NCBI RefSeq assembly: GCF_000621805.1
Contig: NZ_JHXH01000003.1
Location: 1 to 64,000, forward strand
Source of the DNA: Ruminococcus sp. FC2018
Lineage (GTDB): Bacteria; Bacillota; Clostridia; Oscillospirales; Ruminococcaceae
DNA length: 64,000 bases
Reading direction: 5' to 3'
Part shown: positions 1 through 64,000 of the stretch, one piece after another
Layout: each line of letters starts with the position of its first letter
Position numbering within the stretch: the stretch's first letter is position 1
Notes under the pieces: model-generated
Database searches by the model: none
The model's input: only the letters and a program-made list of their open reading frames with translations
What the model was told of the DNA's origin: nothing
Program-made: the position numbers and the translations under genes

Positions 1-172
1 CTATTATACTCACATGCTTTCTTTCGCACAACTCTCTCAGTATTGCTCCAATATCTCGTTTTAGCTTTCCGTAGATAGCTTTTCGTCTGTACTTTGGCGC
101 AAATACTATGTGATATTGACATTTCCAGCTCGTATGTGCTAAACTATACGTATCATTAGATTTATTATCCAT
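1..172 (-). mobile_element. tnpA: IS200/IS605 transposase TnpA, N-terminal part (cut by window edge)
   Basis: The minus strand from the ATG at 172 reads MDNKSNDTYSLAHTSWKCQY and continues with HIVFAPKYRRKAIYG, which is the characteristic N-terminus of IS200/IS605 Y1 (HUH) transposases. These enzymes move single-stranded DNA by peel-and-paste using one tyrosine. Only the first 57 codons are inside the window, so the HUH pair and the catalytic Tyr cannot be checked. An AAGGAGGG ribosome site (about 180-188) precedes the ATG. The left-end hairpin at 291-309 lies upstream, as expected for this family. Confidence 0.9.
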
Positions 173-290
173 CTGGTGATCCCTCCTTGGTTTTTTGTAA
201 TACGGTTGGTAGCCTATTACATTGTATATCAAGGAGGCGTTTTTGTCTATTGTGCGGGACAGATTATGCTCTTACTAAAGTTTATACATT

Positions 291-316
291 CCACCTGCAT
301 AGCAGGTGGTTTTTTT
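291..316. terminator. IS200 end hairpin with T-run
   Basis: An 8-bp perfect stem (ccacctgc / gcaggtgg) with a 3-nt loop is followed by seven T. IS200-type elements carry such a hairpin near the left end, upstream of tnpA, where it blocks read-through transcription into the transposase and marks the element end. The exact IS boundary is not defined by the sequence alone. Confidence 0.7.
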
Positions 317-326
317 ATCAGGATAA

Positions 327-528
327 AAAGAACTCGCAAACAACCTGTTTGCGAGCTTTTCATTTATGCGGCAAACGGGACTTGAAGCACTGCCGCTTGC
401 CAAAACCCACGCATCTGAGGTGTTTCTTTGCCCGCTCCTGCGGCGATTCTGTCATAGGGGGCTATACCGTAACGTCGTGCAGTATTGCGTAGTTTTATAC
501 AATAATAAAGACCAAACAAAGACCAAGA
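327..528. repeat. Attachment-site-like repeat R1
   Basis: This copy has a hairpin with 9-bp arms (333-341 / 347-355) ending in a T-run, then a sequence at 366-386 whose reverse complement (TTCAAGTCCCGTTTGCCGCA) resembles the T-loop and acceptor 3' end of a tRNA. About 120 bp further on is the pair aaagaccaa / aaagaccaa (507 and 518, 11 bp apart). It is highly similar over about 200 bp to 7521-7720 in the same orientation and shares its layout with 22536-22774 and 63596-63802. I interpret it as an integrase attachment site or remnant: core plus arm-type sites. No gene is seen in 173-591. Confidence 0.6.
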
Positions 529-591
529 GTGTGAATCATAAAGTATTTGCTCGAATTATAACATTATGGTTCGTTTTCTTTTTCCAGTGAA

Positions 592-645
592 CTATTCACC
601 GATGAACCCACTATAGCTTCCAAACCCAAGCATATACACTGCCAT
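592..645 (-). CDS. Candidate 17-residue peptide gene
   Basis: A short frame MAVYMLGFGSYSGFIGE is preceded at 8 bp by AGGAG (654-658, within GGAGAGGAG) and lies about 40 bp downstream of a consensus promoter at 687-715. Promoter, ribosome site and ORF are arranged as in a real gene, and it is divergent from the HTH-regulator gene at 865. The peptide is Gly- and aromatic-rich and lacks a clear signal peptide. It could be a signalling peptide, a leader peptide or a chance ORF; I do not recognise a family. Confidence 0.45.
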   Translation of the reverse strand: MAVYMLGFGSYSGFIGE

Positions 646-686
646 TGCCGATTCTCCTCTCCGTCTATGCATGAAGGGTTACCTTA

Positions 687-715
687 ATTATACTGTGAAA
701 GCAATAAAATGTCAA
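687..715 (-). promoter_or_regulatory. Consensus sigma-A promoter, minus strand
   Basis: Reading the minus strand, TTGACA (710-715) and TATAAT (687-692) are separated by exactly 17 bp. Transcription would run leftwards through the 17-codon ORF at 592-645. Confidence 0.8.
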
Positions 716-816
716 ATAATCTCACGAAAACGTTAGATAATCTTTTTATATGTACCAGGGATTCAATTTCTCCATTGACAGTGTTTCCAGTGCTGCCATA
801 CCAAAAGGAAACATTG

Positions 817-845
817 TTGCAACAAAAATGTCTGTGTGGTAAAAT
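817..845 (+). promoter_or_regulatory. Promoter of the HTH regulator gene
   Basis: TTGCAA (817-822), a 17-bp spacer and TAAAAT (840-845) lie just before the ribosome site AGAGGTG (853-859). This supports the start at 865 rather than an upstream in-frame ATG at 709, which would put the promoter inside the gene and has no ribosome site. Confidence 0.6.
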
Positions 846-864
846 ATACAAAAGAGGTGTTGTT

Positions 865-2274
865 ATGGAATTTTACGAGTGTCTGAACGCTCTGATGGAG
901 AAATATGATGTCAAGGCAGCCGATATACACAGAAATAGTAATTTAAAAAGACCATACATTAGTAAAATGCTAAGCGGTGACCTTTTGCCTTCCTCATATG
1001 ATATAGTTGAAAAGATAATGGAGGCTATGGAACTGTCACTTGACGAAAAAATAATGTTGACGGATTCATACCTGGTCAGCAAATCTGTCGGTGAAAATAA
1101 ACAAATGTGGCGCTCCTTCAAGCAGGTGTATTTTCTCCAATACCCTCACTTAGGACAGTATAATAAAATGCATACCAAGCTCATTAACTCTGAGATAATC
1201 GGTGCAGATAAGCTTTTAGATTCATTATGCTCAATGATGAAAAACAGCAAAACTGAACCGATGCTTTTCTTTTCTCCGATAACGGTCGAAGCTGCCGAAA
1301 GGATCAGTTCGGCTTTTAACTGCATACCGGAAAGTACAGGCATAAAATGGCTGGCTCCATTTAACAGACAGGATGTTTCAGATTCACAGAACTTCTCGCT
1401 ATTGGCAAATTGTCTGTCGGTCATGTGCGTTAAGTCATGTACAGTAATGAAAACTCTGAATGATGTTGAAAGCCTGCTGAAGAGCACCCCTTTCCCCTTT
1501 TATTTGATAACTGAAAACGGGCTTTTGATATTTGACAGTGAGCTTCGCAACGGTCAGTTTTTCTGTGACAGACAAATAATAGAGATATATACAACAAGTT
1601 TTTCAAGTCTTGCAGAAAAATCACAACTGCTGATGATGTCATTTGACAAGGCAAACGACGCACTTATACTGCTCAACAATCAAATACCCACAGTTCTTGC
1701 TGATAAAAGCAACTGTTATACAATATCCAACCAACCTTGTACCTGTCTTGATCTTTCCAGAACGGACATATATGATTATACGGATACTGATGAAAGCGAC
1801 AAAATAGCAAATATGTACGGCATCTTTCTGAGAGATGTGTTTACAAACATAGAAAACTTCTACGATGTGTTCTCGGTATACGGTATGCGTGATTTTCTTG
1901 ATGAGCAGGACTATTATCTTCTGGGCAAACACTTCTCTAAATCAATGTCAAAGCAATTCAGAAGACAGACCCTGACTAATTATTCAATGGTGACTCTGCA
2001 CGAATCGTATTACCATCCGCTCGGTCTGCGTATCCCGGGATTCAACAAGCAGCCGTTCATAGGCATGAATATATTTGCAAACGGCTGTATCATAGGAGTA
2101 TACGATTTTGATGAAAAGCCGTTCGTTGTGGTGGCTAGCGATAAAGGTATAACTGACTCTGTTATAGCATATCTGCACGAGCTGAAAAAATATCACCTGA
2201 TTTCATCAAAAGAGGAAACGGCAAAGTATATACAAACAGAGCTTGAAAAAAGAGCAGACGGAAAAGAGGAGTGA
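865..2274 (+). CDS. Large HTH (XRE-like) DNA-binding protein
   Basis: The 469-residue product starts with a lambda-repressor-like helix-turn-helix, roughly residues 5-70, with the segment NLKRPYISKMLSGDLLPSS in the recognition-helix region. The remaining 400 residues match no domain I recognise and contain no obvious membrane segment. Its size is unusual, since XRE regulators are commonly 70-300 residues; a long C-terminal sensor region is likely. It heads a same-strand run with the lipoprotein (2283), zinc-ribbon protein (3681) and protease (4499), overlapping or closely spaced with the first. It may regulate this locus or the divergent peptide transcript. Function beyond DNA binding is unknown. 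Confidence 0.7.
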   Translation: MEFYECLNALMEKYDVKAADIHRNSNLKRPYISKMLSGDLLPSSYDIVEKIMEAMELSLDEKIMLTDSYLVSKSVGENKQMWRSFKQVYFLQYPHLGQYNKMHTKLINSEIIGADKLLDSLCSMMKNSKTEPMLFFSPITVEAAERISSAFNCIPESTGIKWLAPFNRQDVSDSQNFSLLANCLSVMCVKSCTVMKTLNDVESLLKSTPFPFYLITENGLLIFDSELRNGQFFCDRQIIEIYTTSFSSLAEKSQLLMMSFDKANDALILLNNQIPTVLADKSNCYTISNQPCTCLDLSRTDIYDYTDTDESDKIANMYGIFLRDVFTNIENFYDVFSVYGMRDFLDEQDYYLLGKHFSKSMSKQFRRQTLTNYSMVTLHESYYHPLGLRIPGFNKQPFIGMNIFANGCIIGVYDFDEKPFVVVASDKGITDSVIAYLHELKKYHLISSKEETAKYIQTELEKRADGKEE

Positions 2275-2282
2275 GAATTGTA

Positions 2283-3635
2283 ATGAAAAGAATGCCGACT
2301 GTTATTATATCTATAGTGCTTTCGATAAGTATGTGTGGCTGCAGCAGCTCCAAAACCAAAACAACGGCTGCAAAAACAACTACCGTCAATAGCACGATCA
2401 GCTCACAGACAAGCGCTGCTGACAGCTCGTTGGAGTCAGAGGCGACTGAAAAGGTCAATAATCATTCAATAAGTAAACTGGTGCTTGGGTTTAGGAATAC
2501 AGCTCTTATTGACAATGAGGGCAAACTGTATGTTTGGGGAAGAAATGATTACCATCAATCTGGAGTAAAACATTTGATAGGTAATGTAACTCAACCAAAC
2601 TTGTTAATATCAAATAAAACGATTGATGTTGATTTTGGAATAACGCATTCAGCTGCAGTTCTAGAGAATGGCAGTTTATTAGTTTGGGGTTCAAATTACA
2701 ATAAACAAATGCCGGGAAAAGAGAAATATGATTCATCCGCATACGATACTCCTGTGCGAGTAATGGGTGATGTAAAGGATGTCTCTCTTTCAAGTAATTC
2801 AACTGCCGTTATTATGAACAATGGAGATCTTTATGTTTATGGAGAATGCGCTCGGCGATACAACTTTGAAAAGGGATTTGTAATGGGCAAAGTAAAAAGA
2901 GTAGTACTCACAGATGAAAAGTGTGCTATCATTACAGAGTCTGATGAATTGTATTTCTTTGGCGACAACAAAAGCGGCTGTTTTGGTCTTGGAGATTATG
3001 AAGAGCACTCAACACCTAAAAAATCAAGTATTGGGAATGTAAAAGATGTAATATTTGGCTATTATGGTGTGTTAGGTAGATATAACTGTTCAATTGTCTT
3101 AACTAACGATGGTGATGTTTACACGCTTGGCGGTGACACCAAAGACGATGGAAAAAAGAGCAAACCTCAAAAAATCATGAGCAATGTAGCTTCTGTTTGT
3201 AACACCCTCGATTGTCTCGGACTATTGACTAACAACGGAGATTTCTACACAGCAGGTTCAAAAAGCACCGACAACCTCAATGGCTTTGCAGATCAAAATG
3301 TAGAGTTAAGACTCTTACTAAAAAATATTAAACAAGTTGATGCGTGCAACTACAAATTTATGGCTCTTAATGATTCAGGAGAATTAATGTACTGGGGTGC
3401 AACAGAATTTGATGTCACCGGTGATGCCTTGTTTTATAAAGAAAGTGCGCTAAAAACCCCCACTAAAATTGCAGACAATGTTGATTATTTTGTTATGGGT
3501 TATTCGAGCAATGCCTATGTTGATAAGGATGGCTCTCTTTATATGTGGGGAAATAACAATGGCGGTAATCTTGGAAATGGGACCGAAACGAATCAGAACA
3601 AGCCGGTTAAAATTACCATCCCGGAATCATATTGA
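2283..3635 (+). CDS. RCC1-repeat lipoprotein
   Basis: The 450-residue product begins with a lipoprotein signal peptide ending near MCGC, followed by a Ser/Thr/Lys-rich linker to about residue 70. It then has at least seven RCC1-type repeats, each with a core such as LYVWGRN, LLVWGSN, LYFFGDN, LMYWGAT or LYMWGNN, predicting a seven-bladed beta-propeller on the outer face of the membrane. RCC1-type propellers usually bind proteins. ATG 2283 fits the lipobox better than an in-frame GTG at 2271 and has AGAGGAG upstream. The start lies 9 bp after the stop of the HTH gene, so co-transcription is likely. Ligand unknown. Confidence 0.8.
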   Translation: MKRMPTVIISIVLSISMCGCSSSKTKTTAAKTTTVNSTISSQTSAADSSLESEATEKVNNHSISKLVLGFRNTALIDNEGKLYVWGRNDYHQSGVKHLIGNVTQPNLLISNKTIDVDFGITHSAAVLENGSLLVWGSNYNKQMPGKEKYDSSAYDTPVRVMGDVKDVSLSSNSTAVIMNNGDLYVYGECARRYNFEKGFVMGKVKRVVLTDEKCAIITESDELYFFGDNKSGCFGLGDYEEHSTPKKSSIGNVKDVIFGYYGVLGRYNCSIVLTNDGDVYTLGGDTKDDGKKSKPQKIMSNVASVCNTLDCLGLLTNNGDFYTAGSKSTDNLNGFADQNVELRLLLKNIKQVDACNYKFMALNDSGELMYWGATEFDVTGDALFYKESALKTPTKIADNVDYFVMGYSSNAYVDKDGSLYMWGNNNGGNLGNGTETNQNKPVKITIPESY

Positions 3636-3680
3636 TTTTAATTCTATTTTAATTGTATTTTGATAATAGGAGGAATAATA

Positions 3681-4472
3681 ATGTTCTGTGGAAAATGCGG
3701 TGCTGAAATAGCACAGGGTACTAAGTTTTGCAGCAAGTGCGGTGCATCTGTTGAGGAATCAACTATAAGCACAGCTGCTCATACCAACTCGGTCATCAAC
3801 AAGGTGATAAAGCATGACTATAAGTATTATACTGCTTCAGCAATAGGAATACTCTCAATAATTCTGTCTCTTTGTCCGTTGCTGATGAATCGAAGCAATG
3901 AGATACCAAACGGTAATGTCTTTGCTATTTTCACATATGTAAGTGCTTCACACGGAACTATATTCTATTTCGGTTTTTTATTCTGTTTATTATGTCTTGC
4001 TATGCTGATAACCGGCTGTATCGGTATGACAAAGATAGTTACAGGTCTGTTAAAAGTCAACACGAAATATAGCGAATCTCTTGACAAAACAACAAGCGGA
4101 CTGGTATTTATGGGGATCACGGGAATACTCGCCGTTGTCGCCGGATTTGCCTTTAATTATATAACTATTTCAGGTTCTGCAAGCAAGTATGGCGTGAGCA
4201 CCAAGGAACTGTCAAAGGCTATGGAACTTGTTTCGTTCAGAATAAGTATTTTTGCAGTCCTGCTCATCGTTGTGGGCATTGGAGGAGCAAAGCTTGCTGA
4301 AAAAGTGACATACCCATACGTGAAGCAAGCTAAAACTGAAATGCTGGCAAACCTCCCCTCATCTAAAGGCAGAAATATCAAGCCAGGCGACTGGAAATGT
4401 GCAAACTGCGGCAAGATAAATGACGAAAAGCACAAGTCCTGCACCTGCTGCTACCACAAGAGAGAAGAGTGA
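3681..4472 (+). CDS. Zinc-ribbon membrane protein
   Basis: The 263-residue product has an N-terminal zinc ribbon (MFCGKCGAEI..FCSKCGA, residues 1-24), three or four hydrophobic membrane segments between about 50 and 200, and a second Cys4 ribbon at the C-terminus (WKCANCGK..CTCCYHK). Proteins with this N-terminal ribbon followed by transmembrane helices are common in Firmicutes and mostly uncharacterised. AGGAGG lies 7 bp before ATG 3681. It sits between the RCC1 lipoprotein and the protease on the same strand, suggesting a membrane partner for one of them. Confidence 0.7.
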   Translation: MFCGKCGAEIAQGTKFCSKCGASVEESTISTAAHTNSVINKVIKHDYKYYTASAIGILSIILSLCPLLMNRSNEIPNGNVFAIFTYVSASHGTIFYFGFLFCLLCLAMLITGCIGMTKIVTGLLKVNTKYSESLDKTTSGLVFMGITGILAVVAGFAFNYITISGSASKYGVSTKELSKAMELVSFRISIFAVLLIVVGIGGAKLAEKVTYPYVKQAKTEMLANLPSSKGRNIKPGDWKCANCGKINDEKHKSCTCCYHKREE

Positions 4473-4498
4473 ATAGTTATTGATTTTGGAGGTATTGA

Positions 4499-7393
4499 AT
4501 GAAAAAGCTGATAATTATCATCGCATCAGCCGTTGCTGTTGCGGTCGGTATAGGAACATTTTCATTCCTGCACAAAGGCTCGGATAAACCAGATAAAAAA
4601 GTTGAAGACATCGGAGAGATATATTGTGCTCCGATAGATGAGAGCCACATTGCCTCTTCAGGGAATGGAGTATATTATGCGGATAACGAAATACTGATTG
4701 TAGCTAAGCCGGATGTTACAAAGAAAGACATCAAAGAGCTTGCAGCGAATTATAATGCAGAGGTGGTAGGGTGTATAGAAAAAACAGGCGACTATCAGCT
4801 CAGGCTTGATAATGACGATCCGCAAAAGCTTGTAGATCTTATTACTAAAGAAACAATAATTGAATCTGCCTCGTTGAATTATATCGCAGAACTGGGCACG
4901 ACTAATGATAATAACGATATTAACACCGGAAATGAATGGATAGCTGATCCGGTAAAGGAAGCTTTTTCAAGTCTTGACATACGACGCTCAAGAGCATGGG
5001 GAGCTCAGGCAATAAATGCACCATATGCCTGGAAAGCCATGGATTTAATCAAAAGCAGGATAAAACCTGTAAAAGTCGGACTCGTAGATTGTGGTTTTGA
5101 CGAATCTCACAAGGATCTTAAATTTGCCAGAAACGGTGTCTTTTATAACAGCGAAGGACAGAACGGATATACCAAAGAAGATGTAAAAAAAAGACAATCG
5201 CCAGAACACGGAACTCATGTGGCCGGTATAATGGCTGCTGATTCAAAGGATAGTAATGGTATATGCGGCATTTATCCTTATGCAAGCGATAATCTTTATG
5301 GAGTTAATCTGGACAGCAAATATGCAGGCAATAATAACCACAGGTCGATTATGTTTCAGAAAATTGCTCTTGGAGAACTAATACTAAGAGATGTGAAAGT
5401 AATCAACGAATCATTGGGTTTCAATTATTATAAACAAGAAATATTCTTTATCGAAGGAACAGAAAAAACGAACTATCAATATCTGCATAGCTATATTTCC
5501 AATAATGATTTCAGCGATTTTGAGAACGAAGCTTCTGTTCTTGGAGATTTTTTAAGCAGGTTATTAGTTAAAGGATACGATTTTGTTTTAGTGAGTGCTG
5601 CCGGAAATGATTCAGACAGATCCATCGGACATCTTGAAAGCAAGTATTCCTCATGGCTGAATCTGATCTCAGCCGAAAAGCATAAAAATGTATATGATCG
5701 TATAATCGTTGTTGGCAATATGAATGAAAAATACAGAGCTGCCAATTCATCAAATGCCGGCAATCGTGTAGACGTTTTCGCACCCGGTGAAAAAATCTTT
5801 TCAACTTTACCTGATAATAAATACGGAGTCAAGTATGGTACATCAATGGCTTCGCCGCATATTGCAGGAATATGTGCTGACATATGGAGCATCAACAATG
5901 AACTGACCGGCGCTGAGGTAAAAAGCATTGTACTAAGATCTCATAAAGACGATAAACAGATTTACACCGCCCCGGATAAATCTTCTAAATATCTTGCGGA
6001 TGCAAGCATTGCTGTCTCTCTTGCATCTACCAGTCAGGCAAACCATAAGCAAAGCAGTCATAATGATTATGGTGCGATATACGGTTATGTTACTGATGCT
6101 TCAAACGGGACCGACCTTATTGCTATTCCTGATGTAGCGATAAGAATCTATAAAAGAAACGGAACAGATGAGATCAAGCTGTCAATAAACGAGCATAGTA
6201 ATACATCAGATGTAAATGGACATTTTGAACTGATACTTCCAGAAGGGGAATATATTATAAGAGCCGAAAAGGACCAGAAAATATCAGATGATCAGACGGT
6301 TAGTGTTAAAGCGGGAGAAATAAAATATGTTCAATGGCTTAATCTAAAAAGTCCTGGCAACAGTGATCCCGCAAAGCAGGATGAACTCAAAAAGAATATC
6401 GAAAAAATGAGTGGCGGAAAAATAGTTCTATGGGCAGAAGCTGACTATGACGGAGACGGCAAAACCGAGCTGTTTGTCGTGGTATCAAAAGGCGGAGAGA
6501 TACGTGATAAATCAAAGATATATAATTTGGATAGTATTTACTTCGTTAACTCGAAAGGTGAAATAAGCCAGGCAAAAAAGTTCAATGGGCTTGATTGTTA
6601 TTATGATGATTCCTATCAAAACACAATAGACGGTTTGAAATTCTTCAGCATATCGCTTCACGCCGGCACTTGGTCAACGACCGGGTATGTGTTCGGAGTA
6701 GACGCAGACAAATTCTTTGAGCCTTCCGTGTCAGGAAAATACAGCGGCTTTGATTTCACCAAAGAAGGAAAAGCATATGCTGTTGAACGGAAGATAAAAG
6801 ACGAAGGTGGTGGTCACATTCAGACCAATCACGAAATGACGTTTGATAAAGCTTCCAAAGAATTTATCATCTTATCGGATCGTGGGACAGATACAAAACA
6901 AGCAATCCTGCCGGAGGGTGTAGTTGAGTTCAGCGGACATTATTATATGGTCTTTTCAAACCCGGACAAATACGATGCCTACAAGAGTGAACAAGCTTGT
7001 GTGGAAATGGGCGGACATCTTGTATCTATCAACTCACAAAGCGAACAAGACTTCATTGTTGGTGTGCTCGGCTCAAAGGATAATTACTGGATCGGGCTTG
7101 AGAAGAAAAACAATAGCTGGCACTGGATCGACGGAAGTGATTTTTCTTATACACATTGGGATGTGTGGAAAAACTCAAAAGGCAAAGAATTCTGGCAGCC
7201 CGATAATTTAGAGAATCGGGAATACAACGCAAGAATTGCCGGCAAAAGTGTAACATATGAAGATTGGTATATGAACAAAGGAGGCTGGATCGATACCGAT
7301 GGAAGCGGCAAAGGTGAGGATCTTTCGACCTACGGATTTATTTGTGAATGGACAGACCATCCTGATGCTGAAAAGATAAAAAAATATAGCTGA
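4499..7393 (+). CDS. Membrane-anchored or secreted subtilisin-like protease with C-type-lectin domain
   Basis: The 964-residue product has an N-terminal hydrophobic anchor or signal (residues 4-24), a fervidolysin-like propeptide region (about 60-135), and an S8 peptidase domain (about 165-510). The visible triad is Asp197 (GLVDCGFD), His237 (EHGTHVAG) and Ser449 (GTSMASPH), with the oxyanion Asn370 in SAAGND. A carboxypeptidase-regulatory-like beta domain follows at 528-600, then a DGDG calcium-type motif near 650, and a C-type-lectin-like domain at about 805-955 with WIGL and the terminal FICEW. All catalytic residues are present. TTGGAGG precedes ATG 4499. It is the last gene of the locus; cleavage of the co-encoded lipoprotein or a peptide is a plausible but unproven role. 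Confidence 0.88.
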   Translation: MKKLIIIIASAVAVAVGIGTFSFLHKGSDKPDKKVEDIGEIYCAPIDESHIASSGNGVYYADNEILIVAKPDVTKKDIKELAANYNAEVVGCIEKTGDYQLRLDNDDPQKLVDLITKETIIESASLNYIAELGTTNDNNDINTGNEWIADPVKEAFSSLDIRRSRAWGAQAINAPYAWKAMDLIKSRIKPVKVGLVDCGFDESHKDLKFARNGVFYNSEGQNGYTKEDVKKRQSPEHGTHVAGIMAADSKDSNGICGIYPYASDNLYGVNLDSKYAGNNNHRSIMFQKIALGELILRDVKVINESLGFNYYKQEIFFIEGTEKTNYQYLHSYISNNDFSDFENEASVLGDFLSRLLVKGYDFVLVSAAGNDSDRSIGHLESKYSSWLNLISAEKHKNVYDRIIVVGNMNEKYRAANSSNAGNRVDVFAPGEKIFSTLPDNKYGVKYGTSMASPHIAGICADIWSINNELTGAEVKSIVLRSHKDDKQIYTAPDKSSKYLADASIAVSLASTSQANHKQSSHNDYGAIYGYVTDASNGTDLIAIPDVAIRIYKRNGTDEIKLSINEHSNTSDVNGHFELILPEGEYIIRAEKDQKISDDQTVSVKAGEIKYVQWLNLKSPGNSDPAKQDELKKNIEKMSGGKIVLWAEADYDGDGKTELFVVVSKGGEIRDKSKIYNLDSIYFVNSKGEISQAKKFNGLDCYYDDSYQNTIDGLKFFSISLHAGTWSTTGYVFGVDADKFFEPSVSGKYSGFDFTKEGKAYAVERKIKDEGGGHIQTNHEMTFDKASKEFIILSDRGTDTKQAILPEGVVEFSGHYYMVFSNPDKYDAYKSEQACVEMGGHLVSINSQSEQDFIVGVLGSKDNYWIGLEKKNNSWHWIDGSDFSYTHWDVWKNSKGKEFWQPDNLENREYNARIAGKSVTYEDWYMNKGGWIDTDGSGKGEDLSTYGFICEWTDHPDAEKIKKYS

Positions 7394-7520
7394 TACAATG
7401 ATCAGAGCCACGATTGGAATAGAACAAAAAAAGGGGCTGTTACAAGTAAGCAATAGTTCCTAATTGTAATCCGATTCCCCAGTCTTACTGAGAAAAAAAG
7501 CTTTAGCTATGAATTGAATA

Positions 7521-7720
7521 AAAAGAGCTCGCAAACACGCTGTTTGCGAGCTCTTCATTTATAACCAGGACTTGAAGCGCTGCCGCTTGCCAAAATCCAC
7601 GCATCTGAGGTGTTTCTTTGCCCGCTCCTGCGGCGATTCTGTCACAAGGGGCTATGTCATAATATAGCGTAATATCATGCAGTATCTTGCCGAAATAAAG
7701 ACCAAACAAAGACCAAGGTT
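7521..7720. repeat. Attachment-site-like repeat R2
   Basis: Direct repeat of 327-528, with near-identical sequence over most of 200 bp. It holds a 12-bp stem hairpin (7525-7536 / 7542-7553), the ggacttgaag core (7568-7577; the neighbouring gcggcaaacgg part of R1 is missing) and paired aaagaccaa motifs at 7697 and 7708. It separates the protease locus from the TIR locus. The rest of 7394-7894 contains no gene that I can support. Confidence 0.6.
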
Positions 7721-7774
7721 TGCAATGTGTGAGGCTCAAAGAGGAAAATCCAAACAACCGAACAGAATAGAACA

Positions 7775-7808
7775 AAGCTCCCTTGCGAATCAAACCGCAG
7801 GGGAGCTT
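7775..7808. terminator. Hairpin downstream of the DUF2971-like gene
   Basis: The arms aagctccc (7775-7782) and gggagctt (7801-7808) form an 8-bp stem. On the minus strand it lies about 85 bp beyond the stop of the gene at 7895 and is followed by a T-rich stretch, so it probably ends the minus-strand transcription unit. Confidence 0.5.
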
Positions 7809-7894
7809 GTTGTATTTAGTTTGAGCACACATTATTACATTTAAGTATGTAGTATGGTTTGTTCAACAACAAATTTTGATATAATGGTCACTCC

Positions 7895-8746
7895 TTAATC
7901 TAACTTCATGTCTATCTCGCCTTTGTACATACTTAATTGTACCTTTGAGGTATCAAAGATATGAGAATAAATATGTTTGAATTTCTTTATCTCTTCATCT
8001 TTATAATCAACGATGTTCGGAGCAAGATTAATCGAGATGTTCTTTTTGAGTTTATCATTAAAAGCTATTACTACCTTATAATCATTTTTAGGATTATTTT
8101 TAATTATTTTTTTAGCTTCATTTTCAAGATGTATCACTAATCTGCTTTCTTTCTCATAATACCAAATCAATCCTTTGACAAAATGCTTGAACTCTCTCTT
8201 CAATTCTTCAAATTCACTATTACTAATATGATAGTTTGTCATAGTATTATACTTTAGTGCGATATTACTCTGTTCTTGATGACAATATAGTACATCTTTG
8301 AAACTATAGGTAAAGGTTTTATTGGGGAGCAGTGTTATTGGTTCTCCTACAAGAGCTTTACCATTACTTTCATATAGTAAATATGTACTTTCTTCTATTA
8401 GCTTTTTTACCATTTGGGATGTAAACCTTATCCTCCCCCCTTTTCCATCTTTTCCACTGTAAAGATACCATAACGGAAGATTCTCATGTACGCCAGTAGA
8501 GAAACAAAGTGTGTAGTATTCTCGTTGCTGTTCCACATTGCCAAACTGTTTTTTGTCAGTTTTATCATTAACACCCTTTACACACGATGCCCAGATTTGA
8601 TTCTTTTCTAATATTGAATCAATCACACAAAGCTTTGTATAATGATAATAATTACTATGATCATACTCTCTTTGCATATAGTTAGCTAATTCTTTTACTG
8701 AACATAAACTGCCAAATTGATTCCATTTAAACCTTGAATTGCTCAT
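7895..8746 (-). CDS. DUF2971-like protein
   Basis: The 283-residue soluble protein has the pattern typical of DUF2971: an N-terminal YHYTKL..IDSILEKNQIWAS, an ND motif (GVNDKTDKKQF), the central LPLWYLYSG..GGRIRF segment, and a later YEKESRLVI element. DUF2971 proteins are of unknown biochemical function and are often found in defence islands and mobile regions. ATG 8746 has AGGAGGG directly upstream and is preferred over an upstream ATG at 8770. It is 71 bp downstream of the TIR/DUF6273 gene on the same strand, with a palindrome (8781-8804) between them, so it may be read through or separately controlled. Confidence 0.6.
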   Translation of the reverse strand: MSNSRFKWNQFGSLCSVKELANYMQREYDHSNYYHYTKLCVIDSILEKNQIWASCVKGVNDKTDKKQFGNVEQQREYYTLCFSTGVHENLPLWYLYSGKDGKGGRIRFTSQMVKKLIEESTYLLYESNGKALVGEPITLLPNKTFTYSFKDVLYCHQEQSNIALKYNTMTNYHISNSEFEELKREFKHFVKGLIWYYEKESRLVIHLENEAKKIIKNNPKNDYKVVIAFNDKLKKNISINLAPNIVDYKDEEIKKFKHIYSHIFDTSKVQLSMYKGEIDMKLD

Positions 8747-8780
8747 TTTCCCTCCTGTTTGCTCCTTCAATAATGCTCAT

Positions 8781-8804
8781 CTTTTGATATGATTATATCA
8801 AAAG
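8781..8804. promoter_or_regulatory. Perfect 10-bp palindrome upstream of the DUF2971-like gene
   Basis: The arms cttttgatat and atatcaaaag flank a 4-bp centre. On the minus strand the palindrome contains a TATAAT hexamer, so it may be an operator overlapping a promoter for the gene at 7895-8746. It lacks a following T-run in the minus direction, so it is less likely to be a terminator. Confidence 0.45.
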
Positions 8805-8817
8805 TCATTTGCTTGAA

Positions 8818-11763
8818 CTATTTCAGATTTATCCACAAAGCGGGACGGACAGCACCACGATCGTTGTGGACATAGCTACCGCCGTTTATGACGGAGGCGC
8901 CGCTGTTAACACAAGCAGCGTAGTTAGAATTACTGCCTGGCGACCGCAGCCACCACCAGCAGTTACCATTTCCGGCTTTATATGCGCCTTCTGCATAACA
9001 GTATGCAGTGCCTTGACACTGCCTACTGTTCGAACTGAAGTATTTATTCACTTCTGTGATGCTGAGAAGGAACACATTATCTGTTGTGTTATTTCCGGGT
9101 GAAGTGTTGTATGACGGGTTCTTAGCAGCTGTAACGGTGGATTTTATTATCATTTTCTGATGATCCGAACCGAATGCCGTGTTATAGAATGTTCCATTCA
9201 GCCAAGTTCTTAACGTGCACTTTTCCCAAGTAGTATCTGTATATGTGCTGTTGAACCTTAGGCATTCCAACGCATATTGACTTATAACGAGTGCTTTGTT
9301 TCCTTCTACTGCAAGTACCTTCCACTCAATTTCTTCTTTGCCGTTTGAGGTATTGTTGTCTTGCTCGTAGAAGCCAAACTTGATTGTTGAACCAACAGAA
9401 ATGTTTGTCAAACCTGGTTTCTGTTTCAAAAACAAACAAGAAGCAGCTTTTTCAGCGCTATCTTTATAGCCATCCAATACAGTGTACGCCGTGATCGCCT
9501 CGTCGTACTTCCCAGAGTTGTATAGATTGAGTGCAGTGTTGTATTTGCCATCATTGATAGCTGTTTTACATTTTGCAATCTGAATTGTACTGTCTTTATA
9601 TCCGTTCAACGCATTAAATGCCGTGATCGCCTCGTCGTACTTCCCAGAGTTGTATAGATTGAGTGCAGTATTGTATTTGCCATCATTGATAGCTGTTTTA
9701 CATTTTGCAATCTGAATTGTACTGTCTTTATATCCGTCTAATTCTTCAAAAGCCTCAATTGCTTCATCATAGTTTCCATTTTCACTAAATGCAACAGCTT
9801 TTCTGAATTTAGCCTCTATGATCATCTCCTCAGAATACTTGTAATCCTTCATCTTTTCAAAGGCTTCAACTGCTTCATCATATTTGCCGTCATCGAGTAA
9901 CTTCTTTGCATCATTGTATTTCATTAATGGTAGAATAACTGTTACAAATACAATCACAACTGCCGCTACCGCTACAACAGAACCCGAAACAATGGCAGTG
10001 ATCTTCTTCTTTTTCTTCCTCGCTCTTGCTTGTGCAGCTTTTTCTTTTTCCAGATAATCTTCTATTTCCGATATCTTGTCCTCGCAGTTCTTTATCTGCT
10101 CCTTTGAATCCTTAAAATCGCCAAGAGCTTTTAGATCTTTGATCGAATTCTCGAGTAACTTTATATCAGATTCGCTGTAACTGTCCTTATCCTTTATTGC
10201 TTTTAATGCATTGTCGTATATACCTTGTTTCTTTTCCTGCGTAACTTTTTCAATGAATGCTTTTGCTTTGTTGCGGCATTGTTCCGCTTTTTTCTCGCTG
10301 TCATGGTAACCGCCCAGTGACTCATACAGCTTTGCCGCTTGTGTGAAAGAATCATTATTCACGGCGATCTTCATTATTTCTTCTGCCTGTGAGTAGATAA
10401 TACTCTTGCGTTTTTCTTCACAGTCTTCTGCTTTTTTCTGTGCATCGGAGTATTCGCCGAGCCACTCAAAGATCTCTTTAGCCGCAATGCAGTCTTTAGT
10501 TGTTTTTGCCTCACTCAGCACATAGGATGCGTGGTTATATCTACTCTGCAGATAATAGCCATACAGCCTGTTCTTTACTTCTTCTCCGCCAAAGCGGCAA
10601 GCCTTTTGATAGTATTCCGACTGTGTGAAATCATCATTCACCTGAACCAACATCTGCTCGTTTGCTATGCCGTATTCAGCGCACAAAAAACCTATGTAAG
10701 CCCTGTGCTCCTCAACATCTTCGTTGAGCACCTGGTCAAAGTAACCTTTGGCATCGTTCCACTTTCCGTCCTCCAGCGCAATGTTACCACGCTTTAAAAG
10801 GTTTTCAACATTACCGCTTGATGACTTGATTACAGTTTTGGTTTCTGCTTTACTTTCAGAAGTCTTTTCTTTTGAAAGCACCTTTCTTATTCCACGGATA
10901 ACATCATTGATAAAACCGATCTTGCTCATATCCTGCGCCTGAAGATGTGCAAACTCCTCCGGTAGATCGTATGCGTCCATATCCTTGTAGCAAGGGATCA
11001 GCAGCTTTGACCTATCATTCTTCATCAGCTTGAGGTATCTGCTCCACTCATTCTTAACCCAGACAGCGTTGAAATATTCAGGATCTGAGCCGATAACAAG
11101 CATTACTTTTGCCGAGTTAAGTGCAGCAAAAATATATGGCTCATATTCCTGTCCGAGTTTGTCCTCAAGGGTTATCGCTGCATAAAAGACCTTAAATCCC
11201 TCCTGCGTCAGCTGATAGTAAATATCATTTGCAATAACACTGTCAGATGTACGCTTGCCGTTTTCGTCTGTTTCCTTGTAACAGATAAACACATCAAAGG
11301 GTTTTTCTTTATGTACTATCTCAAGAATATTCTTTTGAAGCTTGTCAATTTCTGCGGCTTCTTTTTCAAACAGTTCTTTCTGTCCGGCATCGGCATTTTC
11401 AATGGCAGAAAGATAATCCACATCCGATACAACAGACTCATACTGTGTTCTGTGGCAGGTCGGTATTTTTTTGAGTGTTGTAGGGTCTTCAACATACTCT
11501 ATACCGTATTTGCACAGAACGATACCCCAGTAGGCTTCAGCCTCTGTTGGATTTGCAGAAACTATCTTTTCATAAAGCTCCTGTGCCTTATCGAACTCAT
11601 TTTTCATACGAAGGTTGTTGGCACGGTTGAAGTTATTGGTGAGCACATCATCGTGACTTTTCGGAATCGTCTGCTTAGTTCCGCAATACTCGCACTCACA
11701 GACGGTCATACCCTCTGTTACTTCCAGCGAACCTCCGCACATTTTACACTTGAATACTGCCAT
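8818..11763 (-). CDS. Zinc-ribbon/TIR/TPR protein with membrane segment and DUF6273 domain
   Basis: The 981-residue product has a Cys4 zinc ribbon (residues 6-27), a TPR-like stretch, a TIR domain (about 155-295, starting FDVFICYKE), and SEL1/TPR-like helices to 580. A lysine cluster and a single transmembrane helix (588-614) follow, then tandem TPR-like repeats (620-775) and a C-terminal DUF6273 domain (790-981) with WWWLRSPG and RPALWINL. Glu239 in VWVKNEW aligns with the catalytic Glu of NADase TIR domains (SARM1 family), so NAD cleavage is possible. It is the last gene of the operon from 16188, 5 bp after the small membrane protein gene. TIR would be cytosolic and DUF6273 outside. Confidence 0.85.
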   Translation of the reverse strand: MAVFKCKMCGGSLEVTEGMTVCECEYCGTKQTIPKSHDDVLTNNFNRANNLRMKNEFDKAQELYEKIVSANPTEAEAYWGIVLCKYGIEYVEDPTTLKKIPTCHRTQYESVVSDVDYLSAIENADAGQKELFEKEAAEIDKLQKNILEIVHKEKPFDVFICYKETDENGKRTSDSVIANDIYYQLTQEGFKVFYAAITLEDKLGQEYEPYIFAALNSAKVMLVIGSDPEYFNAVWVKNEWSRYLKLMKNDRSKLLIPCYKDMDAYDLPEEFAHLQAQDMSKIGFINDVIRGIRKVLSKEKTSESKAETKTVIKSSSGNVENLLKRGNIALEDGKWNDAKGYFDQVLNEDVEEHRAYIGFLCAEYGIANEQMLVQVNDDFTQSEYYQKACRFGGEEVKNRLYGYYLQSRYNHASYVLSEAKTTKDCIAAKEIFEWLGEYSDAQKKAEDCEEKRKSIIYSQAEEIMKIAVNNDSFTQAAKLYESLGGYHDSEKKAEQCRNKAKAFIEKVTQEKKQGIYDNALKAIKDKDSYSESDIKLLENSIKDLKALGDFKDSKEQIKNCEDKISEIEDYLEKEKAAQARARKKKKKITAIVSGSVVAVAAVVIVFVTVILPLMKYNDAKKLLDDGKYDEAVEAFEKMKDYKYSEEMIIEAKFRKAVAFSENGNYDEAIEAFEELDGYKDSTIQIAKCKTAINDGKYNTALNLYNSGKYDEAITAFNALNGYKDSTIQIAKCKTAINDGKYNTALNLYNSGKYDEAITAYTVLDGYKDSAEKAASCLFLKQKPGLTNISVGSTIKFGFYEQDNNTSNGKEEIEWKVLAVEGNKALVISQYALECLRFNSTYTDTTWEKCTLRTWLNGTFYNTAFGSDHQKMIIKSTVTAAKNPSYNTSPGNNTTDNVFLLSITEVNKYFSSNSRQCQGTAYCYAEGAYKAGNGNCWWWLRSPGSNSNYAACVNSGASVINGGSYVHNDRGAVRPALWINLK
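9488..9751. repeat. Two near-identical 132-bp tandem repeats inside the TIR/DUF6273 gene
   Basis: The unit beginning gccgtgatcgcctcgtcg recurs exactly 132 bp later (9488 and 9620) and encodes a 44-residue TPR-like unit (GYKDSTIQIAKCKTAINDGK and onward). The two units are almost identical at DNA level, including synonymous sites, which points to a recent in-frame duplication or ongoing repeat-number variation. Confidence 0.85.
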
Positions 11764-11768
11764 AATTC

Positions 11769-12461
11769 TTATCCTCTCTTATTCATTTTGCATGCTGCAT
11801 TTCTGTCATCAAGTGCTATCTGCACGTTTCTGCACATATCAATAGCTCGTGAGTCACTATTTATAACTGCCGATTCAAGCTGTGTCAAAGCCGATACAAG
11901 CCTTTGCTCTTCAACAGCTATCGCAGCGCTGCTTACAGGATCGCTGTACTGAATGTTCTCAGCAAGCCTTTCAAGTTCTTTTTTCAGTGCAGGATCATTT
12001 GTCCTGTTTACAAGCTGTGAACTGCGTGTACGCAGACTCACCATAAGGTTTGTATCTGCCTTTGTGGTCTGTTCTATTTTCTGAACTGTCTGTCTTGCTA
12101 TGTCAGCTGTGATGCTGCACACAAGCATTATGCCTAAAACAAGAACACATACAACAGCGGTTATCCATGCAGGAACAGGGATCCAGCCCATAGAGAAAAA
12201 CATCACACTGAGTATTGTCTGAATAATGAGGTATGTATAACCGACACGAGCGATCGGGAAGCCTAAAAACTTACTTTTCAGGTCATCAGCTCCGCCGAAA
12301 GCAACTTTGAAAATAGGCACTTGCAGTGCTATAGCAATGATCTCGGCAACGTATGCTATCCAGAACGATGCGTTTTTCGGGAACGGAACGGCAAAAGCCA
12401 CTACGGAGAACATTACGGCAATAACAACTAAAACGATTACAGCTTTATTACTCTTGCTCAT
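11769..12461 (-). CDS. Small integral membrane protein of the TIR operon
   Basis: The 230-residue product has about four hydrophobic helices in residues 5-125 and a soluble, helical C-terminal half rich in charged residues, ending DRNAACKMNKRG. I do not recognise the family. ATG 12461 is 7 bp after GGAG and is preferred over an in-frame ATG 6 bp upstream, which is too close to the ribosome site. It lies 2 bp after the SPFH gene stop and 5 bp before the second TIR gene, so it is translationally linked to both and is probably part of the same membrane assembly. Confidence 0.7.
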   Translation of the reverse strand: MSKSNKAVIVLVVIAVMFSVVAFAVPFPKNASFWIAYVAEIIAIALQVPIFKVAFGGADDLKSKFLGFPIARVGYTYLIIQTILSVMFFSMGWIPVPAWITAVVCVLVLGIMLVCSITADIARQTVQKIEQTTKADTNLMVSLRTRSSQLVNRTNDPALKKELERLAENIQYSDPVSSAAIAVEEQRLVSALTQLESAVINSDSRAIDMCRNVQIALDDRNAACKMNKRG

Positions 12462-12463
12462 AT

Positions 12464-14308
12464 TCATTCTCCTTTCTTGTGACCACAATCCGGACAGAAT
12501 CCACTTGTTATATCTTTATGTCCGCAGTTCGGACAATCCCACTTTTCAGGCTCTGAAGGCTTTGCGTTACCGCAGTCAGGGCAGAACTTAGATGTTATGT
12601 TTTGCGCTCCGCAGTTAGGACAAGTCCAGCCGATTGGCTGTTCCGGGCGCTTTGATCCACAGTTCGGACAGAATTTTGAGGTTATATCTTTTGTTCCGCA
12701 CTCAGCACAATCCCAGCTATTGTTTGTAGCAGGCTCTGGTTTCGGTTTTCCGCAATCAGGGCAGAATTTAGTTGTGATATTCCTGTGCCCGCACTCGCAA
12801 TCCCAGCCGTTTGCAGTAGGATTGATAGTATCTCCGATAGCTTGTCCTGCACCTTGTGCATTAGCGGCAACAGGATTAAGCGCCTCTCTTGTCATACCCA
12901 TAACGCTTCCCATAGCTCCGAGTGTAACACCAAGACCTGCGATATCACCTATACCGCTGCCTGCACCGCCGCCGCTGCCGATATTTTCCATAGCAGCAAG
13001 ACCGACCTGACGAGCAGTTTCCTGTTGGTATGTATAGCCCTTCATGCGCATCTCGGCAGCCTCTGCTTCAGCCTTGAGCTTGTATGCTTCTGCTTCGCCC
13101 TGAGCACCGATGACTTTCATTCTTGCGGCAGTTGCAGCCTCAACAGCCTGACGCTCAGCGCTTGCCTCAGCCTCAGCTTTGAGCACCTGTTCTTCACGCA
13201 CCTTGAGGTACATATCCGCATGCTGCTGCTTGAGCCTCTGGAAATTTGGATCATCGTCCGGGGTGACAATGTTTGTAACGAAGAACTCCGGCATGAGCAG
13301 ACCATACTCAACCAGGTTCTCATTGATAACATCACAAAGTGTTGTCGAGATCTCGTCGAGGTGCTCATCTACCTCGAGTATATTTATATTCTTTTCTTTG
13401 ATGACACGGGCAAGATTGCTCTTGACCTTGGTCATTATCATCGCACGGAACTTTGCAATAGTCGGTTTCATTCCGTAGCTGCCATCAATTACATCTGCCT
13501 GAGTGAATTCACTTGCAGTGCCGACAAGTTTGATGAGCAGCTTTCGTGAATCGCTGACTTTCAGGTTAAACTGACCGCTTGCACCTATCTCAATGGGAAG
13601 GCCTGAAACCGTATCAAAAAATCTTATCTTGCTGTCTGTTCCCCATTTGATACCCATCTGCACAGTCTTGTTAATAAAGTAGACTTCACTGTGGAATGGT
13701 GTATCAACATTTGTCGGGAACTTATACAGGTTTTCAAGCAGCGGCAGATTCTGCGTTGCAAGGGTATATCTGCCCGCACCGAACAGATCAAGAGCCTGTC
13801 CGTCACGAAAGAACACAGCCTCCTGAGACTCGTGAACAATAAGCTGTGAGCCGAGGTTGAAATCTTCGATCGGGTGCTTCCAGACAAAAGTCTGATTGTC
13901 GCCCTCGTACTTGATAACACTGGCAAGGCCTTTTTTCTTTTCGGTCTCTTTAGCGACCTGCTTCTGAACATCAATCACAGTGTCGCACAGCGGGCAGGTG
14001 TAGCTTTTGGCATTCTTGTCTGCTGAAAGATTGCACGAACAGCTCGGACAGTGGAAGTTCACAAGGTTCGCAAGCTGATCCATCGTGTTTATCTTATTGT
14101 GGCAGACAGGGCACAGCGCCTTATCACCTTTTGCCTGGTCAAACACGACCATATTGCCGCAATGGGGGCAGGCACGGGAACTCATTCTGTCCGCACGGAC
14201 ATCTATCACATTTCCGCAGGAGCAGTTGATGTGCTTTTTAGCAAAGATAAAGTTTGATGCCTCTGCATAATTACCGCACTGCGGACACTCTATAACAAAT
14301 TTTGACAT
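12464..14308 (-). CDS. SPFH/Band-7 protein with multiple zinc ribbons (YdjI-like)
   Basis: The 614-residue product starts with a series of zinc ribbons (CPQCGNY, CPHCGNM, CPVCHNK, CPSCSCN, CPLCDT; about residues 7-125). An SPFH/Band-7 domain follows (about 135-360), then an Ala/Glu-rich coiled coil with VIGAQGEAEAYKLKAEAEA, a Gly-rich linker, and four further zinc ribbons (CGHRNITTKFCPDCG type) to the end. SPFH proteins form large membrane-associated rings. B. subtilis YdjI has the same SPFH-plus-ribbon design and localises partner proteins to membranes under envelope stress. ATG 14308 is 9 bp after GGAG; a TTG at 14317 is the alternative. It sits between two TIR genes, suggesting a scaffold for TIR proteins. 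Confidence 0.88.
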   Translation of the reverse strand: MSKFVIECPQCGNYAEASNFIFAKKHINCSCGNVIDVRADRMSSRACPHCGNMVVFDQAKGDKALCPVCHNKINTMDQLANLVNFHCPSCSCNLSADKNAKSYTCPLCDTVIDVQKQVAKETEKKKGLASVIKYEGDNQTFVWKHPIEDFNLGSQLIVHESQEAVFFRDGQALDLFGAGRYTLATQNLPLLENLYKFPTNVDTPFHSEVYFINKTVQMGIKWGTDSKIRFFDTVSGLPIEIGASGQFNLKVSDSRKLLIKLVGTASEFTQADVIDGSYGMKPTIAKFRAMIMTKVKSNLARVIKEKNINILEVDEHLDEISTTLCDVINENLVEYGLLMPEFFVTNIVTPDDDPNFQRLKQQHADMYLKVREEQVLKAEAEASAERQAVEAATAARMKVIGAQGEAEAYKLKAEAEAAEMRMKGYTYQQETARQVGLAAMENIGSGGGAGSGIGDIAGLGVTLGAMGSVMGMTREALNPVAANAQGAGQAIGDTINPTANGWDCECGHRNITTKFCPDCGKPKPEPATNNSWDCAECGTKDITSKFCPNCGSKRPEQPIGWTCPNCGAQNITSKFCPDCGNAKPSEPEKWDCPNCGHKDITSGFCPDCGHKKGE

Positions 14309-14343
14309 TTGTTTCAACTCCGTTCTATTTTATAATCTAGGTG

Positions 14344-16188
14344 TCAAAAAAGTTTTTCTTTCAGCAGATCGCTGGCGGTTTTGTGTATGTATTGAAGCTT
14401 GCTCCCAAGCTCTGTATATTCTTGGTCTAAAGCCTTTTTTAATTTGCCTGAGAACACACCTAAATTTTTAAGCTGTTTAGATATCTCTTTTCTCCTATTA
14501 CTAATTTTGCCTCTTTCATCTTCGAGTTCTTTATATTTATTTATCCTGTCTTCAATTATATCAGCCTTAGCTTGACTGTCCTTATATGCTCCAAGTGATC
14601 TAAACATTTTAGCAGCAGATTTCAAATTATCAGGATCACTGTATTTTGTTTTTTCAATAGCTTCAGCATAAACTGTTCCGTTCTTGATCTCTAATGCTTT
14701 AGCTTGAATATCGGTACTCTTTTCTGCACTGTCCTTATAGCCGCTAATTTTAGCAAATAGACTGGCAGCATGTGCTAAAGACGAATCGTTATTAGCATCC
14801 CGCAAAGCCTGTTCAGCTCTTTGGTATATGCATTCATTGGCACATTCTCTGCATTTTTCGATCATTTCCTTGCAGTCTCTGTAATCCGGTGTTCTTTCAA
14901 ATAGAGCGGCTGCAGCTTCAAAATCCTTGTTGGTTGTTGAGCGTTCATATACCTGCATAGCCTCATTATACATAGAATCAAGATTATAAGTCTCCATTTT
15001 TTTCTTGTTATTATCGTCAGCAAATCTGATAGCTCTTCTATAGTTCTCGTTCTGTGAAAAATCCTTTTTGGCTGATGGAAGCTCAGTCTCAAAATGTATG
15101 TTCAGGGCTGCACAGAGTTTACCAACGTAAGCTCTGTATTCCTCAACATCTTCATTAAGTACCTGCTCATAAAAATCTGTTGCAGCGCTCCAATCTCCGT
15201 CCTCCAATGCGAGTGCACCCCGCTTCAGAAGATTCTCAATGTTTGAATTTGTGGGCTTAGATGCTTCTGCTGGGGCTGAAACACTTTTTACCGGTTGATC
15301 ATTTGCTATTTTTCCGATACCTCTGATCAGATCCTGCATAAACCCGAGTTTGGACATATCCTGTGCCTGGAACATAGAAAGCGCATCAGGCAGGTCGTAA
15401 GGATCCATATCCTTGTAGGCAGGGATAAGTGTCCTGCTTCTGTCCTCCTGCATTAACATAAGGTATCTGCTCCACTCGTTGCGTACCCAGACAGCGTTGA
15501 AGTACTCAGGCTTTGTGCCTACAACTACCATTACCTTTGCTGAATTTAAGGCAGCAAAAATGTAGGGCTCGTACTCTGTTCCGAGCTTTGATTCAAGCGT
15601 TATTCTTGAGAAGAATACTTTGAAGCCTTCCTTTACAAGTCCATAGTAAAGGTCCTGTGCCAGTACACTGTCCGGCGTTCTTCTGCCCATATCATCGGTC
15701 TCTTTGTAACAGATGAACACATCAAAAGGCTTTTCCTTGTTTGATATTTCAAGTATGCCTTTCTGAACTTTGTCTATGTACTCAGCTTCCTGCTTGTACA
15801 CCTCTTTCTGCACGCTGTCTGCATGTGAAAGAGCCTCAAGGTAATCGGCGTCCTCAAGAATAGATTTATATTGTGTACGGTGACAGGTAGGTATCTTTTT
15901 CTTTGTAAGCGGATCATCAACATATTCTATACCGTAACGGCACAGAACAATAGACCAGTAAAGCTCAGCGTCATCTCTCTGTGCTGTCATTCTTTCATAT
16001 ATCTCAGCAGCCTTGTCAAACTCACACTGCTGACGGAAGTGGTTAGCTCTGTTGAACATATTGAGAGCCTGCTCATTATCCGTCTTTGGCAGAGTCTGCT
16101 TAGTTCCGCAATACTCGCACTCACAGACGGTCATACCCTCTGTTACTTCCAATGAGCCTCCACACATCTTACACTTAAATACTGCCAT
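14344..16188 (-). CDS. Zinc-ribbon/TIR/TPR protein (first gene of operon)
   Basis: The 614-residue product is a paralogue of the 8818-11763 protein: the same N-terminal zinc ribbon (residues 6-27), a TPR-like linker, a TIR domain at about 154-294, and helical repeats to the end. It has no membrane helix and no DUF6273. The putative NADase Glu is Glu238 in VWVRNEW. ATG 16188 has GGAGG 8 bp upstream and is preferred over an upstream ATG at 16212, because it matches the paralogue start. A consensus promoter lies at 16238-16266. Role inferred: cytosolic TIR effector or signalling partner of the SPFH scaffold. Confidence 0.85.
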   Translation of the reverse strand: MAVFKCKMCGGSLEVTEGMTVCECEYCGTKQTLPKTDNEQALNMFNRANHFRQQCEFDKAAEIYERMTAQRDDAELYWSIVLCRYGIEYVDDPLTKKKIPTCHRTQYKSILEDADYLEALSHADSVQKEVYKQEAEYIDKVQKGILEISNKEKPFDVFICYKETDDMGRRTPDSVLAQDLYYGLVKEGFKVFFSRITLESKLGTEYEPYIFAALNSAKVMVVVGTKPEYFNAVWVRNEWSRYLMLMQEDRSRTLIPAYKDMDPYDLPDALSMFQAQDMSKLGFMQDLIRGIGKIANDQPVKSVSAPAEASKPTNSNIENLLKRGALALEDGDWSAATDFYEQVLNEDVEEYRAYVGKLCAALNIHFETELPSAKKDFSQNENYRRAIRFADDNNKKKMETYNLDSMYNEAMQVYERSTTNKDFEAAAALFERTPDYRDCKEMIEKCRECANECIYQRAEQALRDANNDSSLAHAASLFAKISGYKDSAEKSTDIQAKALEIKNGTVYAEAIEKTKYSDPDNLKSAAKMFRSLGAYKDSQAKADIIEDRINKYKELEDERGKISNRRKEISKQLKNLGVFSGKLKKALDQEYTELGSKLQYIHKTASDLLKEKLF

Positions 16189-16237
16189 TTCAGTTATCCT
16201 CCATATTCCCAATTTATGAATAAATTATCTATCGTAT

Positions 16238-16266
16238 ATTATACCATTAAATGACATAATTTTCAA
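16238..16266 (-). promoter_or_regulatory. Promoter of the TIR-SPFH operon
   Basis: On the minus strand TTGAAA (16261-16266), a 17-bp spacer and TATAAT (16238-16243) precede the TIR gene by about 50 bp. It is the only strong promoter I see for the four genes 16188 to 8818, which are spaced by 2-35 bp. Confidence 0.8.
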
Positions 16267-16452
16267 TTGTCATTTTTGATAGTATTGCACAAACAACATT
16301 GTGCAATATGTACTTTAGTTTGTGAAATTGACTAAACTGCAATGCAGTTACAGCTGTTTTAGCTGCATTTCTGATGCTGTTTCAGCTTGAATATGGTCAA
16401 AATCCTGGTCGCTGCGATATACTTGAATTATCAAATTTGAGGAGGTAATTCT

Positions 16453-17589
16453 ATGTCCAGACGAGGAGATAACATTCACAAACGCAGCGACGGACGCTGG
16501 GAAGGACGCTACATTTCAGGCAGAAACGAGCTTGACAAGGCGGTTTACAAATCCGTATACGCTCATTCTTACGCCGAGTGCTCGGAAAAACTCAAACTCG
16601 CACGGTGCGATCTGCTGCCCGTCAGCAAGCCGATAACTATTGACGAACTGTTCGCAGCGTGGCATCTGAGCCGCAAAAACAAGGTCAAGCAGTCGACATT
16701 TGTCAACTACCTGACCTTGTACAACAACTATCTGCGTGAGCGATTTGGTACGCTAAAAGTTGAAAATCTCAACTCCTTTATGCTCAACCGCTTTATTGAC
16801 GATATGCTCACAAACGGCGGAAAGAAAGGGCTTGGTCTGTCCCCGACAACAATGCAGTCAATCATGATACTGCTTCGCTCGGTGCTTGAATACGGTGAAC
16901 TTGAGTATGGACTGTCAAATGCGGCGAAGCACATTAGTTTGCCAAAAGCCCAAAATAATACTATTTCGGTGTTCAGCAAATTTGAGATTTGCAGAATACG
17001 GAACTGTGCGGATTTATGCAATAGCATTGAACTTGGGATTGTGCTGACGTTGTTTACAGGTCTGCGAATAGGTGAACTGTGCGCTCTGACCTGGGAAGAT
17101 ATCGACATCGCCGAGCAGCTTATTCATGTGCGAAAGACGCTGTTTCGCATCGCAAATCAAGGTGATTCTGCGCAGAAAACAGCGATAGTTATTGACACTC
17201 CGAAAAGCAAAAGCTCGCTGCGTGATGTGCCGATACCAAGCTTTTTGCTGGGTGAGATTGTGATGCTCAAACAGTGCTGTTCGGACGATGATTTCATCCT
17301 GACTTGCTCACCAAGACCGACCGAGCCACGCACCTACACGCTGCGGTTCAAGTCGTTTCTCAAGCGAATCGGTGTGCCCTACCGCAACTTTCACGCCTTG
17401 CGTCACACATTTGCTAAGCAGTGCGTCAAGAGCGGCGTCGACGTAAAAACGCTCAGCGAGCTGCTCGGGCATTCGAGCGTCAAGATCACGCTCGATAGGT
17501 ATATACGTCGGTTTCGGGAGGCTTATCTTGTTTTGATATATTATACGAACCCTGCCGCCGCTGTGGTGTTGTATGTTAACTCTGGTTAG
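16453..17589 (+). CDS. Tyrosine recombinase/integrase (first)
   Basis: The 378-residue phage-type integrase has the catalytic set Arg205 (TGLRIGE), Lys near 253, His314 and Arg317 (HALRH), His340 (LLGHSS) and Tyr350 (LDRY). Residues 60-150 form the SAM-like core-binding domain. GAGGAGG precedes the ATG. The tail after Tyr350 (RRFREAYLVLIYYTN onward) is unlike the usual integrase C-terminus, so the 3' end may have been altered by a frameshift or recombination. It is divergent from the TIR operon and is followed by other mobile-element genes. Confidence 0.88.
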   Translation: MSRRGDNIHKRSDGRWEGRYISGRNELDKAVYKSVYAHSYAECSEKLKLARCDLLPVSKPITIDELFAAWHLSRKNKVKQSTFVNYLTLYNNYLRERFGTLKVENLNSFMLNRFIDDMLTNGGKKGLGLSPTTMQSIMILLRSVLEYGELEYGLSNAAKHISLPKAQNNTISVFSKFEICRIRNCADLCNSIELGIVLTLFTGLRIGELCALTWEDIDIAEQLIHVRKTLFRIANQGDSAQKTAIVIDTPKSKSSLRDVPIPSFLLGEIVMLKQCCSDDDFILTCSPRPTEPRTYTLRFKSFLKRIGVPYRNFHALRHTFAKQCVKSGVDVKTLSELLGHSSVKITLDRYIRRFREAYLVLIYYTNPAAAVVLYVNSG

Positions 17590-17679
17590 TGGCAAAGTCA
17601 ACATCTGAATTGATAACAAAGTGTTAGAACAAAGAAACGGACAGTCCAGCAGCTGTCCAACCAATTGTACAGTTAACTA

Positions 17680-17708
17680 TTGACACATCCTGCCCCGAAT
17701 GATAGAAT
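17680..17708 (+). promoter_or_regulatory. Promoter upstream of sigma-like gene
   Basis: TTGACA (17680-17685), a 17-bp spacer and TAGAAT (17703-17708) lie about 55 bp before the start at 17765. Confidence 0.7.
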
Positions 17709-17764
17709 AAAGCCGTGACCTGACGGCACTCATGATACATAACCAAACCGAAGGGAGTGTATTC

Positions 17765-18370
17765 ATGAGGATCCAATACTACCATAAGAAAGATAATGAG
17801 AGTGTCGTTTCAGAGTTACCTACGCCGCTTGAACTGTTCAAGCAAACGCATACGAAACAAGAGTACGAGCAGCTGGTGTCATTCTACAAATCAGAGCAGT
17901 GGCAGGAGGTTGAAAGAGCGCATCTCAATTCAGACCGAAGATACTACGAGGGCAGAAAAGAAATGTCACTGTCCGAGCATAGCAAAATGGTATCTTCAAA
18001 AAGCAAATTCTACGGTGTGCACCCGTTCCAAAAGCGAGTTGAGAACAAGCTTATCAAACGCATCGAAGATCGGTTTGAGGACAAGCTGCTGTGCGAAAGT
18101 ATGAAAGCCCTCACACCAAAGCAGTATCAAGTCATTGAGCTTTTTCTTAAGGACAGAAATACTGACGAGATCGCCAAAGCAGTCGGAACAACTCCCGGCA
18201 ATGTGAGGAAGCTCAGAAAGAGAGCGCTTGAAAAACTGCGCACAGAGTATGCAAGGCTTGCAATGGGCTGCCACGAGGAATACACGGGAAAGATACCGTA
18301 CAATATCAAACGGCTTTGCAAGTATCTTGCCCGGTCAAAACCCACGAAGAAACGAAAGAAAGCAGCGTAG
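17765..18370 (+). CDS. Sigma-70 region 4-like DNA-binding protein of the mobile element
   Basis: The 201-residue product has a C-terminal helix-turn-helix of the sigma-70 region 4 / sigma-factor-like type: LTPKQYQVIELF, then TDEIAKAVGTTPGNVRKLRK. A Lys/Arg-rich tail follows. The N-terminal part lacks a recognisable sigma region 2. Such small proteins are common in clostridial integrative elements and are presumed to control element genes. ATG 17765 follows GAAGGGAG; an upstream in-frame ATG at 17732 has weaker support. Confidence 0.7.
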   Translation: MRIQYYHKKDNESVVSELPTPLELFKQTHTKQEYEQLVSFYKSEQWQEVERAHLNSDRRYYEGRKEMSLSEHSKMVSSKSKFYGVHPFQKRVENKLIKRIEDRFEDKLLCESMKALTPKQYQVIELFLKDRNTDEIAKAVGTTPGNVRKLRKRALEKLRTEYARLAMGCHEEYTGKIPYNIKRLCKYLARSKPTKKRKKAA

Positions 18371-18527
18371 AATCGACTGCACAGAGAGATCTGTGCGGTC
18401 TTTTTTTGCCTTGTAAAATGTAAAGAATTCGTGAACGGCAGAAAAATGTCGCTTTTTGTCGTTTCTCATCGGTAAGTATATAGAGGGCGATCGTTCTCAA
18501 CAAACACAAAAAGAAAGGAGAAATCAC

Positions 18528-19826
18528 ATGAACAAACTGATCACCAAGTCCTGCGAGGAGATAATGACCACGCTGTACAAGCCGATAGAGTTCGCCGTTG
18601 ACGGCTTGCTTGCCCAAGGCTTGTACATTCTTGCAGGCTCCCCGAAGGCGGGGAAATCGTGGCTCGCTTTGCAGCTTTGCCTCGCAGTTGCAAAAGGAGA
18701 AAAGCTGTTTGAGCGTGAGACAAACGGCGGCACTGCACTGTACTTTTGTCTCGAAGATGGCTACGAGCGTATCCAAAAGAGGCTCTATGAACTGACAGAT
18801 GAGCCGTCGGACAATCTGTTCTTTTCGATAATGGCTGACTCTATCGGCTGCGGATTGGAGGAACAGATAACCAAGTTCAAGTCTGCACATGAGGACTTGC
18901 ACCTCGTTGTTATCGACACGTTGCAAATGGTAAGGAGTGAAACAGACTCAACTTACGGCAGTGACTATGCAGAGCTTCTGCCGCTGAAAGCTCTCGCACA
19001 ACAGCTCGGTATCAGCATCGTGCTTGTACATCATCTGCGCAAGGCCGCCGACAAAGATCCGTTCAACATGGTCTCAGGCAGCACAGGTCTGAACGGCTGC
19101 GTTGACGGACTGCTGGTGCTGATGAAAGCAAAGCGGAGTGCAAACCAAGCGACCTTGCACTGCACGGGTCGAGACATTGAGGACACGGAACTGCTGCTAA
19201 CCCGGAAGGGTGCAAGCTGGACGGTCACAGACGAGAGCGAGGATAAGCCGCCCGACCTTTTTTCTTTTGCCATTCACGACCTGATGCTTGAGCTGCTTTC
19301 GTTCAAAGGCTCGGCGACAGAGCTGTGCGGTCTGCTGGCAGAGAAATACTCTCGGGAGTTCTTTCCAAATATGATGAAGAAAGAGCTGACACTGCACGGC
19401 TATGAACTGCAAAGCTACGGAGTTAAGTTCTCTCACAAGCGCAGCAACGGACAGCGATTGATTATGCTGGAGTACGACCGTGACAGTGACACCGGTGACG
19501 GCAAAAATCTGATGCCCGAGCCGTCACAAAATGCTGACCCTGCTGTCACTGCCGGAAAATCTGAAAGCTCACAAACTACTGATTCTATTGACTCTGCGAG
19601 TGTAGGCATCAACAACACTTGTGAAAAGTTAGCTGACCCTGTCAGGCAGTTAGCTGTCCCTTTTCGCAGCGGAGCTGACCCTGAGTATGCAATCATCAAT
19701 GGAAAGAGAGTTGAGGTGAAAAGTTATACACTTGATGAAATTCTGATGCAGAGCGCAGCCAGACTTCGGGAGAAGATTTTCAGAGAGCGAGGTATAGTTG
19801 TACCCGATTTTGACCCCTCACTGTGA
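18528..19826 (+). CDS. RepA-like AAA ATPase
   Basis: The 432-residue product has a RecA-fold ATPase domain: Walker A GSPKAGKS (residues 37-44) and Walker B VVIDT near 130, followed by a conserved VHHLRK and GSTGLNG segment. This is the AAA_25/RepA family found in plasmid and integrative-element replication modules, where it acts as a hexameric helicase. The C-terminal 150 residues are variable and probably mediate DNA or partner binding. ATG 18528 has AAAGGAG at 8 bp; a 24-codon upstream extension is not supported. It belongs to the mobile-element block 16453-22375. Confidence 0.85.
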   Translation: MNKLITKSCEEIMTTLYKPIEFAVDGLLAQGLYILAGSPKAGKSWLALQLCLAVAKGEKLFERETNGGTALYFCLEDGYERIQKRLYELTDEPSDNLFFSIMADSIGCGLEEQITKFKSAHEDLHLVVIDTLQMVRSETDSTYGSDYAELLPLKALAQQLGISIVLVHHLRKAADKDPFNMVSGSTGLNGCVDGLLVLMKAKRSANQATLHCTGRDIEDTELLLTRKGASWTVTDESEDKPPDLFSFAIHDLMLELLSFKGSATELCGLLAEKYSREFFPNMMKKELTLHGYELQSYGVKFSHKRSNGQRLIMLEYDRDSDTGDGKNLMPEPSQNADPAVTAGKSESSQTTDSIDSASVGINNTCEKLADPVRQLAVPFRSGADPEYAIINGKRVEVKSYTLDEILMQSAARLREKIFRERGIVVPDFDPSL

Positions 19827-20556
19827 GCCGATTTGTGCCCACACTCTCCCTCGGTGGACAAACTCCCCGACCCGCAGGAACACAACGCCGCACAGGGCAG
19901 CGTGGCGCAAGTGTGAGCGAATGACAGGGCAAAGAACTCTCGCCGCAGGAGTTTACTATCTGTATAGTAACTTTTGAATTTGCAGAAAAGACAAAAGCCC
20001 GTGCTTGAACGCTTTGCGGCTTACGAGTAATGAATAAAACTGTTCCAAGTATCAGTATCAAACGGCAGTCCGAAACCTGCACTGATTCCGGACACGCCAG
20101 CATCGCAGGTGGCAGTCCCGCTGAAGCGGTCAGCCTCCCGCATTACCGGCACGGGGAGAACCCCGTGGACCCCCTTGCATCATTGACAGAGGAAGATGAT
20201 AACAAAGTGTGTCTGCCTGCGAAACGGCAACCGATATCAACCCTCGGAATTGGCACCGGAAAGGCTCCATTTAGTACTTTGCAGGAAAAAGCACGGCGTC
20301 ATTTGCCGCCGCACGCCTCACTTCGACGAGCAAAGCTCGGCGTGTTTGCGAGAGAATCTGCAAAATGAGAATTGGAGTCAAAATCGAAAATTTGCAAAAG
20401 TACAGGCGTCAAAAATCGAAAAATCAGCCTCTTTCGGCGGTGCTGCGAGGCGTTCCACTGGCGTCACGAGCAGTTTTCAGCTGAACAAAACAGTTGTGTT
20501 GTAATTCTTAACAGCGAAAAAAAATCAAAAAGAAACGAAAGGAAGAATGATAGAAA
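19827..20556. other. 730-bp gap in mobile element, no supported gene
   Basis: Two short ORFs overlap here (20030-20368 and 20196-20504), but neither has a good ribosome site or a recognisable domain. The stretch includes a 7-bp inverted repeat with 4-nt loop (19953-19970, ttactat / atagtaa) and a GC-rich hairpin-prone segment near 20150-20175. In a mobile element such a region might hold a transfer or replication origin, but no relaxase gene is in the window to support this. Confidence 0.4.
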
Positions 20557-21084
20557 ATGAAAAATGAAAACTTAACTTCACAGCAGAGATTTGAAATGAT
20601 GCTGCCGTGCAGAGATGACAGCGACAGAGCCGAACAGTTTGCCAAGCTCAATGAAAAATGGCGTGAGCTGTTCACCAATCTCTCAAAAGATCTGACCGAT
20701 GAGCAGAGAATTATGTTTGACACTTTGCTCAATGTGCAGCTCCGGCAGAACGACATCGTCAACAGAGAGACATACTCAACAGGGTTTAAAAACGGTGCAA
20801 GAATGATGTTTGAAATGTTTGAGCAGGACGGTCAATTCGGTTACAGACAGGCTCGTCCTGTACTTGATAAGTCAGACTACATTGACGAAAGCTGTCTGCC
20901 TAACAAGAAACTTCCTACGATGTTGACTATCAAGGAAGCGGCAAAACAAGTTCCCGGATTTACCGAATATCAGATCCGCAGGCTGTGCAAATCGGGTGAG
21001 CTGCCTTGCGTCTTTGCCGGCAAGAAAACTCTTATCAATCGTGACAATCTGTACAAATATCTCTACGGTGAATCAGTTGAATAG
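20557..21084 (+). CDS. Excisionase-like HTH protein
   Basis: The 175-residue product has a C-terminal winged-helix excisionase domain (about 120-172) with LTIKEAAKQVPGFTEYQIRR and a later GKKTLINRDNLYKYL, the MerR/excisionase pattern. The N-terminal 110 residues are acidic and helical without a known domain. It lies 100 bp upstream of the second integrase on the same strand, the usual xis-int arrangement, and probably steers that integrase toward excision. Confidence 0.8.
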   Translation: MKNENLTSQQRFEMMLPCRDDSDRAEQFAKLNEKWRELFTNLSKDLTDEQRIMFDTLLNVQLRQNDIVNRETYSTGFKNGARMMFEMFEQDGQFGYRQARPVLDKSDYIDESCLPNKKLPTMLTIKEAAKQVPGFTEYQIRRLCKSGELPCVFAGKKTLINRDNLYKYLYGESVE

Positions 21085-21187
21085 TCAAAAAATATGTTGT
21101 GAAACTTAATTCATCACAGCCGGGATAGCTATTCCCGTAAGTCTGTGATATTGTGTAGAATACCAATACGAAAGGAGGGAAAAGATT

Positions 21188-22375
21188 ATGGCAACGATAA
21201 CGAAAAGAGGAAAGTCATACCGCATAGTTGTTTCCTGTGGATACGACATCTACGGCAAACAGATAACCCACTCAAAGACATGGCGACCAAGCGAGGAAAT
21301 GTCTGCAAGCCAGGTCAAAAAAGAGCTCAACAGGCAGGTCACTTTGTTTGAGGAAGAATGCTCACACGGAACTGTCACAGAGAACATCAAGTTTCAGCGT
21401 CTTGCGGAAATGTGGTTCGATGAGTACGCACAGTTCAATCACCGCAGCACCTCACTTCAGCGTGACAGGCAGCTTGCATCACGAGTCTACCCCGCACTCG
21501 GACACCAATGGATAGACAAGATAACCGCACACGACATTCAGGTGTTCATCAACTCGCTTGCACGAAACGGTGCGAACAAGCGAAACGGCAAACCGCTGTC
21601 GCAGAAAACTATCAAGCACCACCTGTCGTTCATCTCATCTATCTTTGAGTACGCAAAGAACCTTGATATGATAAGCTCGAATCCGTGCAGAAAAGTCGTC
21701 ATACCGAAGCTCGACGCAAATGGAAAGCTGATGACGAAAAAGGAAAAGCAGATCTACACCAAGGAGCAGATCAAGGAGTTTATGCAGATGATAGAAACCG
21801 CACCGCTGAAATACAAAGTGTTCTTCAAGCTGGCTGTGTACACCGGGTGCAGACGAGGCGAACTGCTCGGGCTGGAGTGGAAAGACATCAACTTTGATGA
21901 GCAAGTTTTCTATGTACATCAGACCTCAAACTACACCGCAGAAAAAGGCGTGTACACCGACGGCACAAAGACCGTAAAGTCAACGAGAACGGTCAATATG
22001 CCGCAGGTGATCTGCGAGCTGCTCAAAGAGTACAAACTGGAGCAGGACAAATACAAGGTCAGCATCGGCGACCAATGGGTTGAAAACGACAGGCTGTTCA
22101 TCAAGTGGAACGGCGAGCCGATGCACCCGAACACTCCATACACCTGGCTGATGCGGGAGTGCGAGCGAAACAACTTCCCATTCTACGGCATACACACATT
22201 CAGGCATCTGTTCGCCTCGCTTGAAATAGAGGCAGGCATCGACCCGACGACCGTAGCCGCAACGCTTGGACACTCAACGCCGATAACCACCATGTCAACA
22301 TACAGTCACTATTTCGCACAGAGCAAGCAGCGAGCGAGCAATGCGGTTGCAGAGTTCCTTGAAAAGAGCGGTTAA
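21188..22375 (+). CDS. Tyrosine integrase with arm-binding N-terminus (Tn916/phage type)
   Basis: The 395-residue product has an N-terminal arm-type DNA-binding domain (residues 1-55), a SAM-like core-binding domain (about 65-165), and a catalytic domain with Arg222 (TGCRRGE), Lys264, His336 and Arg339 (HTFRH), His362 (LGHST) and Tyr372 (STYSH). All catalytic residues are present. AAAGGAGGG precedes ATG 21188. It sits at the right end of the mobile block, directly inside the attachment-like repeat at 22536-22774, whose paired motifs fit arm-type sites for this kind of integrase. Confidence 0.93.
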   Translation: MATITKRGKSYRIVVSCGYDIYGKQITHSKTWRPSEEMSASQVKKELNRQVTLFEEECSHGTVTENIKFQRLAEMWFDEYAQFNHRSTSLQRDRQLASRVYPALGHQWIDKITAHDIQVFINSLARNGANKRNGKPLSQKTIKHHLSFISSIFEYAKNLDMISSNPCRKVVIPKLDANGKLMTKKEKQIYTKEQIKEFMQMIETAPLKYKVFFKLAVYTGCRRGELLGLEWKDINFDEQVFYVHQTSNYTAEKGVYTDGTKTVKSTRTVNMPQVICELLKEYKLEQDKYKVSIGDQWVENDRLFIKWNGEPMHPNTPYTWLMRECERNNFPFYGIHTFRHLFASLEIEAGIDPTTVAATLGHSTPITTMSTYSHYFAQSKQRASNAVAEFLEKSG

Positions 22376-22388
22376 CGCCGTAAAAGCA

Positions 22389-22422
22389 ACAGCCCTGCGG
22401 GTCAGACTTGCAGGGCTGTTTT
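22389..22422 (+). terminator. Terminator of the integrase gene
   Basis: A 10-bp stem (acagccctgc / gcagggctgt, 22389-22398 and 22410-22419) followed by a T-run lies 14 bp after the integrase stop. Confidence 0.85.
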
Positions 22423-22535
22423 CATACATATTTTAGTTGACAGCTAAATAAAGGCCAAAGTGACACAAGAGTGTCACAGGCGCAAACGGCGCAGATACTG
22501 TGTAAAGTGGCATATCGTTTAGTATCGTTTGGTGA

Positions 22536-22774
22536 AAATAAAGACCAAACAAAGACCAAAACACACTTTTGGACAAAAATAAAGCCCGCAAACGCCGTGT
22601 TTGCGAGCTTTTCTTTTATGCGGCAAACGGGACTTGAACGATGGCAAGGTGCTGCACCGTTCACTGCCGGTCTGTGCTGATCTCAGCTGTTGCGCCGATT
22701 TTGACACCATCAATTCACGCAGTTTCAAGTGATCTCAAGCAGCCTTTGTCAGAAATAAGGTCCAAATAAGGTCC
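22536..22774. repeat. Attachment-site-like repeat R3
   Basis: Paired aaagaccaa motifs (22540, 22551; 11 bp apart) precede a hairpin (22587-22605, cgcaaac / gtttgcg), the tRNA-3'-end-like core at 22618-22639 and, 120 bp on, a second pair, aaggtcc at 22757 and 22768, again 11 bp apart. Having arm-like pairs on both sides of the core fits a junction between two elements. It lies between the integrase and the transport island. Confidence 0.6.
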
Positions 22775-22801
22775 GCAGGTACGAATCTATCAATCATAAT
22801 A

Positions 22802-23524
22802 TCATGAATAATACTTCTGATTTCCACTGTTCCGCTTATCAGGTAAAGTCATTTTGAGAGTGCCGTTGTTAAGCAAAGGTCTCAAATACTTTATTCTGAA
22901 ATTAGTCCTTCCGCTCAATCCGCAATACTCTTGTATTTCCTTTCTTGTGCGAGGTGTCTTACAATACGCTACCAAAGCAGCTAATGTTACACTTCCGATA
23001 ACTTGGTCTGTAACTTGGTCTGTATCTTGGTCCGTGACTTGAACTGTTTTATGTCCATAGTTCAGATTTGGAAAAGTAACCACAAACTGCACTCTGTCAG
23101 AATAGAACTGCGGCTCTTTATCAGGTGTAAAATTAGGAGAGGAAAAACTGCTCATTCTTATCTTCTTGATGCCACTGCCTTCACGCTCCATATAACCAAG
23201 CCTTGCAAAAATATCAGCAAGGACAGGATTTCTTCTTGTTGACGGAATCTGCTCTATGTTTCTGTCCTGTATCATAGTTCCGTCCGGCATTCCGCCGGGA
23301 GAATAGATTTCCATCCGATCATCAAAAATGACAACATGGACTTCGCTTCCGTTAACAAGATAATCCCGGTGGATAAGTGCATTTACAAGCGCCTCAAAGT
23401 ATCCTCTTTCCTGATACTCGGGGAATTTCTCTCTTGAATTCGGAGTTTTTCTCCACATCAGCTTTGTGTTGCGCTTTATAAAGGCATCCACACTATCACC
23501 CTTTCGCAAAAAAATCAGTATCAT
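22802..23524 (-). pseudogene. 5'-truncated AlbA/Schlafen-type ATP-binding protein (C-terminal half)
   Basis: From VDAFIKRNTKLMWRKT onward the 240 codons match the C-terminal part of 'ATP-binding / RecG-like' proteins: EALVNALIHRDYL, a DDRMEIYSPGGMPDG segment, RNPVLADIFARLGYMEREGSG, and a C-terminal winged helix. The N-terminal AlbA_2 (Schlafen-type) domain is absent. The frame opens at an ATG overlapping the permease stop (ATGA), but the first codons come from a spacer that is duplicated at 62571-62610, where it leads into an AraC gene. It is therefore a recombination product, possibly still translated by coupling. Confidence 0.7.
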
Positions 23525-26235
23525 TCTCTGTTTTTCAGCACCTCGGCAGGTGTTATCTTTGATATCTTTCTGACGAGCAGTCTGTTTATCACGAGGTAAA
23601 CGAGCATCATCACGCAGTAAAGCAGGACATATGCATACCACTGATAAGATGTATCCATACAGCAGGCGACATTTGCGACGAACGACGGATAGACAAGATC
23701 AATGATGAACTTAGCCGCCGGTATCGCTGCAAGTCCGCCGACAGCGACAACGATAAGGTTGCCGTTGAGGTAGAGACTGCGTATCTCTTTCGGACGGTAG
23801 CCGAATATCTTGATAAGCGAGATGCCGAAGCTTGAGCGGTCAATCATAACGCTCATCATAAGATACATCACCACGCAGAAAATTACCGAGCCTGCGGCGA
23901 GCAGCATTACGATGAACGAGGTCATCTGGTCTATGAATACGCCTGCGCTCTTTTTAATCTCGTCCTTTGTCGTGACGCTGTAAAGCCTTCCCTGCTCGAT
24001 GTCGAGCTGTTTATCCGAGTACACGGCATTGAAATGGTCCTTGTCCTTTCCGAACAGTTCGCACATGCTCTGCCTGTCCATAAAGACAGTAAAGCCGGGT
24101 GAATATTTGGCGATGCCGGTGACGGTGAATGTATGGTCTATGTCGTTTGCAGGGTCGGTGAATGTCACCTTGTCGCCCTCTTTGTAACCGAAGCGCTCTG
24201 CAAGAGAGTCATTGATGACAGCCTTATTGCTGCCCTTTTCGGTCTTTGCATCAAAGTATCTGCTTTCGCCGTCGATACCAATGACGCTGACCTCGAGAGT
24301 ATAGCCGCCGACCTCTGTGTTGAGTCCCTCGACATAAGCCGCCTCGCCGCCCTCGGGCGCTTTCTTTTCGGGGTATTTGTAAAGGTACATATACTCATAC
24401 TTGGTGTCGGCAGTATTCCTGTCTCGAACATCGGTACAAAGCGAATATGTGTTGAAACCGAGCACGATGACGAGCATAGATATCATCATTCCGAGCACGA
24501 CTGCAACCGAGCAGCGAAGCTCCCTGACCATATGCCTGATACGAAAAACTCTTTCAAAGTTGTTCGACTTTATTCTGAACTGCTTGTAACCCTCTGCACG
24601 CTGTTCACTGCGGATAAGCGAGAGCGCCGTTCTGCCCAGGCGCTTGTTTATCACGAGCGTGTTGACCAGCGCACTTATCACGGGCGGCATGAGCAGACCG
24701 TAGATGAGAAGATACGGCGGGAACACATAATCGACATCAGGCAGTGAGAAATATGTATAGCTCTTTTGCATCTGCGAGCCGATGCCGAACGGTGTAAAGC
24801 CGAGCGATGTGCCGAGCAGTGCACCGATGAATGCGACAACTGTCGGCATCGTGATATAGTGGCGCAGAAGGTCTTTTTTCTTTACGCCGAGTGCATACAG
24901 CGAACCGATAACGCTCGATTCCTGTTCTATCTGGTGAACGACGAACACCGAGATAACATACGCAAAAAGTATCAGCACTATGACACCTGCAACAAGACCG
25001 CCGACCTTGTTCATTATGACGTCGCCAGCCGCAGCGGCTATCCTTGCGTTGTCGCCTGCCTTGATAAAGCTTGTCAGATTGTCGATATCGAGCACGAACT
25101 CTTTTTTCACAAGCTCGTCGGTGAAATCTTTCATCTTGTCAACGCCGCTGTAAAGCTCGCCCGAGCCTCTGGCAGCCTCTCCCACGCCGTTTGTGTAATC
25201 ATCTATGCCCTTTTTGAAAGCCGCAATGCTGTCAAGGCTTGCTTTCAGCGATGCAGCCTGACCTGTTGTGTCTGCCTTTGCGGCGGCAGCGAGAACGTCT
25301 GCATAATTCTGCTCTGTCAGCGTCTGCTTTATTCCGAACGCTGCCGCTGCCTTGTTTGCCTGCGCAAGATATGAATCGAACAGCTTTTGTGCGGATGATA
25401 TAAGGTCACTGCTGCTTTTGTCGAGCTTCCCGAGACCGCTTGATAGCTCCTTTGAGCCTGAATGTATTCCCGAAACGCCGTCCTCAATCTCTTTTTTCGC
25501 ATCGAGGAACTCAGCTATCGACTCCTTGAAATACTTGTCCTCGACTTTTTCATAGTCAAATTCAAGCTCTTTTATCCTGCTTTTCATATCGTCGTCGGTG
25601 ACATTCTTTCCAAGACGGTAGGAGTAAGTGTACTCCTGTGCTTTCTGCGAAGATGCAGAAACTATCTTATCATATTCATCAGATGTGACGAAGAGCAGAC
25701 CGAACACCTCCGACTGAACGCCCGTATCCGAAAGCTTGCGAAGCGGTGCATCGTAGTCGGGAACTGTTCCGAGACCGACTATCTCAAACTCCACGCCGCC
25801 TGCGGTCAGCTTATCTCCGACATCGTATCCGTTGACCTCTGCAAAGCGGCGCTCAACAACCGCCTCGCCCTTGCTCTGTGCGTTTCTGCCCTTGGTGAGC
25901 TGTATAAGGTCTGTCTTTTCCCTGTTTTTGAAAAGCCGCAGCACCTTGCCGTCGTCTGTTGGCATATCGGTGCTGAACTGCTGCTCAATCACGCAGTCTC
26001 CTTCCGAGAGCTTTTCAAGCTCGCTGTCCGTCAGCGGCACAAAGACGGTGAACTGTCCGTCCTGCACAAAGCTGTCTTTGCCTTTTTCATCTGTTCCCTG
26101 TATTATCGCATCTGCCGAGCCGACCATGCTGACAACGAGAAAGACACCCATAACGATGAGCAACACAAGTGCAAGGTATCTTCCGAGGTTGCTTCTGAGG
26201 TCACGCAGCAGCCTTTTTCTCAGTACTCTGTTCAT
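23521..26235 (-). CDS. MacB/FtsX-type ABC permease (long form)
   Basis: The 904-residue permease has an N-terminal membrane helix (residues 20-40), a large extracytoplasmic region, two FtsX domains of three helices each (around 420-540 and 780-900) and the C-terminal ITPAEVLKNRE typical of the family. Residues about 235-390 form a coiled-coil insertion rich in Ala/Ser/Gly that is missing from its close paralogue at 60324-62576. These permeases act in peptide, lipoprotein or antibiotic efflux and sensing. It is 1 bp after the ATPase gene; both follow a GTTAG-N6-CTAAC box. Substrate unknown. Confidence 0.88.
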   Translation of the reverse strand: MNRVLRKRLLRDLRSNLGRYLALVLLIVMGVFLVVSMVGSADAIIQGTDEKGKDSFVQDGQFTVFVPLTDSELEKLSEGDCVIEQQFSTDMPTDDGKVLRLFKNREKTDLIQLTKGRNAQSKGEAVVERRFAEVNGYDVGDKLTAGGVEFEIVGLGTVPDYDAPLRKLSDTGVQSEVFGLLFVTSDEYDKIVSASSQKAQEYTYSYRLGKNVTDDDMKSRIKELEFDYEKVEDKYFKESIAEFLDAKKEIEDGVSGIHSGSKELSSGLGKLDKSSSDLISSAQKLFDSYLAQANKAAAAFGIKQTLTEQNYADVLAAAAKADTTGQAASLKASLDSIAAFKKGIDDYTNGVGEAARGSGELYSGVDKMKDFTDELVKKEFVLDIDNLTSFIKAGDNARIAAAAGDVIMNKVGGLVAGVIVLILFAYVISVFVVHQIEQESSVIGSLYALGVKKKDLLRHYITMPTVVAFIGALLGTSLGFTPFGIGSQMQKSYTYFSLPDVDYVFPPYLLIYGLLMPPVISALVNTLVINKRLGRTALSLIRSEQRAEGYKQFRIKSNNFERVFRIRHMVRELRCSVAVVLGMMISMLVIVLGFNTYSLCTDVRDRNTADTKYEYMYLYKYPEKKAPEGGEAAYVEGLNTEVGGYTLEVSVIGIDGESRYFDAKTEKGSNKAVINDSLAERFGYKEGDKVTFTDPANDIDHTFTVTGIAKYSPGFTVFMDRQSMCELFGKDKDHFNAVYSDKQLDIEQGRLYSVTTKDEIKKSAGVFIDQMTSFIVMLLAAGSVIFCVVMYLMMSVMIDRSSFGISLIKIFGYRPKEIRSLYLNGNLIVVAVGGLAAIPAAKFIIDLVYPSFVANVACCMDTSYQWYAYVLLYCVMMLVYLVINRLLVRKISKITPAEVLKNRE

Positions 26236-26236
26236 T

Positions 26237-26938
26237 TTACAAGTCCTCCAGCTGTGCTGCGGGAACTCTCGTCTCGTTCTCGTAGTCTTTTATAACAAGC
26301 CCGTCTTTAAGGAAAATGACCTTGTGCACCATATTCTTTATTGAGTTGTTGTGAGTAACTATCAGCATCGTTGTACCGTACTTTGCGTTTATCTTTTCAA
26401 GCAGCACGAGGATATCCCGTGATGTTTTTGAATCGAGCGCACCCGTCGGCTCGTCGCAAAGCAGCAGCTTGGGATTTTTGATGAGTGCTCTTGCGATAGC
26501 ACATCTCTGCTGCTGACCTCCCGAAAGCTGTGACGGGAACTTGTTCTGGTGCTCGGTCAGCCCGAGCGTTTCGAGCAGCTCATCCATATCAAGCGGGTCA
26601 TCTGTCAGATACTCGCAGACACGGATATTCTCCCTGACCGTCAGGTTCGGCACAAGATTGTAGAACTGAAAAATGAAGCCGAGATTGTCACGTCTGTAAT
26701 CGGAAAGCTGTGCAGGCTTCAGACCGAATATCTCCTGTCCGTCAACTGTCACCGAACCCGAATCCATTTCATCAAGTCCGCCGATGCAGTTGAGCAGAGT
26801 CGATTTGCCCGAGCCGCTCGTGCCCTGTATAACGCACATCTGCCCTTTCTTCACAGATGTGTTCACACCCTTTAATACCTGAATGTAGCTCTGATCCTTA
26901 CCGTAGCTTTTCTTTAAGTTCTTTACCTCAAGATACAT
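26237..26938 (-). CDS. ABC ATPase (LolD/MacB type)
   Basis: The 233-residue ATPase has Walker A GTSGSGKS (39-46), a Q-loop in FIFQFYN, signature LSGGQQQR, Walker B LLLCDEPT with D-loop GALDS, and H-loop VTHN. It pairs with the permease directly downstream. ATG 26938 has GGAGG 9 bp upstream; the in-frame ATG at 26971 overlaps the operator and is not used. It is very similar to the ATPase at 59623-60324. Confidence 0.93.
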   Translation of the reverse strand: MYLEVKNLKKSYGKDQSYIQVLKGVNTSVKKGQMCVIQGTSGSGKSTLLNCIGGLDEMDSGSVTVDGQEIFGLKPAQLSDYRRDNLGFIFQFYNLVPNLTVRENIRVCEYLTDDPLDMDELLETLGLTEHQNKFPSQLSGGQQQRCAIARALIKNPKLLLCDEPTGALDSKTSRDILVLLEKINAKYGTTMLIVTHNNSIKNMVHKVIFLKDGLVIKDYENETRVPAAQLEDL

Positions 26939-26960
26939 TGCTGTTTCCTCCCTTGTCTGT

Positions 26961-26991
26961 GTTAGTTTCAACTAACCTATGGTCATATCAA
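26961..26991 (-). promoter_or_regulatory. GTTAG-N6-CTAAC box (site 1) and possible promoter
   Basis: Inverted repeat at 26961-26976 about 25 bp upstream of the ATPase start. On the minus strand a TTGATA (26986-26991) and a weak AAACTA (26963-26968) at 17 bp would place the box inside the promoter. The box is clear; the promoter hexamers are not convincing. Confidence 0.65.
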
Positions 26992-27102
26992 GAGCAGAAG
27001 ATCCTGCTCTGAAACCGTTTTGTTTCATTTGGGGCTTTCCGGTCGCCCCAAGTGTCCGACAGGACGGTTAGCCCCATTCGGACATATGCTCTGATAAAAA
27101 AG

Positions 27103-27720
27103 TTATTTGTCGTCTTCAAGCACAAATTCAAGCCACGACTTGACCAGCATGTCAAGCACGGGCTTTATCTTTTCCTCCGCCTTGTCTCTGTCCTTTTCGT
27201 GCGTCAGCAGGTGAATGAACGCATCGACTTGTACATGGCTCAGCCAGTGCAGCATATACCTGTTGACACGCTTGCCGGGCACTGCATCTGCAAACTTCTG
27301 CGCCGACTTCAGATAGCCTGCGTCGAGCATCTCTATTATTCTGTCGGGCAGATCCTCAAACTGCGATCCCTGCGACTTTTCGAGCAGTATCATCATCTCA
27401 TCGTAGTGGCTGTAAAGCAGGTCGACCATCTGCTTTGCAAACTCGTCGTGTTCGCCTGCAACGAACGTATATGCCGAGATATCAAGGTTTGCTTCCTCAG
27501 CAAAATGCGTCTGCATCAGCTGGGTAAACTCGTCCAGTGCGCCCGCCACGACTGCTTGAAACAGTCCATTTTTGTCCTTGAAAAGAAAGTACACCGCACC
27601 TGTCGTCAGCCCTGCCTGCGTGCAGATACTGCGCAGCGACGCTTTCTCGTAGCCTTTTTCAAGGAACTCTTTTTTTGCACATTCTATGAGCTTTTCACGG
27701 CTCTCGTTATTTATTGGCAT
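27103..27720 (-). CDS. TetR-family regulator
   Basis: The 205-residue protein has an N-terminal TetR helix-turn-helix (residues 8-55: ECAKKEFLEKGYEKASLRSI, then TTGAVYFLFKDK) and a variable ligand-binding half. ATG 27720 is 8 bp after GGAGGA; an upstream GTG/ATG extension would overlap the operator. It has its own promoter and operator (27735-27788). It lies between two MacB-type ABC operons on the same strand and may control either; the ligand is unknown. Confidence 0.9.
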   Translation of the reverse strand: MPINNESREKLIECAKKEFLEKGYEKASLRSICTQAGLTTGAVYFLFKDKNGLFQAVVAGALDEFTQLMQTHFAEEANLDISAYTFVAGEHDEFAKQMVDLLYSHYDEMMILLEKSQGSQFEDLPDRIIEMLDAGYLKSAQKFADAVPGKRVNRYMLHWLSHVQVDAFIHLLTHEKDRDKAEEKIKPVLDMLVKSWLEFVLEDDK

Positions 27721-27734
27721 CTTTTTGTCCTCCA

Positions 27735-27788
27735 CATAACAGCGTTACGTAACAATGTTATGTTACAACATTTCTTCCTGTTTGTCAA
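27735..27788 (-). promoter_or_regulatory. Promoter and operator of the TetR gene at 27103
   Basis: TTGACA (27783-27788), 17 bp, and TAACAT (27760-27765) on the minus strand are followed by an inverted repeat with 7-bp arms cataaca / tgttatg (27735-27741, 27756-27762) around a palindromic gttacgtaac (27744-27753). The position fits TetR autorepression. Confidence 0.65.
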
Positions 27789-27838
27789 GACCTTTTCAGA
27801 AAAAAATCTGATTTTTTTTGAAAAACGGCAAAAATAAA

Positions 27839-27869
27839 TACCCGCACGGGATCTGATTCCATGCGGGTA
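27839..27869 (-). terminator. Terminator of the 32679-27902 operon
   Basis: An 8-bp stem (tacccgca / tgcgggta) is followed on the minus strand by a T-rich run. It lies 33 bp beyond the small membrane protein gene. Confidence 0.75.
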
Positions 27870-27901
27870 TCTTCAAGAAAGGGAAGAACAAGATGTAAGC
27901 G

Positions 27902-27982
27902 TTATTTATGTTTTTTGCCTGTGATAAAAAGCATCATCAGACAAACTGCAAGTGCATATGCCCAGAATTTATGCTGTTTCAT
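27902..27982 (-). CDS. 26-residue membrane microprotein
   Basis: The 26-codon frame has a good ribosome site (AAAGGAGCGG) before ATG 27982, starts MKQHKFWAYALAVCLMML and ends TGKKHK. It has one hydrophobic helix of about 17 residues flanked by basic residues. It resembles short hypothetical proteins (FWA..., ending in TGxKHK) that I recall next to ABC systems in Firmicutes. It is 37 bp after the permease gene and before the operon terminator, suggesting an accessory subunit of the ABC transporter. Confidence 0.65.
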   Translation of the reverse strand: MKQHKFWAYALAVCLMMLFITGKKHK

Positions 27983-28019
27983 TAGTACCGCTCCTTTCAC
28001 TGTTTCATCAAGGCAATGA

Positions 28020-30317
28020 TCATTCCATGCCTTTGAGTACGCCGACCATATCTATCCGCTTGATGCGCTTTGAGAACATAAAGCCGACAAGCACTGACAC
28101 GCCCATAACAAACGCTGCTGCGAGCAGATATGTGTACCAGTGTATCCTGCACGGCCAGTCGATCGCATCGCCGTTTGAATCCATCATTGCCTGCAATGCC
28201 ACGCTGCCCAGCGGAGTGCCGAGGATAACGCCGATGACAGACAGCCACAGGTTCTGCGCAGAGATGAGCCTGCGTATCGCACGGCTCTGGAAACCAAGGA
28301 CTTTAAGCGTTGCGAATTCCTTTTCACGCTCGTTGAACGACAGGTTGCCCGAGTTATAAAGCACAACGATTATCAGCAGCAATGAAAAGAAGATCATAAA
28401 GTACACCAGAAGATCCATGACCTCCATGCTCTTGTCAAAGGCTTTTTTCAGATCGCTCATGCTGTGAACGGCGGTTATGTAGTCTCTGCCCTTTGCGCCC
28501 GAACAGTCGTCCTTTGAAACGAGCATTGACGGTCTGAATTCAAAGCCCTCTTTTTCGTAATCCTCACGAAGCATGGATATTCCCGTAACCGACGGGTGGC
28601 GGGAGATGAGACCTATCTCGCTCTCTATCCACTTGTCGCCCGTTGCGGTCTTCCAATAGACCTTGTCGCCGACTTTCAGTTTCAGCTTATCAGCCTGTTT
28701 CATTGTCAGAGCGACCTTACCCTTTTCAAGTGAGCCGATATTGAGGTCTCTGTCTGAGACTCTGAAAAGCTGCTTGCCCTCGGTGACCGCCAGCTTGCAG
28801 CTTATGATGTCATCAGAAACAGGGTGGGATTCGGCAGCAACAGATATCATATCCATTGCGACAAGTTCGCCGCCGAATTCTATCTGCAGCTGCTGTGCCT
28901 GTTCGAGTGTGCAATCATCTTTCAAAAGCACCTGCGTGTTGTAGTTCTGTATATCCTCAAAGTACCATTGGCGCACATATCCGACCGTGTCATACGCACC
29001 CAGACCGAGCGTCATAACGAGCATTCCCATCATCGTTCCGAATATGCCCATGACCGCACGCATCTTTGAACGGGAAACATCACGCAGATTGTAGCGTGCG
29101 TTGAAGCCGAGCTTTTTCCAGAAAGGCAGCTTTTCAAATACGCAGCTCTTTGCGGTCTTTGTAGCGGCAGGACGAAGTGCCTCCGAAGGATGTATCTTAA
29201 GTATCCTGCGGCAGCTCAGATATGCGGTAAGCGTGCAGACAAGGACTATCACCAATGACAGCACTATGCTCTTCATATCATAGCCTGCGCTCCAGTTCGG
29301 AACGGAGTAATACTCGCCGCCGAACATATCGACCATAAGCTTTCCGAGCGTGAAAATGCCGAGCAGTATGCCTGCTATACAGCCAAGCACCGATGACACG
29401 ATACTGAAACTCAGATAGTGAGCCATTATCTTTCGGTTTTTCATTCCCAGTGCATTGAGCGTGCCTATCTGCGTTCTCTGGCAAGCGACCATTCTTTTCA
29501 TCGTCGTTGTGATGACAAGCAGTGCTATTGCAACGAACACGCCCGAGAAGATATACGAAAAGCTGTCATGCTGGTCAAGCTCATCGGTGAGACGGTTGTA
29601 TCCGTCGATGCTCTTTCTGTCGCCGATAAAAGCATAGTTGCCGTCAAGCGCATCGGATATCTGACTTTCCAGCTTGAGCGGGTCGCCCTCGCAGGTGAAA
29701 ACTATCTGGTTGAAACTTTGCTTGTCCTGCGGCAGCACGCCGAGTGAAAAATACGCAAAGCCGATATTGTGAAAATCGGTGTCCGCATCGGTCGAGGCAC
29801 AGGCAAACTCGTATTCGGGAGTTATGACGAGTCCTTTTATTTCTTTTTCTATATCCTGTCCCGAAACATGAACGCTGAATTTGTCTCCGACTTTCAATCC
29901 CCATTTATCTGCAAAGCGGTAAAACAGCCACACGCCGCTTTCGTCACTCGGGTCATAGTCCTCGCCTTTCATCGTGTACGGTCTGGTAACGACGCTGTCG
30001 CTTTGGAAATAGCAGTATATCTCCGCAGAATTATGATCCTCGTCAGCCTTGCCGAGTGTCTGTGATCGCAGCTGAACATCGTTTACCTTATCAAGCTTTC
30101 TGACATTATCAGCTTGCTGCTGCGTCATATCGGCACCGTATATCCAACCGTCAGAAAAGTTAGTGCTTGAATTGAAATCCTTTCTCGCTTTCGTTCCGCC
30201 GATGACATTTGACTGAAAGCCTGTGTAACACCACATGGCAACGAGCGACAGCACAAAGATAGAAAAGAACTGTGCAAAGTTGCCCTTGATGTCACGAAGC
30301 ATCTTTCGCTTTAACAT
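28020..30317 (-). CDS. MacB/FtsX-type ABC permease
   Basis: The 765-residue permease has an N-terminal helix (about 15-33), an extracytoplasmic domain, three helices around 250-370, a second extracytoplasmic domain, and a C-terminal FtsX domain with three helices (about 635-755). The segment NEREKEFATLKVLGF is a typical FtsX cytosolic loop. It differs from the 904/750-residue pair and represents a second MacB-like type. It is 18 bp after its ATPase gene in the methyltransferase operon. Confidence 0.88.
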   Translation of the reverse strand: MLKRKMLRDIKGNFAQFFSIFVLSLVAMWCYTGFQSNVIGGTKARKDFNSSTNFSDGWIYGADMTQQQADNVRKLDKVNDVQLRSQTLGKADEDHNSAEIYCYFQSDSVVTRPYTMKGEDYDPSDESGVWLFYRFADKWGLKVGDKFSVHVSGQDIEKEIKGLVITPEYEFACASTDADTDFHNIGFAYFSLGVLPQDKQSFNQIVFTCEGDPLKLESQISDALDGNYAFIGDRKSIDGYNRLTDELDQHDSFSYIFSGVFVAIALLVITTTMKRMVACQRTQIGTLNALGMKNRKIMAHYLSFSIVSSVLGCIAGILLGIFTLGKLMVDMFGGEYYSVPNWSAGYDMKSIVLSLVIVLVCTLTAYLSCRRILKIHPSEALRPAATKTAKSCVFEKLPFWKKLGFNARYNLRDVSRSKMRAVMGIFGTMMGMLVMTLGLGAYDTVGYVRQWYFEDIQNYNTQVLLKDDCTLEQAQQLQIEFGGELVAMDMISVAAESHPVSDDIISCKLAVTEGKQLFRVSDRDLNIGSLEKGKVALTMKQADKLKLKVGDKVYWKTATGDKWIESEIGLISRHPSVTGISMLREDYEKEGFEFRPSMLVSKDDCSGAKGRDYITAVHSMSDLKKAFDKSMEVMDLLVYFMIFFSLLLIIVVLYNSGNLSFNEREKEFATLKVLGFQSRAIRRLISAQNLWLSVIGVILGTPLGSVALQAMMDSNGDAIDWPCRIHWYTYLLAAAFVMGVSVLVGFMFSKRIKRIDMVGVLKGME

Positions 30318-30335
30318 AACAAGACCTCCCCGTGC

Positions 30336-31043
30336 TTACCACTCTATGTCCTTGACGGACATCGGGGAGTCGTTAGTTTTTATCGACTTTATCTTGCCGT
30401 TTCGCATATGTATCACTCTGTTTGCACACTTTGCAATATCGGCGTTGTGTGTAACAAGTATGACCGTGTGACCGTCCTGAGTTGAGAGTTTTTGCAGCAT
30501 CTCAAGCACGATAAGACCTGTTTCCGAATCGAGTGCGCCCGTCGGCTCATCACCGAGAATTATCTTAGGATCTTTTGCGAGTGCTCTGGCTATCGAAACT
30601 CTCTGCTGCTGACCGCCCGACATCTGTGACGGGAACTTGTTTTTCTGGTCTGACAATCCGACCTTGTCAAGCATCTCGCCTGCATCGAGTGCATTCTTTT
30701 TGATATCCTTTACGAGTGCAACATTCTCATACGCAGTAAGTCCTGCGATAAGGTTGTAAAACTGAAAGATAAAGCCTATCGTATCGGCACGGTAGCTTGA
30801 AAGCTGCTTGTCGCTGAAGCCCGATATCTCCTGTCCGTCAACGATGACCTTGCCTTCTGTCGGCTGATCCATTCCGCCGAGCATATTCAGCACCGTCGAT
30901 TTTCCTGCACCCGAGCGGCCGAGTATCACCACAAACTCGCCCTGCTCTATCGTAAAGCTGACATGATCGACTGCGACCTGCATACCATCGCCCTTGCCGT
31001 ATGTTTTTACGACATCCTTGAATTCAACTGCTGTCTGTCCCAT
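30336..31043 (-). CDS. ABC ATPase (MacB type)
   Basis: The 235-residue ATPase has Walker A GRSGAGKS, a Q-loop (FIFQFYN), signature MSGGQQQR, Walker B IILGDEPT with GALDS, and H-loop VTHN. Its operon position, 12 bp after the hydrolase gene and 18 bp before the permease, shows that it energises the permease at 28020-30317. GGAGGAG precedes ATG 31043. Confidence 0.93.
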   Translation of the reverse strand: MGQTAVEFKDVVKTYGKGDGMQVAVDHVSFTIEQGEFVVILGRSGAGKSTVLNMLGGMDQPTEGKVIVDGQEISGFSDKQLSSYRADTIGFIFQFYNLIAGLTAYENVALVKDIKKNALDAGEMLDKVGLSDQKNKFPSQMSGGQQQRVSIARALAKDPKIILGDEPTGALDSETGLIVLEMLQKLSTQDGHTVILVTHNADIAKCANRVIHMRNGKIKSIKTNDSPMSVKDIEW

Positions 31044-31055
31044 TTTGCTCTCCTC

Positions 31056-32075
31056 CTATGATCCTGTTTGATTATTTTTTCTTCTGCTTTTCTCGTCCTC
31101 GATAAGTCCGATATAGTAGCATCTTATCAGATTCATTATCTCCTCAAATGCCGGTTTGCACCCGGGTATGAAATACTGAAGTGCATAGCAGTGATGCATA
31201 TCCTTTCCGACATGGATAACACACTCTGCACCTGCTTTTCTGAAGCTGTCTGCATAGCTCGGTGCAAAAGCGTAAAGCGCCTCTGCACTGCCGTAGTAAA
31301 AATGAGTCATTGGTGCATTCCTGAAATCGCCGTGTGCTGTCGCAAGATACTTTTCGGGGATGTCCCTGCCGTGCTGCATTATCTCTCGGGCGATATACAT
31401 ATAATCCTCGGGTATCATGATATCTGTTTTTGCAAGCCTGTGCAGAGCTTTTTTTTCCTCGTCCGTAACAGGTACGCTGCCGGGCGAAACAGGAATGAGC
31501 ATTCCCGGCATTGGTATGTTTTCACCGCCGTCATTCAGTTCGTTTATATATGTTATAAGATCAAGTATAAGTGCCGCACCCGACGAGAAACCGAGGAAAA
31601 CGATGTTCTGAGGCTCATAGCATTCAAGCATCAGCTTGTAGCACTCAAAAATCATCTGAACATTTTCGAGCATATCGTGCTCGTGACACATCGGATAGTA
31701 AGGAAACCATACATCTGTGCCGGTCTGCCTTGCTATCTTTGCACAAAGCCCGACGTCTTTGCTGTCCGAACCGAGTATCATTCCGCCGCCGAACACGAAC
31801 AGTATCGCTCTTTTCTTTCTGCGATCCTTTGAGTTGACCTCAAGGCAGTGATACTGCCCGAATATCATGTGATCGGTATAGTTCGCCTTTTTATCTGTCG
31901 GCATTGCGAACTGTCTTTTCTCGTTCATCTTTGCCGCCTTTTCAAGCACTTCCTGTTTTGTGCCCGAAAGCGAGTCCTTTATCTTCGCCGCTTTGACTAC
32001 AGCTTTTGTGAGCTTGTAAAGAACGCTCCATCTCGCATCGGGTGCAGCGACTACTCTGTCATTTGCATCAAACAT
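31056..32075 (-). CDS. Alpha/beta-hydrolase fold esterase-like protein
   Basis: The 339-residue protein has an oxyanion-hole motif like HGGG but with Phe (FVFGGGMILGS), and a nucleophile elbow GFSSGAAL (Ser in G-F-S-S-G). A late His in GKDMHHCY may complete the triad with an Asp. This is the hormone-sensitive-lipase/acetyl-esterase-like branch. ATG 32075 has AAAGGAAG at 9 bp and overlaps the methyltransferase gene by 8 bp, so the two are coupled. In the transport operon it may hydrolyse an imported or exported compound; the substrate is unknown. Confidence 0.8.
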   Translation of the reverse strand: MFDANDRVVAAPDARWSVLYKLTKAVVKAAKIKDSLSGTKQEVLEKAAKMNEKRQFAMPTDKKANYTDHMIFGQYHCLEVNSKDRRKKRAILFVFGGGMILGSDSKDVGLCAKIARQTGTDVWFPYYPMCHEHDMLENVQMIFECYKLMLECYEPQNIVFLGFSSGAALILDLITYINELNDGGENIPMPGMLIPVSPGSVPVTDEEKKALHRLAKTDIMIPEDYMYIAREIMQHGRDIPEKYLATAHGDFRNAPMTHFYYGSAEALYAFAPSYADSFRKAGAECVIHVGKDMHHCYALQYFIPGCKPAFEEIMNLIRCYYIGLIEDEKSRRKNNQTGS

Positions 32076-32679
32076 TCTCAGCACTTCCTTTCCTGCCAAT
32101 CACCAGAAACAGCGTGTCCTTTTCGCTTACCTTGGTGACTTCAAATCCTGCCTGCTGCATAAGCGCGCTTATCTGTTGTGCGGTGTAACGCTTCATGCAG
32201 GGCACTTTCTTTTCCCAGTCTATCTTCGGGTCGCCGTAATTGTTTATGACTGCAAAGCTGCCGCCCGCTCTGAGTGCTTTGAACACCTCGGCAAAACCCT
32301 TGGCGATGTCCTTCCAGAAAAACACCGTTTCAAACGCAGTGACACAGCTTATGCTGTCCGGCTTGAACGGCAGCTTTTCGGCACTGCCCTGCATTATCTT
32401 CACTCGCTTGCCAAGCTCGTCCTTGTTGACTTTTTTCGCTTTTCTCACGCTCTCGTCAGAGATGTCCAGACCGATAAGTTTAGCGCCGTCTGTCATTTTC
32501 AGCATACGCCTGATGTTGTATCCTCCGCCGCAGCCGATGTCGGCGATGTATCCCTCACTCGGCAGCCGGATCTGCTCAAATGCCCATTTAGCCATAGGCA
32601 GATGTTCCCTGTCCATGCTGACCAGCATCATTCGTCCGAGCAAGCCCTTGGGGTTTCCAAAATTGTCCGTAAAGCTCAT
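32068..32679 (-). CDS. Class I SAM-dependent methyltransferase
   Basis: The 203-residue protein has the SAM-binding motif I IADIGCGGGYN, an acidic motif II (IGLDIS), and a post-I region with GSAEKLPF, as in Methyltransf_11/UbiE-like enzymes. ATG 32679 has GGAGG at 8 bp; upstream ATGs overlap the box and are unlikely. It is the first gene of the operon methyltransferase, hydrolase, ABC ATPase, permease, microprotein (32679 to 27902). Substrate unknown. Confidence 0.85.
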   Translation of the reverse strand: MSFTDNFGNPKGLLGRMMLVSMDREHLPMAKWAFEQIRLPSEGYIADIGCGGGYNIRRMLKMTDGAKLIGLDISDESVRKAKKVNKDELGKRVKIMQGSAEKLPFKPDSISCVTAFETVFFWKDIAKGFAEVFKALRAGGSFAVINNYGDPKIDWEKKVPCMKRYTAQQISALMQQAGFEVTKVSEKDTLFLVIGRKGSAENV

Positions 32680-32700
32680 ATCAATACCTCCGCAATAGCA

Positions 32701-32752
32701 ATTAGTCATAACTAACCATTGTGATTTTATCACTTTATAAAGGCTTTGTCAA
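32701..32752 (-). promoter_or_regulatory. Promoter with box (site 2) for the methyltransferase operon
   Basis: On the minus strand TTGACA (32747-32752), a 17-bp spacer and TAAAAT (32724-32729) are followed by an inverted repeat at 32701-32716 (one half ATTAG on the plus strand, so one mismatch to GTTAG-N6-CTAAC). The box overlaps the expected start of transcription, as for a repressor. Confidence 0.85.
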
Positions 32753-32770
32753 TGCGGTTAATGCGAATTG

Positions 32771-32786
32771 GTTAGTTTTCACTAAC
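32771..32786. promoter_or_regulatory. GTTAG-N6-CTAAC box (site 3)
   Basis: A perfect inverted repeat, extended to GGTTAG / CTAACC. It lies about 20 bp upstream of the -35 of the methyltransferase promoter and about 70 bp upstream of the divergent TetR promoter. It could act jointly with site 2. Confidence 0.75.
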
Positions 32787-32853
32787 CTATTGTGAATAAT
32801 TGCTTTTGCGTTGTTGAAAGTTACAAAAGCTGTGCGTGTTTTATGTGCAGTGC

Positions 32854-32900
32854 TTGACAAATCACTATCAGCAGGATATACTGATAATCGGATTATCAGT
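32854..32900 (+). promoter_or_regulatory. Promoter and perfect operator of the TetR gene at 32929
   Basis: TTGACA (32854-32859), 17 bp, TATACT (32877-32882). A perfect palindrome with 10-bp arms (actgataatc / gattatcagt, 32880-32900) starts inside the -10 box, a classic TetR autoregulation site. Confidence 0.85.
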
Positions 32901-32928
32901 AACGCAGTTATCGAAAAGGAGGTATATT

Positions 32929-33555
32929 ATGTCAACACCCGATAAAAGCATCGACCCGAAGCTTCTTGAATGTGCTAAGAAAGAGTTCCTGAAAAACGGC
33001 TTTCTTAATGCTTCACTCAAAAGCATATGCGATGCTGCCGGCATCACGACAGGTGCGGTGTACAAACGCTATAAAGGCAAGGAGGAGCTGTTCTGTGCAG
33101 TCGTCGAACCGACAATAAAACAGCTGACTGAGTTTATAGCTGCACGGTCGGATGCGGATTTTGCGTCGATGAGCGATGCACAGATCGCAAGGTCGTGGAT
33201 GATGGACGAACCCGCAATGCTCGAGACCTTCAAGCTTATATGGAAACAGCGCCGGGGGTTCGTTCTTCTGCTCGATAAAAGCGCAGGCACTCGCTATGAG
33301 AATTTCCGGCACGATTTTGTTGAGATGATGAGCAAAACCTACGAGCTTATTTTCAGCGAGACCAGAAAGAGAGGTCTTGCACGGGCAGACCTTTCAGCAA
33401 AGGAACTTCATGTTCTGTGCTCGTCATTCTGGACATCGGTCTATGAGCCGTTCATTCACGCAATGACATGGGAAGAGATCGAAGTCCACTGCAGAGCGAT
33501 ATGCAGATTTTTTGACTGGCCAAAGGTCATCGGACTCACACGGAAAGGCGGATAA
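32929..33555 (+). CDS. TetR-family regulator of the adjacent ABC pair
   Basis: The 208-residue protein has an N-terminal HTH (residues 10-60, with ASLKSICDAAGITTGAVYKR) and a helical ligand-binding domain. ATG 32929 follows AAAGGAGG at 6 bp. It is 2 bp before the first exporter-fold ABC gene, so regulator and transporter are one operon under the palindromic operator at 32880-32900. It belongs to the same sub-family as the regulators at 43902, 56478 and 27103 (shared CAKKEFL..GF..ASL/M pattern). Confidence 0.9.
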   Translation: MSTPDKSIDPKLLECAKKEFLKNGFLNASLKSICDAAGITTGAVYKRYKGKEELFCAVVEPTIKQLTEFIAARSDADFASMSDAQIARSWMMDEPAMLETFKLIWKQRRGFVLLLDKSAGTRYENFRHDFVEMMSKTYELIFSETRKRGLARADLSAKELHVLCSSFWTSVYEPFIHAMTWEEIEVHCRAICRFFDWPKVIGLTRKGG

Positions 33556-33557
33556 AT

Positions 33558-35300
33558 ATGTTCAAAAAAGTCAAGCCCTATATGGGCAGTTACACTAAGT
33601 ACACATATCTTGCGGCGGCGTTTATGCTCACCGCCATAATCGCAAGTATGGTGCCTTACTATCTCGTTTACAGGATAATCAAACCGCTGACGGAAGGTGA
33701 AAGCGTCGGCGGAACATTCCTTGCGGCAAGCCTTGGAATCAGCGCCGTGTGCCTTGTGCTGCACGCTGTGCTTTATGTTCTCGGGCTGAAGTTTTCACAC
33801 ATCGCAGCTTACAACACACTTAAAAATCTCCGCTGCTCATTGCAGAGAAAAATGGAAAAGCAGCCGCTGGGAACGATACAGGAAAAAGGCAGCGGCAGGA
33901 TCAAAAAGCTGTTCACCGACGATATTGAGCAGGTCGAGCTGCTGCTTGCACACGCTATCCCCGAGGGCATTGCAAATCTCGGAATAGCCGTTATTGCGAT
34001 AATTTGTATGTTCTTTGTGGACTGGCGGCTTGCACTGCTGTCGCTCGGCTCTCTGCCGCTTGGTCTGTTTGCTATGGGAATGATGTTCAAGTCGGGAATG
34101 GCAAAGATGAACGACTACTACACAGCTGCGACAAAGATGAACAACACTATCATCGAGTATGTCAACGGTATGGAGGTCGTCAAGGTGTTCGGCCGTGACG
34201 GCGAGTCATACAAGCGTTATGAGACAGACATAAAATCATACCGTGATTTCACACTCGACTGGTACAGGATATGCTGGCCGTGGATGGCTCTTTACAGTGC
34301 CCTTATCCCTTGTGTTGCACTCGTGACCATTCCTGTCGGAACACTGCTGGTCATCAACGGTGTCTGCACGCTTGCAGACCTTGTTCTCGTTGTCTGCCTG
34401 TCACTTGCAGTAGGCATGCCGCTTCTGAAAGCGATGAACTTTGCAGGCAAATTCCCTCAGCTCAATTACAAAGTCGCCGAGATAGAAAAGGCAATGGAAG
34501 CTGAGCCTCTGAAAACGAAGGGCAACAAGTTCATTGGTAACGGCAGAGACATCTCGTTCAAAAATGTGTCTTTCGGATACAATGACGAAGAGGTCATACA
34601 CAACATCTCGCTCGACCTAAAGCAAGGCACGATGACCGCACTTGTCGGCGAATCGGGCAGCGGAAAATCCACTCTCGCAAAACTGCTGGTACACTACTAC
34701 GATATCGGCGGCGGCAGCATAACTATCGGCGGACAGGACATCACCGATATGAGCCTTGAAGCCCTCAACGAGCAGATATCCTATGTGTCGCAGGAGCAGT
34801 TCCTGTTCAACACGAGCCTTTACGAAAATATTTTGCTCGGCAACCCTGCGGCTTCTCGTGACCAGGTGTTAGTTGCAGCTAACCAAGCGCAGTGCGATGA
34901 ATTCCTGCAAAGACTGCCCGACGGTATTGACACAATGGCAGGCGACGGTGGAAAGCAACTCTCGGGCGGCGAACGCCAGCGCATCTCGCTTGCAAGAGCA
35001 CTGCTCAAAAATGCACCTATCATCGTGCTTGACGAGGCGACCGCATTCATCGACCCCGAGAACGAGGAAAAGATGAACGCCGCTATCGCTAACATCATCA
35101 AGGACAAGACGGTGCTTGTCATCGCACACCGCTTGCAGACTATCGTCAACGCTGACAAGATATGCGTGCTCCGTGACGGCGAACTTGTCGCTGCGGACAG
35201 GCACGAAAAACTTCTTGAAAGCTGTGAGGATTACAAAAAGCTGTGGGAGCTTTCGCAGGAACGCTCCGCATGGTCTATCGGAAATGAGGTGAAGGCATGA
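33558..35300 (+). CDS. Exporter-fold ABC half-transporter, subunit 1
   Basis: The 580-residue protein has six membrane helices in the first 300 residues and a nucleotide-binding domain with Walker A GESGSGKST (364-372), signature LSGGERQ (468-474), Walker B IIVLDEAT and the D-loop FIDPENE. It forms a heterodimer with the next gene, which overlaps it by 4 bp. The DPENE D-loop and the paired arrangement are like YbtPQ/IrtAB siderophore importers, which use an exporter fold for uptake, but drug export cannot be excluded from sequence. Confidence 0.88.
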   Translation: MFKKVKPYMGSYTKYTYLAAAFMLTAIIASMVPYYLVYRIIKPLTEGESVGGTFLAASLGISAVCLVLHAVLYVLGLKFSHIAAYNTLKNLRCSLQRKMEKQPLGTIQEKGSGRIKKLFTDDIEQVELLLAHAIPEGIANLGIAVIAIICMFFVDWRLALLSLGSLPLGLFAMGMMFKSGMAKMNDYYTAATKMNNTIIEYVNGMEVVKVFGRDGESYKRYETDIKSYRDFTLDWYRICWPWMALYSALIPCVALVTIPVGTLLVINGVCTLADLVLVVCLSLAVGMPLLKAMNFAGKFPQLNYKVAEIEKAMEAEPLKTKGNKFIGNGRDISFKNVSFGYNDEEVIHNISLDLKQGTMTALVGESGSGKSTLAKLLVHYYDIGGGSITIGGQDITDMSLEALNEQISYVSQEQFLFNTSLYENILLGNPAASRDQVLVAANQAQCDEFLQRLPDGIDTMAGDGGKQLSGGERQRISLARALLKNAPIIVLDEATAFIDPENEEKMNAAIANIIKDKTVLVIAHRLQTIVNADKICVLRDGELVAADRHEKLLESCEDYKKLWELSQERSAWSIGNEVKA

Positions 35301-37033
35301 TAGGACTTATACACCGTATGCTCGCAGCATCGGGCAATTACAAGGGCAGGATATACGGAGCTTTCGTTCTGGCATTTTTCAAGGACTTGCTGATGAAAGC
35401 ACCGATAGTCGTTTCGTATTTTATCATCACTGCCTTTATCGACGGTGAGATAACAAAGACGGCCTGCATCTATGCGGCTGTCGCACTCGTGGTGAGCGTT
35501 GCTGTTCAGGCGATACTCCAGAACTGCTCGGACAGGCTTCAGTCTGCGGCAGGATATATGATATTTGCAGATATGCGAATGAAACTCGGAAATCATCTCA
35601 GGCGAATGCCTATGGGCTATTTCACCGAGGGCAACATCGGAAAGATAAGCTCCGTGCTTTCGACGGACATGGTATTTATCGAGGAAAACTGCATGTCAAC
35701 TATTGCCGATATGATGAGCTATCTGTGCTCGCAGGCAATAATGGTGATATTCATGTTCATCTTCGATATACGCCTTGGCATCACCTCGCTGATAATTTCG
35801 CTCATTATGCTTTTCATCGGTGAGAAGATGAAGACGAGCACGCTCAAACATTCGGCAGAAAGGCAGAGTGCAAGCGAAAAGGTCACCGAGTCTGTCATTG
35901 ATTTCACCGAGGGCATCGGTCTGATAAAAAGCTATAACATAGTCGGTGAAAAGTCCCGTGAGCTTACAAACAGCTTCGAGGAGAACTGCAAGGTGAACAT
36001 AGGCTTTGAGCGTCAGCAGGAGCCTTGGCAGATCTCGATAAACCTCACCTATGCACTCGGCACGATCGCAGTGTTCGGGCTGTGTGCGCTGTTGTATCAC
36101 TATGGTGTGATGCCTGTCAATTACTTTGTCGGCATACTGCTTTTCCTGTTCGACCTGTTCATTCCGATGAAGTCGTTTTACGGGCAGATTGCAAGACTCA
36201 CCGTGATGAGTGCCTGCATGGACAGGATAGAGGAAGTTTTTGATGCTCCCGAGCTTGACGACACCGGAACGAGCACCGATGCAGACAGCTCTGCACCCGA
36301 GATAGAATACAGAAATGTCACTTTTGCATACGACAAGAAAGACGTTCTTCATGACATTTCATTCACCGCCGACAAAGGCGAGATGATAGCGCTCGTCGGT
36401 CCGTCCGGCGGAGGAAAATCGACTATCGCAAGTCTGCTTGCAAGGCTTTGGGATATACAGTCGGGCGAGATACGCCTGCGTGGAACGGATATCCGTGATA
36501 TGCCGCTTTCTGCACTGCTCGATAACATCAGCATGGTCTTTCAGCGTGTGTATCTGTTTGCAGATACAGTGTATAACAACATCGCACTCGGCAGACCGAC
36601 AGCGACCCGTGAGGAAGTCATCGAGGCTGCAAAAAAGGCACGCTGCTATGATTTCATAATGCAGCTGCCCGACGGTTTTGACACCGTTATCGGTGAGGGC
36701 GGCACATCGCTCTCGGGCGGTCAGGCGCAGAGAATTTCTATCGCACGGTGCATTCTCAAAGACTCCCCTATCGTTATCCTCGACGAAGCGACAGCGAGCG
36801 TTGACGCAGACAACGAAAGCTATATACAGGAAGCTATCTCCGAGCTTTGCAAGGGCAAAACGCTCATCGTCATCGCACACCGTCTCAACACTATAGAAAA
36901 CGCCGACAAGATACTTGTCATTTCGGGCGGAAAGCTCGCCGAGCAGGGCACGCACAGCGAGCTGATGCAAAAGGGCGGTATCTACTGCGGCTTTGTGAAA
37001 AGGCGGCAGCAGGCTGCGATGTGGAAAATGTGA
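35297..37033 (+). CDS. Exporter-fold ABC half-transporter, subunit 2
   Basis: The 578-residue partner of the preceding protein has six helices to about residue 310, Walker A GPSGGGKST (368-376), a modified signature LSGGQAQR, Walker B IVILDEAT and D-loop ASVDADNE. It starts at an ATGA overlap with the first gene, so expression is coupled. A terminator follows within 10 bp. No GTTAG box precedes this operon; control is by the co-encoded TetR. Confidence 0.88.
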   Translation: MIGLIHRMLAASGNYKGRIYGAFVLAFFKDLLMKAPIVVSYFIITAFIDGEITKTACIYAAVALVVSVAVQAILQNCSDRLQSAAGYMIFADMRMKLGNHLRRMPMGYFTEGNIGKISSVLSTDMVFIEENCMSTIADMMSYLCSQAIMVIFMFIFDIRLGITSLIISLIMLFIGEKMKTSTLKHSAERQSASEKVTESVIDFTEGIGLIKSYNIVGEKSRELTNSFEENCKVNIGFERQQEPWQISINLTYALGTIAVFGLCALLYHYGVMPVNYFVGILLFLFDLFIPMKSFYGQIARLTVMSACMDRIEEVFDAPELDDTGTSTDADSSAPEIEYRNVTFAYDKKDVLHDISFTADKGEMIALVGPSGGGKSTIASLLARLWDIQSGEIRLRGTDIRDMPLSALLDNISMVFQRVYLFADTVYNNIALGRPTATREEVIEAAKKARCYDFIMQLPDGFDTVIGEGGTSLSGGQAQRISIARCILKDSPIVILDEATASVDADNESYIQEAISELCKGKTLIVIAHRLNTIENADKILVISGGKLAEQGTHSELMQKGGIYCGFVKRRQQAAMWKM

Positions 37034-37040
37034 GAAACAA

Positions 37041-37075
37041 AATATCCGCAGGGTTTTGAAAGCTCTGCGGATATT
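37041..37075. terminator. Bidirectional terminator
   Basis: An 11-bp stem (aatatccgcag / ctgcggatatt) lies between the convergent ABC operon (ends 37033) and the ATC-hydrolase-family gene (ends 37109). Confidence 0.8.
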
Positions 37076-37108
37076 CCGTTATGTTAGGGTAGGTTGGTGA
37101 TAGCTGTT

Positions 37109-37723
37109 TTATCGGTGCATATAGAAATCACACTTTGCTCCGCCCGTGCCGAGCGTCTGCGTTCTCTCGAACGTGATGCCCTCAAGATCGCCGTAACAAT
37201 AGATATCGTTGTCACAGAATGTGTGTGCTATCTCAACGCAGCCGAGCTTTTTCAGATAATCGTAATACGGGCATTTGAGTATGTCAAATCGCAGCATTTT
37301 CCTGTCTGCCGTGTGGAACTGCTGACGGAATCCCGCCTTTTCACCAAACGCTGTCTTTGCACCCGTTGCGAACATCTTCAGAAAGAAGCCTTTTCCCAGC
37401 GGCATCTTTACCATTCTCTGAAACTTCTTTGCGGACTTTTTTGCATACTCTGCCATGCCCTGCTCAAAAAGCGCTTTTGCTCTTTCGGGCACGACCGCTT
37501 TGAGTGCGAAATAGATAGCCGCAGAATTGAAGATCGCCTTTGTGTGCATCTGTTCGCTCTTTGGCACATCAGGGAATTTGTTGTGTATCTGTGCAAGCTC
37601 CTCTATTGCCCTTTTCCACACACGGCGTGTGGTCTTTTCGTCCGTCTGCGAAAGGATATGCTGTCTTATCACGCACGATGCCTTTGATTTGTTGAGTATT
37701 TTTGATGCCTCTGCTTCGTTCAT
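37109..37723 (-). CDS. ATC-hydrolase-family protein (L-2-amino-thiazoline-4-carboxylate hydrolase-like)
   Basis: The 204-residue protein has the family's C-terminal signature: CPYYDYLKKLG, then HTFCDND..YGD and a late GGAKCDF. The founding member hydrolyses the thiazoline ring of ATC in cysteine synthesis by Pseudomonas, but most relatives are uncharacterised. AGAGGGA precedes ATG 37723. It is monocistronic, under a strong promoter with a GTTAG box. Thiazoline rings also occur in siderophores such as yersiniabactin and pyochelin, so a role in processing such ligands is an attractive inference, not shown. Confidence 0.75.
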   Translation of the reverse strand: MNEAEASKILNKSKASCVIRQHILSQTDEKTTRRVWKRAIEELAQIHNKFPDVPKSEQMHTKAIFNSAAIYFALKAVVPERAKALFEQGMAEYAKKSAKKFQRMVKMPLGKGFFLKMFATGAKTAFGEKAGFRQQFHTADRKMLRFDILKCPYYDYLKKLGCVEIAHTFCDNDIYCYGDLEGITFERTQTLGTGGAKCDFYMHR

Positions 37724-37745
37724 TGTTATCCCTCTTTTTCATTGG

Positions 37746-37794
37746 GTTAGTCATATCTAACTAAAATTATAGCACACCCAGGGCAGAATGTCAA
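37746..37794 (-). promoter_or_regulatory. Promoter with box (site 4) for the ATC-hydrolase-family gene
   Basis: On the minus strand a consensus TTGACA (37789-37794), 17 bp, TATAAT (37766-37771) is followed 4 bp later by the perfect GTTAG-N6-CTAAC box (37746-37761) over the start of transcription. Confidence 0.88.
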
Positions 37795-37832
37795 CAGGTT
37801 TGATAAAAAGATTTTTATGCGCCCAAAAACGC

Positions 37833-37884
37833 TTGACAAACTGTTTTGTGTGTGCTAATATAAGTACGGTTAGTTATGCCTAAC
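37833..37884 (+). promoter_or_regulatory. Enolase promoter with box (site 5)
   Basis: TTGACA (37833-37838), 17 bp, TAATAT (37856-37861). The perfect box at 37869-37884, extended to GGTTAG / CTAACC, begins at the expected +1. Enolase would therefore be repressed by the same factor as feoAB and the transporters. Confidence 0.85.
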
Positions 37885-39327
<1,443 letters not shown>

Positions 39328-39361
39328 GACTCCATTAATACAAAACGCCTGATGAAAAGCA

Positions 39362-39395
39362 GAGCTGCTGCAACTATGCAGCAGCTCACTTTTCG
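39362..39395 (+). terminator. Enolase terminator
   Basis: An 11-bp perfect stem (gagctgctgca / tgcagcagctc) with 4-nt loop (39362-39387) is followed by a T-run. Confidence 0.85.
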
Positions 39396-39436
39396 TGATA
39401 TAAGCAAACAGTAAAATGACAGCGGAGGGAAAGCAT

Positions 39437-40258
39437 ATGACAGATACCAATCAAGCCATAACACTCGGAGATGTTCAGGAGACTGCACTGATACCGCTCG
39501 CTATAAAGGCAAGCGAAAGCCTGCGAAAGAATAACCGCATTTACGACGGTAAGGCAGTGGAGATCATAAAAGAACTCGGGATAGACACTAAAAAATATGA
39601 TAAATACTTTTCCCATGAGGGCGTTGTTTCAAGAACGATAATGTTTGACAACACGGTCAGAAAGCTGCTTGAAAAGTACCCTGATGCAAATATCATTAAC
39701 ATCGGCTGCGGTTTTGACGACCGTTTTTCCAGAGTTGACAACGGCATTGCTCATTGGTATCACATCGACCTGCCGGACTCAATAGATGTGCGCAGAAAAG
39801 TTTTTGAAGCGCACGACAGGCAGACACTTGTTGCAGCCGATCTGACTGCTGACAGCTGGACAGACAGCCTGCCTGATGACAATGTAACTGTCATTATCGC
39901 AGAAGGTCTTCTGATGTACTTTACCGAGCAGCAGGTGCGTGAGCTTTTGAAAAGGATCACAGAGCATTTCCAAAAAGGATTCGTGCTTGCCGAGCTTATG
40001 CACCCGATCGCAATGGGGAATGAAAAGATCCATGACACAGTCAAATGCACAAATGCAAAATTCACCTTTGGCACAGAAAGCGGCAAAGAACTTGAAAGCT
40101 ATTGCAGCGGCTTAAAGCTTATAAAAGAAACAAACTTTTTTGCAGAGATGAGAAAACACCATCTTGTAGGAAAGATAGGCAGCCTGTTCGCAGGAAAGAT
40201 AATGAACAGACTTGCTGTTTTCAAGTTTCAGCATGATCGCACCGAAAACCGCACTTAG
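39437..40258 (+). CDS. Class I SAM methyltransferase, LCMT/Tcmp-like
   Basis: The 273-residue protein matches the leucine-carboxyl-methyltransferase/TcmP-like family: an early R-x-x-xFD motif region (SRTIMFDNTVRKLL), SAM motif NIGCGFDDRF, a HIDLPDSIDVRRKVF segment typical of this family, and IIAEGLLMYF. Members O-methylate diverse small molecules. CGGAGGG precedes ATG 39437; the upstream ATG/ACG extension is unneeded. It lies between enolase and a bidirectional terminator. Substrate unknown. Confidence 0.85.
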   Translation: MTDTNQAITLGDVQETALIPLAIKASESLRKNNRIYDGKAVEIIKELGIDTKKYDKYFSHEGVVSRTIMFDNTVRKLLEKYPDANIINIGCGFDDRFSRVDNGIAHWYHIDLPDSIDVRRKVFEAHDRQTLVAADLTADSWTDSLPDDNVTVIIAEGLLMYFTEQQVRELLKRITEHFQKGFVLAELMHPIAMGNEKIHDTVKCTNAKFTFGTESGKELESYCSGLKLIKETNFFAEMRKHHLVGKIGSLFAGKIMNRLAVFKFQHDRTENRT

Positions 40259-40298
40259 ATCCGATAACAGGTATCATTAAAGAATCGGCATAAAGCAC

Positions 40299-40329
40299 AG
40301 CACCCGCAGACATAAGACCTGCGGGTGCT
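40299..40329. terminator. Bidirectional terminator
   Basis: An 11-bp stem (agcacccgcag / ctgcgggtgct) lies between the convergent methyltransferase (ends 40258) and ABC gene (ends 40348). Confidence 0.85.
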
Positions 40330-40347
40330 TTCTTCATATAGGTATCG

Positions 40348-42081
40348 TTACAGCTTCCAGCTGACTGCTTTTTGTCTGTCCTCAACAAAGGTCCGGTAGA
40401 TGCCCTGCTGCTGCATAAGCTCACTATGCCTGCCCTGCTGGACTATCCTGCCGCCGTCGATGACGATGATGCGGTCGGCGTGCTCAACTGTTTTTAGTCT
40501 GTGAGCGATCATGATTATAGTCTTTTCCTTTGTAAGCTCCTCGATAGCCTGCGTAAGCTCTGCCTCGTTCTCGGGGTCGACATTTGCGGTCGCCTCATCG
40601 AGAATGATTATCGGGGAGTCTTTCATTATAGCCCTTGCTATCGAGATACGCTGCTTTTCACCGCCCGAGAGCGATGCGCCGCCCTCGCCTATCACTGTAT
40701 CGTACCCGTCAGGCAGGCTCATTATAAAATCGTGACAGCGTGCTTTTTTAGCCGCCTCTATGACCCTGTCGATGCTTGCCTCGGGTGAGCCGAAACGGAT
40801 ATTGTTTGCTATCGTGTCCTCAAAAAGATATACCCTCTGGAACACAAAGCTGAAGTTTTTCATAAGGCTGTCAAAGCTGTAATCACGCACATCTCTGCCG
40901 CCGAGCTTAACGCTGCCGCCCTTTACATCCCAGAAGCGGGCAATAAGATTTGTCAGCGTGGTTTTTCCGCCGCCGGAAGGACCGACGATAGCGGTCGTTG
41001 TCTTTTCGGGTATCTTCAGGTTCACCCCGTCTATTATCATTCTGTTGTCGTATGCAAATGTCACATTTTCAAGCTCGATATCTCTCGAAGCAGGCTCGAT
41101 GTCCTCGCCGTTGATGTCCATTTCGGGAATAGCCATTATCTCGTTTGCAAGCCCGACGCAGATATCAACGCTTCGTATCAGTGCGGAGTATCCCGCCATG
41201 ATATCAAGGCTCTCGTAGACCATAAATGCACTTACCATCATCATTATGCAGTAAAGCAGGCTCATGCTGCCGTCTATGTAGAAATACACCGATGCGGCAC
41301 ACATTATAACGCCTGTCAGCTTGGTTACTATCTCCTGCAAAGCGATGAACGGGATAACATCAAATTCAAGGTGCGTGTCACATTTCTGCTTTGCCTTGAT
41401 AGTTTTTTCAAGCTTTTTTGCACGGCTGAGCGTGAGGTTGTAATTCTTGACCTCAGCTATGCCCTGCACGAACTCGATGACCGATGCAACAAGCTCCGTT
41501 TCGGCTTTCTGTCTTCTCGGCGCACCCTTGCGTGTGCTTTTCTGCATAAGCGAATTGAACAGGGTATAAACTGCGATGCCTGCTGTGAGGATAAGACCTA
41601 TGCGCCAGTCAAAAACGAACACCAATGCCGTAATTACAAATGTTGTGAGTATGCCCTGCGTAGTGAGCATTACAACTCTCGTTGCAACATCGGAGAGGTT
41701 TTCCATAGTGTTGGTTGTAACGCCTGTTATATGTCCGAGGCTGTTGTCATTGAAATATCCCATCGGCAGATAACGCATGTGCTCAGCTATCTCGATACGC
41801 TTGTTTGCACAGCAGTGAAAACCCGCTTCTGTCTGGAGCATCGTCGTTTTCATATTGATAAACAGCTGTCCGAAGAATGATGCACCGAGTATCGCAAGAG
41901 CGATGTAAATGTTTTTGTTCGTCATATCCTTGTCGATTATGCCCATAACGATAACTGCTATCGCAGATATACGCATTGCCGCAAATATCGCTTTTATAAC
42001 GCCAAGGCCTATTGCCGTATACAGCTTTTTTCTGTCCTGTCTGCCGCAGAAATCAAAGAACCTTTTAAGTGATGCAAACAT
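40348..42081 (-). CDS. Exporter-fold ABC half-transporter, subunit 2 (pair H)
   Basis: The 577-residue protein has six helices in residues 1-300, Walker A GPSGGGKTT, signature LSGGEKQ, Walker B IIILDEAT and D-loop ANVDPENE. It is closely similar over its whole length to 51131-52864, including LRYLPMGY/MRYLPMGY and the NFSFVFQRVYLFEDT segment. ATG 42081 has AAGGAGGG and overlaps the stop of the partner gene by 1 bp (TAATG). It forms a heterodimer with 42081-43844. Confidence 0.9.
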   Translation of the reverse strand: MFASLKRFFDFCGRQDRKKLYTAIGLGVIKAIFAAMRISAIAVIVMGIIDKDMTNKNIYIALAILGASFFGQLFINMKTTMLQTEAGFHCCANKRIEIAEHMRYLPMGYFNDNSLGHITGVTTNTMENLSDVATRVVMLTTQGILTTFVITALVFVFDWRIGLILTAGIAVYTLFNSLMQKSTRKGAPRRQKAETELVASVIEFVQGIAEVKNYNLTLSRAKKLEKTIKAKQKCDTHLEFDVIPFIALQEIVTKLTGVIMCAASVYFYIDGSMSLLYCIMMMVSAFMVYESLDIMAGYSALIRSVDICVGLANEIMAIPEMDINGEDIEPASRDIELENVTFAYDNRMIIDGVNLKIPEKTTTAIVGPSGGGKTTLTNLIARFWDVKGGSVKLGGRDVRDYSFDSLMKNFSFVFQRVYLFEDTIANNIRFGSPEASIDRVIEAAKKARCHDFIMSLPDGYDTVIGEGGASLSGGEKQRISIARAIMKDSPIIILDEATANVDPENEAELTQAIEELTKEKTIIMIAHRLKTVEHADRIIVIDGGRIVQQGRHSELMQQQGIYRTFVEDRQKAVSWKL

Positions 42082-43844
42082 TATGCTCCCTCCTTTACCG
42101 AGATGTGAGCGTCCCACATCTGTCTGTACAGCGCAGACTTGCCAAGCAGCTCCTGCTGAGTTCCCTCTGCCTGCACCTCGCCGTCATTGATGACGATTAT
42201 CTTGTCGGCGCTCGCTATCGTTGAAAGCCTGTGTGCTATCACGAGCAGAGTTTTGCCCGAAACGAGCCTTGCAACAGACGACTGCACGAGTGCCTCGTTC
42301 TCGGGATCGGTGTAAGCCGTTGCCTCGTCGAGAATGATTATAGGTGCGTTTTTCAGCATCGCTCTCGCTATCGAGATACGCTGTCTTTCGCCTCCCGAAA
42401 GATGTCCGCCCGCACCGCCGACAACGGTATCATAGCCCTTTTCAAGCTGCATTATGAAATCGTGGCAGCCGCAGGCTTTTGCAGCGTTTATCACTTGTTC
42501 ATCGCTCGCATTCGGGTCACCCATTCGGATATTATCCATTATCGTTTCATCGAACAGATAGTTGTCCTGCGAAACATAAGCGATGTTTTTGTTGTACTCT
42601 TCAAGCGGTATCTTTCTGATGTCTACTCCGCCTATGCTGATGCTGCCCTTGTCAACATCCCAGAAGGAAGCGATCAGCTTTGCAATAGTTGATTTGCCCG
42701 ACCCCGAAGGACCGACGAGCGCATTTACAGTGCCCTGCTTTATTTCAAGGTCAATACCGTGGAGTATCTCTTTTTCTTTGTAGCCGAATCTGACATCCTT
42801 GAGAACGATGTCCGTGCCGTTCGGCTTCTCGGTAAGCTTATCGGGACGCACAAGCTCTTCTCGTTCAAGTATCTCTGTCGCCTCGCCGATGATAGTTCCC
42901 ATTTTGGTAATGCCGTCCCAGTAAGACGATATCGTCAGGAACGGTGAAACAAGTCCCAGGGAAAGAATTATCAGCATCAGCAGGTCGTTGCCCGAAATAT
43001 TTCCGTCCATATATGCCTTTGCACCGAACGGCAAAAGTCCGAGCAGGAAGAACGGCATCAGAAGCAGCGCAAGATTCTGCCACAGATTGCAGCGGCGCAT
43101 CCATTCGATAAAGCAGTCTGCACCCTCTTTTGCGGCGGTGACGAACTTGTCGTAGCTCGTTTTGGATTTTCCGAAAGCCTTGATGACCTCGATACCGTTG
43201 ATGTATTCAACAGCCGTGTCATTGAGTTTCTTTGTCTTGACAATAGTGTTGTTGTAGCTTTCACCGCTGCCTCTCATCATAAGTGCGAAAAAGACCATTC
43301 CGACCGGCACGCACACAAGCGAGATGAGTGTCAGCTTTACGCTTATCGTCATCATGTAGATTATAAGTGCGATAGGCACGAATGTATTTGAAACGACCTC
43401 TGGTACAATATGTGCAAGTGTGGTCTCGATAGAATCCACTCGCTCGCATATGATGTTCTTATATGTTCCGCTTGACTGCGATAGCACCGAACCCAGCGGT
43501 ATCTTTGAAAGCTTTACCGTCAGCTGACGCCTGATGTTTGCAAGCACCTCAAAGGTCGCAGCGTGCGAAAGCGTTGTGGAAATGCTGTGGCAAACCCTGC
43601 AAAGCACCCAGAACACCGCCATGAATATCATATCCTTTGACACATCGCTCATTGTTGGTTTTGCTCCGACCTCGTTGAGCTCGATAAGCTTTTTTACTAT
43701 ATCCGCAAGATAGATATACGGCATTATCCCGCAAAGCACCTTGCCAAAGGCAAAAATCACACTAAGGATATAGTTTGGCTTTTTCTGCCCGGCAAACTCA
43801 GCCACCCAGCTGAGCGTGCTGCGTTTCTTTTTCTTTTGTGACAT
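42081..43844 (-). CDS. Exporter-fold ABC half-transporter, subunit 1 (pair H)
   Basis: The 587-residue protein has six helices, Walker A GPSGSGKST, signature LSGGERQ, Walker B IIILDEAT and D-loop AYTDPENE. It is a close paralogue of 52857-54608 (shared CERVDSIETTLAHI/VERIDSIETTLAHI and GCHDFIM segments). GGGAGG precedes the ATG and a perfect GTTAG box lies 20 bp upstream. Together with 40348-42081 it resembles YbtP/YbtQ and equibactin EqbK/L pairs; import of an iron chelate is the favoured role. Confidence 0.9.
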   Translation of the reverse strand: MSQKKKKRSTLSWVAEFAGQKKPNYILSVIFAFGKVLCGIMPYIYLADIVKKLIELNEVGAKPTMSDVSKDMIFMAVFWVLCRVCHSISTTLSHAATFEVLANIRRQLTVKLSKIPLGSVLSQSSGTYKNIICERVDSIETTLAHIVPEVVSNTFVPIALIIYMMTISVKLTLISLVCVPVGMVFFALMMRGSGESYNNTIVKTKKLNDTAVEYINGIEVIKAFGKSKTSYDKFVTAAKEGADCFIEWMRRCNLWQNLALLLMPFFLLGLLPFGAKAYMDGNISGNDLLMLIILSLGLVSPFLTISSYWDGITKMGTIIGEATEILEREELVRPDKLTEKPNGTDIVLKDVRFGYKEKEILHGIDLEIKQGTVNALVGPSGSGKSTIAKLIASFWDVDKGSISIGGVDIRKIPLEEYNKNIAYVSQDNYLFDETIMDNIRMGDPNASDEQVINAAKACGCHDFIMQLEKGYDTVVGGAGGHLSGGERQRISIARAMLKNAPIIILDEATAYTDPENEALVQSSVARLVSGKTLLVIAHRLSTIASADKIIVINDGEVQAEGTQQELLGKSALYRQMWDAHISVKEGA

Positions 43845-43860
43845 ATTATCCTCCCTTTCG

Positions 43861-43889
43861 ATAGTTAGTTGTAGCTAACTCTATGTCAA
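43861..43889 (-). promoter_or_regulatory. Box (site 6) and probable promoter of pair H
   Basis: The perfect box GTTAG-N6-CTAAC at 43864-43879 lies between TTGACA (43884-43889) and a weak AACTAT (43861-43866), 17 bp apart on the minus strand. A repressor here would sit inside the promoter. Confidence 0.7.
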
Positions 43890-43911
43890 AAAATATCGGC
43901 ATCAGATGCCG
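43888..43911 (-). terminator. Terminator of the TetR gene at 43902
   Basis: The hairpin cggcat / atgccg (43897-43911) overlaps the TetR stop codon and is followed on the minus strand by a T-rich run just before the next promoter. Confidence 0.75.
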
Positions 43912-44519
43912 AGTATTTTTTTCCACCCTGCTGAGAAAAACTCGTCAAGTGTTCTGGCGTAATGCATAGCCTGCTTTCTGCCAAAGCCGTGTATCACTGC
44001 CTCGAAAACTGCCGAGACATTTGCGGTGACAAGCATATGGAACTCCTGCTTTGACGGAACTTTCACGCTCATTCCATACTTTTTCATGCGTTTGAAATAA
44101 TCAAGCGTGGTACGTTCCTCAAGCATAGCCATATCGTGAACGAAGCTTTCGTATCTTGTCCCCTGCGAACAGCAGACGATAAGCCTGAACTCGTCAAAAT
44201 TGTCGTAGATATAGCTCATCAGCCACCTGGTCTCGCTCTCGCTCTCGTTCCAAAGCCTGTTGACATCGCCGCCCTTCATGACCTCATAGCCCTGTTCGCA
44301 GTATTGGTCATACATCGTCATAAGACCGTTGATCGTCGGCTCAACAAGTGCGGCAAACATCTCCTCTTTGTTGGCAAAGTGGCGGTACAGCGCACCGACA
44401 GTCAGCCCGACCTCCGAGGCTATCCTGCGCATCGACGCATTTTCAAAGCCCTGTTCAAGAAACTCTTTCTTCGCAGCGCACATCAGACTCTCATGCATTT
44501 GTGTTTTATCTTTCGGCAT
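43902..44519 (-). CDS. TetR-family regulator
   Basis: The 205-residue protein has a TetR HTH (residues 10-60: AAKKEFLEQGFENASMRRIA, TVGALYRHFANK) and a ligand-binding half. ATG 44519 follows AAAAGGAGG; upstream codons overlap the operator. It has its own promoter and two GTAAAC-N3-GTTTAC operators. It is upstream of pair H on the same strand but separated by a terminator and a second promoter. Confidence 0.9.
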   Translation of the reverse strand: MPKDKTQMHESLMCAAKKEFLEQGFENASMRRIASEVGLTVGALYRHFANKEEMFAALVEPTINGLMTMYDQYCEQGYEVMKGGDVNRLWNESESETRWLMSYIYDNFDEFRLIVCCSQGTRYESFVHDMAMLEERTTLDYFKRMKKYGMSVKVPSKQEFHMLVTANVSAVFEAVIHGFGRKQAMHYARTLDEFFSAGWKKILGI

Positions 44520-44535
44520 AGTGTTGCCTCCTTTT

Positions 44536-44610
44536 GTAAACACCGTTTACTAACATAGAACATAATAGCACCGCAGGACAGGAAAGTCAAGATTAGTAAA
44601 CAGTGTTTAC
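44536..44610 (-). promoter_or_regulatory. Promoter with two TetR operators
   Basis: TTGACT (44585-44590), 17 bp, TATTAT (44562-44567) on the minus strand. Two inverted repeats GTAAAC-N3-GTTTAC, at 44536-44550 and 44596-44610, flank the promoter with centres 60 bp apart, which suggests cooperative or looping repression by the TetR protein at 43902. Confidence 0.8.
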
Positions 44611-44654
44611 AAACATTTTACAAACTCTCCTGATGATCTTTTTGGCAAAAAGCC

Positions 44655-44716
44655 TTGACAGCCCGGAAGAAATATGCTATATTACTTTTGCGACCGTTTT
44701 ATATATTTTAGTCGCA
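44655..44716 (+). promoter_or_regulatory. Promoter and operator of the TetR/ABC operon at 44752
   Basis: TTGACA (44655-44660), 17 bp, TATATT (44678-44683). An inverted repeat tgcgac / gtcgca with 16-bp spacing (44689-44716) lies just downstream. Confidence 0.75.
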
Positions 44717-44751
44717 TAATATAAAATAAATGTTCGCAAGGAGGGAAAGCT

Positions 44752-45351
44752 ATGTCGCCAAAGCTGTTTTCTATGACCGAAAAAGCTGAGCTGAAAGAGA
44801 AAATGTTCTACTCCGGGCTTGAGCTGTTAAAGCAGCACGGAATGACGCATATGTCCGTTGAGAAGATAACTGCATCTGCGGGCATCGGCAAAAGCACATT
44901 CTATAATTTCTTTATGTCAAAAGAGGATTTTGTTATCCAGCTCATCGAGTTCAACCGTATGCGATTCTGGACAGCCGTGCAGGATATGCTGGGCGAGCGT
45001 CAAAAGCTGAGCGTCGGCGAGAGCAAGCAGGTTCTCATCTCTATCATCAACAACCAGGACAGCGTTTATCAGTATCTCACACCCGAGGACGAGAAAAAGC
45101 TCTCCGACGCAATGCCGCAGAAAGCCGAAACTGACATCGACGAGGAGAGCAAAACGCTCAACCGCCTGTTCTCGATGTTTGAAAATGTGCGTGAGGATAT
45201 TGATGCGGCGGTAATATCCAACCTGCTCAAGATACTTGCCATAACCGCAGAGAACCGTGGTTCGCTGCACGAAAGCGCATATCAGCGCACGCAGGATAAA
45301 CTGTTCGCTCTGCTGTTCGAATGCATTTTTAAGGAGGGCGGCAATGAGTAA
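44752..45351 (+). CDS. TetR-family regulator (divergent sub-type)
   Basis: The 199-residue protein has an HTH of TetR type (residues 15-60; MSVEKITASAGIGKSTFYNFF), differing from the other four regulators in lacking the CAKKEFL pattern. AGGAGGG precedes the ATG. Its last codons overlap the start of the first ABC gene by 8 bp, so regulator and transporter are co-expressed under the gcgac operator. Confidence 0.88.
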   Translation: MSPKLFSMTEKAELKEKMFYSGLELLKQHGMTHMSVEKITASAGIGKSTFYNFFMSKEDFVIQLIEFNRMRFWTAVQDMLGERQKLSVGESKQVLISIINNQDSVYQYLTPEDEKKLSDAMPQKAETDIDEESKTLNRLFSMFENVREDIDAAVISNLLKILAITAENRGSLHESAYQRTQDKLFALLFECIFKEGGNE

Positions 45352-47149
45352 AGCAAAAAAGAAAAAAGAGGGCATATCACGCCTTATGGAGCTTGCGGGA
45401 ACCAAAAAGAAAGGTCTTACCGCCGCCTGCACGCTGTCTGTTCTTTCAAGCGTATTCAAGATCATACCCTATTTTACTATATACGGTGTGCTCAAAGAGA
45501 TAATACGATGTTACTCCGCAGGTGATAAATTCGCCTTCGGCAGCGTAAGCACGCTTGTAATTATCACCGCAGTGAGTGCATTGCTTTACGGCATTTGTGC
45601 GTACTCATCGGCTATGCTTTCTCACGGTGCAGCATTCGATATACTTTACGAACTTAGAATGAAACTGATGGAGAAAATGGGACGGATATCATCGGGTTAT
45701 TACACCGCAAACACACAAGGCAGCATAAAAAAGCTGCTCATAGAAGATGTTGAGCAGATAGAGGTGTTTATTGCGCACAGTATGTGTGAAGTCGCTTCTG
45801 CGATAGCTACTCCGCTGTTCACGATAATAGTTCTTTTCATCGTTGACTGGCGGCTGACGCTTGTTTCCCTGCTGCCGATAATGCTTTCGTTCGTGATACT
45901 CGGTATGGCACTCAAGAAGCCCGACGGTGCAAAGCATCAGAAGAATATGGCTGACTGCAAGGCTAAAATGGAAGGCACGATCATCGAATACATTCACGGA
46001 ATGAGCGTGATAAAGATATTCGGCGGCACGAAAAAAGCATTCAGACGATATGAGACAGATATGAATGCTTTTACAAAGTCCGTACACGACACTGCGTATT
46101 ACAACGCAAACGGAATGGGATTGTATTACGCATTCTTCGGAGCGCAGGTGCTGTTTCTGCTGCCCGCAGCGATAATAATGCTTGGCAGCTCGGCAGGCTA
46201 TGCAGATGTGCTGCCAAAGATACTTTTCTTTCTCGTGGTATGCTCGGGTCTGAAAGAGCCGCTTGAAAACATGATGAATGTAAGCATAGACAGCACAAAA
46301 ATAAATGTCGGCTTGAAACGCATAGATGACCTGCTTGAACAGCCGGAGATAACGCTGATCGGCGAGGGAAAGACCCTGACACAATTTGATATTGGATTTG
46401 ACAAGGTGTCGTTTGCCTATGATGGCAGCGGCATTAAAGCTTGCGATGAGGTTAGTCTCAACTTACCGCAAGGCAGCTGCAATGCGCTCGTCGGTCCGTC
46501 GGGCGGAGGCAAATCGACTATCGCACAGCTTCTGCTGCATTTTTACGAGATAGGAAGCGGCTCGATAAAGATAGGCGGCGTGGATATCCGTGAGGTTACT
46601 CATTCGGAGCTTGTAAAAAACATCGCCTATGTTTTCCAGGATTCGTTCGTTTTCAGCGACACTATCGAAAACAATATCCGAATGGGAAATACCGAAGCGA
46701 GCTTTGAGCAGGTCAGGGCTGCTGCAGAAGCTGCAAACATAGCCGAAACGATAGAGGCTCTTCCGGACGGTTATCAGACTATCGTATCCGACAGCACAGG
46801 GCTTTCGGGCGGTGAAAAGCAGCGCATAGCTATCGCAAGAGCAATACTCAAAAATGCACCGATAGTTGTGCTCGACGAGGCTACCGCATATGCCGATGCA
46901 GAAAACGAGGCAAAGATACAGGACGCATTTTCAAAGCTTTCAAAGGGCAAGACAGTCATTATGATAGCTCACAGACTTAAAACTATTCAGAATGCCGACA
47001 ATATCCTTGTTATGAACGGCGGAAAGCTTGCTGCGGTCGGAAAGCATGATGAGCTTATGGACAAGTGCGAACTTTATCGTGATATGGTCAATGCCAATGA
47101 CCGCCGTGACAGCTGGACAATGAGGAGGTTATCATATGACAAAGCGTGA
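45344..47149 (+). CDS. Exporter-fold ABC half-transporter, subunit 1 (pair I)
   Basis: The 601-residue protein has six helices, Walker A GPSGGGKST, signature LSGGEKQ, Walker B IVVLDEAT and D-loop AYADAENE. ATG 45344 has AAGGAGGG; the longer frame from 45257 lies in the TetR gene. Its GVDIREV and SVIKIFGGTKKAF segments align with those of the other subunit-1 proteins. It overlaps the next gene by 14 bp and is regulated by the adjacent TetR, not by a GTTAG box. Confidence 0.88.
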   Translation: MSKAKKKKEGISRLMELAGTKKKGLTAACTLSVLSSVFKIIPYFTIYGVLKEIIRCYSAGDKFAFGSVSTLVIITAVSALLYGICAYSSAMLSHGAAFDILYELRMKLMEKMGRISSGYYTANTQGSIKKLLIEDVEQIEVFIAHSMCEVASAIATPLFTIIVLFIVDWRLTLVSLLPIMLSFVILGMALKKPDGAKHQKNMADCKAKMEGTIIEYIHGMSVIKIFGGTKKAFRRYETDMNAFTKSVHDTAYYNANGMGLYYAFFGAQVLFLLPAAIIMLGSSAGYADVLPKILFFLVVCSGLKEPLENMMNVSIDSTKINVGLKRIDDLLEQPEITLIGEGKTLTQFDIGFDKVSFAYDGSGIKACDEVSLNLPQGSCNALVGPSGGGKSTIAQLLLHFYEIGSGSIKIGGVDIREVTHSELVKNIAYVFQDSFVFSDTIENNIRMGNTEASFEQVRAAAEAANIAETIEALPDGYQTIVSDSTGLSGGEKQRIAIARAILKNAPIVVLDEATAYADAENEAKIQDAFSKLSKGKTVIMIAHRLKTIQNADNILVMNGGKLAAVGKHDELMDKCELYRDMVNANDRRDSWTMRRLSYDKA

Positions 47150-48899
47150 ACGGTTCAGAAAATGGAAAGATATAATAACCTACGGTGACAGCAAAAAGTA
47201 TGTGCGTTTCATTGCGTGGCTGTTCCTTGACAGTTTTGTGGCATCTATCCCGTCGAGCGTGCTGATGTGTGCGGTGTACCTGTTCCTGTCACCTATCCTT
47301 GACAGCAGTATGGCATATGAGCAAAAGCCGTTCTGGATACTTGTCGGCATACTTGCCTTTCAGACGATAGCCTATGCGATAGTGCGCAGGAAAAGCTATC
47401 TTGACATCTGCGTGGGACACGTTTCCGCACAGCAGGAAGAAAAGCTCCGCTTGGGCGACAAGCTTAAGACTCTGCCAATGGGATTCTTTGCGACGCACGA
47501 TGCAGGCGAGCTTTCAACGCTTATGATGCGCAACTATGAAGAGATAGAGAATCTTTCATCGAGCATTGCCGCAAACGGCGCAGTAATTATTATAAGACTG
47601 CTCATAGCACTTGTTGTGCTGAGCATTTTCAGCGTCAGGATGACGCTTGCAGTTTTTATAGTGATACCGCTTGCGCTGCCGTTTGCCGTGATAAGCTACA
47701 AGCGTGTCGCACACACAAGTTCGGAGCTTATTTCTATACAGCAGCAGACTGCGTCAAAGGTCATCGAATACGCAGGCGGCATCACCACTCTTCAGGCATA
47801 CGACCGCACAGGCAACAGCTTTGAGGGACTCAAAAACAGCTTTGCTAAGATGCGTGACGATTCAAAGCGTCAGGAAAAGGCAGGCGGTGCAGTCTCGATG
47901 TACGGCAGAGCGATACTTTTCCTTGGGATAAGCATCACTATGGGTGTCGGTGCATATCTGCTGTCGGTCGGCGGGATAAGCCCGTTCTTTTACATCATGT
48001 GTCTGCTTGCGGCACTGCAGGTCTATGAGCCGATAATGCAGCTTTTCGTTTTCGTTATCAGCATGGCGAGGATAAACCAGTGCGTTGACAAACTGGTGAA
48101 ACTCAAGGAAGAAAAAGAACTCGCTGTCTGTGAGCCGTCAAAGACCACCGACCGCATCGATATTTCATTCAGAGATGTTCATTTTTCATACGACGGCAAA
48201 GAGGACGCAATAAAGGGCATCAGCTTTGATATTCCCGAAAAAAGCTCAACAGCACTCGTTGGTTCATCAGGCTCCGGCAAGACCACGATCGCAAGGCTGC
48301 TCGCACGCTTCTGGGATATTCAGGGCGGCGAGATAAGCATAGGCGGCGTGCCGATAACACAAATGACACAGGAGCATCTGCTGTCAAAGATAAGCATGGT
48401 CTTTCAGGATGTTTATCTTTTCAAGGACACCATTGCAGAGAATATCCGCATAGGCAAGCCCGACGCTCCCGACGATGAGATATTCGCCGCCGCAAAGGCA
48501 GCCGCCTGCCACGATTTTATAATGTCACTGCCCGACGGCTATGATACTGTGGTCGGCGAAGGCGGGTCAACACTTTCGGGCGGTGAAAAGCAGCGAATTT
48601 CTATCGCAAGGGCGATACTTTCAGATGCGCCGATAGTTTTTCTTGACGAGGCTACCGCAAGCCTTGACCCCGAGAACGAGCTGCTGATACAGCGTGCAAT
48701 AGACGAACTTGTCAAGAACAAGACCGTGCTTGTCATTGCGCATCGTTTGCAGTCGGTAATGAACAGCGATAATATCATCGTGCTTGATAATGGCATGATA
48801 TCCGAGCAGGGCACGCACAGCGAGCTGCTGAGCAAAGGCGGAAGATATGCTTCACTTTGGCACGAACAGCAGACAGCAGGCAGCTGGAAGCTGGCATAA
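47136..48899 (+). CDS. Exporter-fold ABC half-transporter, subunit 2 (pair I)
   Basis: The 587-residue protein has six helices, Walker A GSSGSGKTT, signature LSGGEKQ, Walker B IVFLDEAT and D-loop ASLDPENE. It is the heterodimer partner of 45344-47149, with which it overlaps by 14 bp. It ends with GSWKLA, like the AVSWKL and AASWRL ends of the other subunit-2 proteins. A bidirectional terminator follows. Confidence 0.88.
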   Translation: MTKRERFRKWKDIITYGDSKKYVRFIAWLFLDSFVASIPSSVLMCAVYLFLSPILDSSMAYEQKPFWILVGILAFQTIAYAIVRRKSYLDICVGHVSAQQEEKLRLGDKLKTLPMGFFATHDAGELSTLMMRNYEEIENLSSSIAANGAVIIIRLLIALVVLSIFSVRMTLAVFIVIPLALPFAVISYKRVAHTSSELISIQQQTASKVIEYAGGITTLQAYDRTGNSFEGLKNSFAKMRDDSKRQEKAGGAVSMYGRAILFLGISITMGVGAYLLSVGGISPFFYIMCLLAALQVYEPIMQLFVFVISMARINQCVDKLVKLKEEKELAVCEPSKTTDRIDISFRDVHFSYDGKEDAIKGISFDIPEKSSTALVGSSGSGKTTIARLLARFWDIQGGEISIGGVPITQMTQEHLLSKISMVFQDVYLFKDTIAENIRIGKPDAPDDEIFAAAKAAACHDFIMSLPDGYDTVVGEGGSTLSGGEKQRISIARAILSDAPIVFLDEATASLDPENELLIQRAIDELVKNKTVLVIAHRLQSVMNSDNIIVLDNGMISEQGTHSELLSKGGRYASLWHEQQTAGSWKLA

Positions 48900-48919
48900 T
48901 CAACAGGACATCAAAAAGA

Positions 48920-48955
48920 GACAGGATCTGCTCTGTGAACAGAATCCTGTCTTTT
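48920..48955. terminator. Bidirectional terminator
   Basis: The arms gacaggat / atcctgtc (48920-48927, 48944-48951), with additional internal pairing and T-runs on both sides, separate the convergent pair I and ECF operons. Confidence 0.8.
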
Positions 48956-48967
48956 GTTTTGTGCATA

Positions 48968-50389
48968 TCATATCCGTCCGTTTTCGATGTGCAGGATATG
49001 CGTACAGCAGCGCTCGATAAGCTCCATATCGTGCGTGACGATGAGCACGGTGACATCGTTTCCTATCGAATCAAGCAGCTGTGCTGTACATTCCATGCTT
49101 GCAAAATCAAGTCCGCTTGTCGGCTCATCAAAGACGAGCAGCTTTTTGCCTGCAAGCAGTGCGGAGGCTATTGCCGTTCTTTGTTTTTGTCCGCCCGAGA
49201 GCGACATCGGGTGGCGCTTTGCATACTGTGCGATGTTCAGCTTTTCAAGCAGCTGAATCGCCTTTTGTTTGTCATCGTCACCTGCCGAAAGTAGTACCTC
49301 GTCAAGCACGGTATCTGCAAAAAGCTGGTGGTTTACATCCTGCATGACCATATACGAAAGTCCGAGCAGCTGCTTTGACTTATATCTTTGTCCGCCGATG
49401 ACGGCGCTGCCTCTGAATTTCTTTTGCAGACCGCAAAGGCACTTGATGAATGTGGATTTACCTGCGCCGTTATGCCCGACAACAGCCGTAACAGAGCCTT
49501 TGGGTATATCGAGCTTTTCGATGTCTATCGCATCCTGTTTTCCATAGCTGTATGTGAAATTTTCAAGCGTTATCGTTTCGCTTTTCCGATGCTCTTTTAC
49601 AGGGTATATGCCTGTCGGGTATCCGAGATAGTTAGTTTCGGTACGAAAGGCACGCAGACCTTTTTCGTTCAGTTTGGGCGTTGAAAGCGAGAAAAACTCT
49701 TTCACAGAATACTCTGCCGATACAGTTCCCTGCTTCATAAATATCACCCTGTCGCACACGCCGTCGAGCCAGCCGAGTCGGTGCTCGGCAATGACTATCG
49801 TTTTGCCCTGAGCTTTCCACCCGAGCAGTATTTTTTTGAGTTCCTCTATCGAGTCAAGGTCGAGATTTGAGGTCGGTTCATCGAGCACTATCAGCTGCGG
49901 CAGCATTGCCGCCACGCCTGCGCAGGCTATCTTCTGCTTTTCTCCGCCCGAGAGATTGAAAATGCTCCTGCCCAGCAGTTTTGTGATGTTCATTTCATCA
50001 GCGGCAGAGCTTATCCTTTTGCGTATCTCATCGGCAGGCAGCCCGAGATTTTCGCAGCCGAATGCTATCTCCGATGTGGTATCGACGCAGAAAAACTGAC
50101 TCCTCGGATTCTGGAACACACTGCCCACAACGCCGGCGAGGTCTTCTATCGGCGTGTCTTTTATCGTCTTACCGAACACGGTCACATCACCTTTCAGTTC
50201 GCCCTCGAAAAAGTGCGGAATAAGCCCGTTGAGCAGTCTCGTCACCGTGGTCTTGCCGCAGCCCGAGCTGCCGCACAAAAGCAGGCACTCGCCCTTCATT
50301 ATATCCATATCAAGACCGCTGAGCGCACCGCCGTCGCCGTTTGCATACTGAAAACAAACGCCCTTTAACTGTGCTGCGATGTCTGTCAT
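48968..50389 (-). CDS. ECF transporter double ATPase (EcfA-EcfA' fusion)
   Basis: The 473-residue protein contains two full ABC ATPase domains. The first has Walker A GSSGCGKT (40-47), a Q-loop (VFQNPRSQ), LSGGEKQ and IVLDEPTSNLD. The second has GHNGAGKST, LSGGQKQ and LVFDEPTSGLD. This is the duplicated CbiO/EcfA type that energises ECF vitamin/metal importers. ATG 50389 overlaps the EcfT stop by 4 bp (ATGA). It is the last gene of the operon that starts with the S component at 56145. Confidence 0.93.
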   Translation of the reverse strand: MTDIAAQLKGVCFQYANGDGGALSGLDMDIMKGECLLLCGSSGCGKTTVTRLLNGLIPHFFEGELKGDVTVFGKTIKDTPIEDLAGVVGSVFQNPRSQFFCVDTTSEIAFGCENLGLPADEIRKRISSAADEMNITKLLGRSIFNLSGGEKQKIACAGVAAMLPQLIVLDEPTSNLDLDSIEELKKILLGWKAQGKTIVIAEHRLGWLDGVCDRVIFMKQGTVSAEYSVKEFFSLSTPKLNEKGLRAFRTETNYLGYPTGIYPVKEHRKSETITLENFTYSYGKQDAIDIEKLDIPKGSVTAVVGHNGAGKSTFIKCLCGLQKKFRGSAVIGGQRYKSKQLLGLSYMVMQDVNHQLFADTVLDEVLLSAGDDDKQKAIQLLEKLNIAQYAKRHPMSLSGGQKQRTAIASALLAGKKLLVFDEPTSGLDFASMECTAQLLDSIGNDVTVLIVTHDMELIERCCTHILHIENGRI

Positions 50390-51129
50390 TTTATCACTCC
50401 TGCCATGCCAAGCACCCACAGGACAAACACCGACAGCACGAGCAGCAGCACTGTCAAATCCTGAAGGCGAAATCCTATTTTGCATATGTTCGTTCTTTTT
50501 GTTTTTGTGCCAAGACCCCGTGTGAGAGCCGCAGCCGAAAGCTCACTGCCGATATTGACCGAGCAGACCATCAGCGGCACGAGCCTGTATTCTATCAGCT
50601 TGCCTGCACCCTTGCCGCCTATGCGGATATCCCTCATTTTCATTGCCGCATTTATCGAGGAAAACTCCTCTGTCACGGTCGGGAAAAATCGGAACATCAC
50701 CGAAAGCGGTATCGTTATGTTCTGCGGTATATGCATACGCTGCATTGCGGCGGTGAACTCGCTGACCGTTGTGGTGGAAAGCATATATGAGCCCATAACA
50801 AGCGACGGCATAAGGCGCACGATGAACATGCACACGATGCTCGATATGCTCAGCGCCGCACCTGTAAACTGCGGCACGAGCCATATCTCAGCCGATTTGA
50901 CAAGTACGAACAATGCAGCGAGCAACAGCGCCTTTTTATATCGCCTTGCGGTGAACAGCAAAACTATCGGCAGCAGGCACAACGCAATTACAGCGGCTCT
51001 TACGCAATAAAAGCCGCTGCCTGCACCGCCGAGTGAAAACACGACCAGTGCGATCACTACCGTGAGCTTTGTCCTGGGGTCAAGGACAAGCCCACGGTTC
51101 TCGATGTCTGTCGAAAACATACCTTTCAT
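50386..51129 (-). CDS. ECF transporter transmembrane subunit EcfT
   Basis: The 247-residue CbiQ/EcfT-family protein has about five hydrophobic helices and the coupling motif SAAALTRGLG near residue 200, matching the A-R-G motif that contacts the ATPases. ATG 51129 is 1 bp after the stop of the preceding ABC gene. It links the S component (55579-56145) to the double ATPase (48968-50389). Confidence 0.9.
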   Translation of the reverse strand: MKGMFSTDIENRGLVLDPRTKLTVVIALVVFSLGGAGSGFYCVRAAVIALCLLPIVLLFTARRYKKALLLAALFVLVKSAEIWLVPQFTGAALSISSIVCMFIVRLMPSLVMGSYMLSTTTVSEFTAAMQRMHIPQNITIPLSVMFRFFPTVTEEFSSINAAMKMRDIRIGGKGAGKLIEYRLVPLMVCSVNIGSELSAAALTRGLGTKTKRTNICKIGFRLQDLTVLLLVLSVFVLWVLGMAGVIK

Positions 51130-51130
51130 T

Positions 51131-52864
51131 TTACAATCTCCACGATGCCGCTTCACGCCTGCTCTCGACGAATGACTTATAGATGCCGCCCTGCTGCATG
51201 AGCTGTTCGTGAGTGCCCTGCTGTGCAATTTTGCCCGACTCGATAACGACGATGTTATCCGCCTTGCGCACGGTCTTTAATCTGTGTGCGATCATGATTA
51301 TCGTCTTTTCTTTTGTCAGTGCGTCGATAGCGTTCATAAGGTCAGCCTCATTCTCGGGGTCAACGTTTGCAGTTGCCTCGTCAAGCACAATGATCGGTGC
51401 ATCTTTCATTATCGCTCTGGCAATTGAGATGCGCTGTTTCTCACCGCCCGAAAGCGATGCACCGCCCTCGCCGATCACGGTATCGTAGCCGTCGGGAAGC
51501 TGCATGATGAAATCGTGGCAGCAAGCTTTCTTTGCAGCCTCGATGACCTTATCCATCGGCGCATCGGGCTGACCAAAACGGATATTGTTTGCTACCGTAT
51601 CTTCAAACAGGTACACACGCTGGAACACAAAGCTGAAATTCTTCATCAGTGAATCCATACTGTATTTGCGCACGTCTTTTCCGCCGAGCGTCACGCTGCC
51701 CTCGTCAACGTCCCAGAAACGTGAGAGCAGCGAGGTGAGCGTGGTCTTTCCGCCGCCCGAAGGACCGACAACTGCGGTCGTTGTCCTCTGCGGGATCGAA
51801 AGGCTTACGCCGTCGATTATCTTTCTCTGTTCGTATGCAAAAGAAATATTATTTGCGCAGATGTCAAAGCTCTGCGGTCTGATATCCTCGCCGCTGATGT
51901 CCATCTGCGGTGTGGCAAGTATCTCGTTTGCCTGCTTTACACAGACATCGACCGAGCGAAGAAGTGCCGAATATGTGCCTGCATTGTCAAGCTGTGCATA
52001 GATGAGATATGAGCTGATTATCATTATGATGCAGGTGAAAAGGTCCATCGAACCGCCGAGGTAAAGCAGCACCGATGTCATAAGTATCACCGTGCCGAGC
52101 ACCTTGAGCCAGAAGCTTTGCAGTGTCATAAACGGTATAAGTCTGAGTTCCATTGAGGAGTTTGCATGCTCGTTCTCGTCGATCGCTCTGTTGAGCTCGC
52201 CGCTGCGCTTGCCCGTAAGCCTGAAAGCTTTGACCTCAAAGATGCCCTGAATGTACTCGATGACCTTTGAGATAAGTGCGCTGTCCTTTTGCTGTTTTTT
52301 CTTCGCCATTTCGGCGCTTGCTTTCATCAGTCCCGTGTTGATGATGAAAAAGACTATCAGACCTGCGCAGAGGATAAGCCCGATGCGCCAGTCAAAAAAG
52401 AGTATCATCAGCGTGATGACAGCTGTCGAGAGAAGTCCCGAGCAGACTATCATAACGACTCTTGTCGCTACGTTTTCAAGGTTCTGCATCGTGTTTGTCG
52501 TAACCGACATTATGCGCCCGAGGCTGTTTTCGTTATAGTAGCCCATAGGCAGATAGCGCAGATGCTCGGCAAGCTTCATACGCTTCTGTGCGCAGGTGTT
52601 GTATCCGCCCTCTGTCTGAAGCATCGTCGCCTTGCTCTTTGCGATGCCTGCTCCGATGATGCTCACGAGCATTATGCCAAGGCAGGCAAGACAGGTCTTT
52701 GATGTGACGTTTCCGTCGATAAGTGCCCTGACCATTACTGCGATTGCCGGTATTTTCAGCGCCTCGAACATCGCCTGCACAAGACTGAGAACGATGGAGA
52801 CATAAAAGCGTTTCCTGTCGCCCTCATCGCAGAAAGCGAAGAAGTTTTTAAGTATCTTAAACAT
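51131..52864 (-). CDS. Exporter-fold ABC half-transporter, subunit 2 (pair J)
   Basis: The 577-residue protein has six helices, Walker A GPSGGGKTT, LSGGEKQ, IIVLDEAT and ANVDPENE. It is the same length as its paralogue at 40348-42081 and closely similar to it. ATG 52864 has AAAGGA upstream and overlaps the partner gene by 8 bp. It lies between ECF genes and its partner in one operon, showing that the ABC pair and the ECF transporter are expressed together, as in the equibactin transport genes of Streptococcus equi. Confidence 0.9.
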   Translation of the reverse strand: MFKILKNFFAFCDEGDRKRFYVSIVLSLVQAMFEALKIPAIAVMVRALIDGNVTSKTCLACLGIMLVSIIGAGIAKSKATMLQTEGGYNTCAQKRMKLAEHLRYLPMGYYNENSLGRIMSVTTNTMQNLENVATRVVMIVCSGLLSTAVITLMILFFDWRIGLILCAGLIVFFIINTGLMKASAEMAKKKQQKDSALISKVIEYIQGIFEVKAFRLTGKRSGELNRAIDENEHANSSMELRLIPFMTLQSFWLKVLGTVILMTSVLLYLGGSMDLFTCIIMIISSYLIYAQLDNAGTYSALLRSVDVCVKQANEILATPQMDISGEDIRPQSFDICANNISFAYEQRKIIDGVSLSIPQRTTTAVVGPSGGGKTTLTSLLSRFWDVDEGSVTLGGKDVRKYSMDSLMKNFSFVFQRVYLFEDTVANNIRFGQPDAPMDKVIEAAKKACCHDFIMQLPDGYDTVIGEGGASLSGGEKQRISIARAIMKDAPIIVLDEATANVDPENEADLMNAIDALTKEKTIIMIAHRLKTVRKADNIVVIESGKIAQQGTHEQLMQQGGIYKSFVESRREAASWRL

Positions 52865-54608
52865 CCTGCTCACCGTCCTTTGCGCTGATATGTGCAGTCC
52901 ACATTCTGCTGTAAAGCCCCTGCTTTTCAAGCAGCTGTCCGTGCGTTCCCTGCTCCTCGATATTTCCGTCTTTGATAACAAATATATTGTCTGCGTTCAT
53001 TACCGTCGAGAGCCTGTGAGCGATAACGATAAGCGTCTTTCCGCTAACAAGCTTTGCAACGCTGCGCTGGATTATCGCTTCGTTCTCGGGGTCTGTATAT
53101 GCAGTTGCCTCATCGAGAATGATAACATCTGCGTTTTTGAGCATCGCCCTTGCGATAGAGATGCGCTGGCGCTCACCGCCCGAGAGATGTCCGCCGCCTG
53201 TGCCGACGACGGTATCGTATCCGTTTTCAAGGCTCATGATGAAATCGTGGCAGCCGCAGCGCTTTGCAGCTTCTTCGACCTCTGCATCGGTGGCGCTCTG
53301 CCTGCCGAGACGTATATTTTCCCGCACCGTCATATCGAACAGGAAGTTATCCTGCGAAACAAAAGCTATCCTGTCGTTGTAATCGTCAAGCGGTATATCC
53401 TTGATGTTCACGCCGCCGTAGGTTATGCTGCCCGAGCCTGTATCCCACAGGCTTGCGATAAGCCTTGCGACTGTTGATTTACCGCTTCCTGACGGACCGA
53501 CAAGTGCGGCGAACTCACCCTGTTTTATCGCCATCGAGATGCCGTGCAGTATCTCTGTGTCCTTATATGCAAAATGCACATCGTCAAGCACGATGTCGCC
53601 GCCGTCAAACTGCTTTGTCAGCTTTTCGGGGCGCACCATCTCGGGTGCGTCGATGATGCCTCTGACCTCGCTGACGATAGTATCCATCTGTGCGATGTCA
53701 TCGGAATACGCCATAACTCTCAGCAGCGGCTCGATAAGCCCGACGGTGAGAATTATCATCGTGATGAAATCGGCTGCCCGGATAGTGCCGTGCATAGCCA
53801 TTATACCACCTATCGGCAGAACAGAAATCATCGTTGCAGGCATTATGCACATTGCAAATGTCATATACACATTACAGCTGCGCATCCAGTCAACAAAGCT
53901 TGCGGCGCTTTCCTTTGCGGCATCTGCGAACTTGTCATAGCTCGACTGCGCCTTGCCGAACACCTTGATGACCTCGATGCCGCCGATATATTCAGCAGTC
54001 ACGGCATTAAGCTCCTTAGTCGCTTTGACCGTTCTGTTATAGCTCTTTTCGTATCCGAACATCATCAGCGCATAGCACACGATACCCAGCGGCACGGTGA
54101 TAAGTGCGGCAAGACCGAGTTTCCAGCTGATGCAGAACGCATAGATGAGAATGATTATCGGTGCGCCGATGCCCGTGGTGAACTCGGGCAGGATATGTGC
54201 AAGCGTCGTTTCGATGCTGTCGATTCGCTCGACTATCGTGCTTTTCAGCGTGCCGGACGGCTGACTTATAACATCGCCCAGCGGCATTCTTGAAAGCTTG
54301 TCGAGAGCTTTCTTTCGGATAACTGCGAGCGTGTGGAAAGTCGCAACGTGCGAGCAGCCCGTTGAGATTGCGTGGAACAACGAGTGACCCAGCCACAGCG
54401 CAAATATTATCACACAGTTGATGATGTATCCGCTTGTGTCTCTGCTGCCGTCAAGCAGCATGCGGACTATCTTTGCGACGAAATAATACGGCACGATACC
54501 GCATATCATGCTCAATGCCGCAAGTATCACGCTTGCCGTGAACTTTCCTTTTCGCTCACCCGACTGGCTGAGCAGCCACCCGAACGAGCCGTTTTTGTCC
54601 TTTCCCAT
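52857..54608 (-). CDS. Exporter-fold ABC half-transporter, subunit 1 (pair J)
   Basis: The 583-residue protein has six helices, Walker A GPSGSGKST, LSGGERQ, VIILDEAT and D-loop AYTDPENE. It is the paralogue of 42081-43844. It starts at a TAATG overlap with the AraC gene stop, so regulator and transporter are translationally coupled. Siderophore uptake is inferred from its operon partners. Confidence 0.9.
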   Translation of the reverse strand: MGKDKNGSFGWLLSQSGERKGKFTASVILAALSMICGIVPYYFVAKIVRMLLDGSRDTSGYIINCVIIFALWLGHSLFHAISTGCSHVATFHTLAVIRKKALDKLSRMPLGDVISQPSGTLKSTIVERIDSIETTLAHILPEFTTGIGAPIIILIYAFCISWKLGLAALITVPLGIVCYALMMFGYEKSYNRTVKATKELNAVTAEYIGGIEVIKVFGKAQSSYDKFADAAKESAASFVDWMRSCNVYMTFAMCIMPATMISVLPIGGIMAMHGTIRAADFITMIILTVGLIEPLLRVMAYSDDIAQMDTIVSEVRGIIDAPEMVRPEKLTKQFDGGDIVLDDVHFAYKDTEILHGISMAIKQGEFAALVGPSGSGKSTVARLIASLWDTGSGSITYGGVNIKDIPLDDYNDRIAFVSQDNFLFDMTVRENIRLGRQSATDAEVEEAAKRCGCHDFIMSLENGYDTVVGTGGGHLSGGERQRISIARAMLKNADVIILDEATAYTDPENEAIIQRSVAKLVSGKTLIVIAHRLSTVMNADNIFVIKDGNIEEQGTHGQLLEKQGLYSRMWTAHISAKDGEQDV

Positions 54609-55582
54609 TATGTCTCCTCCTTAGTGCGATATTCCTGCGGCGACGACCCCATAACATCACGAAATGCCGCAGAGAATTTTGATGCGTTGTCATAGCCCAT
54701 GCGCTGTGCGATGTCCGAGACCGTGAGTGTCGGGTCGGATATCAGCAGCGAGGCTGCCGCATTCATTTTATAGTTTTTTATGTACTGATAAACTGGTACG
54801 CCGTACACCGCCCTGAACACTTTGCGAAGAGTTGCCTGCGGCATATCGAACCGCTCGGAAAGCTGTTCCACCGTGAACGAGCGATCAAGAGAACCTGTCA
54901 TCAGCTCGTGCATCTGCTTTATCTTGTCGGTCTGCTTTGCAGGGAAATACTGCCGCTGCTTTGTATGGCTGCGTGCGTCTGTTTCTGACAGCAAGAGCAA
55001 AAGCTCTGCAGTCTTGACCTTGAAAAACTCAAGCTTGTTTGTTTTCGGCGGATGATACAGCTGTGAGAAAACAGTTTGCAGCTGTTCGCAGTCACGCAGC
55101 AGGAACTCCTTGCTGTCGGGACAGAACTTTCCGGCAATACTTTCAAGGCTCAGTGATAAAAACGGCAGTTCATTTTTCAGCGACTCGTCTGCAGCACCTT
55201 TTATAAATCCTAATGATATGCCGTGATAGTGCGACAGCGGCAGGCTGACTCTGCCTGCGTGGTGAACACGGGTGTCGATGCGGATATCTCCTGCCTCCAT
55301 ATAGTATCGGCACCCTTCGGGATTCTCGTGCTCGATGCGTCCCTCACGGCAATGATCGACGCACAGAACTGTTTCGGCGTTCTGATACTCCGAAACACAT
55401 TTTCTCAGATGAAAGTCGTTATACATCAGATAAACACCGTCGAAGACCCGGTACATCGTCATAAATCCCTCGCCCGTTTCGTCCTCCAGGCGCAGTACCC
55501 TACACTCGCCCTGTGCGGCGACCTCGTGAACGTTCGAGCCGAAACCCGCTTTGTCAAGAGCCTCAAAGATATCTGTATTCAC
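54608..55582 (-). CDS. AraC-family regulator, PchR/YbtA-like
   Basis: The 324-residue protein has a C-terminal pair of AraC HTH motifs (about 225-320; LRKVFRAVYGVPVYQYI, then SDIAQRMGYDNASKFSAAFR and SPQEYR) and an N-terminal sensor region with VDHCREGRIE. This C-terminus is of the PchR/YbtA type, activators that respond to ferric siderophores. It starts with GTG 55582, overlapping the S-component stop by 4 bp. It is paralogous to 62605-63591. Confidence 0.85.
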   Translation of the reverse strand: MNTDIFEALDKAGFGSNVHEVAAQGECRVLRLEDETGEGFMTMYRVFDGVYLMYNDFHLRKCVSEYQNAETVLCVDHCREGRIEHENPEGCRYYMEAGDIRIDTRVHHAGRVSLPLSHYHGISLGFIKGAADESLKNELPFLSLSLESIAGKFCPDSKEFLLRDCEQLQTVFSQLYHPPKTNKLEFFKVKTAELLLLLSETDARSHTKQRQYFPAKQTDKIKQMHELMTGSLDRSFTVEQLSERFDMPQATLRKVFRAVYGVPVYQYIKNYKMNAAASLLISDPTLTVSDIAQRMGYDNASKFSAAFRDVMGSSPQEYRTKEET

Positions 55583-56145
55583 GCTATCCCCGCCTTTTCA
55601 AAGTGCTTTTTGAGCAGCTTTCTGCCGAGCAGTCCGCCGATGATGCCGCACACAAAAGCCGATGCAAACATCACAGGGCACATCCAGGTCGGCATAAGCT
55701 TGTTTACCTTGTCTATATAGTCCTGTCCGTAATCCTTGCGTGACTCCCAGTATTTCTCCGCCGCAAAGAACAATGGCAGATAGTTTGCTGCCACCCACAG
55801 ACTGAACACCGCATTTGTCAGCACAGCCATAGCAGCGCTGCGGTACTTGCCAGCTTTGAATACAAGCTCTGCGAGAAGACCCGTAACAGCCGACACAGCA
55901 AGCGGCGGCCAGCTCATACCCGTGAGCAGCATCAGCAGTCCCATTATAACGCTCATTATCCAGATCATACCGAACTTTTTCGTGCGTGTCAGAAACAGCT
56001 CGAACGGTATACCGCCGATGATCGGCACGAGCACTGCGAGCATTGGCAGCAATATCGGCACAAACCCGAGCATTGCCACCACAAAGACGATAACGAAATA
56101 TATCGCCGAGAATATTCCGATGTTGATAAGATCTTTTCCCTTCAT
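55579..56145 (-). CDS. ECF transporter S component (Trep_Strep/MptA family)
   Basis: The 188-residue protein has five to six hydrophobic helices and the family start MKGKDLINIGIFSAIYFV. Trep_Strep S components bind the substrate for ECF transporters; substrates are mostly unproven, but they occur beside siderophore-type ABC pairs. CGGAGG precedes ATG 56145. It is the first gene of the six-gene operon S component, AraC, ABC pair, EcfT, double ATPase (56145 to 48968). Confidence 0.9.
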   Translation of the reverse strand: MKGKDLINIGIFSAIYFVIVFVVAMLGFVPILLPMLAVLVPIIGGIPFELFLTRTKKFGMIWIMSVIMGLLMLLTGMSWPPLAVSAVTGLLAELVFKAGKYRSAAMAVLTNAVFSLWVAANYLPLFFAAEKYWESRKDYGQDYIDKVNKLMPTWMCPVMFASAFVCGIIGGLLGRKLLKKHFEKAGIA

Positions 56146-56159
56146 AATTACCTCCGTCG

Positions 56160-56244
56160 GTTAGTTCTTTCTAACCTCTACTCTGAATTAAAGCCCGTTT
56201 ACGGGCCCGATGAGTATTCTATCACATATTCCTGCGGATTTCAA
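56160..56244 (-). promoter_or_regulatory. Promoter with box (site 7) of the ECF/ABC operon
   Basis: On the minus strand TTGAAA (56239-56244), 17 bp, TAGAAT (56216-56221). The perfect box, extended to GGTTAG / CTAACC, is at 56160-56175, about 40 bp downstream of the -10, with a small cccgt / acggg hairpin between them. Confidence 0.75.
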
Positions 56245-56400
56245 CTCCATTTTGTTTCCAAAAGCTCTATTTTGTTCGCAAGTTGACAAAAGGTATTATA
56301 ATGCGATGATACGGCAGTTCAGGCGATTGAATATGGTCGATAAGCAGCGAACTGACTGCATTTGCTTTTATGAAAAAATCGTTAAATATCATTTTACCAA

Positions 56401-56457
56401 TTGACAGCACCAAACTCGTGTGCTATAATGATAACGCTGTTAGCGAACAATGTTATC
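56401..56457 (+). promoter_or_regulatory. Promoter and operator of the TetR gene at 56478
   Basis: TTGACA (56401-56406), 17 bp, TATAAT (56424-56429). An inverted repeat gataac / gttatc (56430-56435, 56452-56457) with an inner cgct / agcg lies immediately downstream. Confidence 0.75.
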
Positions 56458-56477
56458 TTATAACAGGAGGCTGTATC

Positions 56478-57092
56478 ATGGCTCGTGGAACTTATGACGA
56501 AACGCACAAAAGAATAATCGACAGCGCCTATCAGTTCTTTCTTGAAAACGGCTTTGAGCGAGCAAATCTGCGTGACCTGTGCCGTGATGCAGGCATTACG
56601 ACCGGTGCGCTTTATCGGCATTTTGCCAGCAAGGAGGAGCTGTTCTCCGCACTGGTCCAGCCGACTGTCGATGAGCTTGAAAAGATGTATAGCCAGGCAG
56701 AAACAGATATCGCCAACAGGCTTCGCAGTGACGGAGCAGCACAGATGTGGTCAGCCGTAAGTGCGGAAAGCATCGTTGACTTTATATATGATAATTTCGA
56801 TGCGCTAAAGCTGCTGCTGTGCTGTTCAAACGGCACGCCTTACAGCAATTTTACTGACGATGTTGTCTGTATGGAAACAAGAGTTTCAATGAGCGTTCTG
56901 CGTCTGGCGCAGGAGCTTGGCTGTGACATCTCCCTGCCAACGGAAAGGCAGCTGCACATCATATGTCACGCCTATGTTTCCAGCTTGTTCGAGGCTGTTA
57001 TGCACAACATCGAAAAAACTGAAATGCTTGAAAACATACGGGTCATACTGACCTTCTTTTCCGCAGGAGCATCCAAAGCACTCGGGCTCTGA
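56478..57092 (+). CDS. TetR-family regulator
   Basis: The 204-residue protein has an N-terminal HTH (residues 10-58: AYQFFLENGFERANLRDLCRDAG, TTGALYRHFASK) and a helical sensor domain. ATG 56478 follows CAGGAGG. It is divergent from the ECF/ABC operon and upstream of the feo genes, from which it is separated by a hairpin at 57109-57128. Target genes are uncertain; autoregulation is suggested by the operator at 56430-56457. Confidence 0.88.
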   Translation: MARGTYDETHKRIIDSAYQFFLENGFERANLRDLCRDAGITTGALYRHFASKEELFSALVQPTVDELEKMYSQAETDIANRLRSDGAAQMWSAVSAESIVDFIYDNFDALKLLLCCSNGTPYSNFTDDVVCMETRVSMSVLRLAQELGCDISLPTERQLHIICHAYVSSLFEAVMHNIEKTEMLENIRVILTFFSAGASKALGL

Positions 57093-57108
57093 GCGGAAAT
57101 ATACACAC

Positions 57109-57128
57109 TGCAGCAGGAAACTGCTGCA
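57109..57128 (+). terminator. Hairpin after the TetR gene
   Basis: An 8-bp stem (tgcagcag / ctgctgca) with a gaaa loop lies 17 bp after the TetR stop; the following AT-rich run is short of T, so it may be a weak terminator. Confidence 0.5.
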
Positions 57129-57144
57129 TAATTATTGATGTTTG

Positions 57145-57160
57145 GTTAGTTGCGGCTAAC
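57145..57160 (+). promoter_or_regulatory. GTTAG-N6-CTAAC box (site 8) before the feo operon
   Basis: A perfect inverted repeat 20 bp before the first feo-operon start codon. This copy ties the motif to ferrous iron uptake and is the main reason to suspect an iron-responsive repressor. The promoter hexamers are not clear. Confidence 0.8.
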
Positions 57161-57179
57161 TGACGAAGGGAGCAGTTCA

Positions 57180-57365
57180 ATGATAGACTGGTTATCAGAA
57201 AACATCGGTACTGTCATAGCGGCAGCCGTTGTAATAATTATCTTTGCCCTGGCACTGCGAAGTGCGGTAAGGCAGAAGAAAAAGGGAGGCTGCAGCTGCG
57301 GCTGTCCGGGATGCTCGGGGCGCTGTCCGCATTGCAGCACAGAGAAAAACAAGGAGGAAAAGTAA
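57180..57365 (+). CDS. FeoB-associated Cys-rich membrane protein
   Basis: The 61-residue protein has one membrane helix (about residues 11-29) followed by a basic stretch and a Cys-rich tail (CSCGCPGCSGRCPHC). This small protein is commonly encoded beside feoAB in Firmicutes and Bacteroidetes. AAGGGAG precedes ATG 57180. Its stop overlaps the feoA start (TAATG). Confidence 0.9.
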   Translation: MIDWLSENIGTVIAAAVVIIIFALALRSAVRQKKKGGCSCGCPGCSGRCPHCSTEKNKEEK

Positions 57366-57592
57366 TGAAGCTGAGTGAATTAAAAGCTGACAAGCTCGGC
57401 AGGGTGTGTGCGTTGGGAAGCGATACTCATTTTCTCAACCGCATCACATCTATCGGTCTGACAGAGGGAACAGTTTTTCAGGTCGTAAGAAATGACAGGA
57501 AAATGCCTGTGCTCATCTACGCAAGGCAGACACTGCTTGCACTGAACCGTGCCGATTGTGAAAAGATTGAGATAGAGGAGGCAGGCGCATGA
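57365..57592 (+). CDS. feoA: Ferrous iron transport protein A
   Basis: The 75-residue protein is an SH3-like FeoA domain, with the family pattern LGRVCALGSD, ITSIGLTEGTVFQV and a C-terminal TLLALNRADCEKIEI. FeoA is a cytosolic partner of FeoB. It overlaps feoB by 4 bp (ATGA). Confidence 0.95.
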   Translation: MKLSELKADKLGRVCALGSDTHFLNRITSIGLTEGTVFQVVRNDRKMPVLIYARQTLLALNRADCEKIEIEEAGA

Positions 57593-59427
57593 ATTCCATA
57601 GCACTTCTCGGACAGCCCAACTCGGGCAAATCCACCGTGTTCAATCACCTCACAGGTTCAAGACAGCATGTCGGCAACTGGCCGGGAAAGACTGTCGAAA
57701 AGAAAGACGGAACGTTCACATACAACAACGAAAAGTATTCTATCACCGACCTGCCGGGAAGCTACGGCCTTTCGGGCAATTCCGACGAAGAGGTCATCAC
57801 CGAGAAATTCATCAAGGACGGCAGTGCTGACCTGGTGCTCGTGCTGGTAGATGCCTCACAGCTCGAAAGAAGTATGTTCATGCTCGCCGAATTCGCACAG
57901 CTCGATGCACCTGCGGCGCTTATACTGAATATGATGGATGTTGCAAAAGAGCAGGGAGTAACGATAGACACCGAGCTTTTGTCTGAGCGTCTTGGCATAC
58001 CCGTGCTGCCATTTACGGCAGCCGATGACAAGGATTATGACAAGCTTAAGTCGCTGATAGTATCCGAGCTTAAAGACCCCCATAAGCTCATCAGCGTTCC
58101 CGAAACGGGCAGCAATGATGATATCAAAGATGCAGTAAATTCAAAGTACGAATGGATCAGCAAACAGCTCGATGGCGTTTGCGAAACAAAACAGAAAGAA
58201 TACAAGCTGTCGAAATTCGACAAGATGATAACAAGTCCCCGAAAGGGAAAGATAGCCTGCATAGGCATCGTTCTTCTTGCCTTTATCGTGTCGATGTTCG
58301 CCGCTGCACCTATAATGGGCGTTGGCGCAATGATACCGAAACTGCTCAGCGAGCCGATATCAAACGGTCTGAGCAGCCTGAATGTTCACCCGTGGCTCAT
58401 CTCGGTGTTCAGCCTCATCATACCAAACACGCTGTATTTCTGCGTTGCAATGGGCGGATTTGTTCTGGCGGTCAACATAGTCTTCGGCTATCTTGAAGAA
58501 GTAGGCTTCCTCGCAAGAATGGCTTATCAGTTTGACGGAGTGCTTTCGAGGCTCGGTCTTCAGGGCAAAGCTGTAGCTCCGATGCTTATGGGCTTTGGCT
58601 GTACCATTGGTGCAACAAGCGGAACAAGAGTCATGGACAACTGGGGACAGAAGATGCTCACAATGGCTGTCGTCTGGGCAGTTCCCTGTGCATCTATATG
58701 GTCTATCATCCCTGTTGTCTCGGGAATGTTCTTCCCTGCATGGGCAATGGCTCTGGTGATACTCGGCATACTTGTCTATGTGTTCTTTATGATGTGGGTA
58801 GTATCAAAGATATTCGGCAAAAAGCTCGCTCCCGCCGAGACAAGAACGGGAATGATAATGGAGCTTCCTCCATATCACAAGCCACACTGGAAGCACATCT
58901 TCAAAGAGGCAGGCTTCAAGTCGCTGGACATCTTCAAAAGAGCGCTGCGAACTGTGTTTATCATCTCATTCATCTTCTGGCTGCTGCAGTACACAAGCAC
59001 AGGAAACATTGAGGACAGTCTGCTTTACAAGATAGGAACTGCCATTGAGCCTGTGACCAAATTCTTCGGTATGGGCTGGAGAACATTTGCAGGCTTTATC
59101 GGCTCTGCATTTGCAAAGGAATCGGTGCTCGGCGTTCTGAACTCTGTTTTTGTCGGTGAGCACTCTATGCTCGATGCAACATTCGGCGCACATTCGGGTG
59201 TTGACAGCGCAACGCTTGCAGAAAGTATGAAGGGAGTTATCTCTCAGGCAGAGGCACTTGCATTCATGTTTGCGATAACATTCAACGTTCCCTGTGTTAT
59301 GGCACTTTCCACGACATACAGAGAATCTCACTCGCTCAAATGGACAGCAAAAGTCGCAGCGTTCTATATCGTGTGCGCATTGCTGCTCTCCTGCATCGTT
59401 TACCACGTCGCATCTATCTTTTTATAA
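57589..59427 (+). CDS. feoB: Ferrous iron transporter FeoB
   Basis: The 612-residue protein has an N-terminal G domain with G1 GQPNSGKS (8-15), the G2 Thr35, G3 DLPG (54-57) and G4 NMMD, then a membrane domain from about residue 220 with two Gate regions (for example GFLARMAYQFD and APMLMGFGCT). It imports Fe2+. It is shorter than the 773-residue E. coli protein but typical of clostridial FeoB. The operon order is Cys-rich protein, feoA, feoB. Confidence 0.98.
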   Translation: MNSIALLGQPNSGKSTVFNHLTGSRQHVGNWPGKTVEKKDGTFTYNNEKYSITDLPGSYGLSGNSDEEVITEKFIKDGSADLVLVLVDASQLERSMFMLAEFAQLDAPAALILNMMDVAKEQGVTIDTELLSERLGIPVLPFTAADDKDYDKLKSLIVSELKDPHKLISVPETGSNDDIKDAVNSKYEWISKQLDGVCETKQKEYKLSKFDKMITSPRKGKIACIGIVLLAFIVSMFAAAPIMGVGAMIPKLLSEPISNGLSSLNVHPWLISVFSLIIPNTLYFCVAMGGFVLAVNIVFGYLEEVGFLARMAYQFDGVLSRLGLQGKAVAPMLMGFGCTIGATSGTRVMDNWGQKMLTMAVVWAVPCASIWSIIPVVSGMFFPAWAMALVILGILVYVFFMMWVVSKIFGKKLAPAETRTGMIMELPPYHKPHWKHIFKEAGFKSLDIFKRALRTVFIISFIFWLLQYTSTGNIEDSLLYKIGTAIEPVTKFFGMGWRTFAGFIGSAFAKESVLGVLNSVFVGEHSMLDATFGAHSGVDSATLAESMKGVISQAEALAFMFAITFNVPCVMALSTTYRESHSLKWTAKVAAFYIVCALLLSCIVYHVASIFL

Positions 59428-59444
59428 AACCTAACCGGCCTCAG

Positions 59445-59475
59445 CAGCCCGGCAAGATAATCTGTCGGGCTGTTT
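59445..59475 (+). terminator. Terminator of the feo operon
   Basis: The stem cagcccg / cgggctg (59445-59451, 59466-59472), with further partial pairing, ends in a short T-run 18 bp after the feoB stop. Confidence 0.65.
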
Positions 59476-59537
59476 GGCGTATTAATCGCTCCCCTGCACA
59501 TTTCTGACCAAATGGAACAGTTTTGTCTTTTTGGCTC

Positions 59538-59601
59538 TTGAATATCTGCGAACAGTAATGTATAATGTCAATATCAAAGCAAATGGTTAGTCATTTCTAA
59601 C
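59538..59601 (+). promoter_or_regulatory. Promoter with box (site 9) of the ABC/AraC operon
   Basis: TTGAAT (59538-59543), 17 bp, TATAAT (59561-59566), and the perfect box at 59586-59601, about 12 bp after the expected +1 and 6 bp before the ribosome site. Confidence 0.82.
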
Positions 59602-59622
59602 TTGTGAAAAGGAGCAGATATT

Positions 59623-60324
59623 ATGTTTGTGCAGATAAGCAATGTGAAGAAAAGCTACGGCAAGGATACAAGCTACATACAGGTGCTCAAAGGTGTCAGC
59701 ACAGTGGTCGGCAAAGGTCAGATGTGCGTCATTCTGGGCACGAGCGGTTCGGGCAAATCGACCCTGCTCAACTGCATTGGCGGACTTGATACGATGGACT
59801 CCGGCTCTGTAAAAGTTGACGGCAAGGAGATATCCGGCTTGAAGCCTGCAGAGCTGTCAGACTACCGCCGTGACTATCTCGGCTTTATCTTTCAGTTTTA
59901 CAATCTTGTGCCGAACCTGACCGTTCGGGAAAATATCAGAGTCTGCGAGTACCTCACCGACTCGCCTCTGGATATTGACGAACTGCTTGATGTGCTCGGT
60001 CTTACCGAACACCAGAACAAGTTCCCCGCTCAGCTCTCGGGCGGTCAGCAGCAGAGATGTGCGATAGCAAGAGCACTTATCAAGAACCCCAAGCTGCTGC
60101 TTTGTGACGAACCGACGGGAGCGCTCGATTCAAAGACCTCACGGGATATTCTGATACTTTTGGAAAAGATAAATCGCAAATACGGCACAACGATGCTGAT
60201 AGTCACCCACAACAACTCCATAAAGAATATGGTACATAAGGTCATCATCGTCAAGGACGGGCAGATACTCAAGGACTACGAAAACGAGGAACGCATACCC
60301 GCTGCCGAGCTGGAGGATCTGTGA
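59623..60324 (+). CDS. ABC ATPase (LolD/MacB type)
   Basis: The 233-residue ATPase has Walker A GTSGSGKS, LSGGQQQR, LLLCDEPTGALDS and VTHN. It is very similar to 26237-26938 over its whole length, and both are followed by a similar permease, showing a duplicated operon. AAAGGAG precedes the ATG. Confidence 0.93.
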   Translation: MFVQISNVKKSYGKDTSYIQVLKGVSTVVGKGQMCVILGTSGSGKSTLLNCIGGLDTMDSGSVKVDGKEISGLKPAELSDYRRDYLGFIFQFYNLVPNLTVRENIRVCEYLTDSPLDIDELLDVLGLTEHQNKFPAQLSGGQQQRCAIARALIKNPKLLLCDEPTGALDSKTSRDILILLEKINRKYGTTMLIVTHNNSIKNMVHKVIIVKDGQILKDYENEERIPAAELEDL

Positions 60325-62576
60325 TGAGAAAGGTATTGAGAAAGCGCCTGCCCCGTGTTCTAAAGGCAGGCTGGGGACGCTATCTGGCATTAACGCTTGT
60401 TATAGCCATGGGAATCTATCTCGTTATAGGCATCGTCGGTGCAGCTGAAACGGTTATTCACGGCACAGACGAAAAACGTGAGGAATTCAACACACAGGAC
60501 GGCTTTTTCACAGTGTTCCAACCGCTGAGCGACAATGATATCAAAGAGCTTACAAAAGACGGCACACAGCTTCAGGAAGAGTTTTCGACCGACCTTTCAG
60601 TCAATCACGAAACGAAACTTCGCATGTTCAAAAATCGTGAGAACATCGACAAACTGATACTCAGCGATGGCAGGCTTGCCGAAAAGGACGGCGAGTGCGT
60701 GCTTGAAAAGCGCTATGCCGAGTGCAACAAAATATCCGTCGGTGATGAGCTGACCGCAGGCGGCATCAGCTTCACCGTCACGGGCATTGGCTGCGTATCC
60801 GACTATGAACAGCCGAAGGACAAGCTTTCCGACACGGCGGTTCAGTCGGAGTATTTCGGGCTTATCTTTGTAACTGACGAGTGCTATGAAAATGTGCGTT
60901 CTCACGACGGAATGCCTGCGCAGGACTATGTCTGCGCCTACAAGCTGGGCAGCGGCGTGACCGGCAGCGAACTCAAAGAAAAGCTTAAGTCGATAAAGAC
61001 CGACACGGGCAGCGAGAATCTGCTTTCGTTTGTGACTGCCGATGACAACAAGCGCATCGAGGCTGCCGCAGGCAACAGATTGATGCACCGCAGTGCAGGT
61101 CTTGCCGCAGGCATAATCATTCTGATACTGTTCGGCTATGTCATCTCGGTCTTTGTCGTTCACCGTATTGATAGTGAATCGTCTGTCATTGGCGCACTCT
61201 ATTCGCTCGGCGTTAAAAAGAAAGACCTGCTGCGCCACTACATCACACTGCCTACGATAGTCGCTTTCATCGGCGGACTTATCGGCACGGGCATGGGCTT
61301 TTCACCTATCGGCATAGGCTCAAAGCTGCACGATGCATACGACCATTTCTCACTGCCGCAGTATGACATATACTATGCTCCTTACCTGCTGATATACGGG
61401 CTTATCCTGCCGCCGATAATCTCAGCAGCCGTCAATGCGATAGTCATAAACAAAAGGCTCTCACGCACTGCGCTCTCGCTTATAAAGAACGAACAAAGCG
61501 CATCGAGCTATCGCCGGTTCAACATACGCTCAAAGAGCTTTATCACCGTTTTCCGCATAAGGCAGACGGTGCGTGAGCTTCGCTCTGCGATAACCGTTGT
61601 GCTCGGAATGTTTGTCTCGATGCTTGTGGTCATGCTCGGGCTTGACTGCCTCGTTATGTGCTCGGCATTAAAAACTGACAACGCAGATGATACCCACTAT
61701 GAGTATATGTACCTGTATAAATTCCCCGATAAAGAGATACCCAAAGGCTGCGAGCAAGCATTTGTCAGGACGCTTTCCACAGAGTGCAAAGGGCACACTC
61801 TCGATGTGACCGTGATAGGTCTGACCGATGGCAGCAGATACTTTGATGCCCGTCCCGAAAAGGACAAAACCAAAGCCGTCGTGAACAACTCGCTTGTTGA
61901 ACGATTTGGCTATAAAACGGGCGACGAGGTGACATTCACAGATACTGCAAACGACAAAGACTACACCTTTACTGTCAGCGGCACAGCGCAGTATTCGCCG
62001 GGTTTCACGATATTTATGGACATCGGCTCTATGCGTGAGCTTTTCGGTGAGGATAAGGACTATTTCAATGCCGTGTTCTCGGGCGAAAAGCTCGATATCG
62101 ACGAAAGCAGACTTTACAGCACAACGAGCAAAGCCGACATTGAAAAAAGCGCAGGAGTTTTTGTACAGCAGATGAGTTCGCTCATCTGGACTATGCTTAT
62201 CGTCGGCGTGGTGATATTCATCGTGGTTATGTATCTGATGATGGGCGTAATGATAGACCGAAGCTCGTTCGGCATCTCACTGATAAAGATATTCGGTTAC
62301 CGCCGCAGCGAGATACGCAAGCTCTACACGAGCGGCAACCTGATGATCGTTGCAATAGGCGCACTTGTCTGCATACCGCTCGCAAAGCTCGTTATGGACG
62401 GCATCTACCCAAGCTTCGTGTCAAATGTCGCCTGCTCGATGGTGCTTGAATTTTCCCCGCTGATATATCTGGCGGTTTATGTTTCAGTGCTGGCGGTGTA
62501 CTTTATCAGCAGTACCTTGCTGACAAGAAAGCTCAATAAGATAACACCTGCCGAGGTGCTGAAAAACAGAGAATGA
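60324..62576 (+). CDS. MacB/FtsX-type ABC permease (short form)
   Basis: The 750-residue permease is a paralogue of 23521-26235. The N-terminal and FtsX parts align closely (AGIIILILFGYVISVFVVH, KKKDLLRHY, NRE end), but the coiled-coil insertion of about 150 residues is missing between the first extracytoplasmic part and the first FtsX domain. ATG 60324 overlaps the ATPase stop by 1 bp (TGATG). It is followed by an AraC gene whose 5' spacer is shared with the paralogous locus. Confidence 0.88.
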   Translation: MRKVLRKRLPRVLKAGWGRYLALTLVIAMGIYLVIGIVGAAETVIHGTDEKREEFNTQDGFFTVFQPLSDNDIKELTKDGTQLQEEFSTDLSVNHETKLRMFKNRENIDKLILSDGRLAEKDGECVLEKRYAECNKISVGDELTAGGISFTVTGIGCVSDYEQPKDKLSDTAVQSEYFGLIFVTDECYENVRSHDGMPAQDYVCAYKLGSGVTGSELKEKLKSIKTDTGSENLLSFVTADDNKRIEAAAGNRLMHRSAGLAAGIIILILFGYVISVFVVHRIDSESSVIGALYSLGVKKKDLLRHYITLPTIVAFIGGLIGTGMGFSPIGIGSKLHDAYDHFSLPQYDIYYAPYLLIYGLILPPIISAAVNAIVINKRLSRTALSLIKNEQSASSYRRFNIRSKSFITVFRIRQTVRELRSAITVVLGMFVSMLVVMLGLDCLVMCSALKTDNADDTHYEYMYLYKFPDKEIPKGCEQAFVRTLSTECKGHTLDVTVIGLTDGSRYFDARPEKDKTKAVVNNSLVERFGYKTGDEVTFTDTANDKDYTFTVSGTAQYSPGFTIFMDIGSMRELFGEDKDYFNAVFSGEKLDIDESRLYSTTSKADIEKSAGVFVQQMSSLIWTMLIVGVVIFIVVMYLMMGVMIDRSSFGISLIKIFGYRRSEIRKLYTSGNLMIVAIGALVCIPLAKLVMDGIYPSFVSNVACSMVLEFSPLIYLAVYVSVLAVYFISSTLLTRKLNKITPAEVLKNRE

Positions 62577-62604
62577 TACTGATTTTTTGCGAAAGGGTGA
62601 TAGT

Positions 62605-63591
62605 GTGGATCACGATATGAACGGCATTGCCTTTGGCACAAATGTTGCCGATGTTTTTGAAAAAGAGGACTGCCGCATAATGCGCATGACCTCTGAAACA
62701 GGTGAAGGCGTAATGACGCTGTATCATGTTTTTGACGGCGTTATAATCATGCACAACAACTTTCATATGCAAAGCTGTGATTCTGACTTTGCAGCAAAGG
62801 GCAATTTCCTTTGCATAGATCATTGCCGTGAGGGCAGGATCGAAACGAGCGTGAAGGACGATTCGGTCTGCTGTCTGTCATCGGGCGAACTGCGGATCGA
62901 CGACGGCAGACACAACAACGGCACAGCAAGATTTCCTCTCAAGCACTATTACGGGCTGACTATCGCCTTTGACCTTGATACAGCCCAGCCTGCCCTTGAC
63001 AGCTACATCAGCGATTTCAAAGTCAGGCTCTCGGATATCTCGCAAAAATACTGCACCGACAAAGAGCCGTATGTCATATCCTCGTGTCCCGAAATAGCCC
63101 ATATCTTTTCCGAGCTTTACAATGTGCCCTCAAAGATAAGGCGTGATTATTTCCGCATCAAGATACTCGAATTGCTGCTGTTTCTCGATGCACTGGAAAT
63201 AGACAGGTACAAGACCGAAAAGCCGTATTTCTACAAAGGTCAGGTCGAAAAGATACACGCCATCTGCGAACTGATGACATCTGACCTGACAAGATCATAC
63301 ACCATAGAAGAGCTGTCGCACAGATTCGATATCGCACCGACCGCTTTGAAAAAGTGTTTCAGCAGCATTTACGGCAGCCCGATATATACCTATATGAAAA
63401 ACTGCCGCCTTGACCGTGCGGCATATCTGCTGAAAAACGAGCCGTCGATGAAGGTCGCTGATATTGCGGCAGCGGTCGGATACGAAAGCGCAGGCAAATT
63501 CTCGGCGGCTTTCCGCAAGAAAACAGGCAGCACGCCGCTCGATTACCGAAAGTATTCCGAACATAACAAGACCACTCCGAACCGGCAATAG
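62605..63591 (+). CDS. AraC-family regulator, PchR/YbtA-like
   Basis: The 328-residue protein is a paralogue of 54608-55582: an N-terminal sensor region (VFEKEDCRIMRM, CIDHCREGRIE) and a C-terminal AraC HTH pair (about 230-325; SIYGSPIYTYMKNCRL, ADIAAAVGYESAGKFSAAFRKK, TPLDYR). The start is taken at GTG 62605, 7 bp after GAAAGGG; ATG 62617 is an alternative. It lies 28 bp after the permease and likely controls this ABC operon. Confidence 0.85.
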   Translation: MDHDMNGIAFGTNVADVFEKEDCRIMRMTSETGEGVMTLYHVFDGVIIMHNNFHMQSCDSDFAAKGNFLCIDHCREGRIETSVKDDSVCCLSSGELRIDDGRHNNGTARFPLKHYYGLTIAFDLDTAQPALDSYISDFKVRLSDISQKYCTDKEPYVISSCPEIAHIFSELYNVPSKIRRDYFRIKILELLLFLDALEIDRYKTEKPYFYKGQVEKIHAICELMTSDLTRSYTIEELSHRFDIAPTALKKCFSSIYGSPIYTYMKNCRLDRAAYLLKNEPSMKVADIAAAVGYESAGKFSAAFRKKTGSTPLDYRKYSEHNKTTPNRQ

Positions 63592-63595
63592 AACA

Positions 63596-63802
63596 ACGCC
63601 TTGCAAGCTGTGCAGTCGCTCTATTTGCAAGGCGTTTTGATTTGTGAGGCAAACGGGCTTGAACAGCGTCCGAGGGCTTTTCGAAACCCGTCAAATAGCG
63701 CAAATACAGCGGTTTTGCAAAGTTTCCCGATTGCCTGCCTGTTGTGATCTCTGCTGAATTTTACCCGATTTGAAAACCCGATAAGCGTCAAATAAACGTC
63801 AG
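63596..63802. repeat. Attachment-site-like repeat R4 with terminator hairpin
   Basis: An 11-bp stem hairpin with T-run (acgccttgcaa / ttgcaaggcgt, 63596-63635) serves as terminator of the AraC gene. The core-like gaggcaaacgggcttgaac follows at 63646-63664, then, about 120 bp on, two related motifs aagcgtc and aaacgtc at 63783 and 63794, 11 bp apart. The architecture matches R1-R3; the sequence between is different. Confidence 0.5.
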
Positions 63803-63865
63803 GTTCTGAAATCGGTAGCAGCAATAACATTGCTCCCCGTTATATCCAAGTGTTAAACCTCAACC

Positions 63866-64000
63866 GAGAATTTTAAGTTTTAATGCTAAAATTTAAAGTT
63901 TCGGGTTTGAATTTTAAGTTTTAAAGTCGAAATTTAAAGTTTCAAGCGCATATTTTAAGTTTTAGAGTCGATATTCTAAGTTTTTAAAGTAAAATTTAAG
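63866..64000. repeat. AT-rich tandem array with about 20.5-bp period (cut by window edge)
   Basis: Seven degenerate units are seen, of types ttttaagttt and tttaaagttt. The G of each unit falls at 63877, 63898, 63918, 63939, 63959, 63980 and 64000, that is steps of 21, 20, 21, 20, 21, 20. The alternation makes a 41-bp dimeric unit. No gene is seen in 63592-64000. Confidence 0.8.

Follow-up and report, generated by a model that had tools for sequence, protein, structure and literature searches.

A predicted membrane-spanning TIR protein with a putative lectin-like DUF6273 head in Ruminococcus sp. FC2018

The protein encoded at positions 8818-11763 (minus strand; 981 aa, ATG start) of the window, a 64,000-nucleotide stretch of a Ruminococcus sp. 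FC2018 contig, is read here with moderate confidence as a single-pass receptor of Toll-like logic: a TIR domain within the cell, a lectin head outside, a platform of SPFH and four-transmembrane (4-TM) proteins, an NADase output and a binding face that is sometimes rewritten by diversity-generating retroelements (DGRs). Its relatives are best read as a family of TIR receptors whose ectodomains are interchangeable and, in some cases, diversified by DGRs.

From the amino terminus the protein consists of a zinc ribbon with cysteines C6, C9, C24 and C27 (residues 1-33, positions 11665-11763), a short TPR, the TIR domain (residues 158-281, positions 10921-11292), helical repeats predicted to be cytosolic (317-573, 10045-10815), an Arg/Lys cluster (580-587, 10003-10026), a single membrane helix (about 588-611, 9931-10002), TPRs predicted to lie outside (619-785, 9409-9909) and DUF6273 (about 790-981, 8821-9396), all on the minus strand. 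An earlier note on this DNA had proposed the order zinc ribbon, TIR, TPR, lysine cluster, one helix, TPR and DUF6273, which Pfam and hydropathy bear out, with two refinements: the TPR between the zinc ribbon and the TIR is additional, and residues 317-573 form a long helix run in the AlphaFold2 model, little of which is called TPR by Pfam. TIR_2 (PF13676) matches residues 158-281 at 44.4 bits (curated cut-off 28), DUF6273 (PF19789) matches 822-979 at E 7.2e-31, and TPR models match at 45-73 and within about 619-763; the four zinc-ribbon cysteines are kept in 117/117 aligned relatives. The one hydrophobic segment reaches a 19-residue Kyte-Doolittle mean of 3.05 at 596-614, with RARKKKKK immediately before it. 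The outside TPRs contain a 132-nt tandem duplication, 92% identical (repeat family D11; 9458-9721, minus strand). The full-length model has a mean pLDDT of 85.1 and leaves the domain arrangement unsettled, as its pTM is only 0.37; Foldseek searches with it returned mostly TPR proteins at TM-scores near 0.1, 9qa6 being the exception. Among the matches listed, the order zinc ribbon, TPR, TIR, helices, membrane helix and DUF6273 recurs in 29 of 115 relatives that have the full core, which speaks against a chance arrangement.

The TIR site is strictly conserved: Y207-E208-P209, W235 and N238-E239-W240 are invariant in 117/117 sequences. Glu208 (11140-11142, minus strand) is presumably the catalytic glutamate of an NADase, an assignment we make by its SARM1-type motif position. 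In a profile alignment to the plant L6 TIR, the L6 glutamate, which we also take to be catalytic, falls at column 206, a variable column two before 208. The site suggests that the TIR would have an NADase output. Likeness to Toll-like receptors in sequence is confined to the TIR, the best PDB match having an E value of 4e-5.

On which sides of the membrane do the two ends lie? Lysine and arginine are more abundant in the 15 residues that precede the helix than behind it in 62/62 single-helix relatives (mean 6.6 vs 1.8); in one relative (L065) a cell-wall-type domain, an M23 peptidase, stands behind the helix, as does a BspA-type LRR region with List_Bact repeats in another (L030). These observations back the earlier proposal of an intracellular TIR joined to an outside DUF6273, and the predicted N-in/C-out topology, with a cytosolic TIR and an extracytoplasmic C-terminal part, is thereby supported. 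Counted with near-duplicate loci retained (e.g. L050/L052), the 115 full-core proteins comprise 33 with one helix and no DUF6273 match, 29 with one helix and a match, 24 with neither, 10 with a match and no helix, 15 with two helices and four with three. Ten of the 39 full-core relatives that match DUF6273 thus have no helix, so the domain exists inside cells too. This gives some ground for the notion that DUF6273 is cytosolic in the window protein as well, the hydrophobic stretch not being inserted and the protein acting as a sensor inside the cell in the manner of its relatives without a helix, which carry the same kind of variable face where scored. The hydropathy maximum of 3.05 and the charge bias in 62/62 relatives speak against it, and we regard it as very improbable.

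A scan of genome contigs gave at least 79 homologous loci. Most belong to Clostridia MAGs, and one, L010, comes from the isolate record of Ruminococcus flavefaciens YAD2003. Viral contigs yielded one locus. The 115 full-core proteins (zinc ribbon, TPR and TIR) among the matches listed leave out relatives with a partial core and four loci in which the scan had found the window itself. Of 394 sampled genomes of the window's order, 32 contain the core (25 of 315 good genomes). The nearest core relative in that sample, L159, is 82% identical in the core; no DUF6273 motif was seen in it, and its DNA aligns over the first 884 nt and two pieces of about 50 nt.

The part behind the helix is exchangeable. 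Removal of 10 short or multi-helix C-terminal ends from 68 left the window and 58 relatives, and among these 59 segments DUF6273 occurs in 32 and RCC1 in eight. One relative (L030, 2643-6404) has List_Bact repeats and a BspA-type LRR region after the helix and is literally a TIR-helix-LRR protein. Soluble relatives carry DUF6273, RCC1 or LRR heads too; such heads need not be outside, and it seems that one set of heads serves the family on both sides of the membrane, as in TLRs and NLRs. Other domain combinations were observed as well. L065:8001-9644 is a short TIR-TM-M23 peptidase protein, in which a TIR is joined to a cell-wall enzyme. The first TIR gene of L050 and L052 encodes a soluble zinc ribbon-TIR protein with a ferredoxin-type-looking cysteine cluster at its end. 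The genome of locus L009 encodes a zinc ribbon-TM-DUF6273 protein with no TIR (L119:510-1622), in which this sensor is joined to nothing but a zinc ribbon.

Structure prediction, suggested in the earlier note, returned a lectin-fold model of DUF6273 with a pLDDT of 97.4. Its best structural match is the N-terminal domain of 9qa6 (Z 17.4 over 163 residues); further matches are TvpA (2y3c, Z 7.5), mammalian lectin-like receptors (Z up to 5.7) and Mtd (Z 5.4), Z values under 8 being weak if taken alone. The domain thus models as a C-type-lectin fold. Matches to the model in BFVD are phage DUF6273 proteins. According to the available text of the reports concerned, DUF6273 has a lectin fold and is a DGR target in gut phages (PMC10743442, PMC11792537), and it stands at the start of a secreted cell-wall-type protease (PMC12402451).

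Within the head, residues 944-971 (8851-8934, minus strand) form a hypervariable face at the place occupied by the DGR variable repeat in relatives. The window protein and that of L055 are identical at 14 of 28 face residues vs 137 of 154 in the rest of the domain. The face is also distinct in its codons. Comparison of 37 well-covered DUF6273 domains, less one duplicate and one double-domain protein, gives codons ending in C or T (NNY) at 901/1131 face positions in 36 domains vs 2531/4988 upstream; the window has 28/31. Is this merely a consequence of variability or of amino acid choice? The bias holds on both counts: in variable columns NNY codons make up 610/742 in the face vs 684/1437 in equally variable columns elsewhere in the domain, and for residues that have both codon kinds the figures are 275/346 vs 381/752. 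The exceptions, L010, L020 and L025, have faces that are not NNY-rich, and L020 and L025 are alike both in the face (22/25) and elsewhere (136/151). The codon pattern looks like that of copies from an AAY-rich DGR template.

DGR-type reverse transcriptases (RTs) are present in 6 of 68 related genomes (three found among 25 genomes by RVT_1, three among 45 by similarity to the RT of contig L117), and two of them are tied to a TIR gene, one with no readable variable repeat. Contig L117, from the L009 genome, carries an RT with the SQ-motif sequence LGNQTSQ and a template, which encodes CWWWLRSPGNNTNNAANVNNDGDINNNGNNVNNSNDCVRPDL and lies 180 nt upstream of the RT start codon. This template matches the end of a TIR-TM-DUF6273 gene (L009:8001-10682) over 127 nt with no gaps; of the 17 mismatches, 16 fall at the 38 template adenines and one at the 89 other positions (Fisher p 3.8e-9). 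Template and target lie on separate contigs of one MAG. The pair has the features that define a DGR, an SQ-motif RT and a template and variable repeat that differ at adenines. The second case, L021 (UBA1740), has a complete avd-template-RT cassette directly behind the TIR gene, in the order SPFH, 4-TM, TIR-TM-DUF6273, avd (5954-6343), template (6391-6516) and RT (6714-7799). The avd gene matches bAvd at E 5.6e-9 and DivGenRetAVD at E 7.7e-14, both under the curated cut-offs, and the variable repeat reads as N. Locus L059 has three TIR-DUF6273 genes, one with the helix and two without, which differ from the L021 template at 6, 6 and 9 of 92 non-adenines and at 21, 18 and 19 of 34 adenines; a search of the L059 genome yielded no RT. 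The window face differs from the same template at 20/92 non-adenines and 18/34 adenines: it shares the style but not the template.

Several other candidates were set aside. L119 was rejected as a target of the L117 template on account of many non-adenine differences, and the DGRs of three genomes (G003, L118; G065, L131; G027, L132) have their template and variable repeat pairs in non-TIR genes. For G006 (L113), 2.5 kb of sequence showed no template. RTs at E 1e-60 or better occur in 9 of 394 genomes of the window's order, with no TIR open frame found by motif in the seven of these nine RT regions that were examined, and among 395 sampled genomes of the L021 family there was no second close RT.

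The window's own genome is 2.4 Mb in 32 contigs and 99.57% complete. DNA searches of these contigs, using stretches of 283 and 143 nt from the variable region, gave no DGR template; they returned the region itself and matches of 14-24 nt at E 1.9 or above. The genome's only RT (L091:12481-13668) lies on the window's own contig, about 12.5 kb past the end of the window, and is of PADLOC type UG26. It was rejected as a DGR-type RT by its AGVPVSA and YSDD motifs and its UG26 match (E 9.4e-162), and no template was found in the 18 kb around it. RTs 35-42% identical to it over nearly the full length occur in 7 of 25 related genomes, and one more is partial.

The lectin model, the swapping of the outer part and the DGR diversification in relatives give substance to the earlier description of the outer part as sensor-like. 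Might the protein instead be a surface adhesin, whose lectin-like head holds host, food or neighbour glycans while the TIR reports attachment or serves as an anchor? The lectin fold suits such a role, and most cellular DGR target clusters are described, in the available text of one paper, as membrane-anchored binding proteins (PMC8144416). The large conserved cytosolic zinc ribbon-TPR-TIR part, and the replacement of the head by RCC1 or LRR while the inside part stays the same, do not, and we consider an adhesin quite improbable.

The gene has close neighbours on the same strand. In order they are a soluble zinc ribbon-TIR-helical paralogue (14344-16188; 614 aa, no TM), an SPFH protein with a Band_7_1 match and zinc ribbons (12464-14317; 617 aa, no TM), the 4-TM partner (11769-12488; 239 aa), the TM-TIR gene itself and a DUF2971 gene (7895-8770), all on the minus strand and separated by 26, -25, 5 and 47 nt; the DUF2971 gene, 47 nt downstream of the TIR gene, is an uncertain member of the unit, and its relatives occur in 2 of the at least 79 loci (L022, L058). 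SPFH relatives are found in 54 of the loci, 4-TM relatives in 49 and both in 47; all 47 shared loci have the two on the strand of the TIR gene, and in 44 of them the pair is no more than 111 nt apart. No SPFH relative was found in 25 of the at least 79 loci. Many loci are cut by contig ends. Profile matches in the window's genome number two for TIR_2 (both in the cluster), one for DUF6273 and two for Band_7_1. The Pfam matches of the five cluster proteins include no NTPase of STAND or MoxR type; no PADLOC model matched these proteins, and Thoeris models score far below cut-off (ThcB4, 21 and 24.2 bits vs 220). Beside the cluster, at 4499-7393 on the plus strand, lies a gene for a subtilase that looks secreted and ends in another lectin fold, a C-type lectin domain (Lectin_C, E 1.7e-14), and related intergenic repeats of 62-155 nt (families D7 and D13) are found at 325-527, 7520-7717 and 22577-22638.

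The zinc ribbon may dock to the SPFH platform; the platform idea arises because YdjI of Bacillus subtilis is a zinc-finger SPFH protein that needs membrane partners. The likeness to YdjI opens a different prospect, an envelope-stress sensor of PspA/YdjGHI type in which the SPFH, 4-TM and zinc ribbon-TM proteins watch the membrane or wall, with the TIR serving as scaffold or regulator and not as a defence enzyme. YdjI has no TM, bears a C-terminal zinc finger and requires YdjG and YdjH, as far as the available text tells (PMC8581546), and the 617-aa protein shares the Band_7_1 match, the C-terminal zinc ribbon and the lack of a TM; PF13421 occurs in the window's genome as it does in B. subtilis, and the outside M23 peptidase of one relative would also fit. 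An invariant TIR site and a hypervariable face would be unexpected in a housekeeping stress sensor, and such a role is unlikely.

A receptor of Toll-like logic could function as follows. The zinc ribbon and TPRs would dock the cytosolic TIR to the SPFH/4-TM membrane platform, and the outside TPR stalk would present the C-type-lectin head, whose variable face may bind a ligand from outside, be it a phage, a competitor or a component of the envelope. This would cluster TIR domains, both its own and those of the soluble paralogue, and the clustered TIRs might then act on NAD+ so that the cell is stopped or killed or a signal is made. In some lineages a DGR would rewrite the binding face; the window copy bears the signature, and no DGR was found in its genome. 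We infer an external ligand for DUF6273, and an immune role is suggested by the combination of TIR, DGR and exchangeable heads. A bolder proposal, which we put forward tentatively and hold at somewhat less than even, is that Clostridia of animal guts have a hypervariable transmembrane TIR receptor with a dedicated DGR, exchangeable heads and an SPFH platform, a counterpart of antigen receptors with a TIR death or alarm output.

For most of the bacterial TIR defence proteins described, sensing takes place within the cell. A receptor for outside threats with, in some lineages, a deliberately hypermutated lectin head would, if true, join TIR immunity, DGRs and SPFH platforms; the existence of Toll-like outside sensing in bacteria becomes testable, and DUF6273 can be given a probable function, as the head by which cellular proteins bind. 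In two related bacteria the outer tip of a protein of this kind is paired with a DGR, and in this it resembles a primitive antigen receptor. The accessible parts of two reports (PMC7517822, PMC7159879) describe DGRs in signalling proteins of cyanobacteria and in conflict systems. No description of a receptor with TIR inside and lectin outside, or of a TIR-SPFH cluster, was found in the available text of the open-licence literature.

How does the protein compare with known systems? The following comparisons draw on the available text of the papers cited. The conflict-system sensors of multicellular bacteria (Dore et al. 2024, PMC10907252) are similar in that a DGR-varied C-type lectin is joined to effectors that include TIR. 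The TIR-bearing target of Thiohalocapsa (DGR 2), however, is described as cytoplasmic (PMC10907252), whereas here TIR and lectin flank one helix, and those systems use STAND or MoxR NTPases (PMC10907252), whereas the window cluster has no NTPase by Pfam. DGR targets of Faecalibacterium phages share DUF6273, the lectin fold and a C-terminal variable repeat, but they are receptor-binding proteins, and TIR and SPFH go unmentioned in the text available (PMC10743442, PMC11792537). The PspA-YdjGHI system of B. subtilis has a zinc-finger SPFH protein with no TM adjoining membrane proteins; YdjI depends on YdjG and YdjH when it gathers PspA at the membrane, and a ydjG primer reads MIISYKCPNC, possibly a zinc-ribbon start, but the partner of that system is PspA and not a TIR protein (PMC8581546). 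Animal Toll-like receptors offer the broadest likeness, with one helix, a TIR inside and a ligand-type domain outside, which in L030 is even an LRR. They are N-out and C-in with an LRR ectodomain, whereas the window protein is predicted to be N-in by the K/R bias, carries TPRs and DUF6273, and has in addition the zinc ribbon, further TPRs and the SPFH/4-TM cluster.
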